Below are positions 1 to 64,000 of a DNA stretch of 64,000 nt, piece after piece. The DNA is from Pseudodesulfovibrio aespoeensis Aspo-2. Its GTDB lineage: Bacteria; Desulfobacterota; Desulfovibrionia; Desulfovibrionales; Desulfovibrionaceae. The stretch is from the NCBI RefSeq assembly GCF_000176915.2, contig NC_014844.1:2418001-2482000 (forward strand), written 5' to 3'. Below the pieces are notes generated by a model. That model saw only the letters and a program-made list of their open reading frames with translations, was not told where the DNA came from and ran no database searches. Numbering within the stretch: position 1 is the stretch's first letter; each line of letters starts with the position of its first letter. Both the position numbers and the translations under genes were made by a program.

Positions 1-2
1 AT

Positions 3-509
3 TTCGCCGCCCAGCGCAACTGCATGCTCGACCACTGCACCGGCGACTGGGTACTCTATCTCGACGGCGACGAATGCTTCAGCGACGATGTCTGGAGCCT
101 GTTCACGGCCATCATGCTCATCAAACGGCTTGAGGCGTGCTACTTCCCGCGCATGACGCTCTTCCCGGACGAGGACCACTGCAAGGTGGGGTTTGGCCTG
201 TGGCCGGACCTGCAACTGCGCCTGTTCAGGAACCGGGAAGGCGTCCGGTTCAATCGCCCGGTCCACGAGCGGCTGACCAATATCACGGGCCGCGTTGCCC
301 TGGCCCTGGACGCGCCCATCCTGCACTTGAGCCGGTTGCGCAAGACCCCGGAAGAACTGGCGGCCAAGCTGGAGCGGTTCCGCGAGGTGGGCGGCCAGCC
401 CCACCGGCTCAACGCCGACTACCCGCACCTGCCGCGCAGCCTGTTCCCGGAGGCGGCCTTCATTTCCGGCTCGCTCCAGATGCTGCTGCTGGAGGAGAAC
501 CCGGCCTGA
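3..509 (+). CDS. Glycosyltransferase family 2, C-terminal part (5' end outside window)
   Basis: The reading frame is open from base 3 (FAAQRNCM...) and ends with TGA at 507-509, so the gene begins before the window. The visible 168 residues contain AQRN, then GDWVLYLDGDE, the typical GT-A region with a DxD-like Asp pair that binds metal and nucleotide sugar in family 2 glycosyltransferases. The later region (RLFRNREGVRFNRPVHE) resembles SunS/WaaE-type family 2 enzymes that act on lipopolysaccharide or glycan acceptors. The acceptor cannot be told from this fragment. The internal ATG at 24 is not the true start because the conserved motif begins upstream of it. Confidence 0.8.
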   Translation, partial: FAAQRNCMLDHCTGDWVLYLDGDECFSDDVWSLFTAIMLIKRLEACYFPRMTLFPDEDHCKVGFGLWPDLQLRLFRNREGVRFNRPVHERLTNITGRVALALDAPILHLSRLRKTPEELAAKLERFREVGGQPHRLNADYPHLPRSLFPEAAFISGSLQMLLLEENPA

Positions 510-602
510 AACCGGTGCAGCGCATTGCACGCCGCTTGATTCTTCCATATAAAGTGGATACGAGCATGCAACATTGACCAAAACGTCTTTCAAGGGATGA
601 CG

Positions 603-2051
603 ATGGAAATACTCTGCCCGGAATGCGGCTTCAGCCGCGAAGTGGACGAAACGAAGATACCGGCCCGCTCACAGGTTGCCACCTGCCCGAAGTGCAAGGC
701 GAAATTCAAGTTCCGGGAGCTGCCGGAGGAAGAGTTCACGCTGGACGACCCGGACGCCGATGCCACGCAGGAACCGGCACGCGGCAGCGACGCCCAGGTG
801 TCGCCTCCCCGCGGCCCGTCTGCAGAAAGACAGAAACAGCAGGCGTTTCAAGATTTTACTGGTGACGACGATGCTGACGACGATGTGGTCGAGAGCCTGG
901 GCAAGGGACTGGACGCGGACCATGACGACGACATGCCCATTGATGACGACCTGCCCATTGACGATGACATGGTCCGCGACGAAGACCTGGACGACGACAT
1001 GGGCAGCCGCCTGGACCACGACCTGGGTCACGACGCACACGAAGCGCCGCGCGCCGCAAAAGGCGCAGACTCCGGAGAGGAGCTCTGGGACAAGCTCGGC
1101 GACATGCGCCCGCCCACTCCCGGCCACGGGCCGCGCACCCCGGCCACGGGCAGTGAGGCCAAGACCAGTGCCGCTCCCAAGCCTATCCCGACGCCCAAAC
1201 CCGCCCCCAAACCGGACTCCGGCCCCGCGCCTGTCCGGGAGCGCGAACCCGCTCCGGAGCAGACGCCGGTCCCCGGCTGGACAGGCGAATTCAACGCCGA
1301 CTTCCCCGATCCCATGGACGATGCGGTCAAGGCCGGGCATGACAACCCAATGGATGCCGACGATGACAGCGGCTCCCTCGGCCTTTCCAAGGACAGCTAC
1401 GCAGACGACGGGCAAGGCCCCAAGGTGCCGCCGCCCTTTGAGCAGCTTGACCGCTACGGATTTTTCCCCGGCCTGTTCATGACCATCAGGCTGATCCTGT
1501 TTTCGCCCCGGCTCTTCTTCTCGGTCATGCCCGTGGGCGGCGGGCTGGCCAAGCCCCTGACCTTCGCCATCCTGCTGACCATGATCCAGGGGCTGTTCCA
1601 GTATTTCTGGGAGTTGGCCGGACTATCCACCACTGCCATCGGCCCAGGCGGAGCCGATGGCGTCGACGGCTTCTCCGGCACGGCGGGCGCGCTGATGATG
1701 CTCTTGCTCATGCCCGCCTTCATCGCCGCCGGGCAATTCATAGTCACGGGCATCTACCACCTGCTGCTCATACTTATGCGGGCCGACAGCCAGGGATTCG
1801 AGGGCACCTTCCGCGCCCTGGCCTATGCCAATGCCCCGCTCATCATCGGCATCTTCCCCATGCCAACGGCGGGCATCGAGATCGGCTGGATGATCCTGGC
1901 CGCCATGTGGGGCCTTTCCCTGACCATCATCGGGCTCAGACACATCCACAGGGCGCCCTATTCCAAGGTGGTGCCCGTGGCCCTGATCCCCCTGCTGCTG
2001 GCCACCATTGGTGGCGTCATGGCCTTCTACAGCCAACTGGCGACCATCTAG
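603..2051 (+). CDS. MJ0042-type zinc-ribbon protein with acidic linker and Yip1-like membrane domain
   Basis: The N-terminus has a zinc ribbon of the MJ0042 kind: CPECGF and, about 20 residues later, CPKCKAKF. A long low-complexity linker follows, first Asp-rich with repeated units (MPIDDD, LPIDDD), then Pro/Lys-rich (PKPIPTPKPAPKP). The last 190 residues or so hold five or six hydrophobic segments resembling the Yip1 membrane domain. An AAGGG at 592-596 lies 6 bases before the ATG at 603, so I prefer that to the ATG at 597, which has almost no spacing. The protein is probably in the inner membrane with the zinc ribbon and linker in the cytoplasm. No function is known; membrane organisation is only a guess from the Yip1 name. 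Confidence 0.8.
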   Translation: MEILCPECGFSREVDETKIPARSQVATCPKCKAKFKFRELPEEEFTLDDPDADATQEPARGSDAQVSPPRGPSAERQKQQAFQDFTGDDDADDDVVESLGKGLDADHDDDMPIDDDLPIDDDMVRDEDLDDDMGSRLDHDLGHDAHEAPRAAKGADSGEELWDKLGDMRPPTPGHGPRTPATGSEAKTSAAPKPIPTPKPAPKPDSGPAPVREREPAPEQTPVPGWTGEFNADFPDPMDDAVKAGHDNPMDADDDSGSLGLSKDSYADDGQGPKVPPPFEQLDRYGFFPGLFMTIRLILFSPRLFFSVMPVGGGLAKPLTFAILLTMIQGLFQYFWELAGLSTTAIGPGGADGVDGFSGTAGALMMLLLMPAFIAAGQFIVTGIYHLLLILMRADSQGFEGTFRALAYANAPLIIGIFPMPTAGIEIGWMILAAMWGLSLTIIGLRHIHRAPYSKVVPVALIPLLLATIGGVMAFYSQLATI

Positions 2052-2060
2052 GCGGGCGGC

Positions 2061-2396
2061 ATGTTCGGCTGGTTCAGGGACAGGATCGAGACATGGAGGG
2101 CCAAGCGCAGGCTGGTCCGCGACATCGACCCGCGCGCCATCAAGCGCATGGCCCAGGAAATCCGCGACCTGGCCATGCTCGCAGCCCAGCTCGGCCCGCG
2201 CGGCAAGGACATCCGCACCCTCATCAGGAACATCCTGACCGAGATGGAACGCCTCTCGGATCTGACCGACCGCCCGGAATTCCGCAAGCTCTCCCCTGGC
2301 AAGCGCCTGCTGCTGCGCCAGGGGCTGATCGAGTCGCGCGAACAGCTCCTCGAATCCATCGAATCCAGCCCGTCGCCCACCCAGACGCTCCAATAG
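2061..2396 (+). CDS. Hypothetical protein, 111 aa, charged and helical
   Basis: A 111-residue basic and helical protein (MFGWFRDRIETWRAKRRL...) beginning 9 bases after the zinc-ribbon/Yip1 gene, so probably co-transcribed with it. It has no signal peptide, membrane segment, Cys pair or catalytic motif that I recognise. The even spread of Arg, Glu and Leu suggests a helical bundle or coiled coil. The ribosome binding site is weak (purines in GGCGGGCGG). Codon use matches the neighbours, which supports a real gene, but no function can be offered. Confidence 0.6.
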   Translation: MFGWFRDRIETWRAKRRLVRDIDPRAIKRMAQEIRDLAMLAAQLGPRGKDIRTLIRNILTEMERLSDLTDRPEFRKLSPGKRLLLRQGLIESREQLLESIESSPSPTQTLQ

Positions 2397-2521
2397 CGCA
2401 GCGCCCCCCGCCGGACGTGCCGGGCGGCATGCTCCTTGCTCACACCCCAGGCATGAACCGGGGAGCGTCGCCAAGTTGGCGCGCATCCCGCGGCGGCTGC
2501 AACCAATACCCGGTGTGAGTC

Positions 2522-3664
2522 ATGAAAAAAACAATTCTTTTCGCTCTGTTGATCGCATTGTCCGCGTGTGCGCACATAGACCCGTCCATCACGGACCAGA
2601 CCAAGGTCTACACCGACTCGCCTGTCAGGAAATCGCCACTCCAGGTGGCGGTCCACCCCAAGGGCAGGCAATACAGCCCGCTGACAGCCTATTTTCACTC
2701 CTTCATCATCCAGCAGGAAAACAGCGACTCCGCCCAGCTTTCCATCGCCTTTGCCCAGATATTCAGCAACGCCTGGCTTGAGGAGCGGCTGTTCACCGTC
2801 ATGGAGTTCAATCCCGACAACACCTACCAGGGCGTGAACACCGCCCTGCAACGGGCAAAGCGGCTCGGCGCGGACCTGACCATTGTCGGCTTTGTGCCCT
2901 ATTTCTACTCCGGGCACACCCTGGACGACACGGCCATCACCATCCAGATCAACATCTACGACACCAAAAGCGCCACCCTGCTGTGGACCATGCTCCAGGC
3001 CGGGCGCATCGAGACCAAGCGGCCCGATGACTACTTCTACTTCATGCACGAATACCGGATGACCGACGCGCCCTTCAACAAGATCATCCGCGCCATCGCG
3101 GCGGACATGGCCGTGCCCCTCAAGGGCTGGCTGCCCTCGCCCGACTCCAACTACAACTTCGCCCGCACGGCAAGCGACGTGACCGCCAACCTCACCGGCG
3201 CGCCCGTGGTAGTGCCTGCGGCGACGGGCCAGGACCTGCCCCCGGACATGTCCGCCCAAACCACACCCGCCCCGGCAGCGCCCACAGGCCCGGCAGCCGA
3301 TCTGCTCCGCCCCCAGGTCAACGGCGTCAATCTCGACATCCAGTTCGACTTTGACAAGGACACCATCCGGCCTGAATCCTACCCCCTGCTCGATGCGCTG
3401 GGCGAGGCCCTGAACACGCAACAGCTCAAGGGACGCAGCATCATCGTCGGCGGCCACACCGACTCACGCGGCGACGACGCCTACAACCTCGCCCTGTCCA
3501 AACGACGCGCCAACGCCGTCAAGGCCTACCTCGTCAACAAGTGGGGCGTGGCCCAGGATCTGATCGAGGCCGTGGGCTTCGGCAAAACCAGACCCATAGC
3601 CGCAGGCTCCACCACCGAGGCCATGCGCAAAAACCGGCGCGTGGAGATCCGGCTGGCTGGATGA
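2522..3664 (+). CDS. OmpA-family outer-membrane lipoprotein
   Basis: The 380-residue product starts MKKTILFALLIALSAC, a lipoprotein signal peptide with lipobox LSAC, so Cys16 should be lipidated after SPase II cleavage. A middle region of about 200 residues without a recognised family precedes a Pro/Ala/Thr-rich spacer (around residues 235-260) and a C-terminal OmpA domain. That domain includes IQFDFDKDTIRPES, GGHTDSRGDD and LSKRRANAVKAYL, the core of the peptidoglycan-binding fold. It is likely an outer-membrane lipoprotein that contacts peptidoglycan, as Pal does, but it is far longer than Pal (about 170 aa) and no tol genes are nearby. A strong terminator follows at 3730. Confidence 0.85.
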   Translation: MKKTILFALLIALSACAHIDPSITDQTKVYTDSPVRKSPLQVAVHPKGRQYSPLTAYFHSFIIQQENSDSAQLSIAFAQIFSNAWLEERLFTVMEFNPDNTYQGVNTALQRAKRLGADLTIVGFVPYFYSGHTLDDTAITIQINIYDTKSATLLWTMLQAGRIETKRPDDYFYFMHEYRMTDAPFNKIIRAIAADMAVPLKGWLPSPDSNYNFARTASDVTANLTGAPVVVPAATGQDLPPDMSAQTTPAPAAPTGPAADLLRPQVNGVNLDIQFDFDKDTIRPESYPLLDALGEALNTQQLKGRSIIVGGHTDSRGDDAYNLALSKRRANAVKAYLVNKWGVAQDLIEAVGFGKTRPIAAGSTTEAMRKNRRVEIRLAG

Positions 3665-3729
3665 CGTTCCCCCTTGCCTTCCGTTCTTGACATTTCGAGA
3701 ACAATTCCTACATACTTCCCTGAACGCTA

Positions 3730-3754
3730 GGGGGGCGCGAAGCCCCCCTTTTTT
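3730..3754 (+). terminator. Rho-independent terminator after the OmpA lipoprotein gene
   Basis: The stem GGGGGGC (3730-3736) pairs with GCCCCCC (3742-3748) across a GCGAA loop and is followed directly by six T (3749-3754). This is a textbook intrinsic terminator, 65 bases after the OmpA-family stop and 67 bases before the ahbC start, so it separates the two transcription units. Confidence 0.9.
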
Positions 3755-3821
3755 GCGCTTTTACACTGCCCGCAATGTGTGCTACCTGACAGCTTCACTT
3801 CATCAGAGAGGTTACATCTAC

Positions 3822-5015
3822 ATGATAGGCATTTCAAAACTCTTTTGCGGCGCCGTCGAGCCGTCAGACGCTCTGCGCTATGGCCGCGAATCCGGGCAGC
3901 TGCCCTCCCACCTGCTCCAGTTCTCCAAGGACAAGAAGCCCGTGGTGGTCTGGAACATGACCCAGCGGTGCAATCTCAAATGTGTCCACTGCTACGCCCA
4001 GGCCGTGGACCCGAGCAGCCAAAAGGACCCCATCTCCAACGAAAAAGCCAAGGAAATAATTGACGATCTCGCCCAGTTCGGCGCGCCGGTCATGCTCTTT
4101 TCCGGCGGCGAACCCCTGGTGCGCGAAGACCTGGTCGATCTGGCCAAGTACGCCACCAGCAAGGGCATGCGCGCGGTCATCTCCACCAACGGCACGCTCA
4201 TCACCAAGAGCAAGGCCAGGGAGCTCAAGGAAGTGGGCCTCTCCTACGTGGGCATCTCCCTGGACGGGGCCGAGGAGGTCCACGACAAGTTCCGCGGCGT
4301 CAAAGGGTCCTACAAACAGGCCCTCAAGGGCGTGGAGAACTGTCAGGCCGAGGGGCTCAAGGTCGGTCTGCGCTTCACCATCAACAAGCGCAACGTGCAA
4401 GGAATCCCCCACCTCTTCGACCTCATCGAGCAGCTCGAAGTGCCGCGCATCTGTTTTTACCACCTCGTCTACTCGGGCCGCGGCTCGGAGCTGATGAAGG
4501 AAGACCTGGACCACGCCGAGACCCGGCAGGCGGTGGACCTGATCATGGACCGCACCCGCGCCCTGTTCGACAAGGGACTGCCCAAGGAAGTCCTGACCGT
4601 GGACAACCACGCCGACGGCCCCTACCTCTACTACCGCATGCTCAAGGAAGACCCGGCGCGCGCCGCCGATGTGCTCGAACTGCTCAAGATGAACGAGGGC
4701 AACTCCTCGGGACGCGGCATCGGCTGCATCTCCTGGGACGGCAAGGTCCACGCCGACCAGTTCATGCGCCACATCACGTTTGGCAACGTGCTCGAACGCC
4801 CCTTCTCCGAGATATGGACAGACCCGAACATCGAACTGCTCCACAAGCTCAAGGACAAGCGCCCCCATGTCAAGGGACGCTGCGCCACCTGCCGCTTCCT
4901 CAACATCTGCGGCGGCAACTTCCGCGCCCGCGCCGAAGCCGTGTACGACGACTTCTGGGCCCAGGACCCGGCCTGCTACCTCACCGACGAGGAAATCACC
5001 GGCGAGAAGCTGTAG
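3822..5015 (+). CDS. ahbC: 12,18-didecarboxysiroheme deacetylase (radical SAM, AhbC)
   Basis: A 397-residue radical SAM protein. C50, C54 and C57 (QRCNLKCVHC) form the CxxxCxxC site for the SAM-binding [4Fe-4S] cluster. The C-terminal region has SPASM/twitch-like cysteines (GRCATCRFLNICGGN and a later Cys in DPACYL) for an auxiliary cluster. AhbC removes the acetate side chains of 12,18-didecarboxysiroheme to give Fe-coproporphyrin III in the siroheme-dependent heme route. hemB, ahbD and an Ahb-type decarboxylase gene next door support this. The frame is open back to 3687, but that would cross the terminator at 3730; the ATG at 3822 with GAGAGG at 3806-3811 gives the family start. It could be confused with NirJ; context decides. 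Confidence 0.88.
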   Translation: MIGISKLFCGAVEPSDALRYGRESGQLPSHLLQFSKDKKPVVVWNMTQRCNLKCVHCYAQAVDPSSQKDPISNEKAKEIIDDLAQFGAPVMLFSGGEPLVREDLVDLAKYATSKGMRAVISTNGTLITKSKARELKEVGLSYVGISLDGAEEVHDKFRGVKGSYKQALKGVENCQAEGLKVGLRFTINKRNVQGIPHLFDLIEQLEVPRICFYHLVYSGRGSELMKEDLDHAETRQAVDLIMDRTRALFDKGLPKEVLTVDNHADGPYLYYRMLKEDPARAADVLELLKMNEGNSSGRGIGCISWDGKVHADQFMRHITFGNVLERPFSEIWTDPNIELLHKLKDKRPHVKGRCATCRFLNICGGNFRARAEAVYDDFWAQDPACYLTDEEITGEKL

Positions 5016-5022
5016 GCACCAA

Positions 5023-5126
5023 GGAGTGCCTCCGGCGCCCGGGGGAAGGGGGAAAAGACCCTTTGAAAAGGGTTCGTTTCCCCCTTCCCCCGGACCCCCA
5101 TCCCCCTTTTTCCCATACTTTTTGGG
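5023..5126 (+). repeat. Intergenic hairpin repeat, copy A (ahbC-hemB gap)
   Basis: Layout: GTGCCTCCGGCG box, a long perfect stem (5039-5055 with 5077-5093, 17 bp), an inner stem ACCCTTT/AAAGGGT (5058-5064 with 5067-5073), then a C-rich tail ending in ACTTTTTGGG. Three further copies with the same order occur at 7387, 7613 (inverted) and 24005. It lies 7 bases after ahbC and about 105 before hemB. It may terminate or stabilise mRNA, which is inference. Confidence 0.8.
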
Positions 5127-5231
5127 ACCGCTTCGCGGAGAGGGAGGGTGAACAGGGTGTGCACCGTTGGCGGACGGGCGGGGATGGTGTAGAGACAATT
5201 CAGGATCAATGATTTTGAGAGGGAGAATGCC

Positions 5232-6212
5232 ATGATTCCTTCGGATTTTCATCGCGGGCGCAGGCTGCGGTCCAGCCTGACCCTGCGCGAGATGGTGCGC
5301 GAGAACGAGGTCAGGCCCCAGGATCTGATCATGCCCTATTTCGTGGCCGAGACAGACGACGAATCCTTCATCAAGGAAATCTCGTCCATGCCCGGCCAGT
5401 ATCAGCTCTCGCTCAAGCAGCTGGAGAAGAAGGTGGGCGAGGCGGTGACAAACGGCCTTCGGTCCTGCATTCTCTTCGGCATCCCGGCGCAAAAAGACGA
5501 GACCGGCTCCCAGGCCTATGCCGATTCCGGCATCGTCCAGCAGGCCATCCGCCTGCTCAAGGACCGCTGGCCCGACCTCATGGTGGTGGCCGACACCTGC
5601 CTGTGCGAATACACCTCACACGGCCATTGCGGGCTGGTCAAAAACAACGAGGTGCTCAACGACCCGACCCTGAACCTGCTGGCGCGCACCGCCGTGGCCC
5701 AGGCCCGCGCCGGGGCCGACATGGTGGCCCCCTCCGACATGATGGATGGCCGCGTGGCCGCCATCCGCGCCGCGCTCGACGACGCGGGCTTCCTCAACAC
5801 GCCGATCATGGCCTACGCAGTCAAATACGCCTCGGCCTTCTACGGTCCCTTCCGCGAGGCCGCGGAATCCGCCCCCCAGTTCGGCGACCGCAAGACCTAC
5901 CAGATGGACCCGCCCAATGGCCGCGAGGCCATGCGCGAGGCCGCCGCCGACCTGATGGAGGGCGCGGACATCCTCATGGTCAAGCCGGGCCTGCCCTACC
6001 TCGACATCATCCGGCAGGTGCGCGACGCCTTTGACGCGCCCGTGGCCGCCTATCAGGTCAGCGGCGAATACTCGATGATCAAGGCCGCGGCAGCCAACGG
6101 CTGGATCGACGAGCGGGCCGTGGTCATGGAATCCCTGGTGGCCTTCAAGCGCGCCGGGGCCGACCTCATCCTCACCTATTTTACCGAAGACGTGCTCAAG
6201 ACGCTCAAATAA
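5232..6212 (+). CDS. hemB: Porphobilinogen synthase (5-aminolevulinate dehydratase)
   Basis: The 326-residue enzyme joins two 5-aminolevulinate molecules to make porphobilinogen. The Schiff-base lysines are K198 ([15 protein letters not shown]) and K251 ([10 protein letters not shown]). The metal site [14 protein letters not shown] with C123, C125 and C133 marks the zinc-dependent type rather than the Mg/Asp type. AGGGAG lies 7 bases before the ATG. The gene sits between ahbC and ahbD, so early and late heme steps are encoded together. The length is usual for the family. Confidence 0.97.
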
Positions 6213-6216
6213 CGCC

Positions 6217-7386
6217 ATGACCAAACACCAAGGACACCCCGGCGGCCACCCCCACGGCAAGGGCCATCCCGGAACCCGTCCCGGAACCCATCCGGGAGCG
6301 GAAACCGCGCCCAAACGGTTCCTCGACGACGGGGTCACGCCCATCTGCCGCCTCATCGCCTGGGAGGTGACCCGCTCCTGCAATCTCGCCTGCAAGCACT
6401 GCCGGGCCGAGGCGCACCCCGAACCTTACGAGGGCGAGCTTTCCACCACCGAGGCCAAGGCGCTCATCGACACCTTCCCGGACGTGGGCAGCCCGATCAT
6501 CATCTTCACCGGCGGCGAGCCCATGATGCGCCACGACGTGTACGAGCTGATCGCCTACGCCAAGGCCAAGGGGCTGCGCTGCGTCATGGCCCCCAACGGT
6601 ACGCTCATCACGCCCGAAACTGCGAAGATGATGAAGGATGCCGGTGTCGAGCGCTGCTCCATCTCCATCGACGCGCCCGAGGCCGCCCAGCACGATGAGT
6701 TCCGGGGCGAGCTCGGCGCTTTCGACGCCTCCATGCGCGGCATCCAGCATCTCAAGGACGCGGGCATCGAGTTCCAGATCAACACCACGGTGACCAAGAA
6801 CAACCTCCACCTGTTCAAGGACATCTTCAACCTGTGCGAAAAGATCGGCGCGGCCGCCTGGCACATCTTCCTGCTCGTGCCCACGGGCCGGGCCGTGGAG
6901 CTGGGCGCCGAGATCATCGCCGCCACCGAGTACGAGGATGTCCTCAACTGGTTCTACGATTTCCGCAAGACCACAACCATGCAGCTCAAGGCCACCTGCG
7001 CGCCCCACTACCACCGCATCCTGCGCCAGCGGGCCAAGGAGGAAGGCATCCCGGTCAACTTCGAGACTTTCGGGCTCGATGCCGTCAGCCGCGGCTGCCT
7101 GGGCGGCGTAGGCTTCTGCTTCATCTCCCATCGCGGCCAGGTGCAGCCCTGCGGCTACCTCGATCTCGACTGCGGCAACGTCCGCACCACCCCCTTCCCG
7201 GACATCTGGAAATCCTCGCCCCAGTTCCTCAACCTGCGCAACCCCGATGTCTACGAAGGCAAGTGCGGCCACTGCGAATACGAACGCGTCTGCGGCGGCT
7301 GCCGCGCCCGCGCCCAGACCATGAACGGCCACTACCTGCGCGAAGAGCCCCTGTGCTCCTACGAGCCGAAAAAGGCGAAGAAATAA
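6217..7386 (+). CDS. ahbD: Heme b synthase / Fe-coproporphyrin III decarboxylase (radical SAM, AhbD)
   Basis: A 389-residue radical SAM protein with C55, C59 and C62 (TRSCNLACKHC) and a C-terminal auxiliary-cluster region (KCGHCEYERVCGGCRARA and a final Cys in EEPLCSYEP). AhbD oxidatively decarboxylates the two propionates of Fe-coproporphyrin III to vinyl groups, forming heme b. It starts 4 bases after hemB, so the two are almost surely one transcript. The first 30 residues are rich in His and Gly (six His, eight Gly), and conserved sequence begins only near residue 40. This extension is unusual for a catalytic domain and may bind metal. No strong ribosome binding site is seen, which suggests translation coupled to hemB. 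Confidence 0.9.
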   Translation: MTKHQGHPGGHPHGKGHPGTRPGTHPGAETAPKRFLDDGVTPICRLIAWEVTRSCNLACKHCRAEAHPEPYEGELSTTEAKALIDTFPDVGSPIIIFTGGEPMMRHDVYELIAYAKAKGLRCVMAPNGTLITPETAKMMKDAGVERCSISIDAPEAAQHDEFRGELGAFDASMRGIQHLKDAGIEFQINTTVTKNNLHLFKDIFNLCEKIGAAAWHIFLLVPTGRAVELGAEIIAATEYEDVLNWFYDFRKTTTMQLKATCAPHYHRILRQRAKEEGIPVNFETFGLDAVSRGCLGGVGFCFISHRGQVQPCGYLDLDCGNVRTTPFPDIWKSSPQFLNLRNPDVYEGKCGHCEYERVCGGCRARAQTMNGHYLREEPLCSYEPKKAKK

Positions 7387-7455
7387 TGTCTCCGACGGCT
7401 GGGGGAAAACTCTTGGAAGAGTTTTCCCCCAGACCCCCTTTCAGAACTTTTTAGG
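7387..7455 (+). repeat. Intergenic hairpin repeat, copy C (after ahbD)
   Basis: The same layout as copy A: CTCCGACGG box, perfect 15-bp stem (7399-7413 with 7418-7432, loop TGGA), then a C-run and GAACTTTTTA tail. It begins directly at the ahbD stop and so probably forms the 3' end of the ahbC-hemB-ahbD message. Confidence 0.75.
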
Positions 7456-7612
7456 GCTCCGCCGCCTGAAAGGGAAAATGACAAAGGAAGACTGGATGGC
7501 GGCGGAGAGGGGCGCACGGACTCGGGAAGTCGCACCGCTCACTTGAGGAAAGAAGACGAAACGGCGCACACGGCATCCACAGGCTGGCAAGGTCGACCAG
7601 CGCCGTTTCACA

Positions 7613-7673
7613 CAAAAAGTTTTGGAGAGTCTAGAGAACCTTTTTCAAAAGGTTCTCTGACCACCGGAGGCAC
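7613..7673 (-). repeat. Intergenic hairpin repeat, copy D (inverted, before ahbA)
   Basis: Read on the minus strand it has the GTGCCTCCGG box, the stem (7633-7644 with 7647-7658) and the CTCCAAAACTTTTTG tail. Being inverted, it presents CCGGAGGCAC on the plus strand just upstream of the next gene, and GGAGG at 7666-7670 is well placed (9 bases) as Shine-Dalgarno for the ATG at 7680. The 157 bases between copies C and D hold no gene that I can see. Confidence 0.75.
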
Positions 7674-7679
7674 AACCCC

Positions 7680-8129
7680 ATGGACAGTTACGACAAGCGG
7701 ATACTCGACATCATCCAGTCCCATTTCCCCTTGGTTTCGCGGCCTTATGACGAGGTCGGAAGGCAGGTGGGGTTGAGCGGGGACGAGGTGCTGGTCAGGG
7801 TGCGGGAGATGAAGAAATCCGGGCTCATCCGCAGGATGGGGGCCAATTTCAACTCGCACACGCTGGGGTGGCAGTCCACGCTGTGCGCGGCCTCGGTGCC
7901 CGAGGACAGGCTCGACGCCTTCGTGGCCGAAGTGAACAAGCATGACGGCGTGACCCACAACTATCTGCGCGAGAACGAGTACAACGTCTGGTTCGCGCTC
8001 ATCGCGCCGGACATGGACGCGGTGGAGGCCATCCTCGCCTCCATCACCGAGGCCACGGGCATCAAAATCCTCAACCTTCCCGCCAGCACGCTGTTCAAGA
8101 TCAAGGTTGATTTCAAGATGGACAAATAG
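7680..8129 (+). CDS. ahbA: Siroheme decarboxylase subunit, AhbA/AhbB (NirDLGH-like, Lrp/AsnC fold)
   Basis: The 149-residue protein has an Lrp-like N-terminal helix-turn-helix (SYDKRILDIIQ ... GLIRRMGANFNSHTLGW) and a C-terminal RAM-like domain (VTHNYLRENEYNVWF), the layout of siroheme decarboxylases. AhbA and AhbB together remove the C12 and C18 acetate carboxyls of siroheme to give 12,18-didecarboxysiroheme, the substrate of AhbC. Proximity to ahbC, hemB and ahbD makes an enzyme more likely than a DNA-binding regulator. I favour AhbA over AhbB from the STLCAASVPED and THNYLR patterns, from memory only. The partner subunit is not in this window. The ribosome binding site seems to come from repeat copy D. 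Confidence 0.75.
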   Translation: MDSYDKRILDIIQSHFPLVSRPYDEVGRQVGLSGDEVLVRVREMKKSGLIRRMGANFNSHTLGWQSTLCAASVPEDRLDAFVAEVNKHDGVTHNYLRENEYNVWFALIAPDMDAVEAILASITEATGIKILNLPASTLFKIKVDFKMDK

Positions 8130-8154
8130 GCGGAACTTGGGCAACAGGGGAAAC

Positions 8155-8490
8155 ATGGACATTTTCATCAAGGCCCTGCTGCTCGGCATTGCCGCCGGGA
8201 TCATCGATGTCATCCCGCTGGTCTTCCAGGGATCGGGCTGGCAGATCTGCATCGCCACCCTGCTGCGCTGGCTGGGGCTTGGCATGATCATCACCTACGC
8301 CAGGATGCCCTTTGTAGGATGGCTCTCCGGGTTGCTCGTCGGGCTGCTCACGGGCATCCCCTTTGCCGTTCTCGCCTCAGAGGCCGCGCCTGCTACGGTG
8401 GTCCCGCTCCTGCTCACATCCCTGGTGCTGGGCGGCCTGCTGGGCCTTGCCGCGGACAAGCTCATCACCAGCCAGCCCAGGCGGAGATAA
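8155..8490 (+). CDS. Small integral membrane protein, unknown function
   Basis: A 111-residue hydrophobic protein with three or four transmembrane segments (IKALLLGIAAGIIDVIPLV, a central LLRWLGLGMIITYA, then GWLSGLLVGLLTG and LLLTSLVLGGLLGLA) and a short basic C-terminus. The start at 8155 has AGGGG four bases upstream. An in-frame ATG at 8107 would lie inside the preceding gene and add a charged leader, so I reject it. It begins 25 bases after the siroheme decarboxylase gene and may share its message. No family is recognised. Confidence 0.7.
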   Translation: MDIFIKALLLGIAAGIIDVIPLVFQGSGWQICIATLLRWLGLGMIITYARMPFVGWLSGLLVGLLTGIPFAVLASEAAPATVVPLLLTSLVLGGLLGLAADKLITSQPRRR

Positions 8491-8589
8491 CCGCGCCGGG
8501 CCGGGAAGAAGCGGGTCGAAAAACTTGCGCATCCGGGGCGGAGCGGGTACACCTCTCCCAGCAGACAATCCCTACCCGGAGCGAGCGCC

Positions 8590-9240
8590 ATGATCCTTTC
8601 CCCTTCCATGCTGTCCTCGGATTTCGCCAACCTGCAATCCGAGCTGGCGGCCCTGAAACAGGCGGGCCTCACGTGGGTCCACCTGGATGTCATGGATGGC
8701 ATGTTTGTGCCCAACATCACCTTTGGCCCGCCCATCATCAAGGCCATGCGCGCCCGGTCGGACCTGTTCTTTGACTGCCACCTGATGATCCGCGAGCCGG
8801 GCCGCTACATCCGCGATTTCGCCGATGCCGGAGCCGATCTCATCTGCGTCCACGCCGAGGCGTGCGACCACCTGGAACGCGTCTGCGCCCAGATCGCCGA
8901 GACCGGAGCCAAGCCCGCCGTGGCCCTCAACCCGCACACCCCGCTTGATGTCCTGCGCTATCTCATCCCGCAGCTTTCCATGGTCCTGATCATGTCCGTG
9001 AACCCCGGCTTCGGCGGCCAGAAATTCATCCCCTTTTGTATGGACAAGGTCCGCGAGCTCAAGGGCATGATCACCGCCGCCGGGAGCGGCACGCTCATCC
9101 AGGTGGACGGCGGCGTGACCCTCGACAATGCCCGCGAACTGGTCGAGGCGGGCGCGGACGTGCTGGTCTCCGGCTCGGCCTTTTTCGGCCACCCGCCCTA
9201 CGATGTGCGGCACAGGGCGTTCCAGGACGCCTGCAAGTAA
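8590..9240 (+). CDS. rpe: Ribulose-phosphate 3-epimerase
   Basis: A 216-residue TIM-barrel enzyme that interconverts ribulose 5-phosphate and xylulose 5-phosphate. It starts MILSPSMLSSDFANL with the catalytic Asp in HLDVMDGMFVPNI, a second metal/catalytic region FDCHLMI, the loop MSVNPGFGGQKFIP, and a second catalytic Asp in QVDGGV followed by a phosphate-binding GSAFF. GGAG lies 8 bases before the ATG. Length and motif order are normal. It serves the pentose phosphate pathway. It is followed 66 bases later by the ABC-F gene. Confidence 0.97.
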   Translation: MILSPSMLSSDFANLQSELAALKQAGLTWVHLDVMDGMFVPNITFGPPIIKAMRARSDLFFDCHLMIREPGRYIRDFADAGADLICVHAEACDHLERVCAQIAETGAKPAVALNPHTPLDVLRYLIPQLSMVLIMSVNPGFGGQKFIPFCMDKVRELKGMITAAGSGTLIQVDGGVTLDNARELVEAGADVLVSGSAFFGHPPYDVRHRAFQDACK

Positions 9241-9306
9241 CCTCCTTCCGGCTCACGCCGCCCTCCGGGGAAGGCAAGCCATCCGCATAGCGCAAAAAGA
9301 GAATCC

Positions 9307-11235
9307 ATGGCCGTCGTCAGTCTTCGCGATATAGCAATCAATTTCACCGGCACGGCGGTGCTGGAACGGGTGTCCATGCAGATCGAGCCGGGCGAACGCG
9401 TCTGCCTGCTGGGACGCAACGGCGAGGGCAAGTCCACCCTGCTCTCCATCATCGAGGGCGTGCTGGCCCCGGACACCGGCAGCGTGGATTACGCCAAGGG
9501 CGCGCGGGTGGCCATGCTGCCCCAGGAGGTGCCCAAGGGCCTCGACGGCCTAGTCTACGACATCGCGGCCCAGGGCATGGGCGAGACCGGCAGGCATCTG
9601 AGCGCCTACCATCACGCCTCGCGCCTGCTGGCCGTCGCATCGGACGGGGATCAGTCAGGGCTGGTGGCCCGGTTCGAACACGCCCAGCATGCCCTAGAGG
9701 CAGCCGGAGGCTGGCCCGCCCATCAAGCCATCGAAACCGTGCTCTCGCACCTCAAGCTCGACGGCGACGCGCCTTTCGACTCGCTCTCCGGAGGCACCAA
9801 GCGGCGCGTCCTGCTCGCCCGCGCCCTGGTCAGCCAGCCAGACCTGCTCATCCTCGACGAGCCCACCAACCACCTGGACATCGAATCCATCAACTGGCTT
9901 GAGGATTTCCTGCTGCGCCAGAGCGCGGCAGTGCTCTTCGTCACCCATGACCGGGCGTTCCTCAGGCGGCTGGCCACACGCATCGTGGAGCTGGACCGGG
10001 GCAGACTCTTTAACTGGGACTGCGACTACGCAACCTATCTGGCGCGCAAGGAGGCAGACCTGGAGGCCGAGACCAAGCAGAACCACAACTTCGACCGCAA
10101 ACTGGCCGAGGAAGAGGCGTGGATCCGCCAGGGCATCAAGGCGCGCCGGACCCGGAACATGGGCCGCGTGCGCGACCTGATCAAGCTCAGGGAGGAGCGG
10201 CGCGCCCGGCGCGAGCGCACCGGCTCGGCCAAGATGGTCATCCAGGAGGCCGAGCGCACGGGCAAGCTGGTGATCGAGGCCACGGACCTCTGCTTCGGCT
10301 TTGGCGACGCACCCCTTGTCAGCGACTTTTCCATGACCATCATGCGCGGCGACAAGGTCGGCCTGATCGGGCCCAACGGCGTGGGCAAGACCACCCTGCT
10401 CAAGCTCCTGCTGGGCGAGATCAAGCCCCAGGCCGGGTCCATCCGCCACGGCGTCAATCTCCAGATCACCTATTTCGACCAGCTTCGCGGCCAGCTCAAC
10501 GAGCAGAAATCGGCCAGGGACAACGTGGCCGACGGCAACGACTTCATCGAGATCGGCGATGGCCGCAAGCACGTCATGGGCTATCTCAAGGATTTCCTCT
10601 TCTCGCCCGACCGGGCCAGGGTGCCGGTCTCGGTGCTCTCGGGCGGCGAGCGCAACAGGCTGCTGCTGGCCAAGCTCTTCACCAGGCCATCCAACGTCCT
10701 GGTCATGGACGAACCCACCAACGACCTGGACGCCGAGACCCTGGACCTGCTTGAGGAACTGCTCATGGACTATCCCGGCACCCTGCTGCTGGTCAGCCAC
10801 GACCGCGCCTTCCTCAACAACGTGGTCACCTCGACCATTGCCTTCGAGGGCCAGGGCATGGTGGCCGAGTATGTGGGCGGCTATGACGACTGGCTCCGCC
10901 AACGCCAGGACAGGTCCGCCGAATCGGCCAGGGTGTGCCGCCCCAAGGCAGGAACGCAGGAAGCACCTGCAAAAAGGAAGCTGAGCTACAAGGAAAGATT
11001 CGAGCTTGAGCGGAAACAGGAAGCCCTCAAGGCCCTGCCCGTCCGCATTGAGCGGCTGGAGGCAGAGCTTGGGGCCATCCAGGCCCGGATGTCGGATGCC
11101 GACTACTACAAGACCCCCGGCAACACCATGACAGCCGATCAGGCACGGCTCGAAGCGGTTGAACTGGAGCTGAAAAATGCCTATAGCAACTGGGAAGAAC
11201 TTGAAGCCGCCCTTGAGGGCGTCGAACTGGACTGA
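9307..11235 (+). CDS. uup: ABC-F family ATPase, Uup type
   Basis: The 642-residue protein has two ABC cassettes and no membrane segments. Cassette 1: Walker A GRNGEGKST, signature LSGGTKRRVLLARAL, Walker B LLILDEPTNHLD. Cassette 2: Walker A GPNGVGKTT, signature LSGGERNRLLLAKLF, Walker B VLVMDEPTNDLD. Between them is a charged linker (RQGIKARRTRNMGRVRDL), typical of ABC-F proteins, which bind the ribosomal E site. The C-terminal 80 residues form a coiled coil (LSYKERFELERKQEALKALP), the DNA/RNA-binding tail of Uup. It is probably a translation or DNA-repair related ATPase. The GNAT gene starts 7 bases downstream. Confidence 0.92.
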   Translation: MAVVSLRDIAINFTGTAVLERVSMQIEPGERVCLLGRNGEGKSTLLSIIEGVLAPDTGSVDYAKGARVAMLPQEVPKGLDGLVYDIAAQGMGETGRHLSAYHHASRLLAVASDGDQSGLVARFEHAQHALEAAGGWPAHQAIETVLSHLKLDGDAPFDSLSGGTKRRVLLARALVSQPDLLILDEPTNHLDIESINWLEDFLLRQSAAVLFVTHDRAFLRRLATRIVELDRGRLFNWDCDYATYLARKEADLEAETKQNHNFDRKLAEEEAWIRQGIKARRTRNMGRVRDLIKLREERRARRERTGSAKMVIQEAERTGKLVIEATDLCFGFGDAPLVSDFSMTIMRGDKVGLIGPNGVGKTTLLKLLLGEIKPQAGSIRHGVNLQITYFDQLRGQLNEQKSARDNVADGNDFIEIGDGRKHVMGYLKDFLFSPDRARVPVSVLSGGERNRLLLAKLFTRPSNVLVMDEPTNDLDAETLDLLEELLMDYPGTLLLVSHDRAFLNNVVTSTIAFEGQGMVAEYVGGYDDWLRQRQDRSAESARVCRPKAGTQEAPAKRKLSYKERFELERKQEALKALPVRIERLEAELGAIQARMSDADYYKTPGNTMTADQARLEAVELELKNAYSNWEELEAALEGVELD

Positions 11236-11242
11236 GAACACC

Positions 11243-11734
11243 ATGGACACCATCACCATCCGCATGGTCGAGCCCGACGACCTGACCGCGTGCCACACCA
11301 TCGAGGCGCGCTCGTTTCCGCCAGCCGAGGCGGCCTGGACCACGGCCCTGCGCACCCGCATCGAGACCTATCCCGAAGGCTATCTGGTGGCCGAGCTGGA
11401 CAAGCGGGTGGTGGGCCAGATCAACAGCGGCTCAACCCACAAGGAAGACATCACGGACGAGGAGTTCAAGCATCTGGTGGGCCACGACCCGGACGGCGAG
11501 AACATCGTCATCTTCTCCCTCTCGGTGCTGCCCGAATACCGCAGCCAGGGCATCGCCAGCAGGCTGCTCGACGGCTTCATCAACCACGCCCGCGAGATGG
11601 GCAAAAGCAAGGTCATGCTCCTGTGCAAGCACGACCTCGTCCCGTACTACCAGCGGCGCGGCTTCATGGACGGCGGCCTCTCCTCCTCCACCCACGGCGG
11701 TGCCAGCTGGCATGTGATGAGCATGATGCTGTAG
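11243..11734 (+). CDS. GNAT family N-acetyltransferase
   Basis: A 163-residue GNAT fold. The acetyl-CoA site is seen in IFSLSVLPEYRSQGIASRLLD (beta-4 and the pyrophosphate-binding R/QxxGxG/A loop), and the C-terminal part has a Tyr-rich strand (VPYYQRRGFMDGG). The N-terminus (TITIRMVEPDDLTACHTIE) and overall layout resemble arylalkylamine/serotonin-type acetyltransferases, but the substrate cannot be assigned. The start ATG lies 7 bases after uup. A longer frame from 11177 would overlap uup by 59 bases and is rejected. Confidence 0.85.
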   Translation: MDTITIRMVEPDDLTACHTIEARSFPPAEAAWTTALRTRIETYPEGYLVAELDKRVVGQINSGSTHKEDITDEEFKHLVGHDPDGENIVIFSLSVLPEYRSQGIASRLLDGFINHAREMGKSKVMLLCKHDLVPYYQRRGFMDGGLSSSTHGGASWHVMSMML

Positions 11735-11778
11735 GCCCATCCGCCGGGCGCAACGCCAGATCCATTCCCGACAAAAAC

Positions 11779-11808
11779 AGGCCGGGCCGGAATCATCCGG
11801 CCCGGCCT
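11779..11808. terminator. Bidirectional terminator between the GNAT gene and putA
   Basis: A perfect 13-bp stem (11779-11791 with 11796-11808, loop ATCA) lies between two converging genes. The plus-strand exit is CTGTTTGACTTTTG, the minus-strand exit GTTTTTGTC, so both sides offer T-rich tracts. Confidence 0.85.
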
Positions 11809-11840
11809 CTGTTTGACTTTTGTTGGCAAGGAGGGGCTGA

Positions 11841-14800
11841 CTAGCTCAGCCAGTCGTCGTCCTCTTCGATGGGGGCAAAACCGCGACGCATGGTGTTTTC
11901 GCAGACCAGACGCGGGTCGAGAAACTGGAGCAGGTAGTCCGGGCCGCCCGACTTGGAGCCCACCCCGGACATCTTGAAACCGCCAAAGGCATGGCGCTCT
12001 ACCAGCGCGCCCACGCTGGGCTTGTTCAGGTAGAGGTTGCCGACCCGGAACTCACGGGAGGCGCGCTCCAGGTTGGCCGGGCTGCGCGAGTAGATGGCCC
12101 CGGTCAGGGCGAAACGGCTGGAGTTGGCGATGTCGAGCGCCTCGCTCATGTCGCGGGCGCGCATCACGGCCAGGACCGGGCCGAAAACCTCCTCCTGGGC
12201 GATGCGGTGCTCCCTGGTGATGCCGTCCACGATGGTCAGGGGCACGTAACAGCCGCTGGCCTTGAGTTCGTCCGAGACCTCGCGCCTGACCAGCACATTG
12301 CCCTCCTGCTCCGCGATCCTGACATAGCGCAGGACGTTCTCCTGGGCGTGCTTGTCCACCACCGGACCCATGGCGTTGGCCGGATCCTCAGCCGGGCCGA
12401 GCTTGACGGAGTTGGCTGCCTCGGTCAGCCGCGAGACGAACTTATCGTAGATGGCGTCGAGCACGATGACCCTGGAGCAGGCCGAGCATTTCTGCCCCTG
12501 AAAGCCAAAGGCCGCGTAGAGCACGCCGAGCACGGCCTCGTCGAGATCCGCGTCGTCATCGATGATGATGGCGTTTTTGCCACCCATCTCGGCAATGACC
12601 CGCTTGCACTGCTGCTGGCCGGGGCCGACCTTGGCGGCGCGCTCCTGGATGCGCAGGCCGATCTCCATGGAGCCGGTGAAGGCGATGACCGCGACGGACG
12701 GGTGATCCACCAGATAGTCGCCGATGACCGATCCGCGCCCCGGCGTGTAGTTGAACACGCCAGCAGGCAGCCCGGCGGCCTTCCACATCTCCACCAGCCC
12801 CTGGCCCACGCAGGACGAGCTGCCTGCGGGCTTGTAGACCACCGGGCAGCCGGAGACGATGGCCGCCGAGACCATGCCCACCGAGATGGCCAGAGGGAAG
12901 TTCCACGGTGCGATGACCGCGGCCACGCCCTTGCCCTGGTAGAAGAGATGGCTCATCTCGCCCGGAGCCTGCCCCATGCGCCGGGGCTTGCCCAGGCGGA
13001 TCATCTCGCGGGCGTAGTATTCGAGGAAGTCGATGGCCTCGGCCACGTCGGCATGGGCCTGATCCCACTGCTTGCCCACTTCGAGCACCTGGATGGCCGA
13101 GAAGTCGTGGATGTTGTCCTTGAGGTACTGGGCAGCCCGCAGCAGCACGGCGGCGCGCGCCTCGGGCGCCACGTCGCGCCAGGAGAGATAGGCGGCGGAA
13201 GCGGCCTCAATGGCCCTGTCCACCTCGTCCACGCCCGCCTGACAGACGCGGCCAATGATCTCGGCGGGGTTGGCCGGGTTGTAGGAGTCGAGGAAATCGC
13301 CGGTCTCCACGGCCTGACCGTTGATGAACAGCGGCACCGTGCCCCCTGCCCTGGCCCGCACCCGCTCGATGGCCGCCGGGAACGCCGTGCGCTCCGCCTC
13401 AAGAGTGAAATCAACCATGGGGAAGTTGCGGAATCTGCCAAGGCCCTCCTGGGAGGCGGGGGCCTTGCACTTGCTCTCCAGCTGGCGGCGCAGGGTGACC
13501 TCCGGATTCTCCAGCAGCCGATCCCGGTCTGTCTCGTCGGCAAAGGTCTGCTTGAGGAACGACTCGTTGGCCGTGTTCTCAAGCAGGCGGCGTACCAGAT
13601 AGGCCATGCCGGGCAGCAGGTCGCCGTAGGGGCAATAGAGCCGGACGCGCCGGGCCACGTTCTTGAGCCCCTTGCGCACCGGCTCGGCCATGCCGTAGAG
13701 CACCTGGAACTCGTAGCGCTCTTCCGGAACCTTCAGGGCCGTGGCCAGCTCCATGACCGCCGCAATGGTGCGGATGTTGTGCGAGGCGCAGGCAAAGTGG
13801 CAGATGTCGCTGTTTTCGAGGATCACCTTTGACACGCGCTCATAGGCGGCGTCGGATTCGGGCTTGTAGGTCCAGACAGGCACGGGCCAGCCGTTCTGCT
13901 TGGCCATGACGGTCTCGTAGTCCCAGTAGGCGCCCTTGACCAGCCGGATGGAGACCGGGAACTGCTTCTCACGCGCCCAGGCCAGGAACTCGCTGACATC
14001 CTGGTCCACGCTCTTGAGATAGGCCTGGAAGACGATGCCCAGGTGGGGGTAGTCGGGATATTTGCTGCGCAGCCGCTTGTAGAGCTCGACCGTGGCCTCC
14101 TTGTACTTGAGCTGCTCCATGTCGATGCACAGGAAGCCGCCCATCTCCATGACCTTGCGGTAGACCGGCTCAATGCTGGCCAACATGCCCTCGGCAGTGC
14201 CGTCGAGGTCCACGGCCTTGGACTGGGAGTAGAAGGCCGAGGGTTTGACCGCCACGTTGACGCGGGGCGCGTGGCCCCAGTCCGCGTTGCCGCTGCCGCC
14301 GTCCAGGGCTGGCCATTTGTCCAGCTCCTTGTGGATGGCGTCGAGCACCTCCAGGTAGCCGTCGCGGTAGGCGGCGGATTCCGCCTCGCTGACCGTGGCC
14401 TCGCCCAGCAGGTCGATGACAAAGGCGAACCCGTCCTTGCGCAGCTTGCGGATGCCCTTGACCGCCTCCTTGGCCGTCTGGCCGATGATGAACTGGCGGG
14501 CCATGGACTCGATGTTCGAGCGGATGGTCATGTTCAGGACCTTGGCCACCAGCCCCCCGCCCAGCTTGGTCTTGGTGGCGCCCCATTTGAGCACGTCCGG
14601 GATGTTGGAGTCGTCGCCCGCAAAATATTCTTCGATATGGCGCGAGAGGGACTCCGAGGTGTTCAGGTATGGCAAAACATCAACAAATCGGAACATCTGG
14701 ACCTTGAAATCCTCGTTTTTCATGGCCCAATCCATGACCTTTCCGGTCCACCACCCCTTATTGAAAACCGAAGGAGATTCGCCGGAAATGGACGCAAAAA

Positions 14801-14855
14801 ACTCCCTGCCCCGAGTGATGATTCTCGGGTCCAGGGAGGAAATGTCTGTAGTCAT
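11841..14855 (-). CDS. putA: Bifunctional proline dehydrogenase / L-glutamate gamma-semialdehyde dehydrogenase
   Basis: The 1004-residue enzyme oxidises proline to glutamate in two steps. The N-terminal half (to about residue 480) is the FAD-dependent proline dehydrogenase barrel (VKGAYWDYE; YCPYGDLLPGMAYLVRRLLENT). The C-terminal half is the aldehyde dehydrogenase: catalytic Cys in FGFQGQKCSACSR, general-base Glu in AEMGGKNA, and NAD-binding IAPWNFPLAIS. There is no ribbon-helix-helix DNA-binding domain ahead of the barrel, unlike enterobacterial PutA, so regulation must be elsewhere. An Lrp/AsnC gene 21 bases upstream on the same strand is the natural candidate. AAGGAG lies 6 bases before the ATG. 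Confidence 0.96.
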   Translation of the reverse strand: MTTDISSLDPRIITRGREFFASISGESPSVFNKGWWTGKVMDWAMKNEDFKVQMFRFVDVLPYLNTSESLSRHIEEYFAGDDSNIPDVLKWGATKTKLGGGLVAKVLNMTIRSNIESMARQFIIGQTAKEAVKGIRKLRKDGFAFVIDLLGEATVSEAESAAYRDGYLEVLDAIHKELDKWPALDGGSGNADWGHAPRVNVAVKPSAFYSQSKAVDLDGTAEGMLASIEPVYRKVMEMGGFLCIDMEQLKYKEATVELYKRLRSKYPDYPHLGIVFQAYLKSVDQDVSEFLAWAREKQFPVSIRLVKGAYWDYETVMAKQNGWPVPVWTYKPESDAAYERVSKVILENSDICHFACASHNIRTIAAVMELATALKVPEERYEFQVLYGMAEPVRKGLKNVARRVRLYCPYGDLLPGMAYLVRRLLENTANESFLKQTFADETDRDRLLENPEVTLRRQLESKCKAPASQEGLGRFRNFPMVDFTLEAERTAFPAAIERVRARAGGTVPLFINGQAVETGDFLDSYNPANPAEIIGRVCQAGVDEVDRAIEAASAAYLSWRDVAPEARAAVLLRAAQYLKDNIHDFSAIQVLEVGKQWDQAHADVAEAIDFLEYYAREMIRLGKPRRMGQAPGEMSHLFYQGKGVAAVIAPWNFPLAISVGMVSAAIVSGCPVVYKPAGSSSCVGQGLVEMWKAAGLPAGVFNYTPGRGSVIGDYLVDHPSVAVIAFTGSMEIGLRIQERAAKVGPGQQQCKRVIAEMGGKNAIIIDDDADLDEAVLGVLYAAFGFQGQKCSACSRVIVLDAIYDKFVSRLTEAANSVKLGPAEDPANAMGPVVDKHAQENVLRYVRIAEQEGNVLVRREVSDELKASGCYVPLTIVDGITREHRIAQEEVFGPVLAVMRARDMSEALDIANSSRFALTGAIYSRSPANLERASREFRVGNLYLNKPSVGALVERHAFGGFKMSGVGSKSGGPDYLLQFLDPRLVCENTMRRGFAPIEEDDDWLS

Positions 14856-14876
14856 CTGAGACTCCTTGAAGTAAGG

Positions 14877-15350
14877 CTATTCGTCGTTAACAGGAAGCGG
14901 GATGACGCGGGATTCCTTGACCGTGGTCAACACGATGGTCGAATTCGTGTCGCGAACCGCGCCAATGGTGCCGAACTTGGCCAGGGTGGCCTGGAGCGCC
15001 TCGGTATCCTCCACCCGCACCTTGACCAGATACGAGTCGCGCCCGGCAGTGTAGTGGACCTCAAGCACCTCGGGCAGCCGGGCGAGCTTTTCGCCCACCT
15101 CGGTGGCCCCCACGCCCTCTTCCACGCGAATGGACGTGAACGCGGTCAGGCCGCGTCCGAGCTTCTTGTGGTCCACGATGCACTCGTAGCCCTTGATGAT
15201 ACCGCTCTTGCGCAGCTTGCGGACACGCTCAAGCACGGCAGACGGAGCCTTGCCGACCTTGCGGGCGATTTCCGCGTTGGAGACCTTGCCGTCCTCCTGA
15301 AGGATATTCAGGATTTTAAGATCGAGGTCGTCAATTTTTCTGTTATTCAT
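14877..15350 (-). CDS. Lrp/AsnC family transcriptional regulator (probable putA regulator)
   Basis: A 157-residue regulator with an N-terminal winged helix-turn-helix (DDLDLKILNILQEDGKVSN ... IARKVGKAPSAVLERVRKL) and a C-terminal RAM effector domain (VHYTAGRDSYLVKV; FGTIGAVRDTNSTIVLTT). Such proteins form dimers to octamers and respond to amino acids. It lies 21 bases upstream of putA in the same direction, so proline or a related amino acid is the likely effector (inference, by analogy with PutR and BkdR). The ATG has no Shine-Dalgarno; the upstream bases are T- and A-rich, and a promoter is placed so close that the message may be leaderless. Confidence 0.92.
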   Translation of the reverse strand: MNNRKIDDLDLKILNILQEDGKVSNAEIARKVGKAPSAVLERVRKLRKSGIIKGYECIVDHKKLGRGLTAFTSIRVEEGVGATEVGEKLARLPEVLEVHYTAGRDSYLVKVRVEDTEALQATLAKFGTIGAVRDTNSTIVLTTVKESRVIPLPVNDE

Positions 15351-15358
15351 AGTTTAAA

Positions 15359-15387
15359 AAAATAATGTTCTTTTTTCTCTTTGTCAA
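15359..15387 (-). promoter_or_regulatory. Sigma-70 type promoter of the lrp-putA operon
   Basis: On the minus strand TTGACA (15382-15387) and TATTTT (15359-15364) are separated by 17 bases. Transcription should begin about 7 bases after the -10, at or within a few bases of the lrp ATG (15350). Confidence 0.65.
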
Positions 15388-15511
15388 TAGGATGCGGGCC
15401 AGGCCGGGAAATTTTTCTCCCGCCGCACTTTTCATTTCGCAAGAGCTCAGATATCTTTGTCATTCCCATGAACCGGGCGGACCGCCCACAACCGGCCCCA
15501 GAGACACCATC

Positions 15512-16660
15512 GTGCCACAACACCCCCTGCCGCCGGGCCACCCCGGAGCTTCCGTCCTTGCCGTGACTGGCGCAGGTCAGCTGCGTTTTGAGATCAGGGG
15601 CAGGCTCGACGCACCGGGCACGGCCCATGTCTGGGACGAGGCGAGCCGGGTGGCCAGCGCCGGATCAGGCGGCGCGGTGGAGGCGGACTGCTCCGGCATC
15701 GAGTACATGGACGGCTCGGGCATGGCCCTGCTGCTCAAGCTGCGCGAGGTGGTGGCCGAGGCGGGCGGCACCCTGTCGCTGGTCAACCTTGCCCCACGGC
15801 ACCGCCAACTCATCGACCTGACCGGGGACCGCCCGCTCCCGGGCTGGAACCCGGCAGACTCGGAGCGGCGCGGGCTGGCCGAGCGCGTGGGCCGGGCGAC
15901 CCGGGACGCCCTGACCGGAATCCGCGAGATGGTCGAATTCGTGGGCGAGGCCTCGGTCATCATCACCCGGTCCCTGCTCCACCCCTCCAGGGTCCGCTGG
16001 AAGGACGTGCTGCTCTCCTGCGTCCATGTGGGCGTGGATTCCCTTTTCATCATCTCCCTGCTCGGCTTTCTGATGGGGCTGATCATGTCGTTCCAGTCCG
16101 CCATCAGCCTGCAGCGGTTCGGGGGCGAGATATTCGTGCCCAACATGCTCGGGCTGGTCATGTTCCGCGAGATGGGGCCGCTGGTCACGGCCATCCTGCT
16201 GGCGGCACGCTCCGGCTCGGCCTTTGCCGCCGAGATCGGGACCATGAAGATCAACGAGGAGCTTGACGCCCTGACCACCATGGGGTTGTCGCCCATGCGC
16301 TTCCTGGTGGTGCCAAAACTCCTGTCCGCCCTGGCCATGGTCCCGCTCATGACCTTGTTCTTCAATCTGGCCAGTCTGGTGGGCGGCGCGCTGGTCATGC
16401 TTTCCCTGGGGTTCCCCCTGGTGACGTTCACCTCGCGCGTGTTCAGCTATGTCCACTATAGTGATTTCTTCGGCGGCATGGCCAAGGCCCTGGTCTTCTC
16501 GATCCTGGTGGCGGGCGTGGGCTGCCTGCGCGGCATGCAGACCCGCAGCGGGGCCAGCGCGGTGGGGCTTTCCACCACCAGCGCAGTGGTCACGGGCATC
16601 ATCTTCATCGCCTTTGCCGACGGCCTCTTTGCCGTGGCTTTCTACTACCTGAAGATATGA
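15512..16660 (+). CDS. MlaE-family lipid ABC transporter permease with N-terminal STAS domain
   Basis: About 382 residues. The first 110 resemble a STAS domain (VEADCSGIEYMDGSGMALLL, as in MlaB). The rest is an MlaE/YrbE permease with about five membrane segments and the conserved VMFREMGPLVTAILLAARSG and AAEIGTMKINEELDAL motif at the ATPase interface. With the following ATPase and MCE protein it should move phospholipids or other lipids across the envelope. The start is uncertain: the GTG at 15512 gives a normal STAS start with a weak AGAGA upstream, whereas a frame open to 15365 adds an atypical 49-residue leader. The ATPase gene overlaps its stop region. Confidence 0.88.
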   Translation: MPQHPLPPGHPGASVLAVTGAGQLRFEIRGRLDAPGTAHVWDEASRVASAGSGGAVEADCSGIEYMDGSGMALLLKLREVVAEAGGTLSLVNLAPRHRQLIDLTGDRPLPGWNPADSERRGLAERVGRATRDALTGIREMVEFVGEASVIITRSLLHPSRVRWKDVLLSCVHVGVDSLFIISLLGFLMGLIMSFQSAISLQRFGGEIFVPNMLGLVMFREMGPLVTAILLAARSGSAFAAEIGTMKINEELDALTTMGLSPMRFLVVPKLLSALAMVPLMTLFFNLASLVGGALVMLSLGFPLVTFTSRVFSYVHYSDFFGGMAKALVFSILVAGVGCLRGMQTRSGASAVGLSTTSAVVTGIIFIAFADGLFAVAFYYLKI

Positions 16661-16668
16661 GGCAGGGC

Positions 16669-17478
16669 ATGGAAACGGACATGGACACCACCCAACCGAT
16701 CATCAGCGTGCGCAACCTCACCTGCGGCTACGACGACACGGCCATTGTCGAGGATGTCAGCTTCGACGTCATGCCGGGCGAGGTCTTCGTCATCCTCGGC
16801 GGGTCGGGCTGCGGCAAGAGCACCCTGCTCAAGAACATGATCGGCCTGTACACGCCCATGGCCGGGCAGGTGCTCATCGACGGGCGCGACCTCGTGCGCG
16901 CCAGCGGACGCGAGCGCGACGAGATCATCCGGAAATTCGGCGTCATGTACCAGATGGGCGCACTGTTCGGCTCCATGTCCCTCTTTCAGAACGTCATGCT
17001 CCCCCTGGAGGAGTTTACGGACCTGCCGCGCGAGGCCATGGCCATGATCGCCAAGTCCAAGCTGGCCATGGTCAACCTGGAGGGCGCGCTCTACAAGCTG
17101 CCCGCCGCCATCAGCGGCGGCATGAAGAAGCGGGCGGCCATCGCCAGGGCCATGGCCCTTGATCCCACGATCCTCTTTCTCGACGAGCCGGGGGCCGGGC
17201 TGGACCCCATCTCGTCCGCCGAGCTTGACGAACTCATCCTCAACCTGTCACGAACTCTTGGCATCACCTTTGTCATAGTCACTCACGAGCTGGAAAGCAT
17301 TTACAAAACGGCTGATCGCGTTATCATGCTCGACAAGGACGTGCGCTCCATCGTTGCCCAGGGCGACCCCAGAACCCTGCGCGACACATCCGAAAACATC
17401 TACGTCAAGCGATTCTTCCACCGCATGCCCTCACCGGGCCGAAACGGCTCCGTGGCCGCCGCCCCGGCCTCTGAATAA
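16669..17478 (+). CDS. MlaF-family ABC transporter ATP-binding protein
   Basis: About 269 residues with Walker A GGSGCGKSTLLKN, Q-loop region MYQMGALFGSMSLFQNV (typical of MlaF/Mkl ATPases), signature SGGMKKRAAIARAMALDP and Walker B ILFLDEPGAGLDP, followed by the H-loop THELES. It drives the MCE lipid transporter encoded around it. The ATG at 16669 has GAGG six bases upstream; an ATG at 16657 overlaps the permease stop as ATGA and is the alternative. The next gene starts 9 bases after its stop. Confidence 0.92.
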   Translation: METDMDTTQPIISVRNLTCGYDDTAIVEDVSFDVMPGEVFVILGGSGCGKSTLLKNMIGLYTPMAGQVLIDGRDLVRASGRERDEIIRKFGVMYQMGALFGSMSLFQNVMLPLEEFTDLPREAMAMIAKSKLAMVNLEGALYKLPAAISGGMKKRAAIARAMALDPTILFLDEPGAGLDPISSAELDELILNLSRTLGITFVIVTHELESIYKTADRVIMLDKDVRSIVAQGDPRTLRDTSENIYVKRFFHRMPSPGRNGSVAAAPASE

Positions 17479-17487
17479 GGACAGCAG

Positions 17488-18639
17488 ATGATCAGGAAAC
17501 AGGATTACTTCAAGCTTGGCGCGTTCATCATCGTCGGCACCACCATCCTCGTGGCCGTGATCATAATCCTGGGAGCGGGCAAATTTTTCAAGACCACCTA
17601 CACCATCGAGACCTATTTCAACGAGTCGGTCAACGGCCTGGATGTCGGCTCGCCGGTCAAGCTGCGCGGGGTGAACATCGGGCGGGTGGTGGATATTGAC
17701 TTCGTCCTCAACACCTATCCTGGAGCGAGCCAGGAAGAACGCCGCTACGTCTACGTCAAATGCGAAATCGAGCCGGACATCTTCGGCGAAATAAACAAGG
17801 AGAAATTCAGCGAGGCGGTGCGCGAGGAGGTAGCCTACGGCCTTCGCGTCCGGCCCACTTCCCTGGGCCTGACCGGCCAGCTCTTTCTCAACCTGACCTA
17901 CGACAGCGATGACAACACCCCGCTCCTGCCCGTGGACTGGATTCCCATCAACAACTACGTCCCGTCCGTGCCGAGCACCATGGGCCGCATCGAGGCGACA
18001 GTGACCGCCATCAGCAAGACCTTGAGCGGCATCAGCCAGGAAGACCTCGGCGGCATCATCAAGGACATCAAGTCCATCACCGGAGCCATCGACGATTTCA
18101 TCAAGGCCGAAGGCGGCAAGGAAGCGGGCCAGAAGGTGCTCTCCATCCTTGAGGAGACCCGGATGATCCTGGCCCGCACCAACCAGATACTGGCCGACCC
18201 GTCCACCACGCGGATCATTCCCCAGGCCGCCCAGGCCATCGCGGGCATCAACCGGATCGTCACAGAATCCGGTGACGAAGCGGTGGAGGCTGTCAGGGAG
18301 ACGCGGGGGGCCATGGCCAGCTTCAGAACGGCCTCAGACGTGCTGGCAAAGACCCTGACCGACCCGCGCATGGACAAGGCCATGTCCGAGATCGCCCCGG
18401 CCCTGGAAAATATCGGCAGCGCCGCCCGCGACATGGCCGCAGCGGTGTCCAAGATCCACGCCCTGGCCAACCGGCTCAACGCCCTGACCGCCAGCGAGGA
18501 AGCGAACCTCCACGCCATCCTCGAAGACACCCGTGTGATCCTGGAAAACATCAAGGATATCAGCATCGAAGCCAAGCGCTACCCATCGGGCATGATCTTC
18601 GGCGGCCCGCCGAACCAGGCCAAACCTGAAACCGATTAA
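17488..18639 (+). CDS. MlaD-family MCE-domain lipid transport protein
   Basis: A 383-residue protein with one N-terminal membrane anchor (FIIVGTTILVAVIIILGAG) and an MCE domain (ETYFNESVNGLDVGSPVKL ... GVNIGRVVDI; LRVRPTSLGLTGQLFLNL). A long C-terminal helical region (residues about 160-370) may form a coiled coil. MCE proteins form hexameric rings in the periplasm through which lipid passes. A single MCE domain with a long tail fits the MlaD/Mce group rather than multi-MCE PqiB. AAGGAC lies 6 bases before the ATG. Confidence 0.92.
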   Translation: MIRKQDYFKLGAFIIVGTTILVAVIIILGAGKFFKTTYTIETYFNESVNGLDVGSPVKLRGVNIGRVVDIDFVLNTYPGASQEERRYVYVKCEIEPDIFGEINKEKFSEAVREEVAYGLRVRPTSLGLTGQLFLNLTYDSDDNTPLLPVDWIPINNYVPSVPSTMGRIEATVTAISKTLSGISQEDLGGIIKDIKSITGAIDDFIKAEGGKEAGQKVLSILEETRMILARTNQILADPSTTRIIPQAAQAIAGINRIVTESGDEAVEAVRETRGAMASFRTASDVLAKTLTDPRMDKAMSEIAPALENIGSAARDMAAAVSKIHALANRLNALTASEEANLHAILEDTRVILENIKDISIEAKRYPSGMIFGGPPNQAKPETD

Positions 18640-18652
18640 CCGGAGCGCGACC

Positions 18653-19270
18653 ATGAAGAAACCCCTCCTCCTGCTCCTTGTCGCGGTCCTGGCCCTGGGC
18701 TGCGCCGCCTGCGTCAAGATGGGCGGCAAGCCCCTGGACAAGCACTACTACCGCCTCGCCCCGGTCCGGGCGCAGTCGCTGCCAGCGCCGCAGGACGGCA
18801 TCGTGCTCAACGTCCGCAGGCTGGCCGTGTCCGATCTTTACAACACCCGCGAGATCATCTACCAGCTGGCCGACGGGCGCATGGAGTCGGATTTCTACAA
18901 CCTCTATTTCATCACGCCGGGCAGCATGCTCACCTCGGAGCTGCGCGACTGGCTGGCCGCATCGGGCCGGTTCTCGCACATCATCACCCCCGGCAGCATG
19001 GTCGTGCCCGACCTGATTCTGGAAGGTGCGGTCAACACCCTGTATGGGGATTTTTCGTCCACCCCGCCGGCAGCGGTCATGTCAATGCAGTTCTTCCTGG
19101 TGGATGAATCCACCCCGGACAACACCATCCTCTTTTCGAAAAACTACACGCAGCGGATTCCCTTAAGCCAGCCCACCGCGCAGGAACTGGTCCAGGCCCT
19201 GACCGAGGGCACCCGGACCATCTTCACGCAGCTGGAGAGCGACTTGGCGCAGGCACCGCTGAAAAGGTAA
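18653..19270 (+). CDS. ABC-type transport auxiliary lipoprotein, PqiC-like
   Basis: The 205-residue protein begins with a signal peptide (KKPLLLLLVAVLALGCAAC) and a lipobox with two candidate Cys residues (LGCAAC). The body (YYRLAPVRAQ ... IVLNVRRLAVSDLYNTREI) fits the ABC_trans_aux/PqiC domain, an outer-membrane lipoprotein that receives MCE proteins at the outer membrane. Its place as fourth gene of the MCE operon supports this. The system thus mixes Mla-type permease, ATPase and MCE parts with a Pqi-type lipoprotein, and no MlaC or MlaA is seen nearby. Confidence 0.85.
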   Translation: MKKPLLLLLVAVLALGCAACVKMGGKPLDKHYYRLAPVRAQSLPAPQDGIVLNVRRLAVSDLYNTREIIYQLADGRMESDFYNLYFITPGSMLTSELRDWLAASGRFSHIITPGSMVVPDLILEGAVNTLYGDFSSTPPAAVMSMQFFLVDESTPDNTILFSKNYTQRIPLSQPTAQELVQALTEGTRTIFTQLESDLAQAPLKR

Positions 19271-19273
19271 CCC

Positions 19274-19804
19274 ATGAGCAAGAAGAAACCCCTGTACAGG
19301 CCGGAAGAATTCGACGACCGCGAATTCGGTCCGAGCAAGTCCCAGCTCAAGCGCGACAGCGTGGAACTCCAGAACCTCGGCACGGAATTCGCCGCCCTGG
19401 GCGACAAGGTGATCCGGGAGGCCGAACTCCCCCCGGAACTGGAAGCGGCCCTGCTGCTCATCAAGGCCCTGACCAAGCACGAGGCCCGGCGCAGGCACAT
19501 GCAATACGTGGGCAAGCTCATGCGCGCCTTTGACACCAGCCGCATCCGCCAAATCGTCGAGGCGGCCCGGCAGGGCCACGCCATCAGGAACGACTCCTTC
19601 CACAAGCTGGAAAAACTCCGGGACAGGCTGGTGGACGGCGACGACGACCTGGTGCAGCAAATCTTCGAGGCCCATCCGGACCAAGGCCAGCGACTGCGCC
19701 AGCTTGTCCTGGCCGCGCGCCGGGAAAAAGAAACAGACAAGCCCCCGGCCTCGGCCCGCGCCCTGTTCAAACTGCTGCACGCACTGCCCGCCACCGAGGA
19801 TTAG
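19274..19804 (+). CDS. darP: DarP/YjgA family ribosome biogenesis protein (DUF615)
   Basis: A 176-residue, highly charged helical protein of the YjgA family: RSKSQLK-like start (FGPSKSQLKRDSVELQNLG), KALTKHEARRRHMQYVGKLMR in the middle, and HPDQGQRLRQLVLAARRE near the end. In E. coli YjgA/DarP associates with late 50S assembly intermediates. It starts 3 bases after the lipoprotein gene, with its Shine-Dalgarno (AAAAGG) inside that gene's last codons, so the two are likely one transcript although their roles differ. Length is normal. Confidence 0.9.
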   Translation: MSKKKPLYRPEEFDDREFGPSKSQLKRDSVELQNLGTEFAALGDKVIREAELPPELEAALLLIKALTKHEARRRHMQYVGKLMRAFDTSRIRQIVEAARQGHAIRNDSFHKLEKLRDRLVDGDDDLVQQIFEAHPDQGQRLRQLVLAARREKETDKPPASARALFKLLHALPATED

Positions 19805-19834
19805 GCCGCGCCCCGAAGCTTTCAACACGTGAAC

Positions 19835-19856
19835 GCGGGCAAGAATAATCGCCCGC
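19835..19856 (+). terminator. Weak hairpin after darP
   Basis: GCGGGC (19835-19840) pairs with GCCCGC (19851-19856) across a 10-base loop. No T-run follows, so it may be only a weak or Rho-assisted end of the MCE-darP message. Confidence 0.4.
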
Positions 19857-19860
19857 CCCC

Positions 19861-19888
19861 TTGACGCGGGCGGCTGCGGAATTATCTT
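19861..19888 (+). promoter_or_regulatory. Putative promoter of the zinc-ribbon gene
   Basis: TTGACG (19861-19866), a 16-base spacer and TATCTT (19883-19888), about 44 bases before the transcribed AAGGAG and ATG at 19939. The fit to sigma-70 consensus is good but unproven. Confidence 0.5.
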
Positions 19889-19938
19889 CACTGCAATCGA
19901 ACCAAACCGCAGCGAATCGCACCGGATAAGGAGATAGC

Positions 19939-20208
19939 ATGGTCATTCACGAATATGCCGGAATCGTCACCGAGCTTGAGGATCACGACTGCCCGCATTG
20001 CGGCAAGCTCATGGAGCCCTGGCTCACCCCGCCTGAAACAGGCTGGGGCGTCATCCTGGTCTGCAGCAACAACGGCTGCCCCTTCTACCTCGACTCTGAA
20101 ACGGACATCGAGAACAAGCGCGACGACTCCCATCTGGGCTGCCGCTTTGCCCTGGACCCCGGCAACAAGTACAAGCCCGTCAACGTCCTGGCCGTCTGCC
20201 CCCACTAA
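19939..20208 (+). CDS. Small zinc-ribbon protein (ogr/Delta-like)
   Basis: An 89-residue protein with two Cys pairs or near pairs, DCPHCGK and CSNNGCPFY, about 30 residues apart, which should bind one zinc ion as in Ogr/Delta-like zinc fingers. The rest (DDSHLGCRFALDPGNKYKP) is not recognised. It has its own promoter candidate, a strong ribosome binding site (AAGGAG, 5 bases before ATG) and a good terminator after it, so it is a single-gene unit. Ogr/Delta homologues are phage activators, but nothing else here looks like phage, so a cellular role is more likely. Confidence 0.75.
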   Translation: MVIHEYAGIVTELEDHDCPHCGKLMEPWLTPPETGWGVILVCSNNGCPFYLDSETDIENKRDDSHLGCRFALDPGNKYKPVNVLAVCPH

Positions 20209-20233
20209 GCGCGACCCCCAGACACGATGAAAC

Positions 20234-20270
20234 GGCCCCGCCCGGCATGCCTTGGCGGGGCCTTTGCTTT
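20234..20270 (+). terminator. Terminator after the zinc-ribbon gene
   Basis: GGCCCCGCC (20234-20242) pairs with GGCGGGGCC (20254-20262), followed by TTTGCTTT. It ends the single-gene unit 26 bases after its stop. Confidence 0.85.
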
Positions 20271-20385
20271 GTGCCTCCGTTAACCCAGGCCGATGACGAC
20301 GATAACAAGAAATGATGGCTCGGCCCGTTCCCAAGCCGGTCCGCAGGTGATAGACCTGCCTACCCGCTGACAAAAGGAACATGCA

Positions 20386-21291
20386 ATGTCGGATACGCAA
20401 GGCAAGGGTTTGGCGCTGCTGGCGCTGCTGCTGGCAGTGACGCTCTGGGCCAGTTCGTTCATCGTGCTCAAGGTGGCCTTCACCCGGTTCGACCCCATGG
20501 TGGTCATCTTCGGACGCATGGCCGTGGCCTCCCTGTGCTTTCTCTTCGTCTTCCGGCGGCTGGTCCGGACCGTGGAATACCGGCCCGGCGACTGGAAACT
20601 GCTCCTGTTCATGGGCGTGTGCGAGCCGGGTCTCTACTTCATCTTCGAGGCCATGGCCCTGACCTACACCGACGCCTCCCAGGCGGGCATGATCTGCGCT
20701 CTGCTGCCCCTCATGGTGGCGCTTGGCGCGCGCTTCCACCTGGGCGAGCACACCTCGCGGCGCACCTTCGCGGGATTTGCCCTGGCCATTGTCGGCGCGG
20801 TGGCGCTGTCCGCCGCCGCCACGCCCAGCGCCACCGCGCCCAATCCCGCGCTGGGCAATTTTCTCGAATTCCTGGCCATGGTCTGCGCCACCGGCTACAT
20901 GGTCACCCTGAAGGGGCTCATGCCGCGCTACTCCCCCTGGTTCCTGACCATGATCCAGGCATTCATCGGCTCCATATTCTACTTCCCGCTGCTCTTCCTG
21001 CCGAGCACCGCCATGCCCACGACCTTCGATCCCCTCGGCATCGGCGCCATCCTCTTCCTCGGCGTGTTTGTGACCATCCTGGCCTACGGCTTCTACAACT
21101 TCGGCATGTCCAAGATCCCGGCCAGCCAGGCGTCCGCCTTTGTCAACCTGATCCCGGTCATCACCCTGGTCTTTGCCTGGTTCATGCTGGGCGAACGGCT
21201 CGCCCCGCTCCAATATGCGGCATCCGCCGTGGTCCTTACCGGGGTCTTTCTGAGTCAGGACCGGAAAGCGGCGCAACCGGCAACGGCCTGA
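20386..21291 (+). CDS. DMT/EamA family transporter
   Basis: A 301-residue membrane protein with ten predicted helices in two EamA repeats (first from about residue 8, second from about residue 150: NFLEFLAMVCATGYMVTLKG). The ends of the repeats carry the usual motif (FNLIPVITLVFAWFMLGERL). The substrate is unknown; relatives export amino acids, metabolites or drugs. AAGGA lies 8 bases before the ATG. Its last 56 bases overlap the 3' end of mqnD on the opposite strand. Confidence 0.9.
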   Translation: MSDTQGKGLALLALLLAVTLWASSFIVLKVAFTRFDPMVVIFGRMAVASLCFLFVFRRLVRTVEYRPGDWKLLLFMGVCEPGLYFIFEAMALTYTDASQAGMICALLPLMVALGARFHLGEHTSRRTFAGFALAIVGAVALSAAATPSATAPNPALGNFLEFLAMVCATGYMVTLKGLMPRYSPWFLTMIQAFIGSIFYFPLLFLPSTAMPTTFDPLGIGAILFLGVFVTILAYGFYNFGMSKIPASQASAFVNLIPVITLVFAWFMLGERLAPLQYAASAVVLTGVFLSQDRKAAQPATA

Positions 21292-22126
21292 GGAACACGG
21301 CCCGAAGCCGGTCCGGGTCCGCCCCGGGCATTGCCTCGGCCAGCAGCCGGGCCATGGCCCGCTCCCCGGCCTCGCCCACATCCAGGCTGTGGTCCGTGAC
21401 AAAGGTGCGGATGTGTTCCCGGATGATTGCCTCGTCCATCTCCTGGGCATGGCGCCTGATGTAGCCCCACGCCCCTTGCGAGTTTGCCAGCGCCGCCAGC
21501 AGGCTTTGGCGGATCGCCGTGTTCATGGTCTGCGCCGCTCCCTGGCCCAGCGACCGCCGCATGGCAATGGCCCCCAGCGGGATGGGCAGGCCTGTGTGCG
21601 CCTCCCACCACGCCCCCAAATCGAGGATGCGCGCCAGCCCATGCTCGCCGTAGGTGAACCGCCCCTCGTGGATGACCACGCCCGCGTCCGCCCGGCCTGC
21701 GGCCACGGCAGGCATGACCTGGTCAAAGACCATGGGCGCGAGCCGCACCGAGACCCCGGCCTCGCGGCAGCACAGGCCAAAGAGCAGGGCCGCCGTGGTC
21801 CGCTGGCCGGGAATGGCCACGGTCTTGCCGTCGAGCGCAGCCAGACCGCCAGCCCCGGCCCGGCCCACCAGCACCGGCCCGACCCCGTACCCCATGGCCC
21901 CACCGGCCCGCAGCAGCACATAGGCGTCCAGAATCCCGGCCACCGCCGCTGCCGAGACCTTGACCACGTCCAGCCGCCCCTCGCTGGCCATGGCGTTGAG
22001 TTCCTCCACATCGGCCAGGGTCACGTCCAGACCGCCGGGCCAGGGGATGGTCCCTGCGGCCAGTGCATGAAATATGAAGGTGTCGTTGGGGCAGGGCGAA
22101 AAGCCGATCCGAAGCGCGTCAGGCAT
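21236..22126 (-). CDS. mqnD: 1,4-dihydroxy-6-naphthoate synthase (MqnD)
   Basis: A 296-residue periplasmic-binding-protein-like enzyme. The N-terminal IGFSPCPNDTFIFHAL is the family signature; further conserved parts are DVVKVSAAA, GYGVGPVLV and DAGVVIHEGRFTY. MqnD converts cyclic dehypoxanthine futalosine to 1,4-dihydroxy-6-naphthoate in the futalosine menaquinone route. mqnE, mqnC and mqnA lie on the other side of a shared control region, divergently oriented. GAGGG lies 5 bases before the ATG. The 3' end overlaps the DMT transporter gene by 56 bases. Confidence 0.93.
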   Translation of the reverse strand: MPDALRIGFSPCPNDTFIFHALAAGTIPWPGGLDVTLADVEELNAMASEGRLDVVKVSAAAVAGILDAYVLLRAGGAMGYGVGPVLVGRAGAGGLAALDGKTVAIPGQRTTAALLFGLCCREAGVSVRLAPMVFDQVMPAVAAGRADAGVVIHEGRFTYGEHGLARILDLGAWWEAHTGLPIPLGAIAMRRSLGQGAAQTMNTAIRQSLLAALANSQGAWGYIRRHAQEMDEAIIREHIRTFVTDHSLDVGEAGERAMARLLAEAMPGADPDRLRAVFLRPLPVAPLSGPDSERPR

Positions 22127-22162
22127 GGTATCCCTCTATATTTTCTACGCTCTTTTATCCTG

Positions 22163-22212
22163 TTGACAGGCCACCATGCCGGAGATACACATGGTGACCA
22201 CCTGGTCACCAT
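22163..22212 (+). promoter_or_regulatory. tetR-mqn promoter with perfect palindromic operator
   Basis: A TTGACA (22163-22168) stands 17 bases before TACACA (22186-22191). Immediately after, ATGGTGACC (22191-22199) and GGTCACCAT (22204-22212) form a perfect 9+9 inverted repeat with a 4-base spacer, covering the expected transcription start and ending 36 bases before the tetR ATG. This is the usual form and place of a TetR-family operator. The -10 match is poor, so the palindrome is more secure than the promoter. Confidence 0.65.
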
Positions 22213-22248
22213 TAGCGCACCCGGCCCCGGAGGGCAAGAAGGACCAAT

Positions 22249-22923
22249 ATGGGAATGTCGCCCAACACATTCGAGAACCTGCCGGACGACAAGCGCGAGC
22301 GCGTGCTGGCCGAGGCCGCCCGAGAGTTTGCAGACCACGGCTACCATCAGGCCAGCGTCAACCGCATGGTCGGGCGGCTGGGCATCGCCAAGGGGTCGAT
22401 CTTCAAGTATTTCGGCTCGAAGCAGGGAATCTTCGAATACCTTTTCGGCCAGACCGTGGCCGACTTCAAGAAACCCCTCAAGCAGATCAGGGACAGCGCG
22501 TCCGGCGACTTTTTCGAGCGCATCGGGCAGAGCCTGCTGGCCGGGGCCGAATTCATCACCGCCAATCCGCTCATCTACCGCATCTACCTGAAGATGGTCT
22601 ACCAGGAGGGGTTCCCCCTGCGCGACAGATTCCTGGGCGAGATCAGGCAGGCTTCGGACAAGTACCTGCGCGGGCTGGTCACAGACGCCATGGCAACAGG
22701 CCAGCTGAGACCCGGCATCGACGCGGACATGGCCGTCCATCACCTGGACGCGGTCATGGACCGCTTCCTCCAGGCCTGCGCCATCCCGGCCCTGAACGCC
22801 AGGGGCGCGTCCCCTGGCAACACCCCGGACGCCCTCAGGACCAGAGCCGAAGCCGTGGTCGATTTCCTGCGCCATGGGCTCGGCGCGCACACCCAAACCC
22901 CGGAACACCAATGCAGATCCTGA
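22249..22923 (+). CDS. TetR/AcrR family transcriptional regulator in the mqn operon
   Basis: A 224-residue regulator. Residues about 12-60 form the TetR helix-turn-helix (RVLAEAAREFADHGYHQASV ... GIAKGSIFKYFGSKQGIFEY). The C-terminal ligand domain is not similar to any group I recognise. AAGGA precedes the ATG. Its stop codon lies inside mqnE: the two genes overlap by 13 bases, so translation is probably coupled. A perfect palindrome just upstream is a likely binding site, suggesting that it represses its own operon, and possibly mqnD. What ligand it senses is unknown. Confidence 0.92.
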   Translation: MGMSPNTFENLPDDKRERVLAEAAREFADHGYHQASVNRMVGRLGIAKGSIFKYFGSKQGIFEYLFGQTVADFKKPLKQIRDSASGDFFERIGQSLLAGAEFITANPLIYRIYLKMVYQEGFPLRDRFLGEIRQASDKYLRGLVTDAMATGQLRPGIDADMAVHHLDAVMDRFLQACAIPALNARGASPGNTPDALRTRAEAVVDFLRHGLGAHTQTPEHQCRS

Positions 22924-24005
22924 AAAGCGATTTCTTCGACAACATGGGACTTGGCGACATCCGCACCAAGGTCGCCAACCGTGAGCGGCTGACCTTTGAC
23001 GACGGCATGCGCCTGTTTAACTGCCCGGAGCCCCTGGCCGTGGGCGCGCTGGCCCAGCAGGTGCGCGCCCGGCTGCATGGCGACAAGGCGTTCTATGTGG
23101 TCAACCGCCACATCAATTACACCAACATCTGCGTCAACGGCTGCGCCTTCTGCGCCTACCAGCGCGAGGAAGGCCAGCCCGGCGGCTTTGTCCTCTCCCT
23201 GGACGAAGCGCTGGCCCGCATCGACGCCTCGCCGCTCCCACCCCGCGAGATCCACATTGTGGGCGGCTGCCATCCCCGCCTTGGCCTCGACTACTTTGAG
23301 GCCCTGCTCCAGGCCATCCGCCAGCGGCTGCCCGAGGCCGTGCTCAAGTGTTTCACCGCCGTGGAGATCGCCCATTTCGCCCGTCTCGAAAACATCGCCA
23401 CCCGCGAGGTGCTTGAGCGCCTTCAGGCCGCCGGGCTGGGCATGCTCCCTGGCGGCGGGGCCGAGATATTCGCCCCAGCCGTGCGCGAGCGCATCTGTCC
23501 GCGCAAGTCCACCGCCGACCAGTGGCTCGCCATCCACGAAGAGGCCCACGCTCTGGGCATCAAGACCAACTGCACCATGCTCTTCGGCCACATCGAGGCG
23601 CGCGCCGACCGCATCGATCACCTCATCCGGCTGCGCGAGAGCCAGGACCGCAGCCACGGCTACACCTGCTTCATCCCCCTGCCCTTCCTGACCGAAAACA
23701 GCACATTGACCATCGACAAGCCCCTGACCGGCCTTGAGGAGCTGCGGACCATCGCCATCAGCCGGTTGATGCTCGACAACATCCCGCACATCAAGGCCTA
23801 CTGGGTCATGCTCGGTGTCAAGCAGGCCCAGGCCGCGCTCAAATTCGGGGCCGACGATTTCGACGGCACCGTGGTCGAGGAAAAAATCGGCCACGAGGCC
23901 GGGGCCACCAGCGAACAGGGACTGACCCGCGCCGGGCTCGAAGCCATGATCCGGGGCTGCGGCTGCACCCCCATCGAACGGGATGCGTATTTCAACGAGG
24001 TATAG
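22911..24005 (+). CDS. mqnE: Aminodeoxyfutalosine synthase (radical SAM, MqnE)
   Basis: A 364-residue radical SAM enzyme with C74, C78 and C81 (NYTNICVNGCAFCAY). It joins a SAM-derived 5'-deoxyadenosyl radical to 3-[(1-carboxyvinyl)oxy]benzoate to form aminofutalosine. MqnE and MqnC are close paralogues; this one carries the HIVGGCHPRLGLDYFE and GMLPGGGAEIF segments and the FCAYQREEGQPGG form, which fit MqnE. The start at 22911 overlaps tetR by 13 bases; a longer open frame back to 22176 is an artefact of reading through tetR in another frame. mqnC follows after repeat copy B. Confidence 0.93.
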   Translation: MQILKSDFFDNMGLGDIRTKVANRERLTFDDGMRLFNCPEPLAVGALAQQVRARLHGDKAFYVVNRHINYTNICVNGCAFCAYQREEGQPGGFVLSLDEALARIDASPLPPREIHIVGGCHPRLGLDYFEALLQAIRQRLPEAVLKCFTAVEIAHFARLENIATREVLERLQAAGLGMLPGGGAEIFAPAVRERICPRKSTADQWLAIHEEAHALGIKTNCTMLFGHIEARADRIDHLIRLRESQDRSHGYTCFIPLPFLTENSTLTIDKPLTGLEELRTIAISRLMLDNIPHIKAYWVMLGVKQAQAALKFGADDFDGTVVEEKIGHEAGATSEQGLTRAGLEAMIRGCGCTPIERDAYFNEV

Positions 24006-24116
24006 GAGTGCCTCCGGCGGCCAGGGGGAAGGGAAGGGGGAAACCCTTTGAAAAGGGCTCTCCCCCTTCCCTTCCCCCTGGATCCCCATCCCATCCCCTT
24101 TCCCAAACTTTTTGGC
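24005..24116 (+). repeat. Intergenic hairpin repeat, copy B (mqnE-mqnC gap)
   Basis: GTGCCTCCGGCGG box, a perfect 21-bp stem (24021-24041 with 24061-24081), an inner ACCCTTT/AAAGGG stem and an AAACTTTTTGGCGG tail, in the same order as copy A. It starts at the mqnE stop codon and ends about 34 bases before the mqnC ATG, inside an otherwise tight operon. Confidence 0.8.
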
Positions 24117-24149
24117 GGGGGGGGGGTGAAGGAGAACGAGAAGAAAGGA

Positions 24150-25223
24150 ATGAAAGTGATAGAGAGAATTTTCAAGAAGGTTCTGGATGGGGAGCGGATC
24201 GGGGCGGACGAGGCCATGATTCTGCATGATCACGCGGAGCTGGCCGACCTGGGGTGGCTGGCCCACCGGGTGCGGCTGACCAAGCATCCCGAGCCGGTGG
24301 TCACCTATGTGGTGGATCGCAATATAAATTATTCAAACATCTGCGTGTGCTGCTGCAAGTTTTGCGCGTTCTACCGCGAGCCGGGGCAGGAGGGCGGATA
24401 TGTGCTCTCGCTGGACGAGATCAGCCGCAAGATAGAGGAGACCCTCGCCCTGGGCGGCACGCAGATCCTCATGCAGGGCGGACATCATCCGCATCTGCCT
24501 CTGTCCTGGTATGAGTCGATGCTGGCCCATATCAAGGCCAACCACGACATCCACATCCACGCCTTTTCGCCGCCGGAGATCGTCTTCTGGAGCGAGCTTG
24601 AGCACATCCCGGTGGCCGAGGTCATCGCCCGGCTGCGTAAGGCAGGGCTCGATTCCATCCCCGGCGGCGGGGCCGAGATCCTGGTGGACGAAGTTCGCTC
24701 GCGGGTCGCGCCCAACAAGTGCCCGGCCCGACAGTGGCTGGCGGTCATGGAGGAAGCCCACGCCCAGGGGTTGCGCACCACCGCCACCATGATGTTCGGC
24801 CACCTGGAGACCGTCAAACAGCGCGTGGAGCACATGCTGGCCGTGCGCGACAGCCAGGACCGCACCGGCGGATTCACGGCCTTCATCCCCTGGACCTTCC
24901 AGCCGGACAGCACCGGGCTGGCCCACTGCCGCAAGCTGACCAGCGTCGAATATCTGCGCACCCTGGCCCTCTCGCGCATCCTGCTCGACAACGTGGACAA
25001 CATCCAGGTCTCCTGGGTGACCATGGGGCCAAAGATCGCCCAGCTCGCCCTCTTCTTCGGCGGCAACGACTTCGGCTCGACCATGATCGAGGAGAACGTG
25101 GTCAGGGCCGCCGGGGTCTCCTTCAGCCTCTCGCGCAACGAGATCCACCGCCTCATTGAGGACGCGGGGTTCGCTCCCAGACAGCGGACCATGACCTATG
25201 GGCTGGTGGAGGCCCGGCCATGA
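24150..25223 (+). CDS. mqnC: Cyclic dehypoxanthine futalosine synthase (radical SAM, MqnC)
   Basis: A 357-residue radical SAM enzyme with C65, C69 and C72 (NYSNICVCCCKFCAFYR), plus two extra Cys at 67 and 68 within the motif. It cyclises dehypoxanthine futalosine. The segments LMQGGHHPHLPLSWYE, DSIPGGGAEILV and FIPWTFQPDST are typical of MqnC. The ATG at 24150 has GGAG about 15 bases and AAAGG one base upstream, neither ideal; a GTG at 24126 in the same frame is the alternative. It overlaps mqnA by 4 bases (ATGA). Confidence 0.93.
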   Translation: MKVIERIFKKVLDGERIGADEAMILHDHAELADLGWLAHRVRLTKHPEPVVTYVVDRNINYSNICVCCCKFCAFYREPGQEGGYVLSLDEISRKIEETLALGGTQILMQGGHHPHLPLSWYESMLAHIKANHDIHIHAFSPPEIVFWSELEHIPVAEVIARLRKAGLDSIPGGGAEILVDEVRSRVAPNKCPARQWLAVMEEAHAQGLRTTATMMFGHLETVKQRVEHMLAVRDSQDRTGGFTAFIPWTFQPDSTGLAHCRKLTSVEYLRTLALSRILLDNVDNIQVSWVTMGPKIAQLALFFGGNDFGSTMIEENVVRAAGVSFSLSRNEIHRLIEDAGFAPRQRTMTYGLVEARP

Positions 25224-26041
25224 CCGTGCGCATCGGCAAGATCGGCTACCTCAACGTCCTGCCCATCTACCATCCCATCGAGTCCGGGATCATCGGCCAC
25301 GGCTTCTCCATCGTCTCCGGGCCGCCCTCGGCCCTGAACCGGCTCATGGACGCGGGCCAGCTCGACATCTCCGCTGCATCAAGCATCGAATACGCGCGCC
25401 ATCCGGAAAAATACTACCTCGTGCCGGACATCGCCATCGGCAGCCGAGGCCCGGTGCAGAGCGTGCTGCTCCTCAGCCGCTGCCCGGTCGAGGAACTGCA
25501 CGGCCAGACCATCGTGGTCAGCGCGCAGACGCACACCTCGGCTGCCCTGCTGCGCGTCCTGCTGGCCGAGTGGCAGATCGAGCCGACCTTTGTCACCGGG
25601 GACGCCACGGCCATGCTCTCGACCGGCCACAGACCCCAGGCCATTTTGTGCATCGGAGACGAGGCGCTCAACCTGCGCTTTCACCCCGACTACCCGGTGC
25701 GCACCGACCTCGGCGAGGCGTGGCGCAACCTGACCGGGCTGCCTTTCATCTTCGGCGTCTGGATCGTGCAGCGCACCAGCTTTGAGCGCAACGGTCCGGC
25801 CATCAGGCAGGCCTGCGCCGCCCTGCTCGCGGCCAAATGCTGGGGCGAGTCCAATATTGCAGCCATGTGCGCCCTGGCCGCAGAGAGCAGTTGTCTGAGC
25901 CAGGCGGAAATGTGCTCGTACTTTGACGGGCTGGTCTATGACCTCGGTCCCGAGGAAATTGCTGGCATGACCCTCTTCTACCAGCGGCTGGCGCATAACG
26001 GCTTCATCGACGCGGTCCCTGCGCTGCATTTTCTCCCGTAA
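25220..26041 (+). CDS. mqnA: Chorismate dehydratase (MqnA)
   Basis: The 273-residue enzyme converts chorismate to 3-[(1-carboxyvinyl)oxy]benzoate, the first futalosine-pathway step. It starts RIGKIGYLNVLPIYHPIE, the family signature; DISAASSIEYARHPEKY and GDEALNLRF are further conserved parts of the periplasmic-binding-like fold. The ATG overlaps the mqnC stop (ATGA), so the two are translationally coupled. With mqnC, mqnD and mqnE this gives four pathway enzymes; the futalosine hydrolase step (mqnB) is not encoded here. Confidence 0.93.
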   Translation: MTVRIGKIGYLNVLPIYHPIESGIIGHGFSIVSGPPSALNRLMDAGQLDISAASSIEYARHPEKYYLVPDIAIGSRGPVQSVLLLSRCPVEELHGQTIVVSAQTHTSAALLRVLLAEWQIEPTFVTGDATAMLSTGHRPQAILCIGDEALNLRFHPDYPVRTDLGEAWRNLTGLPFIFGVWIVQRTSFERNGPAIRQACAALLAAKCWGESNIAAMCALAAESSCLSQAEMCSYFDGLVYDLGPEEIAGMTLFYQRLAHNGFIDAVPALHFLP

Positions 26042-26063
26042 TCCCGGCCCTGAAAACGCCAAA

Positions 26064-26090
26064 AGGCCCGGACGCTCACCGCCCGGGCCT
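26064..26090. terminator. Hairpin terminator between mqnA and the LysR gene
   Basis: AGGCCCGG (26064-26071) pairs with CCGGGCCT (26083-26090). On the minus strand it is followed by TTTTGGCG, so it fits best as the end of the LysR gene; on the plus strand no T-run follows. Confidence 0.65.
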
Positions 26091-26112
26091 CTATGGTGAC
26101 AAATTCCAGCCG

Positions 26113-27006
26113 CTACCGGCTCAGGCAAAAATCCACAAACGCCTTGTACGCCGGGAACATCTGACGGCCCTTGTGATAGATGAGGTGGAACCGGCGGCGG
26201 CCCATCAGCTCGGGCACGTCGAGACGCACCAGGGCTCCGCTTTCCACCAGCTGCCGGGTGGCCAGTTCCGAGGTCACGCTGAGGCCCACGCCGCTCAGGA
26301 CATGGGCAACCGCCTCGCAAGTGCCATCGACCCAACAGCGGACATTGATATCCTGCAAGCTCAGACCGATGCGACCCAGTGTATCCTCAAGGGCTTGCCG
26401 GGTAGCGGACCCTCTCTCGCGCATGACCCAGGGCAGCAGGGCCAATTGGCTGACAGGCACCGGCCCGGAGGAACGCGGCAACCAGGACGCGCCGCGAGAG
26501 GCCACGACCACGGTTTCGTCCTCAAGAAGCGCGTGCGCGGCCAGATCCTCGCCCTCCGGCTTGTGGCCGACAATACCCACCGGCCACTGGCCCTCCGTCA
26601 CCTTGGCGATGACATCGCCGGAGTCGCTGGTATGCACAGTGAACGAGACCTGGGAATACTGCGCGCCAAAGACGGCCAAGTATTCCGGCAGCATGTGGTG
26701 GGCCGGAATGGTGCTGCACCCGATGACCAGCTCGCCCGCGACCGTGTCGCGCAGCACCTCAATGGAGGTCCGGGCCTGCTTGACGTTCTCGAAGATCGCC
26801 ACCGCGCTGCGGTACAGGATTTCCCCGGCCTGGGTGGGAATGACTCTGCGCCCGAGACGGTCAAAGAGCTTAACCCCAAGCTCGGCTTCCAGATTGGCGA
26901 CATGGGAGCTGATGGTCGGCTGCGAAAGGTACATCACTTCGCCAGCCTTGGAAAAATTCTGCAACTCGTAGACATTGTAAAACGCTTCGAGTTTACGGAT
27001 GTCCAT
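26113..27006 (-). CDS. LysR family transcriptional regulator
   Basis: A 297-residue LysR regulator. Residues 1-60 hold the winged helix-turn-helix (MDIRKLEAFYNVYELQNFSK ... YLSQPTISSHVANLEAELG), and the C-terminal part is the two-lobed effector domain (VGIVGHKPEGEDLAAHALLED). ATG at 27006 has a GGGGGG purine run upstream; an extra 8 residues from 27030 are unlikely. The N-terminus resembles LysR proteins that sit near selenium or sulfur genes in Desulfovibrio, but that link is from memory and there is no such gene here. Its target cannot be named. Confidence 0.9.
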   Translation of the reverse strand: MDIRKLEAFYNVYELQNFSKAGEVMYLSQPTISSHVANLEAELGVKLFDRLGRRVIPTQAGEILYRSAVAIFENVKQARTSIEVLRDTVAGELVIGCSTIPAHHMLPEYLAVFGAQYSQVSFTVHTSDSGDVIAKVTEGQWPVGIVGHKPEGEDLAAHALLEDETVVVASRGASWLPRSSGPVPVSQLALLPWVMRERGSATRQALEDTLGRIGLSLQDINVRCWVDGTCEAVAHVLSGVGLSVTSELATRQLVESGALVRLDVPELMGRRRFHLIYHKGRQMFPAYKAFVDFCLSR

Positions 27007-27047
27007 ATGGCCCCCCCTGTCTGCAATCAAGACAGCCTCTGGCTGAC

Positions 27048-27080
27048 AAAAAAAAAGGGCAGGTCCAAGACCTGCCCTTT
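27048..27080 (-). terminator. Terminator of the alpha operon (after rplQ)
   Basis: A perfect 12-bp stem (27054-27065 with 27069-27080, loop CAA) is followed on the minus strand by a run of nine T (A-run at 27048-27056 on the plus strand). It begins 10 bases after the rplQ stop and closes the 31-kb minus-strand gene block. Confidence 0.93.
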
Positions 27081-27089
27081 GAGACTGAC

Positions 27090-27620
27090 TTAGGCTTCCT
27101 TCGTGGTCCCGGATTCATCAGGCGCCGCGGCAGGGGCCTGCTCCGCCTTGTCAGCCGGTTCCTCGGCCTTCTTCTTGGCAGGGGCTTTCGCGGCTGCCTT
27201 CTTGGAGGTTTCCTTCTCAGGGGACGTCCCCTTCTCCTCCGCCTTGACGGGAGCGTCTGCGGCCTTCTTGGTCAGCTCGATGATGACCATGGGGGCGCAG
27301 TCGCCGGTACGGGGTTGGGAGAGCTTGACGATGCGGGTATATCCACCCTGGCCGCCCTCAAAACGGGGGCCGATCTCGTCAAAGAGACGCTGCACAAGCT
27401 GATGGCTGCCCAGGACCTTGTAGGCCTGGCGGCGGCAGTGCAGGTCGTCGCGAAGAGCCAGGGTGATGAGCTTGTCGACAACGCGACGCAGTTCCTTGGC
27501 CTTGACTTCAGTGGTGCGAATTTGCTCGTAGGTCAAAAGCGCACGGGCCATGTTCTTGAACATGGCGGTGCGGTGAGCACTGTCCCGATTGAGCTTGCAC
27601 CCGGACTTTCTATGCCTCAT
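27090..27620 (-). CDS. rplQ: 50S ribosomal protein L17 with long C-terminal extension
   Basis: The first 118 residues or so are a normal L17 ([20 protein letters not shown] ... [20 protein letters not shown]), which binds domain III of 23S rRNA near the tunnel exit. A tail of about 55 residues rich in Ala, Lys, Glu and Pro ([18 protein letters not shown]) follows, making 176 residues against about 120-130 in most bacteria. The tail is probably disordered. It overlaps rpoA by 11 bases, so it is translationally coupled as the last gene of the alpha operon. Confidence 0.95.
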
Positions 27621-28650
27621 TTTTCTCTTTCCTCTTCAACCATTCCTGGTATTTCTTGTCAAAATCCTCGACACCCATGCCGAATTTGAGGCTCATGGAA
27701 TCCAGGACGCGACGGATTTCGTCCAGAGACTTGCGACCAAAATTCTTGGTCTTGAGCATGGCCTGCTCGGTGCGCTGAACCAATTCGCCAACCAGTTGGA
27801 TGTTGGCCGCCTTCAGGCAGTTGGTGGCCCGAACGGAAAGTTCGAGTTCATCAATGCTCTTGAAGAGATTCGGGTTCAGGTCAATGGAGCTGTCCACTTC
27901 CTCCATGGTCTCGGAGGAAAGTTCATCAAAATTGATGAACACGGACAACTGGTCCTTGAGGATCTTGGCGCTGTATGCACAGGCATCCTCAGGGGTGACC
28001 GATCCGTCGGTCCACACTTCGAGGATGAGTTTGTCATAGTTGGTCATCTGGCCGACACGAGCCTGCTCCACGGAGTACGCGACCTTCTTGACCGGAGAGT
28101 AGCTGGCATCCAGAATAACGGCGCCGATCTCCTCGGTCAAACCTTCGTGCATGTCCGCAGGCACATAGCCCTTGCCCATGCGCACTTCGAGCTCCATCTT
28201 CAGGGGACGGTCCTCGGTCAGAGTGGCTATCAGCTGATCGGTGTTCAGAATTCTGACGTTCTGATTCTCCTGGATCATGCCGGCAATGACCTGACCCTTC
28301 TTATCGGCTTCAAGGACCAGTCTCTGGGGCTCGTCGGTGGTCATGGCAATGCGGACCTGCTTCAGGTTCAGCACAACCTCCGTCATGTCTTCGAGAACAC
28401 CCGGCAGCGTCGTGAACTCGTGCTGCACTCCCTCTATGGAGGCGGCAACAATGGCACACCCCTGCATAGAGGAAAGAAGAACCCGGCGCATGGCGTTGCC
28501 AATGGTGGTGGCATAGCCGCGCTCAAGGGGTTCGCAAATGAACTTCCCGTATCTGATGTTCGACTTGCCGTCGCGCATCAGCTTCTCGGGTTTTACCAGT
28601 TCACTCCAGTTGCGGGTGTTGATGAGTTTGTCGCCGTTCTCAATAAGCAT
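27610..28650 (-). CDS. rpoA: DNA-directed RNA polymerase alpha subunit
   Basis: The 346-residue subunit has an N-terminal dimerisation and assembly domain ([33 protein letters not shown]) and, after a linker near residue 245, the C-terminal domain ([19 protein letters not shown] ... [11 protein letters not shown]) that contacts UP elements and activators. Length is close to the usual 330-345. It lies in the classical alpha operon order (rpsM, rpsK, rpsD, rpoA, rplQ) and overlaps rplQ by 11 bases. Confidence 0.98.
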
Positions 28651-28662
28651 GAAGTCCCCTAT

Positions 28663-29289
28663 TTACTTGGAGTACAATTCAACAATCAGCTGCTCGTTGA
28701 TCGGGAACTGGATATTGTCCCGGCTCGGCATGGCCTTAACCGTGCCCTTGAAGTTGGCGCCGTCGGACTCAAGCCAGTCGGGGCAGCCACGGCGTGCGAT
28801 GACTTCCTGGGCCTCATTGATCACGGGGATCTTGCGGGCTTCCTCGCGGACCTGGATGACATCCTCAGCCTTGACCTGCATGGACGGGACGTTCACCCGG
28901 CGGCCATTGAGCTGAAAGATGCCATGACGCACCAGCTGGCGGGCCTGGTCGCGGGAGTTGGCAAAGCCGAGGCGGAAGATCACGTTGTCGAGGCGACGCT
29001 CGAGGAGCATCAACAGGTTGTGACCGGTCACGCCCTTCATGCCGTCGGCGCGCTCGTAGTAGGCGCGGAACTGGCCTTCGAGGATGCCGTACATGCGGCG
29101 GACCTTCTGCTTCTCGCGAAGCTGGACGGCGTAGTCGCTCATCTTGTGGCGCATGCGTCCGGCGTGTCCCGGAGGGTAGGGACGCTTCTCGTACGCGCAT
29201 TTATCGGTGTAGCAGCGATCGCCCTTGAGGAACAGCTTGGTCCCCTCACGGCGGCACAGCTTGCATTTTGCTTCAGTATATCTAGCCAC
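28663..29289 (-). CDS. rpsD: 30S ribosomal protein S4
   Basis: 208 residues, normal length. N-terminal [19 protein letters not shown] with CxxC (CKLC) and a further Cys at [13 protein letters not shown] gives a probable zinc site, as in C+ type S4. The S4 RNA-binding domain ([20 protein letters not shown]) is intact. S4 is a primary 16S rRNA binder and in E. coli represses the alpha operon by binding its leader; the 87-base gap before rpsK may hold control elements. It lies 12 bases before rpoA. Confidence 0.97.
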
Positions 29290-29304
29290 GATTCATCTCC
29301 TTCA

Positions 29305-29691
29305 TTAGACCCTGCGGCGTTTGGGCGGACGGCAACCATTATGGGGAATCGGTGTGATATCCCGAATGAAGGTCACCTTGAAGCCTGCGTTGCTGATGGC
29401 GCGCATGGCGGCCTCACGTCCGGAGCCGGGGCCCTTGACGTAAATGCCGACGGTGCGCATGCCGGAATCCTGAGCCCGTTTGGCCGCAGATTCCGCGGCC
29501 ATCTGCGCCGCGAAAGGAGTGGACTTGCGGGAGCCCTTGAAGTGAGCGCCTGCAGAAGCCCAGCTGACGACATTGCCCTTGACATCGGTGAAAGTCACGA
29601 TCGTGTTGTTGAACGTGGCTTTGACGTGTGCGATGCCAACGGGAATGATCTTCTTCTCTTTCTTTTTCCCAGATCGACGGGGTTTAGCCAT
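29305..29691 (-). CDS. rpsK: 30S ribosomal protein S11
   Basis: The 128-residue protein starts [19 protein letters not shown] at 29691; a frame open to 29754 adds 21 atypical residues and is rejected. The conserved [20 protein letters not shown] and C-terminal [13 protein letters not shown] are present. S11 lies on the 30S platform near the mRNA exit. It follows rpsM by 87 bases and precedes rpsD by 15. Confidence 0.97.
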
Positions 29692-29778
29692 TGCCTTGAT
29701 CTCCGTTGAATAAAAGTCATTAAAAACGCGATTGCGGCTCACGCAGAGACGCACGCGCCATATTCATTCGTACCGGCG

Positions 29779-30150
29779 CTATTTCTTCTTGCGGCCCATG
29801 ACCGAGCGGCGGGGACCCTTGCGGGTACGGGCGTTGGTCTTGGTTTTCTGCCCGCGAACGGGAAGACCGCGACGATGGCGCAGGCCGCGATAGCTGCCAA
29901 TGTCCATCAAGCGCTTGATGTTGCTCGTGATATCACGACGCAGGTCGCCCTCGACCTTGTGGTTGTTTTCGATCTCGGTACGGATGACGTTGACTTCGTC
30001 GGCGGAAAGATCATCAGAGTTCTTTTGCCAGTCAACTTTGACGGTATCGAGAATCTGCAGGGCCATGGTCCGGCCGATGCCGTAAATGTATGTCAGCGCA
30101 ATGTCCATGCGCTTGTTTCTCGGCAGATCAACACCAGCTATACGTGCCAT
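29779..30150 (-). CDS. rpsM: 30S ribosomal protein S13
   Basis: 123 residues with the usual start [20 protein letters not shown] and basic C-terminus ([20 protein letters not shown]), which reaches toward P-site tRNA. It forms bridges to the 50S. It follows rpmJ by 12 bases, the common order at the spc-alpha junction. Length is normal. Confidence 0.97.
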
Positions 30151-30162
30151 AGTTATTACCCT

Positions 30163-30276
30163 TTATCCTTGACGCTGCTTGTGCCGGGGATTCTCACAAA
30201 TGACCCGAAGCACGCCGTTGCGCCTGATGATTTTGCACTTGGAACACATTTTCTTAACAGAAGGTCTGACTTTCAT
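30163..30276 (-). CDS. rpmJ: 50S ribosomal protein L36
   Basis: A 37-residue gene read directly from the minus strand: [20 protein letters not shown], then a Cys at 27 and His at 32, ending RHKQRQG. The C11, C14, C27, H32 set is the zinc ribbon of C+ type L36. It lies between map and rpsM. A 128-base gap upstream contains a small hairpin (AGCCCC at 30314-30319 with GGGGCT at 30324-30329). The ATG start and stop at 30163-30165 give exactly the family length. Confidence 0.96.
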
Positions 30277-30404
30277 GACCGACTCCAGACTGTCTTAATA
30301 AACATAATGCCTAAGCCCCAGTGGGGGCTGGCCATTGAAAACGAAGCTGCGATTAATACAGCGTTTCGATATAAAGAGCAAGCCCGAATCACACCCCTTA
30401 AAGG

Positions 30405-31175
30405 CTAGTCGGACAAACTCAGGATCCTGGGTCCATCGGAGGTGATGGCCACGGTGTGCTCGAAATGCGCGGACAGCTTCCTGTCCTTGGTCACCGCGGT
30501 CCATTTGTCCTCAAGGACTTCAACTTCGTGGCTCCCAACTGTGACCATCGGCTCAATGGCGAGCACCATGCCGGCTTTGAGAGGGATACCGGCCATGCCC
30601 TTGGGGACGAAGTTGGGGATCTCGGGCTTCTCATGGAGATGGCTTCCGATCCCGTGTCCGACAAATCGACGGACTATACCGAAGCCGAACCCTTCAACAT
30701 ATGACTGGATTGCCGCGGAAATGTCATAGAGGTTGTTGCCAGGCACGGCCTGTTCGATACCTATGTTAAGCGACTCACGGGTTATGTCCATGAGCTTTCT
30801 GGCCTCTGCGGAGACAGTCCCCACCGCGCAGGTGCGGGCGGAATCCCCGAAAAAACCCTCGTACACCACGCCCATGTCGAAGCTGACTATGTCGCCTTCG
30901 ACCAGGATGCGCTCCCGCGAGGGAAAGCCGTGTACGATCTCCTCATTCACAGAACAACACAGGGCAAAGGGGAATCCCTGATAGCCCAGGAACGCCGGGC
31001 GAACCCCGTGCTCTTCGCACCTGGCCCGGCATATCTCCTCGAAGAGCATGGTCGGAACGCCTGGTTTGACGTTCTCTCCCAACTCGTCGAGAATCAGGGA
31101 GACAATGCGATTGGCCTCGCGCATGAGGCCAATCTCCTTCTCATTCTTGAGGAAGATTCCCCTGAATTTCTTCAA
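30405..31175 (-). CDS. map: Methionine aminopeptidase type I
   Basis: The enzyme removes the initiator Met from new proteins. Metal ligands are seen in VSFDMGVVYEGFFGDSA (two Asp), VGHGIGSHLHE (His), and IEPMV and FEHTVAI (Glu). The start is inferred: the only codon giving a normal N-terminus (xKKFRGIFLKNEKEIG) is TTG at 31175, two bases after the secY stop, with GGGAAGA upstream. That gives 256 residues, the usual type I length. An ATG 17 codons on would remove a conserved helix. It sits between secY and rpmJ as in many bacteria. Confidence 0.93.
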   Translation of the reverse strand: MKKFRGIFLKNEKEIGLMREANRIVSLILDELGENVKPGVPTMLFEEICRARCEEHGVRPAFLGYQGFPFALCCSVNEEIVHGFPSRERILVEGDIVSFDMGVVYEGFFGDSARTCAVGTVSAEARKLMDITRESLNIGIEQAVPGNNLYDISAAIQSYVEGFGFGIVRRFVGHGIGSHLHEKPEIPNFVPKGMAGIPLKAGMVLAIEPMVTVGSHEVEVLEDKWTAVTKDRKLSAHFEHTVAITSDGPRILSLSD

Positions 31176-31177
31176 GA

Positions 31178-32485
31178 CTATCTTCCCTTGCCAGCCTTGC
31201 CGAGCAAGCCCTCGTACTGACGCGAAATCAGATAGGACTCGATCCGCCCCATGAAGTCCATGGCCACACCGACCACGATCAGCAGCGAGGTGCCGCCGAA
31301 GTAGAAGGGCACGCCGAAGTTCGAGATCAGCAGCATCGGCAGAACGCAGACCGCGGACACATAGAAGGCGCCCCACAGGGTGATGCGGGCCAGCACCTTG
31401 TCGATGTACTCGCGGGTGCGCGCGCCCGGACGGATGCCCGGGATGAAGCCGCCCTGCTTCTGGATGTTCTCCGCTATTCCCTTGGGATCGAACATGATCG
31501 CCGTGTAGAAGTAGCAGAAGAAGATGATGATGCCGATGAACAGCAGGTTGTAGATTATGGAATCCGGGCTCAGAAAGGACGAGAAGTCCTGGAGCCACTG
31601 CACGCTGGAAAACTGCGCCAGCGTGGCCGGGAACATCAGAATGGACGACGCGAAGATCGGCGGAATGACGCCCGCGGTGTTGATCTTGAGCGGCAGATGT
31701 GTGGTCTGTCCGCCGAACATCCTGCGCCCCATCTGCCGCTTGGCGTAGTGGATGGGTATCCTGCGCTGGCCGCGCTCCATGAAGACGATGAAGCCCAGGG
31801 TGGCCACCATGAAGACCAGGATGAACAGGAGGATGAACAGCGAGATCTCGCCAAGGGTCATCAACTGCACGGTGTTGATGGCAGCGGCGGGAAGCCCGGC
31901 CACGATACCGGCATAGATGATCATGGAGATGCCGTTGCCGATGCCCTTCTCGGTCATCTGCTCACCAAGCCACATCAAGAAGACGGTGCCGGCGGTCAGG
32001 GTGAGGATGGTCATGAGCTTGAAGCCAATGCCGGGAATCAGCACCATGGGCGCCCCGGTGGGGCTGGACGCGCTCTCAAGTCCGGCGGCGATGGCAAAGC
32101 CCTGCACCACGGTGATGAGCACGGTCAGATACCGGGTGTACTGGGTGATCTTCTTGCGCCCAGCCTCGCCCTCCTCCTTCTGCAGTCGTTTCAGCTCGGG
32201 CGAAACGACTGTCAGAAGCTGGAGGATGATCGAAGCCGAGATGTACGGCATGATCCCCAGGGCGAAGATGGACATATTGGAAAGCCCGCCGCCCGAGAAC
32301 ATGTCGAATATTCCGAAGAGGGTATTCTGCGCATTGGCGAAAAAATCCGCCAACGCCGCACTGTCGACGCCGGGAATCGGGATGTGAATGCCCATCCGGT
32401 AGACAGCAAGCAAAGCGAACGTCCAGAGCAGCTTTTTCTTCAGCTCTGGCACCCGGGCAAGGTTCTCAACTCCTGACATCGCCAC
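31178..32485 (-). CDS. secY: Protein translocase subunit SecY
   Basis: A 435-residue, ten-helix membrane protein, the channel of the Sec translocon, partner of SecE (encoded at 56200) and SecG. Conserved segments are LGIMPYISASIILQLL and the cytoplasmic loop region AKRQMGRRMFGGQTTHLPLK. The start is GTG at 32485 with GGAAGGG five bases upstream; an ATG two codons later is an alternative. It follows rplO by 25 bases, the normal spc operon order, and map follows 2 bases later. Confidence 0.97.
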   Translation of the reverse strand: MAMSGVENLARVPELKKKLLWTFALLAVYRMGIHIPIPGVDSAALADFFANAQNTLFGIFDMFSGGGLSNMSIFALGIMPYISASIILQLLTVVSPELKRLQKEEGEAGRKKITQYTRYLTVLITVVQGFAIAAGLESASSPTGAPMVLIPGIGFKLMTILTLTAGTVFLMWLGEQMTEKGIGNGISMIIYAGIVAGLPAAAINTVQLMTLGEISLFILLFILVFMVATLGFIVFMERGQRRIPIHYAKRQMGRRMFGGQTTHLPLKINTAGVIPPIFASSILMFPATLAQFSSVQWLQDFSSFLSPDSIIYNLLFIGIIIFFCYFYTAIMFDPKGIAENIQKQGGFIPGIRPGARTREYIDKVLARITLWGAFYVSAVCVLPMLLISNFGVPFYFGGTSLLIVVGVAMDFMGRIESYLISRQYEGLLGKAGKGR

Positions 32486-32510
32486 AATAACCCTTCCGAT
32501 AGTCTATGAG

Positions 32511-32957
32511 TTATGCCTCGACGGCCTTGGCGTTGCCGCCGGCCTTGGCAATCTTTTCTGCTGCGGACGCGCTGAAGCGGTGCGCTTCGACGGTCACGGC
32601 CTTGTCGACCTCGCCCGTGGCCAGGATCTTGACTGCCGCGCCGTTCTTGACGACGCCGCGCTCGTACATGTCGGCCAGGGTGATCTCGTCCTTGCCGTCG
32701 AACATGGCCAGCAAACGGCCAATGTTGACGACTTCATATTCCTCGCGGAAAAGGTTCTTGAAACCGCGCTTGGGCAGGCGCCGGGCAAGGGGCATCTGAC
32801 CGCCCTCGAAGCCGGGGCGCACGCCGCCGCCCGAACGGGCGTTCTGACCCTTGTGGCCCTTGCCGGCGGTCTTGCCGGTGCCGGAGCCGGAGCCGCGGCC
32901 TAAGCGCTTGCGGTTCTTTCTCTCTTCCGGGAACGGATACAGTTCATGAAGTCTCAT
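32511..32957 (-). CDS. rplO: 50S ribosomal protein L15
   Basis: The 148-residue protein begins [20 protein letters not shown] with the glycine- and arginine-rich N-terminal arm ([20 protein letters not shown]) that runs into 23S rRNA. The C-terminal globular part is intact. The ATG overlaps the rpmD stop (ATGA), so it is translationally coupled. Normal length and place before secY. Confidence 0.97.
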
Positions 32958-33127
32958 GACTCGGTTACCTCCACCAGGTGTCTCACCTTATAGATCATAC
33001 CCCTGATGACCGGATTGTCCTCATGGGTCTTTTCCTGCCGGATCCTGCGCAGGCCCAGGGAATCAAGGGTCTTGACCAAGCTGGGCTTGACCGCGATTCT
33101 GCTTTTGATCAATTTAACTTTCAACAC
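32954..33127 (-). CDS. rpmD: 50S ribosomal protein L30
   Basis: A 57-residue gene read directly from the minus strand: it begins (M)[20 protein letters not shown] and ends [12 protein letters not shown], the usual L30 fold. The start is GTG at 33127 with AAGGAG 6 bases upstream; a TTG follows as next codon. Its stop overlaps rplO by 4 bases. It sits between rpsE and rplO, as expected in the spc operon. Confidence 0.95.
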
Positions 33128-33138
33128 GTCGATCTCCT

Positions 33139-33630
33139 TTACTTTCTCGGCGTGGACACCAAGACGCCGCGCATGGCGGAAACACTCTCGGCGCTACGCA
33201 GGGACTCAAGACCGGCGATAGTGGCACGCAGCACGTTGTGCGGATTGTTGGTGCCGATGGCCTTGGTCAGGATATCGTGGACACCAACTGCCTCCATGAT
33301 GGCGCGAACCGGGCCGCCGGCAATGATACCGGTACCGCGGCTGGCGGGTTTGAGCATGACGCGGCCAGCTCCGTAACGGCCCAGAACCTCGTAAGGCAGG
33401 GTGCCGTCCAGCAGCGGAACGGTAATCATGTTCTTCCTGGCCCGCTCGGATGCCTTGCGGATGGCCTCGGGCACTTCGTTGGCCTTGCCCAGTCCATAGC
33501 CGACTCCACCTTCACCGTCACCGACGACCACCAGGCAGCTAAAGCTGAAACGGCGGCCACCTTTGACAACCTTGGCGACGCGATTGAGGTAGACGATTTT
33601 TTCGATCAGTCCACTTTCATTTTGTTCCAT
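33139..33630 (-). CDS. rpsE: 30S ribosomal protein S5
   Basis: The 163-residue protein has the double-stranded RNA-binding-like N-terminal domain ([20 protein letters not shown]) and a C-terminal domain ([19 protein letters not shown]). The loop around residues 20-30 is a known site of spectinomycin resistance; nothing unusual is seen there. It lies 11 bases before rpmD and 17 after rplR. Confidence 0.97.
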
Positions 33631-33647
33631 TGTACTTTCCTGGCTGC

Positions 33648-34007
33648 CTAGAATTTAAGCCCGCCTTCGCGGGCTCCGTCGGCAAGAGCTTTGACCTTGC
33701 CGTGGTAGATATACCCATTCCGGTCGAAGACAACGGACTCGATCTGCTTTTCGAGCGCCTTGGCGGCAATGTCCTTGCCCACCTTGGCTGCGGAGTCCTT
33801 GTTGGCCTTCAGTGTCTCGCCCGCCCTGTTCAGCACCTGGGTGCTGGACGAGGCGAGAGTGGCGCCGGTGACATCATCCACCAACTGAGCATAAAGATGC
33901 TGGTTGGAGCGGAAGACGACCAGACGGGGCCGCTCTTGCGTACCGGAGACTTTTTTCCTGATGCGGGGCTTGCGCAGAAGCCGCTGATCATTTTTGCTTT
34001 TACTCAT
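33648..34007 (-). CDS. rplR: 50S ribosomal protein L18
   Basis: 119 residues with a basic N-terminal extension ([20 protein letters not shown]) and the 5S rRNA-binding core ([40 protein letters not shown]). With L5 it anchors 5S rRNA. Normal length, in spc operon order between rplF and rpsE. Confidence 0.97.
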
Positions 34008-34018
34008 GGCTCATCCCC

Positions 34019-34555
34019 CTACTTCGCGCCGGACTTACCAGCCTTGCGGCGGATAACTTCGTCGATATACTTGATGCCCTTGCCCTTGTAGGGTTCCGGC
34101 GGACGCACACGGCGGATTCGCGCCGCTACTTCACCGAGGAGCTGCTTGTCGATGCCCTGGAGAAGGAGCTTGCTCCCCTCCACACGGCCCTCGATCCCGG
34201 CGGGCAGGTCGAACTCGACCGGATGAGAGAAGCCGACGTTCAAAACGACCTTGGGGCCCTGCACGGACACCTTGTAGCCGACGCCGATAACCTCAAGCCC
34301 TTTTTCAAAGCCCTTGGAGACACCCTCGACGCAATTGGCCAGCAATGACCTGCGCAGGCCGTGCTGTGCACGGGCCTCGCGGGAATCGTCAACGCGGTTG
34401 ACGACGACCTTGCCGTCCTCGATCTTGTACGCCACGGTCGGATGGACCGCAGTGCTCAAGGTTCCTTTGGGACCCTTGACCTGGATCTCGGAGGCTCCAA
34501 CAGACACCTCAACACCCGAAGGTATTTCGATGGGATTTTTTCCTATACGAGACAT
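34019..34555 (-). CDS. rplF: 50S ribosomal protein L6
   Basis: 178 residues: MSRIGKNPIEIPSGVEVSVG, central VEGVSKGFEKGLEVIGVGY and C-terminal RIRRVRPPEPYKGKGIKY with the conserved L6 signature. It binds near the sarcin-ricin loop and the GTPase centre. Its length matches the family and it lies between rpsH and rplR. Confidence 0.97.
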   Translation of the reverse strand: MSRIGKNPIEIPSGVEVSVGASEIQVKGPKGTLSTAVHPTVAYKIEDGKVVVNRVDDSREARAQHGLRRSLLANCVEGVSKGFEKGLEVIGVGYKVSVQGPKVVLNVGFSHPVEFDLPAGIEGRVEGSKLLLQGIDKQLLGEVAARIRRVRPPEPYKGKGIKYIDEVIRRKAGKSGAK

Positions 34556-34567
34556 TTTGGAACCTCA

Positions 34568-34951
34568 CTACCAGATTTCACACAGCAGTTCGCCGCCGAC
34601 GTTGGCCTCTTTGGCCTTGGCGCCTTCGAGCAACCCCTTGGAGGTGGACACGATACAAATACCGACGCCATTCTGCACGCGGGGGATGTCAGAAGCACCA
34701 ACATATACGCGGCGACCGGGCTTGCTGACCCTTTTCAGGCCAGTGACAAGCGGTTTCCCGTCTGCGTATTTGAGGGTAATACTGATGTCCCTGTTCTCGA
34801 CAGCGTAGTCGGCGATATACCCTTCTTGCTTCAAAATACCCGCAATGGATGTTTTCATCTTGGAAAGCGGAACAACGACACCGGAGTGGTGCGCGCCGTA
34901 GGCGTTCCGAATGCGGGTCAACATGTCGGCTACAGGATCAACAACAGCCAT
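34568..34951 (-). CDS. rpsH: 30S ribosomal protein S8
   Basis: 127 residues beginning MAVVDPVADMLTRIRNAYGA and ending in the conserved STSKGLLEGAKAKEANVGGE segment. S8 binds the central domain of 16S rRNA and, in E. coli, represses the spc operon at the L5 region; no such site was confirmed here. It lies 15 bases after rpsN. Confidence 0.97.
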   Translation of the reverse strand: MAVVDPVADMLTRIRNAYGAHHSGVVVPLSKMKTSIAGILKQEGYIADYAVENRDISITLKYADGKPLVTGLKRVSKPGRRVYVGASDIPRVQNGVGICIVSTSKGLLEGAKAKEANVGGELLCEIW

Positions 34952-34966
34952 TTCGATTCTCCTTGA

Positions 34967-35152
34967 TTACCAGCTCGCCTTGCGAACACCAGGGAGTTCG
35001 CCAGCGAGAGCCTTGTTGCGGAAGCAGATACGGCAGAGGCCGTAGCGCCTCAAAAAAGCCCGAGGACGGCCACAAATCGGGCACCGATTGTATGCGCGAA
35101 CCTTGAACTTGGGTTTGCGGCGTGCCTTAACGCGTATGCTTGTTTTGGCCAC
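34967..35152 (-). CDS. rpsN: 30S ribosomal protein S14, short zinc-binding (type Z)
   Basis: The 61-residue protein ([18 protein letters not shown] ... ) has two CxxC pairs, CPIC and CRIC, that bind one zinc, marking the short C+ type S14 (often rpsZ). The start is GTG at 35152; AGGAGG lies 7 bases upstream and overlaps the rplE stop codon. A longer frame from 35236 would run back through rplE and is rejected. It sits between rplE and rpsH as expected. Confidence 0.95.
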
Positions 35153-35163
35153 TTTCCGTCCTC

Positions 35164-35703
35164 CTACTTTTTGAAGGGCATGCCAAGGAGGTCGAGAAGC
35201 ATCTTGCCTTCCTTGTCCGTCTTGGCGGTGGTGCACACAGTCACGTTCATGCCCTTGACCAACTCAACTCTGTCGATGTCAAGCTCGGGGAATATGGTGT
35301 GTTCCTTGATGCCCATGGTGAAGTTGCCGCGACCGTCGAAACCGCGGTCGGGAACGCCGCGAAAGTCGCGGACACGGGGCAGCGCGAAGCTCACGAGCCT
35401 GTCATAGAAGTCCCACATGGCGTCGCCGCGCAGCGTGACGCGGGTACCGATGGGCATGCCCTCGCGCAACTTGAACTGAGCGATGGACTTCTTGGCCTTG
35501 GTCACCACGGCCTTCTGCCCTGCGATGGCGGTCAGCTCTTCCACGGCGGGTTCGATGAGCTTGCTGTTCTGGCTCGCCGCACCCAGGCCGATGTTCAGGG
35601 AGATCTTCGAGAGTTTCGGGATCTCCATGGAGGAACTGTAGCCAAACTCCTTGAGGAGTTCAGGGACTACCTTTTCAGCATATACTTTTTCCAGACGAGT
35701 CAT
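35164..35703 (-). CDS. rplE: 50S ribosomal protein L5
   Basis: 179 residues with [20 protein letters not shown], the [20 protein letters not shown] motif and [21 protein letters not shown]5 binds 5S rRNA and contacts P-site tRNA in the central protuberance. Normal length. Its stop codon overlaps the Shine-Dalgarno of rpsN, giving tight coupling. Confidence 0.97.
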
Positions 35704-35712
35704 AGGTACACC

Positions 35713-36033
35713 TTACTTGAAGATTTCGTTGCATTTCTTGCAGAAACGAATCTTCTTGCCGTCTTCGGTCTTTTTGTACCCGATCCGCGTGGGCTTGGTG
35801 CACGCATCGCACACCACAGCCACATTGGATACATGGATCGGGGCTTCCTTCTCAATAATCCCGCCGGGCTGCTGGGCATAGGGATTGGCTTTGGTGTGAC
35901 GCTGGACCATGTTGACTTTCTCAACCAGGACGGTGTCCTTCTTGGGCAGAATCTTGAGCACCTTGCCGATCTTCCCCTTGTCCTTCCCGGCGATGACCAT
36001 GACCTTGTCGTCTTTACGTATCTTGGTCTTCAT
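35713..36033 (-). CDS. rplX: 50S ribosomal protein L24
   Basis: 106 residues with an N-terminal KOW motif ([20 protein letters not shown]). The C-terminal part has Cys pairs CDAC and CKKC, a possible zinc ribbon seen in many L24 proteins. L24 starts 50S assembly by binding the 5' end of 23S rRNA. AAGGGG favours the ATG at 36033 (8-base spacing) over the one at 36039 (2-base spacing). Confidence 0.96.
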
Positions 36034-36045
36034 CTGCATATCCCC

Positions 36046-36414
36046 TTACAGGACCTCGGGAGCGAGGGAAACGATCTTCATGAAGCCGGCTGCACGCAGC
36101 TCGCGGGCCACAGGTCCGAAAATTCGGGTACCCACGGGCTCGCCGTTGTTGTTGAGCAGCACAGCGGAATTGCTGTCGAACTTGATGAAAGAGCCGTCGG
36201 AACGACCGACTTCCTTCTTGGTCCGAACTACCACCGCCTTCATGACCGCGCCCTTCTTCACTTTGGAATGGGGCATGGCCTCTTTGACGGACACTACAAT
36301 AATATCGCCGACGCTGGCATAGCGGCGCTTGGAACCGCCGAGCACTTTGATGCACGCGACCCTTTTGGCCCCGGAATTGTCAGCGACGTCGAGGTTGGAT
36401 TCAACCTGTATCAT
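36046..36414 (-). CDS. rplN: 50S ribosomal protein L14
   Basis: 122 residues starting [20 protein letters not shown] at 36414; a frame open to 36468 adds an atypical 18-residue leader and is rejected. The conserved [13 protein letters not shown] and [20 protein letters not shown] segments are intact. L14 takes part in bridges B5 and B8 and in silencing-factor binding. Between rpsQ (17-base gap) and rplX (12-base gap). Confidence 0.97.
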
Positions 36415-36431
36415 GGTATTTCCTCCTAACC

Positions 36432-36698
36432 CTAGACGGCCTTTTCGAGGATCTGAACCAGGTGCCACCGCTTGCGGCGGCTCATGGGCCTCGATTCGAC
36501 AATCTGCACCTTGTCGCCAACACCGCAGTCGTTGGCCGGATCATGGGCCATGAACTTTTTGCGGCGGCGGATGTACTTCTTCAGCAGCGGATGCTTGACC
36601 AGGGTCTCGACGCGGACGACAATGGTCTTGTCTCCCTTGTCGGAAACGACCAGGCCGGTAAGCACTCGCCTGTTGCCTGTGTGTTTGAACTCAGCCAT
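36432..36698 (-). CDS. rpsQ: 30S ribosomal protein S17
   Basis: 88 residues, an OB-fold protein that binds the 5' domain of 16S r[23 protein letters not shown], then [20 protein letters not shown] and the signature [18 protein letters not shown]. Normal length; 3 bases after rpmC. Confidence 0.97.
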
Positions 36699-36701
36699 TG
36701 T

Positions 36702-36893
36702 TTACGCTCCCTGTCGTTCCTGCTGGATAGTCAGGATACGCGCGATGGTCTTTTTGACGCCGCTCAGCTGCCGGGTGTTCTCAAGCTGCGCGGTGGCGTG
36801 CTTGAAACGCATGCCGAACAAATCCTTGCGGGATTCGGTCAGCTTTTCGGTCAGCTTGGCGTCATTCAGTTCACGAAGTTCCTTGGAAGTCAT
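36702..36893 (-). CDS. rpmC: 50S ribosomal protein L29
   Basis: 63 residues forming two helices: MTSKELRELNDAKLTEKLTE and LENTRQLSGVKKTIARILTI. L29 lies at the polypeptide exit and helps to bind trigger factor and SRP together with L23. One base separates it from rplP. Normal length. Confidence 0.96.
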   Translation of the reverse strand: MTSKELRELNDAKLTEKLTESRKDLFGMRFKHATAQLENTRQLSGVKKTIARILTIQQERQGA

Positions 36894-36894
36894 C

Positions 36895-37308
36895 TTACAG
36901 ACCCTCCTTCACAACGATGCACGTCTTGATCGGCAGCTTGTAGGAAGCGCGCTTGAGAGCCTCCTTGGCCAGTGCGATGTCGACGCCTTTGACTTCGTAC
37001 ATGATACGGCCCGGTCTCACCGGCGCAACCCAACCGTCGGGGGCGCCTTTACCCTTGCCCATGCGGACTTCCGCGGGCTTGGAGGTGACGGGGACATCCG
37101 GGAAGATGCGTATCCAGACCTTACCACCGCGCTTGATGTGACGCATGATGGCGACACGAGCGGATTCAATCTGCTGGCTGGTGATCTTTCCGTGCTCCAA
37201 TGCCTTCAGCCCGATATCGCCGAAGGACACACTGTTACCCCGTTGGGCCTTGCCTCTGTTGCGGCACTTCTGCCGCTTTCTGAATTTCACTCTTTTTGGA
37301 GCAAGCAT
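36895..37308 (-). CDS. rplP: 50S ribosomal protein L16
   Basis: 137 residues starting [20 protein letters not shown], with [20 protein letters not shown] and [20 protein letters not shown]16 helps to position tRNA in the A site. It overlaps the last base of rpsC and lies one base before rpmC. Normal length. Confidence 0.97.
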
Positions 37309-37949
37309 TACTGTTCCACCTCTTTGTCCAGAATCTCACCCTTGAAGATCCAGACCTTGACACCGATGACGCCGTAGGTCGTGTGAGCCTCGGCAAAACC
37401 GTAGTCGATGTCGGCACGAAGAGTGTGCAGCGGCACACGCCCATCACGGTACCATTCGCCACGCGCGATTTCGGCCCCGGCAAGGCGGCCTGCACACGCG
37501 ACTTTGATACCCTCGGCGCCGAATTTCCTGGCAAGGCCCACCGTACGCTTCATGGCACGGCGGAAGGCAATTCTGCGTTCGAGCTGCTGGGCAATACTCT
37601 CAGCTACGAGCTGAGCTTCAACCTCCGGTCGACGGATCTCGTTGACCTCAATGGTGAATTCAGTTTGATACTTGTTGCGCAATTCATCACGCAACTTCTC
37701 TATCTCTACACCTTTGCGACCGATGACAATTCCCGGACGCGCAGTGTGGATGATCAGACGGATCTTTCCGCCGGCGCGCTCGATCTCAAGCCGCGCAATG
37801 CCGGCCTGAAAGAGCTTTTTCTTGACGAACTTGCGAATCTGATCGTCCTGCAGAACAAAGGCAGGATAATCCTTTTTGCTGTACCAGCGGGACAGCCAGT
37901 TCTTGTTATACCCCAGACGAAAACCGTAAGGATGTACTTTCTGTCCCAT
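37308..37949 (-). CDS. rpsC: 30S ribosomal protein S3
   Basis: 213 residues, beginning [20 protein letters not shown], with a KH domain ([18 protein letters not shown]) and the signature C-terminal [21 protein letters not shown]3 lies at the mRNA entry tunnel with S4 and S5 and has helicase activity. It shares one base with rplP and starts 2 bases after rplV. Confidence 0.97.
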
Positions 37950-37951
37950 AA

Positions 37952-38284
37952 CTACATTTCCTTCACTACGATGGTAATATGGCTCGTGCGCTTCCTGATG
38001 CGGTAGGCGCGGCCCATGGCGCGCGGCTGGATACGTTTCCAGCTCGGTCCTTCATTGACCATGACCGTATCGACGATCAGGGAGTCCACGTCCACTCCGG
38101 GCATCTGCTCCGCATTGGAAATAGCGGAGAAGAGCACCTTGCTGAGGATCTTGGCGGCCTTCTTCGGGGTGAACCTCAGAATGTTCAGGGCATCCTCGAC
38201 GCCCTTGCCCTTGATGTTCTCGGCAACGATGCGGGTCTTGCGCGGAGACACGCGAATGTATTTGGCGACTGCTTTGGCTTCCAT
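37952..38284 (-). CDS. rplV: 50S ribosomal protein L22
   Basis: 110 residues with [20 protein letters not shown] and the long tunnel-lining hairpin near the C-terminus ([20 protein letters not shown]), which forms part of the exit-tunnel constriction and macrolide site. No unusual insertion is seen there. Between rpsS (12-base gap) and rpsC (2-base gap). Confidence 0.97.
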
Positions 38285-38296
38285 TATGGTCTCCCC

Positions 38297-38566
<270 letters not shown>

Positions 38567-38577
38567 TACTTATACTC

Positions 38578-39408
38578 CTACTTCTGTCCGCGGCGTTTGA
38601 CGATAAGCTTCGCAGAAGCCTTCTTCTTGTTGCGGGTCTTGTAACCCTTGGCCGGGACACCCCACGGGGACACCGGATGGCGTCCGCCTGAACTGCGGCC
38701 CTCGCCACCACCCAGCGGGTGATCGACGGGGTTCATGGCCACACCACGGACCTTCGGACGACGGCCAAGCCAGCGATTGCGGCCAGCCTTGCCGATCTTG
38801 ATATTCTCGTGATGAATGTTGCCGACCTGACCGACCGTGGCGCAGCATGCGGCCAGCACCTTGCGCACTTCGCCGGACGGCATACGCAGCAGGGCGTATT
38901 TGCCTTCCTTGGCGATGAGCTGGGCATAGGTGCCAGCGGCGCGGCAGAACTGGCCGCCACGACCGGGGTGCAGCTCGATGTTGTGCACGATGGTACCGGT
39001 GGGCACCATCTGAAGCTGCATGGCGTTGCCGGGCTTGATGTCGGCGCCTTCGCCCGCCAGGATGGTATCACCCTGGTTGAGGCCCACGGGAGCCAGGATA
39101 TACCGCTTCTCACCGTCCGCGTAGTGCAGGAGCGCGATGCGGGCGCTGCGGTTCGGATCGTACTCGATCTCGGCGACCTTGGCGGGAACGCCAAGCTTGT
39201 TGCGCTTGAAATCAACGATACGGTACAGCGTCTTGTGCCCTCCGCCGCGACGGCGCGCGGTGATACGACCATTGTTGTTGCGGCCAGCCTTCTTGGTCAG
39301 ACCTTTGGTCAGCGACTTCTCGGGAGTGGTCCGGGTGATCTCCGCGAAATCGGAGATCGTCTGGAACCGGCGGCCCGGAGAAGTAGGCTTCAGCTTACGG
39401 GTTGCCAT
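38578..39408 (-). CDS. rplB: 50S ribosomal protein L2
   Basis: 276 residues with [20 protein letters not shown], the RNA-binding [18 protein letters not shown], and the C-terminal [20 protein letters not shown] with the functionally important His. L2 is needed for subunit joining and peptidyl transfer. Normal length, 3 bases after rplW. Confidence 0.98.
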
Positions 39409-39411
39409 GAG

Positions 39412-39702
39412 TTACACTCCCTCGAAGATTTCGATCTTGTCGCCAGCGGCAAGCTTGACGTAGGCCTTCTTGTAACCGGGGATACGCCCGGTGACGCGGC
39501 CAAACTTCTTGCGCGGCATGGCTTGTTTTCTGACGATGTTCACAGACTCGACTTTGACGCCAAAGGCTGCCTCGACGGCCTTCTTCACCTCGATCTTGTT
39601 GGAATCGGGGTGGACGTAAAAAGAGACGTGATTGGACTGCTCCTTGGCTTCGTTGGCCTTCTCGGAGACAACGGGCTTGAGCAAAATCTTGGAATAATCC
39701 AT
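39412..39702 (-). CDS. rplW: 50S ribosomal protein L23
   Basis: 96 residues starting MDYSKILLKPVVSEKANEAK; an open frame reaching to 40080 overlaps rplD and is rejected. The KIEVKKAVEAAFGVKVESVN core is intact. L23 at the tunnel exit is the docking site for trigger factor and SRP. Two bases after rplD, 3 before rplB. Confidence 0.97.
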   Translation of the reverse strand: MDYSKILLKPVVSEKANEAKEQSNHVSFYVHPDSNKIEVKKAVEAAFGVKVESVNIVRKQAMPRKKFGRVTGRIPGYKKAYVKLAAGDKIEIFEGV

Positions 39703-39704
39703 GA

Positions 39705-40325
39705 CTATTTCAACCTCTCTTGAACGTCTTGGGCGGCGGCCTCGAACATCACCAGTTCGGGATACAGCAGCACGTCGTAAACATTCAGCTTGTCGGCCTC
39801 GATGACCTTGATGCCGGGCACGTTCCTGGCGGAAAGGGCCAGGTTGAGGTCGGCGTCCTTTAAGACGATCAGGGTCTTGCCGAGTCCGAGCTTCTCGACA
39901 ACAGCCGCAAAGGCCTTGGTCTTGATCTCGGCGAGATCGATGGACTTGACCACCGTCACCTTGTCTTCGGCGACACGGGAGGACAGAGCCATCTGCAGGG
40001 CCAGCTTGCGGATCTTCTTGTTGACTTTGAACGAGTAGTCGCGGGGCTGCGGGCCAAACAGGACCGCACCGCCGCGCCACAGGGGCGAGCGCGAGGAACC
40101 GGCGCGAGCGCGACCAGTGCCTTTCTGACGCCAGGGCTTGCGTCCGCCGCCGCTCTTCATGCCGCGGGTCTTGGTGGCGTGGGTGCCGCTACGCTTTGCA
40201 GCGCGTTGGGCGCGGACCACCAGGTTGAGGATCTCGGGCTGAATTTCAACCTCGAAGACCTCAGGGGCCAGCTCTATATCGCCCACTTTCTGATTATTCT
40301 GATCTACAACTTGTAATTTTGCCAT
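39705..40325 (-). CDS. rplD: 50S ribosomal protein L4
   Basis: 206 residues with the tunnel loop motif KTRGMKSGGGRKPWRQKGTG, then GSSRSPLWRGGAVLFGPQPR. L4 lines the exit tunnel and in E. coli represses the S10 operon and binds RNase E. Normal length; 21 bases after rplC, 2 before rplW. Confidence 0.97.
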   Translation of the reverse strand: MAKLQVVDQNNQKVGDIELAPEVFEVEIQPEILNLVVRAQRAAKRSGTHATKTRGMKSGGGRKPWRQKGTGRARAGSSRSPLWRGGAVLFGPQPRDYSFKVNKKIRKLALQMALSSRVAEDKVTVVKSIDLAEIKTKAFAAVVEKLGLGKTLIVLKDADLNLALSARNVPGIKVIEADKLNVYDVLLYPELVMFEAAAQDVQERLK

Positions 40326-40346
40326 GACGTATACCTCCAGCCTCGG

Positions 40347-40979
40347 CTAACCGTTCTTGCGGATCATCACGAAGCCGTTGTTGGGTCCGGGCACTTGGCC
40401 CTTCACCACCAGGACATTGTCCTCGGGCCTTACGTCGACGATTTCCACGTTGCTCAAGGTCACACGCGCGTTGCCCATCTGGCCGGGCATCTTCTTGTTC
40501 TTCCAGACGCGACCGGGATAGGTGGCGTTACCGACAGAGCCGGGAACGCGATGCACCTTCTCGGCGCCGTGGGACGCGCGGGAGCCGGAGAAATTGTGAC
40601 GCTTCATGACGCCCTGGAAACCCTTACCCTTGCTGGTGCCGGTAACCTTGACCTTTTCGCCCGCCGAAAAGATGTCGACGGTGATTTCCTGGCCAAGCTC
40701 GTACCCATCAACACCTTCCAGGGGGAATTCCCTGAGGTGGCGGTACATGTCCTTGCCGGCCTTGGCCATGTGGCCTTTCAAGGGCTTGTTGACCTTGCGT
40801 TCGGCGATGGTGTCATAGCCGAGCTGCAGGGCGTTGTAGCCTTCCTTATCCTGCGTCTTGATCTGCATGACCGGGCACGGCCCCGCTTCAATAACGGTGA
40901 CGCAGCAAACGCTGCCGTCTTCCTTGAAGATACGGGTCATTCCCAGCTTTTTACCAAGTATTCCAAGCATCTTAGGCAT
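40347..40979 (-). CDS. rplC: 50S ribosomal protein L3
   Basis: 210 residues starting MPKMLGILGKKLGMTRIFKE and with the loop RHNFSGSRASHGAEKVHRVP that reaches the peptidyl-transferase centre. Normal length. Eleven bases after rpsJ. Confidence 0.97.
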   Translation of the reverse strand: MPKMLGILGKKLGMTRIFKEDGSVCCVTVIEAGPCPVMQIKTQDKEGYNALQLGYDTIAERKVNKPLKGHMAKAGKDMYRHLREFPLEGVDGYELGQEITVDIFSAGEKVKVTGTSKGKGFQGVMKRHNFSGSRASHGAEKVHRVPGSVGNATYPGRVWKNKKMPGQMGNARVTLSNVEIVDVRPEDNVLVVKGQVPGPNNGFVMIRKNG

Positions 40980-40990
40980 AGCGGTTACTC

Positions 40991-41311
40991 CTAGAGCTTG
41001 ATTTCGACATCCACACCGGCGGGAAGCGAGAGCTTGCCCAGGGCGTCGACGGTCTGCTGAGTGGGTTCAAGAATGTCCAGAAGACGCTTGTGAATGCGAA
41101 TTTCGAACTGCTCACGGGACTTCTTGTCAACGTGAACAGACTTCTGAACAGTGGTACGATGCATGTCGGTGGGCAAGGGCACGGGGCCGGCAATTGCCGC
41201 ACCGGTATTCCGGGCAGTGTCGACGATCTCGTTCACTGCCTTGTCAAGAATACGGTAATCGTATGATCTCAGTTTGATTCTGATGCGATCGCTCGCCATC
41301 GAAGCAGCCAT
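40991..41311 (-). CDS. rpsJ: 30S ribosomal protein S10 (NusE)
   Basis: 106 residues with [20 protein letters not shown] and the central [21 protein letters not shown]10 works in the 30S head and also as NusE, linking NusB and NusG to transcription. GAGGAG lies 8 bases before the ATG at 41311; a second ATG four codons later gives the commoner length of about 102. It is the first gene of the S10 operon. A hairpin and a possible promoter lie upstream in the 130-base gap to fusA. Confidence 0.96.
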
Positions 41312-41344
41312 AGTGCTTTCTCCTCAAAGGATTTATCTTCGCCC

Positions 41345-41416
41345 GCGCCCGAAAAATGAGGGCGCGCAATTTCGCAGCGGTCGGGTTGATTACTCTCAAC
41401 TCGATGCTTCTGTCAA
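41345..41416 (-). promoter_or_regulatory. Leader of the S10 operon: hairpin and -35-like TTGACA
   Basis: Between fusA and rpsJ, GCGCCC (41345-41350) pairs with GGGCGC (41360-41365), about 35-55 bases before the rpsJ ATG. Upstream on the minus strand is TTGACA (41411-41416) but with a poor -10 (GTAATC at 17 bases). It may be a secondary promoter or only chance. Confidence 0.35.
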
Positions 41417-41441
41417 GCGAAGGGAAAATCCTGGCTCGTCG

Positions 41442-43514
41442 TTAATCTTTCTTGCTCATCAACTCTTCGGCCAAGCTGTTGGGCACCTTCTCGTAGTGAT
41501 TGAACTGCATGGTAAACGTTGCCCGGCCCTGAGTCTTGGAACGGAGGTCCGTGGCATATCCGAACATCTCGGAAAGCGGGACGTAGGAACGCACCACCTG
41601 CACGCCCGGACGCGCTTCCATCTCGCTCACGCGGCCACGGCGGCCATTGAGGTCGCCCATGACATCGCCGAGGTACTCCTCAGGCGTGACCACTTCAACC
41701 GACATGATGGGCTCAAGCAACACCGGCTTGGCACCCCTGCACGCCTGTTTGACGGCCATGGAACCGGCAACGTAGAACGCCTGCTCGCTGGAATCGACCT
41801 CGTGAAACGAGCCGAAAACCAGCTTGACCTTGACATCGACCACCGGGAACCCGGCGACGATGCCGTTCTTGAGCGCATCCTTGATGCCCTTGTCAATGGC
41901 GGGGATATATTCCTTGGGAATGACTCCGCCCTTGATCTCGTCCTCGAACTCGTAGCCCTTCTCGGGGTTGGGCTCGACCTCGATGACAACGTGGCCGTAC
42001 TGGCCGCGGCCACCCGACTGCTTGGCGTGCTTGACATCAGCCTTGTTCGGCGCGGAAATGGTCTCGCGATAGGCAACGCGGGGCGCGCCCACGTTGGCGT
42101 TGACGTTGAACTCCCGCAGGAGGCGGTCAACGATGATCTCGAGATGCAACTCACCCATTCCGGCGATCAGGGTCTGTCCGGTTTCCTCGTCGGTCTTGAC
42201 GCGGAAGGACGGATCCTCCTTGGCAAGCTTGACAAGGGAGTTGGACAGGTTGTCGCGGTCGGCCTTGGTCTTGGGCTCAATGGCCACTTCGATAACCGGC
42301 TCCGGAATATCCAGAGATTCGAGCACCACAGCCTGCTTGAGGTCAGACAAGGTGTCGCCGGTGGCCAGGTTCTTGAGGCCGACGGCAGCGACGATGTCGC
42401 CTGCGTATGCCTCTTTTATCTCTTCACGCTTGTTGGCGTGCATCTTCAACAGTCGTCCGATGCGTTCCTTCTTGCCGGTGGCACCATTCATGAAGGTGGC
42501 ACCGCTCTCGATGTGGCCCGAGTAGAGGCGCAGGAAGGTCAGGTGGCCGACAAAGGGGTCGGTCATGAGCTTGAAAGCCAGGGCGGCGAGCGGCTTGTCG
42601 TCGTCGCAGGGGCACTCGATCTCGTTGCCGGTGTTGGGGTCGATGCCCTTCATCACCTCGATGTCCAGCGGTGACGGCATGTAGTCCACAATCGCGTCCA
42701 GCAACTGCTGCACGCCTTTGTTGCGGAAGGCGGTGCCGCACAGCACCGGGCAGATGGACAGGGACGTGGTGGCCTTGCGCACACCCTCACGGATCTCGGC
42801 GGCGGTCAGCTCCTCGTCGCTCATGAACCTGTCGAGCAGCGTCTCGTCCTCTTCGGCAATGGCCTCAATCATCTCGGCACGCATCAGCTCGTACTGGTCC
42901 TGCAAATCTTCAGGAACCTCGGTGGTGATGTAGCTGGTGCCCTGATCCTTCTGATCATAGATGTAGGCCTTGCCCTCGATCAGATCGACCACGCCTTCGA
43001 ACTTGTCCTCCGCGCCGATGGGAATCTGCACGGGGACAGCCTTGGCATTGAGTCGGGTCTTCATCATGGACACGCAGCGGTAGAAATCGGCACCGATGCG
43101 ATCCATCTTGTTGACAAAGGCCATACGCGGAACGCGGTACCGATCGGCCTGACGCCAGACAGTCTCGGACTGGGGCTCGACGCCTGCCACGGAGTCGAAA
43201 ACAGCCACGGCACCATCAAGCACGCGCAGGGCGCGCTCGACTTCCATGGTGAAATCAACGTGACCGGGCGTGTCGATGATATTGATGCGATAGTCACGCC
43301 AGAAGCAGGTGGTGGCGGCGGAAGTGATGGTGATGCCGCGCTCCTGCTCCTGAACCATCCAGTCCATGGTGGCTTCGCCGTCATGGACCTCGCCGATCTT
43401 GTGGGAAACGCCGGTGTAAAACAGAATGCGCTCGGTGGTCGTGGTTTTTCCCGCATCAATGTGGGCCATGATACCGATGTTGCGCTGCATTTTTCTGGGA
43501 ACCTGTCTTGGCAC
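41442..43514 (-). CDS. fusA: Elongation factor G
   Basis: 690 residues: G domain with P-loop [30 protein letters not shown] and [10 protein letters not shown], then domains II-V ending [14 protein letters not shown]-like ([15 protein letters not shown]). EF-G moves tRNAs and mRNA after peptide transfer. The start is GTG at 43514 with GGAG 7 bases upstream. It lies 15 bases after rpsG. No tuf follows it, unlike the classical str operon; tuf is at 56.8 kb. The sequence looks like canonical FusA1, not the diverged second EF-G paralogue. Confidence 0.97.
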
Positions 43515-43529
43515 AGTGATACTCCGGGT

Positions 43530-44033
<504 letters not shown>

Positions 44034-44040
44034 TTATTTG

Positions 44041-44055
44041 GGGCAGCCTCTGCCC
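44041..44055 (-). other. Hairpin in the rpsL-rpsG gap
   Basis: GGGCAG (44041-44046) pairs with CTGCCC (44050-44055). It lies 41 bases before the rpsG ATG in a 98-base gap, the place where E. coli carries the S7 repressor site; the likeness of position is all I can show. Confidence 0.4.
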
Positions 44056-44098
44056 TACTTTGTCGTCCCACCCCGGGCATTAGGAAAAAAGCGTCAAC

Positions 44099-44470
44099 CT
44101 ATTTCGGGCGCTTGGTGCCGTACTTGGAACGACCGCGGCGGCGATCATCGACACCGGAGGTGTCAAGGGAACCGCGAACGATGTGGTAACGCACACCGGG
44201 CAAGTCCTTGACGCGGCCGCCACGGATCAGAACCACGGAGTGTTCCTGCAGGTTATGGCCTTCGCCGCCGATGTAGGCGGTGACTTCGATGCCGTTGGTC
44301 AGGCGGACACGGGCGACCTTGCGAAGCGCGGAGTTCGGCTTCTTCGGGGTCGTTGTGTACACCCTGGTGCAGACTCCGCGACGCTGCGGGCATTCCTGCA
44401 GGGCCGGGGTCTTTTTCCGCTTGGGCTGCGCTACACGCGCCTTGCGGATCAACTGGTTGATGGTGGGCAT
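44099..44470 (-). CDS. rpsL: 30S ribosomal protein S12
   Basis: 123 residues: [20 protein letters not shown], then [20 protein letters not shown] and [20 protein letters not shown]. The streptomycin-determining residues (PKKPNS and GVRYH context) are the sensitive wild-type form. S12 monitors decoding. It heads the str unit behind its own promoter. Confidence 0.97.
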
Positions 44471-44531
44471 TCATCCTCCGAATCAATAGTTAATTCATTA
44501 CCACACGCAAATATGCGCAAAGAGGACCGCT

Positions 44532-44559
44532 AGTAATCCAGATTCTCTGCCCTTGTCAA
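44532..44559 (-). promoter_or_regulatory. Promoter of the str (rpsL) operon
   Basis: On the minus strand TTGACA (44554-44559), a 16-base spacer and ATTACT (44532-44537) lie about 62 bases before the rpsL ATG and downstream of the rpoC terminator. The -35 is perfect and the -10 weaker. Confidence 0.6.
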
Positions 44560-44597
44560 GCGGTTTGCCTGAGCCGGGCAGTGGCAGCGCGATCCCT

Positions 44598-44635
44598 TTT
44601 TGTCCAAAAGAGCTGGAGAGGCCGCGCCTCTCCAG
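44598..44635 (-). terminator. Terminator after rpoC
   Basis: A perfect 10-bp stem (44613-44622 with 44626-44635, loop CGC) is followed on the minus strand by AGCTCTTTTGG. It lies 43 bases after the rpoC stop and separates rpoBC from the str operon. Confidence 0.8.
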
Positions 44636-44678
44636 TCTTTCCCATATCCAGAACACCGCAAAAGCGATGTTATAATCC

Positions 44679-48827
<4,149 letters not shown>

Positions 48828-48858
48828 GGATATCCCCTAGAGTAAAAAGTTATCATAT

Positions 48859-48886
48859 GCCCGGCCAGTCAAAGGACTGGCCGGGC
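48859..48886 (-). other. Strong intergenic hairpin between rpoB and rpoC
   Basis: A perfect 12-bp GC-rich stem (48859-48870 with 48875-48886, loop AAAG) without a T-run. It lies 22 bases after the rpoB stop and 32 bases before the rpoC start. Lacking a T-run it is unlikely to terminate; an RNase III processing site or mRNA stabiliser is possible. Confidence 0.7.
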
Positions 48887-48908
48887 TTATCACCGAAAAT
48901 GTCCGGCC

Positions 48909-53012
<4,104 letters not shown>

Positions 53013-53244
53013 TGTACCCTCATGCATGAGTGGTTGATGGTTGGGGCGGGAAGTCGTGTGCGCACTTGCTGCCCACTGTCGGCCACAGCGGCCGCGTGGA
53101 TTCGGACGCTGCGTAAAAAGGTGCTAACCATGGCCGGGATACCGGTCCCGAAGCGCATGTGGAACGGGGAAACAGGCAATCGCCTCCGCCCACAGTGCCA
53201 AAGCCCGATGGCGAAACCGATCACCCAGTGTATATAGAGACAGA

Positions 53245-53287
53245 GCAAAGAGCGCAACACCCTTGTCACAGGGCGAGCGCTCTTTGC
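53245..53287 (-). terminator. Attenuator-like hairpin between rplL and rpoB
   Basis: GCAAAGAGCGC (53245-53255) pairs with GCGCTCTTTGC (53277-53287), with an inner CCCT/AGGG stem (53260-53263 with 53270-53273). No T-run follows (TCTGTCTC). It lies 24 bases after rplL, where E. coli has a partial terminator that lowers rpoBC expression. The rest of the 299-base gap (53013-53244) shows no gene and no clear promoter. Confidence 0.6.
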
Positions 53288-53311
53288 CTTGTTCAGCTTA
53301 AGTGACAGAAG

Positions 53312-53695
53312 TTACTTGATTTCAACTTCAGCGCCGGCTTCCTTCAGCTGCTTGGCAGCGTCGTCAGCCTCGTCCTTGGAAACGGCTTCCTTGATGGCCT
53401 TGGGGGCCTCGTCGACAACGGCCTTGGCCTCTTTCAGGCCCAGGCCGGTCAGGGCGCGGACAGCCTTGATAACGGCGATCTTGTTGGCACCTGCGTTGGT
53501 CAGCATGACGGTGAACTCGGTCTGCTCCTCGGCGGCATCGGCAGCAGCGGCAGCCGGGGCGAGCATGACGGCGGCAGCCGGGGCAGCAGCCTCGACACCG
53601 AAAACGTCTTCCAGCTCTTTGATGAACTTGGACAGTTCCAGAACGGTCATGTTGCCGATGAATTCGACAACTTGCTCTTTGGTGATGTCAGCCAT
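53312..53695 (-). CDS. rplL: 50S ribosomal protein L7/L12
   Basis: 127 residues: N-terminal dimerisation helix ([20 protein letters not shown]), an Ala-rich hinge ([20 protein letters not shown]), and the C-terminal factor-binding domain ([34 protein letters not shown]). Multiple copies form the stalk that recruits GTPase factors. It follows rplJ by 39 bases. Confidence 0.97.
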
Positions 53696-53734
53696 GATAA
53701 ATTCTCCTTACGAAAGATTCGCTTTGAACCTGGT

Positions 53735-54256
53735 TTACGCGGCTTCCTTCTGTTCCTTGATCGCAGTCAAGGCATAGAGGAACTTGCGTTCGATGTTTGC
53801 GAACAAGCACACGAAATTGCGCGGTACGGCCTGCATTGTGCCGAGTACGGAACTCAAGAGCTCAGGCTTACTGGGCATCTTGGCAAGTTCCTTCACGCCG
53901 TCGCTGTCAAGAAAATCCCCTTCAAGAGAGCCAAAACGCAGAGCGAACTTCTTGTTCGTCCTGTCAAATTCGGCCAGCGTCTTGGCCAGGGCGACAGGAT
54001 CGTCGTACCCCAGCGCAATGGCGCAGTTCTCTTTGAGGTGTTCGCTCAATTCACCGTGATCGGTATCCTTGAGAGCCAACCGGGCCAGGGTATTCTTGAC
54101 GACCTGGTAGTCCACCCCGACTTCGTAGCACTTGGCGCGGAGTTGAGTGATCTCCTCCACGGTCAGTCCCTTGAAGTCGGTGACGACGGCAATGCTTGCC
54201 CGCGCAGCTTTCTTGTGCAGCTGCTCGATGATCTGGGCTTTTTCTTGCCTGTTCAT
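53735..54256 (-). CDS. rplJ: 50S ribosomal protein L10
   Basis: 173 residues starting [20 protein letters not shown] with [21 protein letters not shown]10 forms the base of the stalk and carries L7/L12; in many bacteria the L10-L12 complex represses its own message by binding a leader upstream of rplJ. A 160-base untranslated gap lies just there. Normal length. Confidence 0.97.
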
Positions 54257-54416
54257 CCACCACTCCTCGTCGTTCGGCCCGGAAAGCAGGTCAAAGCGTT
54301 GTCTGAGCAGGGTATTAAGGGATCACAGCCCCACCTGCCGTCTCTGACTCAACTCTCCGTGCGATTATCTACAGGACGGCCCGCAAGGGGCCGTCCGGCA
54401 TTCCGTATCAGCCAGT
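54257..54416 (-). promoter_or_regulatory. Probable L10 leader (autoregulatory 5' region of rplJL)
   Basis: This 160-base gap between rplA and rplJ carries a strong stem (GGACGGCCC at 54374-54382 with GGGCCGTCC at 54388-54396) and further structured sequence up to the GAGGAG before rplJ. Place and size fit the L10(L12)4-binding leader known in many bacteria. I did not confirm the conserved kink-turn and bulge. Confidence 0.5.
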
Positions 54417-55124
54417 TTAGGCTTCGATAAACTTCCTGATGGCCAGGGGGTCGATCTTCACGCCAGGGCCCATGGTCGTAGCAACTGCCATGGCCTTCAT
54501 GTAAGTGCCTTTGGCGCTGGAGGGCTTCATGCGCATGATCTGGGCCAGCAGCGTCTTCAGGTTCTCACACAGCTTCTCGGTGCCAAAGGAGACCTTGCCG
54601 ATGGGTGCATGCAGCACACCGGCCTTGTCCACCTTGAACTCGACCTTGCCCGCCTTGAGCTCTGACACGGCCTTGACCACATCCATGGTCACAGTGCCGG
54701 TCTTGGCGTTGGGCATCAGGCCGCGCGGTCCGAGCAGACGCCCGATCTTGCCGACCAGGGCCATCATGTCCGGGGTGGCGACGGCCTTGTCGAAATCGAG
54801 CCAGCCGCCCTGGATCTTCTCAACCAGGTCGTCTGACCCGGCGTAGTCGGCTCCGGCGGCCTTGGCCTCGGCAATCTTCTCGGACTTGCAGAAAACTACC
54901 ACGCGCACATCCTTGCCAAGCCCATTGGGCAGGCTGACGGCGCCTCTGATCATCTGATCCGAATACTTGGGATCAACGCCGAGGTTGATGGCAACGTCCA
55001 CGGTCTCGTCGAACTTGGCGAAGGCGCCTTCGATGGCGGTCTTCACGCCTTCCTCGACCTGCACGCGCAGGTTCGTGTCCCTGTCGCCGACGGCGTTGCG
55101 GAATTTCTTTCCTTGCTTGGGCAT
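54417..55124 (-). CDS. rplA: 50S ribosomal protein L1
   Basis: 235 residues: [40 protein letters not shown] and [21 protein letters not shown]1 forms the mobile stalk at the E site and in E. coli represses rplKA. It starts 14 bases after rplK. Confidence 0.97.
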
Positions 55125-55138
55125 TTGGTATTTCCTCT

Positions 55139-55564
55139 CTAGCCTTTGACTTCAAGACCCATGCTACGGGCAGTTCCCTCGATCTGCAGCATGGCCTTTG
55201 CGATGTCATTGGCGTTCAGGTCCGGCATCTTCATTTCGGCAATTTCGCGGATCTGGGCCTTGGTGACCTTGCCGACTTTTTCCTTGTTGGGCACACCGGA
55301 CCCTTTCTCCAGCTTGGCGGCCTTGAGCAGCAGCACGGCAGCGGGCGGGGTCTTGGTGATGAAGTCAAAGGAGCGGTCTGCGAAGACCGTGATGACAACC
55401 GGGATTATAAGTCCCTTCTGTTCCTGCGTCCTGGCGTTGAACGTCTTGCAGAACTCCATGATGTTCACGCCATGCTGACCCAGCGCCGGACCGACCGGCG
55501 GGGAGGGGTTGGCGCTCCCGGCGGGAATCTGCAGTTTGATCTTTCCGATTTCTTTCTTGGCCAT
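55139..55564 (-). CDS. rplK: 50S ribosomal protein L11
   Basis: 141 residues: [40 protein letters not shown], and C-terminal [21 protein letters not shown]11 with 23S helices 43-44 makes the GTPase centre and the RelA/thiostrepton site. Normal length; 44 bases after nusG. Confidence 0.97.
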
Positions 55565-55608
55565 TGTATTCCTCGATGAGAAATTTCGCTGTTGCGAGTA
55601 TTTCCAGG

Positions 55609-56166
55609 TTACCCTTTGTCCACCTGGACAAAATCAAGCTCCACCGGAGTCTGACGCCCAAAGATGGAGACGGAAACCTTGAGTTTTCCCTTGTCGTAAT
55701 TGACTTCTTCCACAACACCGTTGAAACCGCTGAAGGGGCCGTCAATGACCCGAACCTCGTCTCCGCGTTCAAAATTGAACTTGGGACGCGGCTTTTCCTG
55801 GCGGCTCTCCATCATGTTGAGAATATTCTCCGCCTCGCTGTCACGCATGGGGGTGGGCCGGTTTTTGCCGCCCACAAAGCCGGTGACACGCGGGATGGAC
55901 TGTATCAGATGCCAGGTGTCATCAGTCAAGGTCATCTTGATCATGATGTAGCCGGGATAGAACTTCCTGGTGGAAGTCTTGCGCTCCCCCTTGACCATCT
56001 CGACGACCTTCTCGGTGGGCATGACTACTTCCTCGATGAGGCCCTTGTCCTGCCCGGTCCGCATCATCTCCCTGACGGTCTGCTCCACGCGCTGTTCAAA
56101 CCCTGAGTAGGTGTGAACGATGTACCAGCGTGTGCGGGGTGCTGCTTGTTCCAATGTGGCATCCAT
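55609..56166 (-). CDS. nusG: Transcription termination/antitermination protein NusG
   Basis: 185 residues with an N-terminal NGN domain ([40 protein letters not shown]) and a C-terminal KOW domain ([20 protein letters not shown]). NusG binds the polymerase clamp and joins Rho or ribosomal S10. It follows secE by 33 bases, as in most bacteria. Normal length. Confidence 0.97.
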
Positions 56167-56199
56167 GTTTGATCCAGCCTTTGCTCAAGAGCTAGGGAC

Positions 56200-56457
56200 T
56201 TAGGACAGTATGGCCTCGACGATCTTGGAGAGCGCCAGGTCAACAATGCCCAGGTAAAGAGCCACGACCAGGCTGACAATCAGCACGGCGACGCATGTGG
56301 TGATGGTCTCCTTGCGGGTCGGCCAGACAACCTTCTTGATCTCGACTTTGGACTCCTCAAGGAATTCGATGAACTCCCTGACCTTTCCGACCGGACCGGC
56401 TGCTATCGCCGTGGAGGGCTGCTTTTCGGCAGCAGTCTTGCCTTTTTTCTTGGCCAT
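56200..56457 (-). CDS. secE: Preprotein translocase subunit SecE
   Basis: 85 residues with an N-terminal charged region, an amphipathic helix (KVREFIEFLEESKVEIKKVV), the conserved WPTRKET, and one C-terminal membrane helix (CVAVLIVSLVVALYLGIVDL). This is the short single-helix form. A TTG at 56472 is in frame but the ATG at 56457 is the more natural start. It lies between tRNA-Trp and nusG. Confidence 0.95.
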   Translation of the reverse strand: MAKKKGKTAAEKQPSTAIAAGPVGKVREFIEFLEESKVEIKKVVWPTRKETITTCVAVLIVSLVVALYLGIVDLALSKIVEAILS

Positions 56458-56545
56458 AACTTCTTTTCCCAAATTATTGAGCGGGTCGCGAAGCCTTGTC
56501 CTTGCTGGTCAAGGCCCCGTAACGCCCGCTTGCAAAAAACAGAGT

Positions 56546-56622
56546 TGGCAGGGGTAGAGGGATTCGAACCCCCAGCATCCGGTTTTGGAGACCGGCGTTC
56601 TAGCCGTTGGAACTATACCCCT
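56546..56622 (-). tRNA. tRNA-Trp (anticodon CCA)
   Basis: The minus strand folds as a cloverleaf: acceptor AGGGGTA/TACCCCT, anticodon loop CTCCAAA, T loop GGTTCGAATCC and an encoded 3' CCA (56546-56548). It lies between rpmG and secE, a common place for tRNA-Trp. Confidence 0.95.
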
Positions 56623-56634
56623 GCTCTATCGAAC

Positions 56635-56784
56635 CTACTTGGTCTCTCTGTGGACGGTGTGCTTCTTGTCCCAGGGACAATACTTGCTCACTTCCAGGCG
56701 ACCGGTAGTATTCTTCTTGTTTTTCTGCGTCGCGTAGTTCTTACGCTTGCACTCGGTGCACTGCAGCTGAATGTTGATGCGCAT
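56635..56784 (-). CDS. rpmG: 50S ribosomal protein L33
   Basis: A 49-residue protein read directly from the minus strand: [20 protein letters not shown] ... [20 protein letters not shown]. The first Cys pair (C9, C12) of the zinc ribbon is intact; the second has C36 but Asp at 39 in place of Cys (CPWD). It lies 3 bases after tuf and 12 before tRNA-Trp, the classical tuf-rpmG-trp-secE-nusG order. Confidence 0.95.
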
Positions 56785-56787
56785 GTG

Positions 56788-57981
56788 CTACTCCACGATC
56801 TCGGTGACGACACCAGCGCCAACGGTGCGGCCGCCTTCGCGGATGGCGAAACGCAGGCCGGATTCCATGGCGATGGGCGCGATGAGATCGACGTTGAAGG
56901 TGGCGTTATCGCCGGGCATGACCATCTCGACACCCTCTTCCAGAGTGACGACACCGGTGATGTCGGTCGTGCGGAAGTAGAACTGCGGGCGGTAGCCGGA
57001 GAAGAACGGGGTGTGGCGTCCGCCCTCGTCCTTGGAGAGGACGTAGACCTCGGCCTTGAACTTGGTGTGCGGGGTGATGGAACCGGGCTTGGCAGCAACC
57101 TGGCCGCGCTCGACTTCCTCACGCTTCACGCCGCGGATCAGCAGACCGACGTTGTCGCCAGCCTGGCCCTGGTCGAGGATCTTGCGGAACATCTCGACAC
57201 CTGTGCAGGTGGTCTTGATGGTGTCCTTGATGCCGATGATGGCGATTTCCTCGCCGACCTTGACAACACCGCGCTCAATGCGGCCAGTGATGACAGTGCC
57301 GCGACCGGAGATGGAGAAAACGTCCTCGACCGGCATGAGGAAAGGCATGTCGATATCGCGCTTGGGCTCCGGGATGTAGGAGTCGCAGGCGGCGAGCAGC
57401 TCGTAGATGGGCTTGGCGTCCGGATCATCGACGCTCTCGCACTCCAGGGCCTTCAGGGCGGAGCCGAGGATGACCGGGATGTCGTCGCCGGGGAACTCGT
57501 ACTTGCTCAGCAGCTCGCGGACTTCCAGCTCGACCAGCTCCAGCAGTTCCTCGTCGTCGACCATGTCGCACTTGTTGAGGAAGACGACCATGGCGGGCAC
57601 GCCGACCTGACGGGCGAGCAGGATGTGCTCACGGGTCTGGGGCATGGGACCGTCGGTGGCGGCGCAGACCAGGATCGCGCCGTCCATCTGGGCGGCACCG
57701 GTGATCATGTTCTTGATGTAGTCGGCGTGACCGGGGCAGTCCACGTGTGCATAGTGGCGGTTCTCGGTCTCGTACTCGACGTGAGCGGTGGCGATGGTGA
57801 TACCGCGCTCTTTTTCCTCGGGCGCCTTGTCGATCTGGTCGAAGGCAACGTACTCACCAAACCCCTTGAGGAAGGCGAGCTTGGTGATGGCGGCGGTCAG
57901 CGTGGTCTTGCCATGGTCGATGTGACCGATGGTACCGATGTTGACGTGCGGCTTGCTACGCAGAAATTTTGCTTTTCCCAT
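56788..57981 (-). CDS. tuf: Elongation factor Tu
   Basis: 397 residues with P-loop [33 protein letters not shown] and the switch residues in [15 protein letters not shown]-Tu brings aminoacyl-tRNA to the ribosome. Only one copy is visible; fusA at 41.4 kb has none behind it. It follows four tRNA genes, as tufB does in E. coli. Confidence 0.98.
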
Positions 57982-58053
57982 TGTGATCCCCCTAACTAAA
58001 AGTTGTGTAGGTTTTTTATTACTTTAAATACTAAGCTAACACGGCATGAACTA

Positions 58054-58129
58054 TGGAGCCCACGACCGGATTTGAACCGGTGACCTCATCCTTACCAAGG
58101 ATGTGCTCTACCTGCTGAGCTACGTGGGC
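58054..58129 (-). tRNA. tRNA-Thr (anticodon GGT)
   Basis: Acceptor GCCCACG/CGTGGGC, anticodon stem ATCCT/AGGAT around TTGGTAA, T loop GGTTCAAATCC, discriminator T, encoded CCA (58054-58056). It lies 72 bases before tuf. Confidence 0.95.
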
Positions 58130-58186
58130 AAACGAGCCCACGCTTGTATATAGGAGTATGGATGGACAACGGCAGTGCTAGAGTAA

Positions 58187-58263
58187 TGGAGCGGGAAACG
58201 GGACTCGAACCCGCAACCCTCAGCTTGGAAGGCTGATGCTCTAGCCAATTGAGCTATTCCCGC
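58187..58263 (-). tRNA. tRNA-Gly (anticodon TCC)
   Basis: Acceptor GCGGGAA/TTCCCGC, anticodon loop CTTCCAA, T arm with GTTTC-like variation (CGAGTCCCG), discriminator T, encoded CCA (58187-58189). It reads GGA and GGG codons. Confidence 0.93.
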
Positions 58264-58325
58264 TCACTCTCCGTAGTCCATCAGCAGTTCTGAACTGCCT
58301 CCTACAGCGCGGCTTATAAAAAATC

Positions 58326-58411
58326 TGGTGGTGGGGGGAGGATTTGAACCTCCGAAGTCGTACGACGACAGATTTACAGTCTGTTCCCTTTGGCCACTCG
58401 GGAACCCCACC
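58326..58411 (-). tRNA. tRNA-Tyr (anticodon GTA)
   Basis: A class II tRNA of 86 bases: acceptor GGTGGGG/CCCCACC, anticodon loop CTGTAAA, a long variable arm (CGTCGTACGACTTCG), T loop GGTTCAAATCC, discriminator A and encoded CCA (58326-58328). Confidence 0.95.
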
Positions 58412-58421
58412 ATTGTGTCTT

Positions 58422-58497
58422 TGGAGCTGGCGATGGGACTTGAACCCGCAACCGGCTGATTACAAATCAGCTGCTCTACCAATTGAGCTACGCCAGC
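58422..58497 (-). tRNA. tRNA-Thr (anticodon TGT)
   Basis: Acceptor GCTGGCG/CGCCAGC, anticodon loop TTTGTAA, T loop GGTTCAAGTCC, discriminator T and encoded CCA (58422-58424). It is the first gene of the tRNA-tuf unit. Confidence 0.95.
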
Positions 58498-58510
58498 TCG
58501 CCGGGAACGA

Positions 58511-58549
58511 AGTATATATCCGCCATGATGTCAAAAAGCAAGCGTTTCG
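58511..58549 (-). promoter_or_regulatory. Putative promoter of the tRNA-tuf-secE-nusG unit
   Basis: A TATACT -10 (58511-58516 on the minus strand) lies about 14 bases before the first tRNA, with TTGCTT as possible -35 about 19 bases further upstream. A TTGACA between them is at the wrong distance (12 bases). Low confidence. The rest of the 269-base gap to dus shows nothing definite. Confidence 0.35.
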
Positions 58550-58766
58550 TCGGCTTTTCCTATCGCAGGCGTTTGCACGCCGTGCGCTCGAAGACGGGCC
58601 GGTTTAAGTTGTTCGGTCCTGTTTTGTCAACCCTGACAGGCAATAAATTTCAAAATTATCATGAGCAACGACGCACCCTGCACGCAACGGTCCGTGGCGC
58701 GACCCTGCGACGGGCGGGGCTCGAATCCTTTGACTCGCTGCCCTTCTGCCATTATGAGCTTGTCCC

Positions 58767-59786
58767 ATGAACGATTTCCGCATCACCCCCGGCGAGCCGT
58801 GGCTCGCGCCCCTGGCCGGTTACTCGGACCTGCCCTTCCGCCTGCTTGTCAAGCGACACGGGTGCGCCGTGGCCTGTTCCGAGATGGTCAGCGTCAAGGG
58901 CATGACCTTTGGCAACGAGGGCACCCAGCGGCTCATCGCCACCTGCCCGGAGGACGACCCCATGGTCCTCCAGCTCTTCGGGGCCGATCCGGACCTCTTC
59001 GGGCCGGTCATGGACTGGCTGGTGGACCTCGGCTACCGCAATTTCGACCTCAACGCGGGCTGCCCGGTGCGCAAGGTGCTCAAGTCCGGCAGCGGCGTGA
59101 AGCTCATGGAAGACCCGGACACCCTGGTCCGCATCGCCTCCGTAATGGTGGAGCGTGCCACCGCCCATGCTCGCGGTGGACAGGTGGGCGTCAAGTTCCG
59201 CCTGGGATTCGACAAGGGCAACGACACCTATCTGGAGCTGGCCAGAAGGCTTGAGGACGCGGGCGTCCACTGGGTCACGCTGCATCCGCGCTATGGCCGC
59301 CAGATGTTCGCGGGCCAGGCCGACTGGTCCAAACTCGGCCTGCTCAAGCGCGCGGTCTCCATCCCGGTGGTCGCCTCGGGCGACCTGTTCACCGCCGAGG
59401 ACGGCGTGCGCTGCGTGGAGGAAACGGGCGTGGACGCGGTCATGTTCGCACGCGGGGCGCTCTACGACCCGGCCATCTTCGACCGCTACCGCACCCTGCT
59501 GGCGGGCGGACAGCCCGAGCCGCGCAGCGGCGAGTCTCTGGCCCGGATCGTGCGCGAACACATCCGCCTGACCCGCGAGTTCGAGGGCGATGGCCGTTCG
59601 TTTCGAAAGATCCGCTCCATCATCCCGCGCTACGCCAAGGGACTCCGAGGAATCCGCGCCCTGCGGGGCTCGCTGCTCGAATGCCGCGACTGGGAAGCCC
59701 TGGAAGAGGCTGCCGCCACCATCGCCGGGCTGGAACCCGCCGATAACGCCACCCCGGAAACGCTTGTTGACGGAATTTGCCAATAG
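58767..59786 (+). CDS. tRNA-dihydrouridine synthase family protein
   Basis: A 339-residue FMN enzyme that reduces uridines in the tRNA D loop. Motifs: APLAGYSDLPFRLLVKRHG (FMN pocket), LNAGCPVRKVLKSGSGVKLM with the catalytic Cys, VTLHPRYGRQMFAGQADWSK, and SGDLFTAED with the phosphate-binding loop, then GVDAVMFARGAL. The sub-type (DusA, B or C) is not certain. It lies upstream of cheV by 67 bases and near the tRNA cluster on the opposite strand. Confidence 0.93.
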   Translation: MNDFRITPGEPWLAPLAGYSDLPFRLLVKRHGCAVACSEMVSVKGMTFGNEGTQRLIATCPEDDPMVLQLFGADPDLFGPVMDWLVDLGYRNFDLNAGCPVRKVLKSGSGVKLMEDPDTLVRIASVMVERATAHARGGQVGVKFRLGFDKGNDTYLELARRLEDAGVHWVTLHPRYGRQMFAGQADWSKLGLLKRAVSIPVVASGDLFTAEDGVRCVEETGVDAVMFARGALYDPAIFDRYRTLLAGGQPEPRSGESLARIVREHIRLTREFEGDGRSFRKIRSIIPRYAKGLRGIRALRGSLLECRDWEALEEAAATIAGLEPADNATPETLVDGICQ

Positions 59787-59853
59787 CGGTTACAACCTCC
59801 CGTAATCGTCATCATTACTTTCGTACTCATTTTGCAAAGGAAGCGGTGCATCC

Positions 59854-60849
59854 ATGTCCACCGAGACGAGCGAAATCCTGCTTGAAGCAGGGACCAACGA
59901 GCTGGAAATCGTCGAGTTCTACCTTGAGGAAATGCCCAAGATCGACGAGGACAACCCGTCCAGGCAGCGCGAAGGCAGCCCCAAGACACGCAAGGGCTAC
60001 TTCGGCATCAACGTGGCCAAGGTGCTGGAAATCATCCGCATGCCCGAAGTCACCGAAATGCCCGAGGTCTCGCATGAGGCCGTGCTGGGCGCGTTCAACC
60101 TGCGCTCGCGGATCATCCCCCTGCTCGACCTCTCCAAATGGCTCAAGAAGCGGCGCGTGGAGAACGAGCCGCCCAAGGTCATTGTCACGGAGTTCAACCA
60201 GGTCACCTCGGCCTTCATGGTTTCGGGCGTCACCCGCATCCACCGCATCAGCTGGGAGGATGTCGAAGCGCCCAACAAATACGTCTCGGCCCTGTCGAGC
60301 GACTCCATCACCGGCGTGGTCAAGTTTGACGACCGCATCGTGTTCATTCTCGACCTGGAGCGCATCGTCTCGGAACTCAACCCGGAGATGCGGCTCAAGC
60401 TCGACGACACCGTGGAGTTCAACGCCGAGGAGCGCTACCGCGCGCTCATCGCCGATGATTCCCCGCTCATCCGCGAGATGATCTCAGACATGCTCGGACA
60501 GGCCGGGTTCCGGGTCGAAAAGACCAACAATGGCCGCGAGTGCTGGGACCGGCTCAAGGAGATCAAGCAGAGCGCCCAGGACGAAAGCCGCCCGGTGACC
60601 GATTTCGTCCAGGTGGTGGTCTCGGACATCGAGATGCCCATGATGGACGGCCACCACCTGACCCGGCGCATCAAGGACGACCCGGCCCTTCGGGACCTGC
60701 CGGTCATCCTCTTCTCGTCGCTGATCACCGACAAGCTGCGCTACCGGGGCGAGTCCGTGGGCGCGGACGACCAGATTTCCAAGCCTGAAATCACCTACCT
60801 CGCCCAGCGCGCCGCAGCGCTCATCGAGGCCCGCAAGCACAAGCGATAG
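59854..60849 (+). CDS. cheV: Chemotaxis protein CheV (CheW domain plus response receiver)
   Basis: A 331-residue protein. Residues about 10-180 are a CheW-like coupling domain (GYFGINVAKVLEIIRMPEV; LRSRIIPLLDLSKWL). Residues about 195-325 are a receiver domain with acidic pocket D201-D202, phospho-acceptor D258 (VVVSDIEMPMMDG) and a conserved Lys in ISKPE. CheV couples chemoreceptors to CheA and adapts by phosphorylation. No other chemotaxis gene is present, so this may be one of several scattered copies. A terminator follows. Confidence 0.95.
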   Translation: MSTETSEILLEAGTNELEIVEFYLEEMPKIDEDNPSRQREGSPKTRKGYFGINVAKVLEIIRMPEVTEMPEVSHEAVLGAFNLRSRIIPLLDLSKWLKKRRVENEPPKVIVTEFNQVTSAFMVSGVTRIHRISWEDVEAPNKYVSALSSDSITGVVKFDDRIVFILDLERIVSELNPEMRLKLDDTVEFNAEERYRALIADDSPLIREMISDMLGQAGFRVEKTNNGRECWDRLKEIKQSAQDESRPVTDFVQVVVSDIEMPMMDGHHLTRRIKDDPALRDLPVILFSSLITDKLRYRGESVGADDQISKPEITYLAQRAAALIEARKHKR

Positions 60850-60875
60850 GACTCCGGGTTCCGCCCGCAAGCAAA

Positions 60876-60905
60876 GACGGCCTTCGGAAGATTCCGAAGG
60901 CCGTC
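60876..60905. terminator. Terminator between cheV and hypE
   Basis: A perfect 14-base inverted repeat (60876-60889 with 60892-60905) lies in the 79-base gap between converging genes. The plus-strand exit is ATGCTTTTGC and the minus-strand exit TTTGCTTG. Confidence 0.85.
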
Positions 60906-60928
60906 ATGCTTTTGCGGATGCGGTGCGG

Positions 60929-61933
60929 TCAGCAGATGCGAGGCAACTGCTCGCCTTCGAGCATGCCCAGCAGCCGCTTGCCGCCCAGGTGGGTGATCAG
61001 CACCACCTTGCCAGGGTTGGCGTCGGTCATGGTGCCGATGCGGCAGGCGTCGCCGCCCAGCGGGTCGGCGCGCATGATTTCAAGGGCCTTTTCGGCATGC
61101 TCTCCTGGCAGGACGCACAGGAACTTGCCCTCGTTGGCAAGATAAAGCGGGTCCAGGCCGAGAATGGAGCAGCCGCCCGCCACCTCGGGCCGCACGGGCA
61201 GGGACGCCTCGTCGAGTTCGCAGCAGACGTTCGAACTCCAGGCGATCTCGTTGAGGGTGGTGGCCAGCCCGCCGCGGGTGGGATCGCGCAGCACATGGAC
61301 CTCGGGGAGCTCGCGCACCAGCCTGACCAGCAGGTGGTTGAGGGACGCGCTGTCGCTCTCGACCCTGGCCTGGAAATCCAACCCCTCGCGGGTGCCGAGG
61401 ATGGTCAGCCCGTGGTCGCCGATGGTGCCGGAGATGAGCACCGCGTCGCCGGGCCGGGCGCGGTCGCCGCTGGGGGCCGGGTCCACGATGATGTCGCCGA
61501 TGCCGGTGGTGTTGATGAAAATCTTGTCCACAGCCCCCTTGGGCACCACCTTGGTGTCGCCGGAGACGATGAGCACCCCGGCCTCGCGCACGGCCTCGCC
61601 CATGGCGGCCACGATCTTCTCCAGATCGGCCATGGGCAGTCCCTCCTCGATGATGTAGGCGCAGGTCATGTAGCGGGGCACGGCCCCCATCATGGCCACG
61701 TCGTTGACCGTGCCGTGCACGGCCAGGGAGCCTATGTTGCCGCCGGGGAAGAAGATCGGGTCCACGGTAAAGGAATCCGTGCTCATGGCGATGCGCCCGG
61801 ACACGCTCAACTCCGCCGCGTCGTTGAGCCGGTTGAGTTCGTCGTTGCCCAGATGCTTGAGAAAGAGTTCGGAAATGAGCCGCTGCGAGGCGCGACCGCC
61901 GCTGCCGTAATCGAGTAAGACCTTGTCGCTCAT
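60929..61933 (-). CDS. hypE: Hydrogenase maturation protein HypE (carbamoyl dehydratase)
   Basis: 334 residues. HypE dehydrates the carbamoyl group placed by HypF on its C-terminal Cys to form thiocyanate, the source of CN ligands for [NiFe]-hydrogenase. The C-terminal PRIC ends in that Cys. The AIR-synthase-like ATP domains show DYGSGGRASQRLI, STDSFTVDPIFFPGGNIG and SGDTKVV. The ATG at 61933 is preferred over an open frame to 62041 that runs into hypD. It lies 2 bases after hypD. Confidence 0.96.
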   Translation of the reverse strand: MSDKVLLDYGSGGRASQRLISELFLKHLGNDELNRLNDAAELSVSGRIAMSTDSFTVDPIFFPGGNIGSLAVHGTVNDVAMMGAVPRYMTCAYIIEEGLPMADLEKIVAAMGEAVREAGVLIVSGDTKVVPKGAVDKIFINTTGIGDIIVDPAPSGDRARPGDAVLISGTIGDHGLTILGTREGLDFQARVESDSASLNHLLVRLVRELPEVHVLRDPTRGGLATTLNEIAWSSNVCCELDEASLPVRPEVAGGCSILGLDPLYLANEGKFLCVLPGEHAEKALEIMRADPLGGDACRIGTMTDANPGKVVLITHLGGKRLLGMLEGEQLPRIC

Positions 61934-61935
61934 GG

Positions 61936-63030
61936 CTAGTCCAATTTGTATTTGTAATAGGCGGCGCAGCTGCCCTCGGTGGAGACCATGCACGGGCCGA
62001 CGGGATTGGCCGGGGTGCAGGCCTTTTTGAACAACGGACACTCATCGGGCCGCTTGATGCCCTTGAGGATGTCGCCGCACTTGCAGCCGGGCAGGGGCGG
62101 GACCTCCTTGATGACGATGCCGAACTCCTTCATGGCGTCGAATTGCTCCCACTCGGGACGGATTTCGAGGCCGCTGCCGGGGATGAGGCCGATGCCGCGC
62201 CACAGGGCGTCGGACGGCGCGAAAACCGTGTACATGATCTCGCGCGCCTTGGCGTTGCCTCCGTCGCTGACGATGCGGGTGTAGTTGTTGACCACATGGG
62301 CCTCGCCCGCGTTGCGCCACTCGACCATCTGGAGCAGCGACTGGAGGATGTCCAGCGGCTCGAACCCGGTGATCACGGCTGACCTGCCATATTTTTCGGC
62401 GATGAACTTGTAGGGCTCAAGACCGATGATGGCCGAGACGTGGCCGGGCAGGATGAACGCCTCGATGCCCGCCTTCTCGTCGGCCAGGAGCACGTCCAGG
62501 GCGGCGGGCACGGTCTTGTGAAAACAGAGCACCCGCAGGTTCTCGACGCCCTGTTCGCGGGCCATCATCATGGTGGCGGCAATGGTCGGGGCCGTGGTCT
62601 CGAAACCCACGCCGATGAAGACCACCAGATCGCCCGGATTCTCACGGGCCAGCTTGATGGTGTCAAAGGGCGAGTAAACGACCTTGACCCTGGCGCCGTC
62701 GGCCTGGGCCTTTTTCAGGTTGCGCCCCTGGTGGCCGGGCACGCGCATCAGGTCGCCGAAGGTGGCCATGATGACCTTGTCCCTGCCCGCCAGGTCGAGA
62801 AAGGCGTTGACCTCGGACTCGTGGGTGACGCAGACCGGACAGCCAGGACCGCTCAGGTGGACGATCTCGTCCGGCAGCAGCGAGCGCAGACCGCTCTGGA
62901 AGATGGCCACCGTGTGGGTGCCGCAGACCTCCATGAAGCGCAACCCGCCCGAGAGCTCGGCGCGCAGCCGCTCCAACACCTTCCCGCACAATTCGGGATC
63001 GCGAAATTTATTCAGCAATTCAAAGCTCAA
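61936..63030 (-). CDS. hypD: Hydrogenase maturation protein HypD
   Basis: 364 residues. HypD with HypC is the scaffold on which Fe(CN)2CO is built. Conserved Cys-containing motifs: EVCGTHT, GPGCPVCVTHE, and a C-terminal [4Fe-4S] region (LPGCKCGDILKG; CPLFKKACTP; GPCMVSTEGSCAAYYKY), plus VGFETTAPT. The start is a TTG at 63030 with a GGGGGG run just upstream; no in-frame ATG fits. hypE follows 2 bases later. hypA, hypB, hypC and hypF are not next to it. Confidence 0.95.
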   Translation of the reverse strand: MSFELLNKFRDPELCGKVLERLRAELSGGLRFMEVCGTHTVAIFQSGLRSLLPDEIVHLSGPGCPVCVTHESEVNAFLDLAGRDKVIMATFGDLMRVPGHQGRNLKKAQADGARVKVVYSPFDTIKLARENPGDLVVFIGVGFETTAPTIAATMMMAREQGVENLRVLCFHKTVPAALDVLLADEKAGIEAFILPGHVSAIIGLEPYKFIAEKYGRSAVITGFEPLDILQSLLQMVEWRNAGEAHVVNNYTRIVSDGGNAKAREIMYTVFAPSDALWRGIGLIPGSGLEIRPEWEQFDAMKEFGIVIKEVPPLPGCKCGDILKGIKRPDECPLFKKACTPANPVGPCMVSTEGSCAAYYKYKLD

Positions 63031-63267
63031 ACCATCCCCCCCGCATTGAAAGTGTCACCCCGGCCTTGGGGTCAGGACTCTCCATATACCGATTGCATCC
63101 AACGGGCAAACAAAATCCCGGCACGCACGCCTGAACCGAAACATCGCCCCTTTTGCTCCCCCCTGCCGGACACCGGGCAGCAGCCGGACCTCTCAGAAAC
63201 CGGGCCAGCGTCATGACGCCAACGCCTTGAATTACAATATACTATGCCATGATGCTTCCTTTTTTTG

Positions 63268-63281
63268 TGAACATATGTTCA
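63268..63281 (+). promoter_or_regulatory. Perfect 14-bp palindrome, probable operator
   Basis: TGAACATATGTTCA is self-complementary over 14 bases and ends 8 bases before a TTGACA. It resembles operators of ArsR/SmtB-type or other dimeric regulators, but no regulator gene is seen here. A second AT-rich element (ATGAG at 63305-63309, CTCAT at 63316-63320) overlaps the -10. Confidence 0.6.
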
Positions 63282-63289
63282 ATTTACCC

Positions 63290-63317
63290 TTGACACATAG
63301 ACATATGAGCATATCCT
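63290..63317 (+). promoter_or_regulatory. Promoter of the glycine-rich/NifX-like operon
   Basis: TTGACA (63290-63295), a 16-base spacer and TATCCT (63312-63317). The start should be near 63325, giving a leader of about 70 bases before the ATG at 63397. The leader contains GCCGC/GCGGC (63338-63342 with 63348-63352 approximately) and AACCCGGA/TCCGGGTT (63355-63362 with 63366-63373) hairpins. Confidence 0.65.
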
Positions 63318-63396
63318 CATTTGTACAGGCCGACCGCGCCGCTGCGCGCGCGGCAACCCGGATTCTCCGGGTTCGGCCCCAACAACGGAGGTCATC

Positions 63397-63843
63397 ATGC
63401 CTTACTGCAACAAACGAGGAGTGAACGGTCCCCGATTCGCGAACACTACCGAGGCCGCCCCCCTGGGCCAGGGAGCCGGATACGGGTTTGGCCGGGGCAA
63501 CTGCCCCGGACGGGGACAGGGAATGGGACGCGGCATGGGCTGCGGCCAGGGACGCAGCTTTGGCCAGGGCTTTGGCAAAGGTTTTGGCCCCGGTGCCATG
63601 ACCGGACAGGGAGTTGCGCGCGGCCAGGGCGCCGACGGCTACGCCTCACAGATCATGAACCGGGCCATGGCCCAGGACATCGCGACCAGCGTTCCGGGCC
63701 AGGGACGCGGATTCGGCAGGGGCTTCGGCTCTGGAACCGGACTTGCGAACGGTCCGGGAAGCGGGGCCGGATTCGGCGCTGGCTGCCAGATCCGGCGCAG
63801 GCGGCGTGCCCGGATATGCACCACCGATCCCGGAAACGTCTAG
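63397..63843 (+). CDS. Small glycine-rich protein, DUF5320-like
   Basis: A 148-residue protein very rich in Gly, with repeats such as GRGMGCGQGRSFGQGFGKGF and GQGRGFGRGFGSG. It contains several Cys (YCNKRG, GNCPGRG, GMGCGQ, GAGCQIRRRRR). No signal peptide or membrane segment is seen. Similar glycine-rich proteins often precede NifX/NifB-type metal-cluster proteins in anaerobes; one begins here 62 bases downstream. GGAGGT lies 5 bases before the ATG. A role in metal or cofactor binding is inference; composition alone gives no function. Confidence 0.7.
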   Translation: MPYCNKRGVNGPRFANTTEAAPLGQGAGYGFGRGNCPGRGQGMGRGMGCGQGRSFGQGFGKGFGPGAMTGQGVARGQGADGYASQIMNRAMAQDIATSVPGQGRGFGRGFGSGTGLANGPGSGAGFGAGCQIRRRRRARICTTDPGNV

Positions 63844-63905
63844 GATCGACGCTGCCCTTACCCAGACCATCCTGGCCCCAACAATTCAGCAGAAAGGAGC
63901 ATCCG

Positions 63906-64000
63906 ATGAAAGTGGCAGTGACAAGCGAGGGGCCGACCCTCGATTACCAAGTCGATCCGCGCTTTGGCCGCGCCGGCGGGTTCGTCGTCGTGGACACCGA
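63906..64000 (+). CDS. NifX/NifB-type dinitrogenase iron-molybdenum cofactor family protein (5' part)
   Basis: Only the first 31 residues are in the window: MKVAVTSEGPTLDYQVDPRF, then GRAGGFVVVDT. The VAVTSEG ... LDYQVDPRFGR start is typical of the NifX-like fold that carries small metal clusters (also the ORP-type proteins of Desulfovibrio). AAAGGAG lies 6 bases before the ATG. The product and full length cannot be judged from this fragment. Confidence 0.75.
   Translation, partial: MKVAVTSEGPTLDYQVDPRFGRAGGFVVVDT

Follow-up and report, generated by a model that had tools for sequence, protein, structure and literature searches.

The genes for the futalosine route to menaquinone, the respiratory quinone of these anaerobes, are headed in Pseudodesulfovibrio aespoeensis Aspo-2 by a gene for a TetR-family protein. 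This protein is very probably a local regulator of the pathway, because the pairing of its gene with a palindrome recurs beside mqn genes in many relatives. Judged from the sequence, we predict with a probability of roughly 87% that it is a repressor dedicated to futalosine-route menaquinone synthesis, which would regulate its own gene via the palindrome, control the operon, and respond to a ligand. The best reading of the wider comparison would be a TetR-family autorepressor of futalosine-pathway genes that occurs Desulfobacterota-wide.

Organization of the tetR-mqn locus

The features of the locus within the window, i.e. the whole stretch of 64,000 nucleotides that was analyzed, are compiled in Table 1. 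A preliminary description of this DNA had reported that tetR overlaps mqnE by 13 nt and that mqnD diverges from the same region. The coordinates agree with the overlap, and mqnD was indeed located on the minus strand with its start 64 nt from the palindrome. A further overlap, of 4 nt, is present between mqnC and mqnA. The names mqnA and mqnD follow operon position and the labels of the preliminary description, as neither protein had an NCBIfam match. Membership of the regulator in the TetR family is evident from its helix-turn-helix domain (PF00440, 48.5 bits, above the Pfam cut-off of 24), and the predicted model (pLDDT 91.1; Z 18.6 to 3nrg) is consistent with the all-helical two-domain fold of the family.

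Table 1. Features of the tetR-mqn locus (positions refer to the window)
Feature	Position	Strand	Evidence
mqnD, VitK2_biosynth family, divergent	21236..22126	-	Pfam PF02621 3.9e-74
TTGACA, putative -35 of tetR-mqnE promoter	22163..22168	+	conserved spacing to core
GATACACA, weak -10-like stretch just 5' of core	22184..22191	+	weak match
Predicted palindromic operator ATGGTGACCACCTGGTCACCAT	22191..22212	.	core GTGACCANNTGGTCAC at 22194-22209
TetR-family regulator gene, 224 aa	22249..22923	+	Pfam TetR_N E 7e-13; AlphaFold pLDDT 91
mqnE, aminofutalosine synthase	22911..24005	+	NCBIfam TIGR03700 483 bits, cut-off 435
mqnC, cyclic dehypoxanthinyl futalosine synthase	24150..25223	+	NCBIfam TIGR03699 500 bits, cut-off 428
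mqnA, VitK2_biosynth family	25220..26041	+	Pfam PF02621 6.8e-65

The predicted operator and its promoter context

The palindrome upstream of tetR reads ATGGTGACCA-CC-TGGTCACCAT. The perfect inverted repeat of the preliminary description was thus found, with arms of 10+10 bp around a 2-nt centre rather than of 9+9 bp. TetR dimers bind such palindromes, mostly as repressors. At up to 3 mismatches the 22-mer palindrome pattern had a single match in the window (expected 0.03), and the core GTGACCANNTGGTCAC was matched exactly once in the genome (3.63 Mb, one contig), with no site at 1 mismatch; 17 other places in the genome matched at 2 mismatches, compared with 6 for a reversed control pattern. 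A second half-site taken from repeat I12 was discarded, since it was not conserved among relatives when compared by eye.

All 35 genus loci have TTGACA 23-29 nt 5' of the core, 28 of them at exactly 25 nt; this count admitted only loci with both motif and TTGACA, and all 35 loci offered passed. The conserved spacing implies that the transcription start would fall inside the palindrome. The -10-like stretch is weak, and a sigma-70 scan returned no canonical promoter by its own criteria, so that the promoter was deduced from conservation. The earlier proposal that the palindrome covers the expected transcription start agrees with the start deduced from the TTGACA spacing and drew no support from the sigma-70 scan.

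Conservation in the genus and decay of the site in a genome lacking tetR

The genus comparison comprised 60 genomes, the window's own included. Full-length TetR orthologues were detected in 34 of the 35 other same-genus genomes (45-76% identity), and one orthologue at 40% identity was found in G037, a genome of another family. All of the resulting 36 tetR-mqnE pairs (the window's own, the 34, and that of G037) had the palindrome 5' of tetR, mqnE on the same strand 3' of tetR, and mqnD on the opposite strand; a palindromic operator at the regulated promoter, as expected of a TetR-family protein, is thereby predicted for each of them. Mismatches to the core numbered 0 in 25 pairs, 1 in 8, 2 in 2, and 3 in one (G037), and the palindrome was not missing beside any orthologous pair, so that the refuting condition set in the preliminary description did not arise. 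Eleven of the 16 core positions were invariant across the 35 genus loci. The degenerate motif RTGACCRNNYGGTCAY occurred in all 36 genus genomes, with exactly one match in 31, which in 30 of those 31 was the tetR-mqnE site; two sites each were present in G008, G013, G016, G018, and G023. These results support the interpretation given in the preliminary description, namely regulation at the mqn unit by tetR and the palindrome.

The sole same-genus genome without tetR (G028, 1 of 35) retains the lysR neighbour, mqnA, mqnC, mqnE, the divergent mqnD, and eamA in unchanged order. TTGACA and a -10-like stretch are still present in its mqnD-mqnE gap of 143 bp, as is the left half ATGGTGACCAC. The right half reads TTGCTGAATT, and the right half-site is TGCTGAAT instead of TGGTCACC. 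Decay of the right half with retention of the left suggests that the symmetry is kept with the regulator and lost without it, in line with the co-occurrence of palindrome and tetR that had been put forward as a check. The only RTGACCRNNYGGTCAY site of G028 lies inside reading frames, away from mqn genes. G028 can thus be regarded as a natural deletion with a decayed site; it represents one genome and one event, and the phylum-level tests below are independent of it. As a control, mqnE genes from genomes without a TetR orthologue were inspected (23 genes, one being that of G028 and 22 belonging to genomes of other families within the order). All 23 lacked the site in the 300 bp upstream, with best scores of at least 3 mismatches, the 3 mismatches of G028 being its decayed site.

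Additional sites in the genus

In three of the genomes with two sites, the second operator was situated no more than about 45 bp before a gene for a DhnA-class aldolase (G023:C1:804556, L084; G016:C3:303405, L085; G013:C3:17746, L087). The G023 protein scored 362 bits against an ADH synthase cut-off of 299. The other extra genus sites (G008 and G018) are found within reading frames or have unrelated genes as neighbours. The best counterparts of the aldolase gene in 27 other genus genomes, 26 of them beside the same HDOD gene, had no site (at least 5 mismatches). The best counterpart in the window genome (G000, C1:229420) was likewise without a site, and the aldolase copy of the aro operon, which also contains 3-dehydroquinate synthase II, prephenate dehydratase, and aroA, is a different gene. 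A regulon link to chorismate supply in the window genome was thus rejected, and the aldolase target is an extension in a subclade only.

TetR relatives across the phylum

From an alignment search with TetR, the best 80 of 156 relatives were taken. They stem from Pseudodesulfovibrio and other Desulfovibrionaceae, Syntrophobacteraceae with Desulfacinum and Desulforhabdus, Desulfarculales, Desulfobacterales, and unplaced MAGs. Start codons of the relatives were picked by script, and mqn labels were assigned by tblastn (E ≤1e-6), in which mqnE and mqnC as well as mqnA and mqnD cross-match. In 78 of the 80, the stretch around tetR contained an mqn match; in 64 this was to mqnE or to the homologous mqnC. 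The motif RTGACCRNNYGGTCAY was present within 250 bp upstream of tetR in 61 of the 80 (59 exact, 2 with one mismatch); at the same loci a reversed pattern gave 0, and 0.05 are expected from shuffles.

The 19 relatives without an upstream site are placed in a second branch of the TetR tree, often in the arrangement tetR-mqnB-mqnD (mqnB of L205 scored 155 bits against the futalosine hydrolase cut-off of 124.7). For TetRs lacking a site of their own, the prediction is that it precedes other mqn genes. The site was found between tetR and mqnD in three of the 19 (L200, L201, and L213). The remaining 16 genomes were searched for mqnE, which was detected in 12, and 11 of these 12 had an exact site within 300 bp upstream of it. 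The palindrome is thus mostly located before mqn genes when it is not before tetR, in agreement with the earlier suggestion that it would be found upstream of mqn genes in relatives. L284, L286, and L290 have a second site before mqnE, at one mismatch in L290. The genome of L208 contains TetR and mqnE without a site upstream, and the mqnE match begins at residue 54; G117 also has both and no site upstream of mqnE. Four of the 80 (L183, L194, L202, and L214) had neither an mqnE above the cut in the genome nor a site in the locus. No other palindrome shared among the 19 was seen. On a tree of 89 TetR sequences, the cis label must change 3 times; the root split is weakly supported (71/15), and several branches are long. 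At the level of sequence, the comparisons establish that the palindrome exists, is conserved, and depends on tetR, also where the two lie apart, and within a single phylum one regulon shifts from cis to trans arrangements or the reverse.

In Desulfacinum hydrothermale (L157), an amidohydrolase gene is inserted between mqnC and mqnA at 7428-8705; it matched aminofutalosine deaminase weakly (102 bits, cut-off 320).

The phylum genomes were also scanned for the motif without reference to TetR. It occurred in 37 of 118 genomes. The TetR profile (E <1e-55, the next matches being 1e-39 or weaker) was found in 22 of these 37, the window's own counted, and in 4 of the 81 without the exact motif (Fisher p 1.7e-10, not corrected for kinship). 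In 20 of the 22 genomes with both, a menaquinone gene is next to the site or to tetR, and in 19 the site adjoins tetR. In G074, G112, and G148, tetR is accompanied by mqnB and mqnD; mqnE is located elsewhere in the genome, behind two sites spaced 43-57 bp apart. Three of the four TetR genomes without the exact motif have a one-mismatch site (at tetR in G166 and G169, before mqnE in G079). Fifteen of the 37 motif genomes lack TetR; thus, some occurrences of the motif are due to chance or to use by others. In 13 of these 15 genomes (all but G126 and G145), one site each was inspected, the count excluding a second site in each of G085, G094, G144, and G164, and no mqn match was seen in the stretch of up to 1.5 kb on each side. 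In G066, a second site adjoins and precedes a gene for a menaquinone-biosynthesis decarboxylase (TIGR03701, 636 bits, cut-off 496), and G104 shows the same order with a UbiD-family gene.

In the other two of the 22 genomes, distant TetR relatives with the same operator (L264 and L265, in G098 and G161) overlap a gene for an NMT1/THI5-like substrate-binding protein in place of mqn genes. This neighbour is a possible hint to the ligand.

Relation to known regulators

With TetR-family autorepressors in general, the protein shares the N-terminal PF00440 domain, the all-helical ligand domain, and a palindrome at its own presumed promoter. It differs from them in its target, the futalosine menaquinone pathway, and in that some lineages have the site and the regulator gene at separate places. 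The best solved relative is 3NRG (Caur_2714, Chloroflexus aurantiacus), with a profile E-value of 2.4e-34 and a fold match of rmsd 3.6 over 210 aligned residues at 32% identity; its structure listing gives no function. The consensus bound by RutR of Escherichia coli, TTGACCANNTGGTCAA, is close to the operator described here, and the modeled fold resembles that of RutR (Z 16.4 to 4x1e); in contrast, sequence identity is 18%, and the neighbours here are mqn genes. The scores of 29.5 bits with the RutR model TIGR03613 (cut-off 368) and 34 bits with the Bacillus-type FadR model NF053878 (cut-off 200) place the protein in neither group. Comparison of the modeled fold did not narrow the ligand, as FadR, HapR, KstR2, RutR, and others score alike.

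Among the matches listed from the full-text literature on menaquinone or Desulfovibrio regulation and on RutR, none presents a regulator of the TetR family for the futalosine pathway in its title or the start of its abstract; PMC4746308 and PMC9927152 also entered this assessment. Subscription journals and database pages such as those of RegPrecise lay outside this scope, so that an earlier prediction may exist there. For Streptomyces sp. MNU77, expression of mqnA, mqnB, and mqnD is reported to drop in spores, and, in contrast to the case made here, the passages concerned name no regulator (PMC9927152). The kind of protein is ordinary; the pathway assignment and the phylum-wide support appear to be new.

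Proposed mechanism and alternative explanations

We propose that a TetR dimer would bind the RTGACC-N4-GGTCAY palindrome. The palindrome would overlap the start of the tetR-mqnE-mqnC-mqnA transcript, and bound TetR would block RNA polymerase; given the short distance from the -35-like hexamer to the core, the -10 and the start would lie under a bound dimer. Being first in the operon, tetR would be subject to its own repression, and TetR would control itself, the operon, and perhaps the divergent mqnD in the window genome; a site directly before mqnD occurs in the three distant loci named above. The affinity of TetR for DNA would be altered by a small molecule, for which a pathway intermediate, the quinone end product, or a chemically related compound is the most likely candidate. 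We infer here that TetR binds DNA and represses instead of activating, as well as the position of the transcription start and the ligand; ligand control and repression are suggested by analogy, from the TetR family and the position of the operator.

More tentatively, TetR might be a soluble sensor of menaquinone supply that binds a naphthoquinone-type product or a late futalosine intermediate (or responds to its redox state) and shuts down the pathway in much of the Desulfobacterota, the sites being in cis or in trans depending on the lineage. The regulon would then have been extended to a chorismate-precursor-type aldolase in one subclade of Pseudodesulfovibrio. We regard this fuller picture as possible and rather doubtful.

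It is unlikely that TetR instead activates at the site, or represses itself only while the mqn genes are transcribed mainly from other promoters. The TTGACA kept by G028 in the absence of tetR would also fit constitutive expression, but the location of the core downstream of the -35-like hexamer, at 23-29 nt in 35 of 35 loci, is that of a repressor site, and the sites before mqnE in 11 of 12 genomes with tetR elsewhere imply that control is not of tetR alone.

A regulator mainly of lipid or redox metabolism, FadR-like or other, with mqn as a side target, has still less to recommend it and is quite improbable. FadR-type acyl-CoA regulators rank high among the fold matches (Z 17-18, close to the top match 3nrg), a similarity that is unspecific within TetR proteins, and both the NMT1/THI5-like neighbour of two distant relatives and the second site at the aldolase gene in three genus genomes would accord with such a role. 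Against it stand the uniqueness of the window-genome site within 1 mismatch, the single RTGACCRNNYGGTCAY match of 31 of the 36 genus genomes, and the mqn genes around 78 of the 80 best relatives.

The notion that the palindrome acts as RNA, a hairpin in the tetR-mqnE leader (attenuator or riboswitch-like) without protein binding, is scarcely credible: the repeat is perfect, lies beside the start codon, and has an outer pair that occurs as A-T and as G-C in a survey of loci scored against GTGACCANNTGGTCAC, but the presumed start falls inside the repeat, a non-pairing A at position 1 with C at position 16 recurs (L145, L174, and L187), three genomes with tetR elsewhere have a pair of copies upstream of mqnE, spaced 43-57 bp apart, presence of the site tracks the tetR gene, and no Rfam match was obtained at the palindrome at E ≤1.

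For the preferred reading, a TetR-family repressor of the futalosine pathway, the conserved regulator and its sharply defined operator provide a handle, i.e. a 16-bp site with one predicted operon in the window genome.

Other elements of the locus

The spacer between mqnE and mqnC (24006-24149) contains a long GC-rich inverted repeat with arms at 24021-24040 and 24062-24081 and a G run, which is perhaps a repeat element. When the operator was considered as an RNA element, all 57 Rfam matches (E ≤1) fell on this hairpin region (23991-24159), below gathering scores and to microRNA-type families except for one viral RNA, and the candidate was rejected. Facing mqnA, a LysR gene is located on the minus strand at 26113-27030; its product scored 267 bits against a cut-off of 250 with the NCBIfam model for selenium-metabolism-associated LysR proteins.
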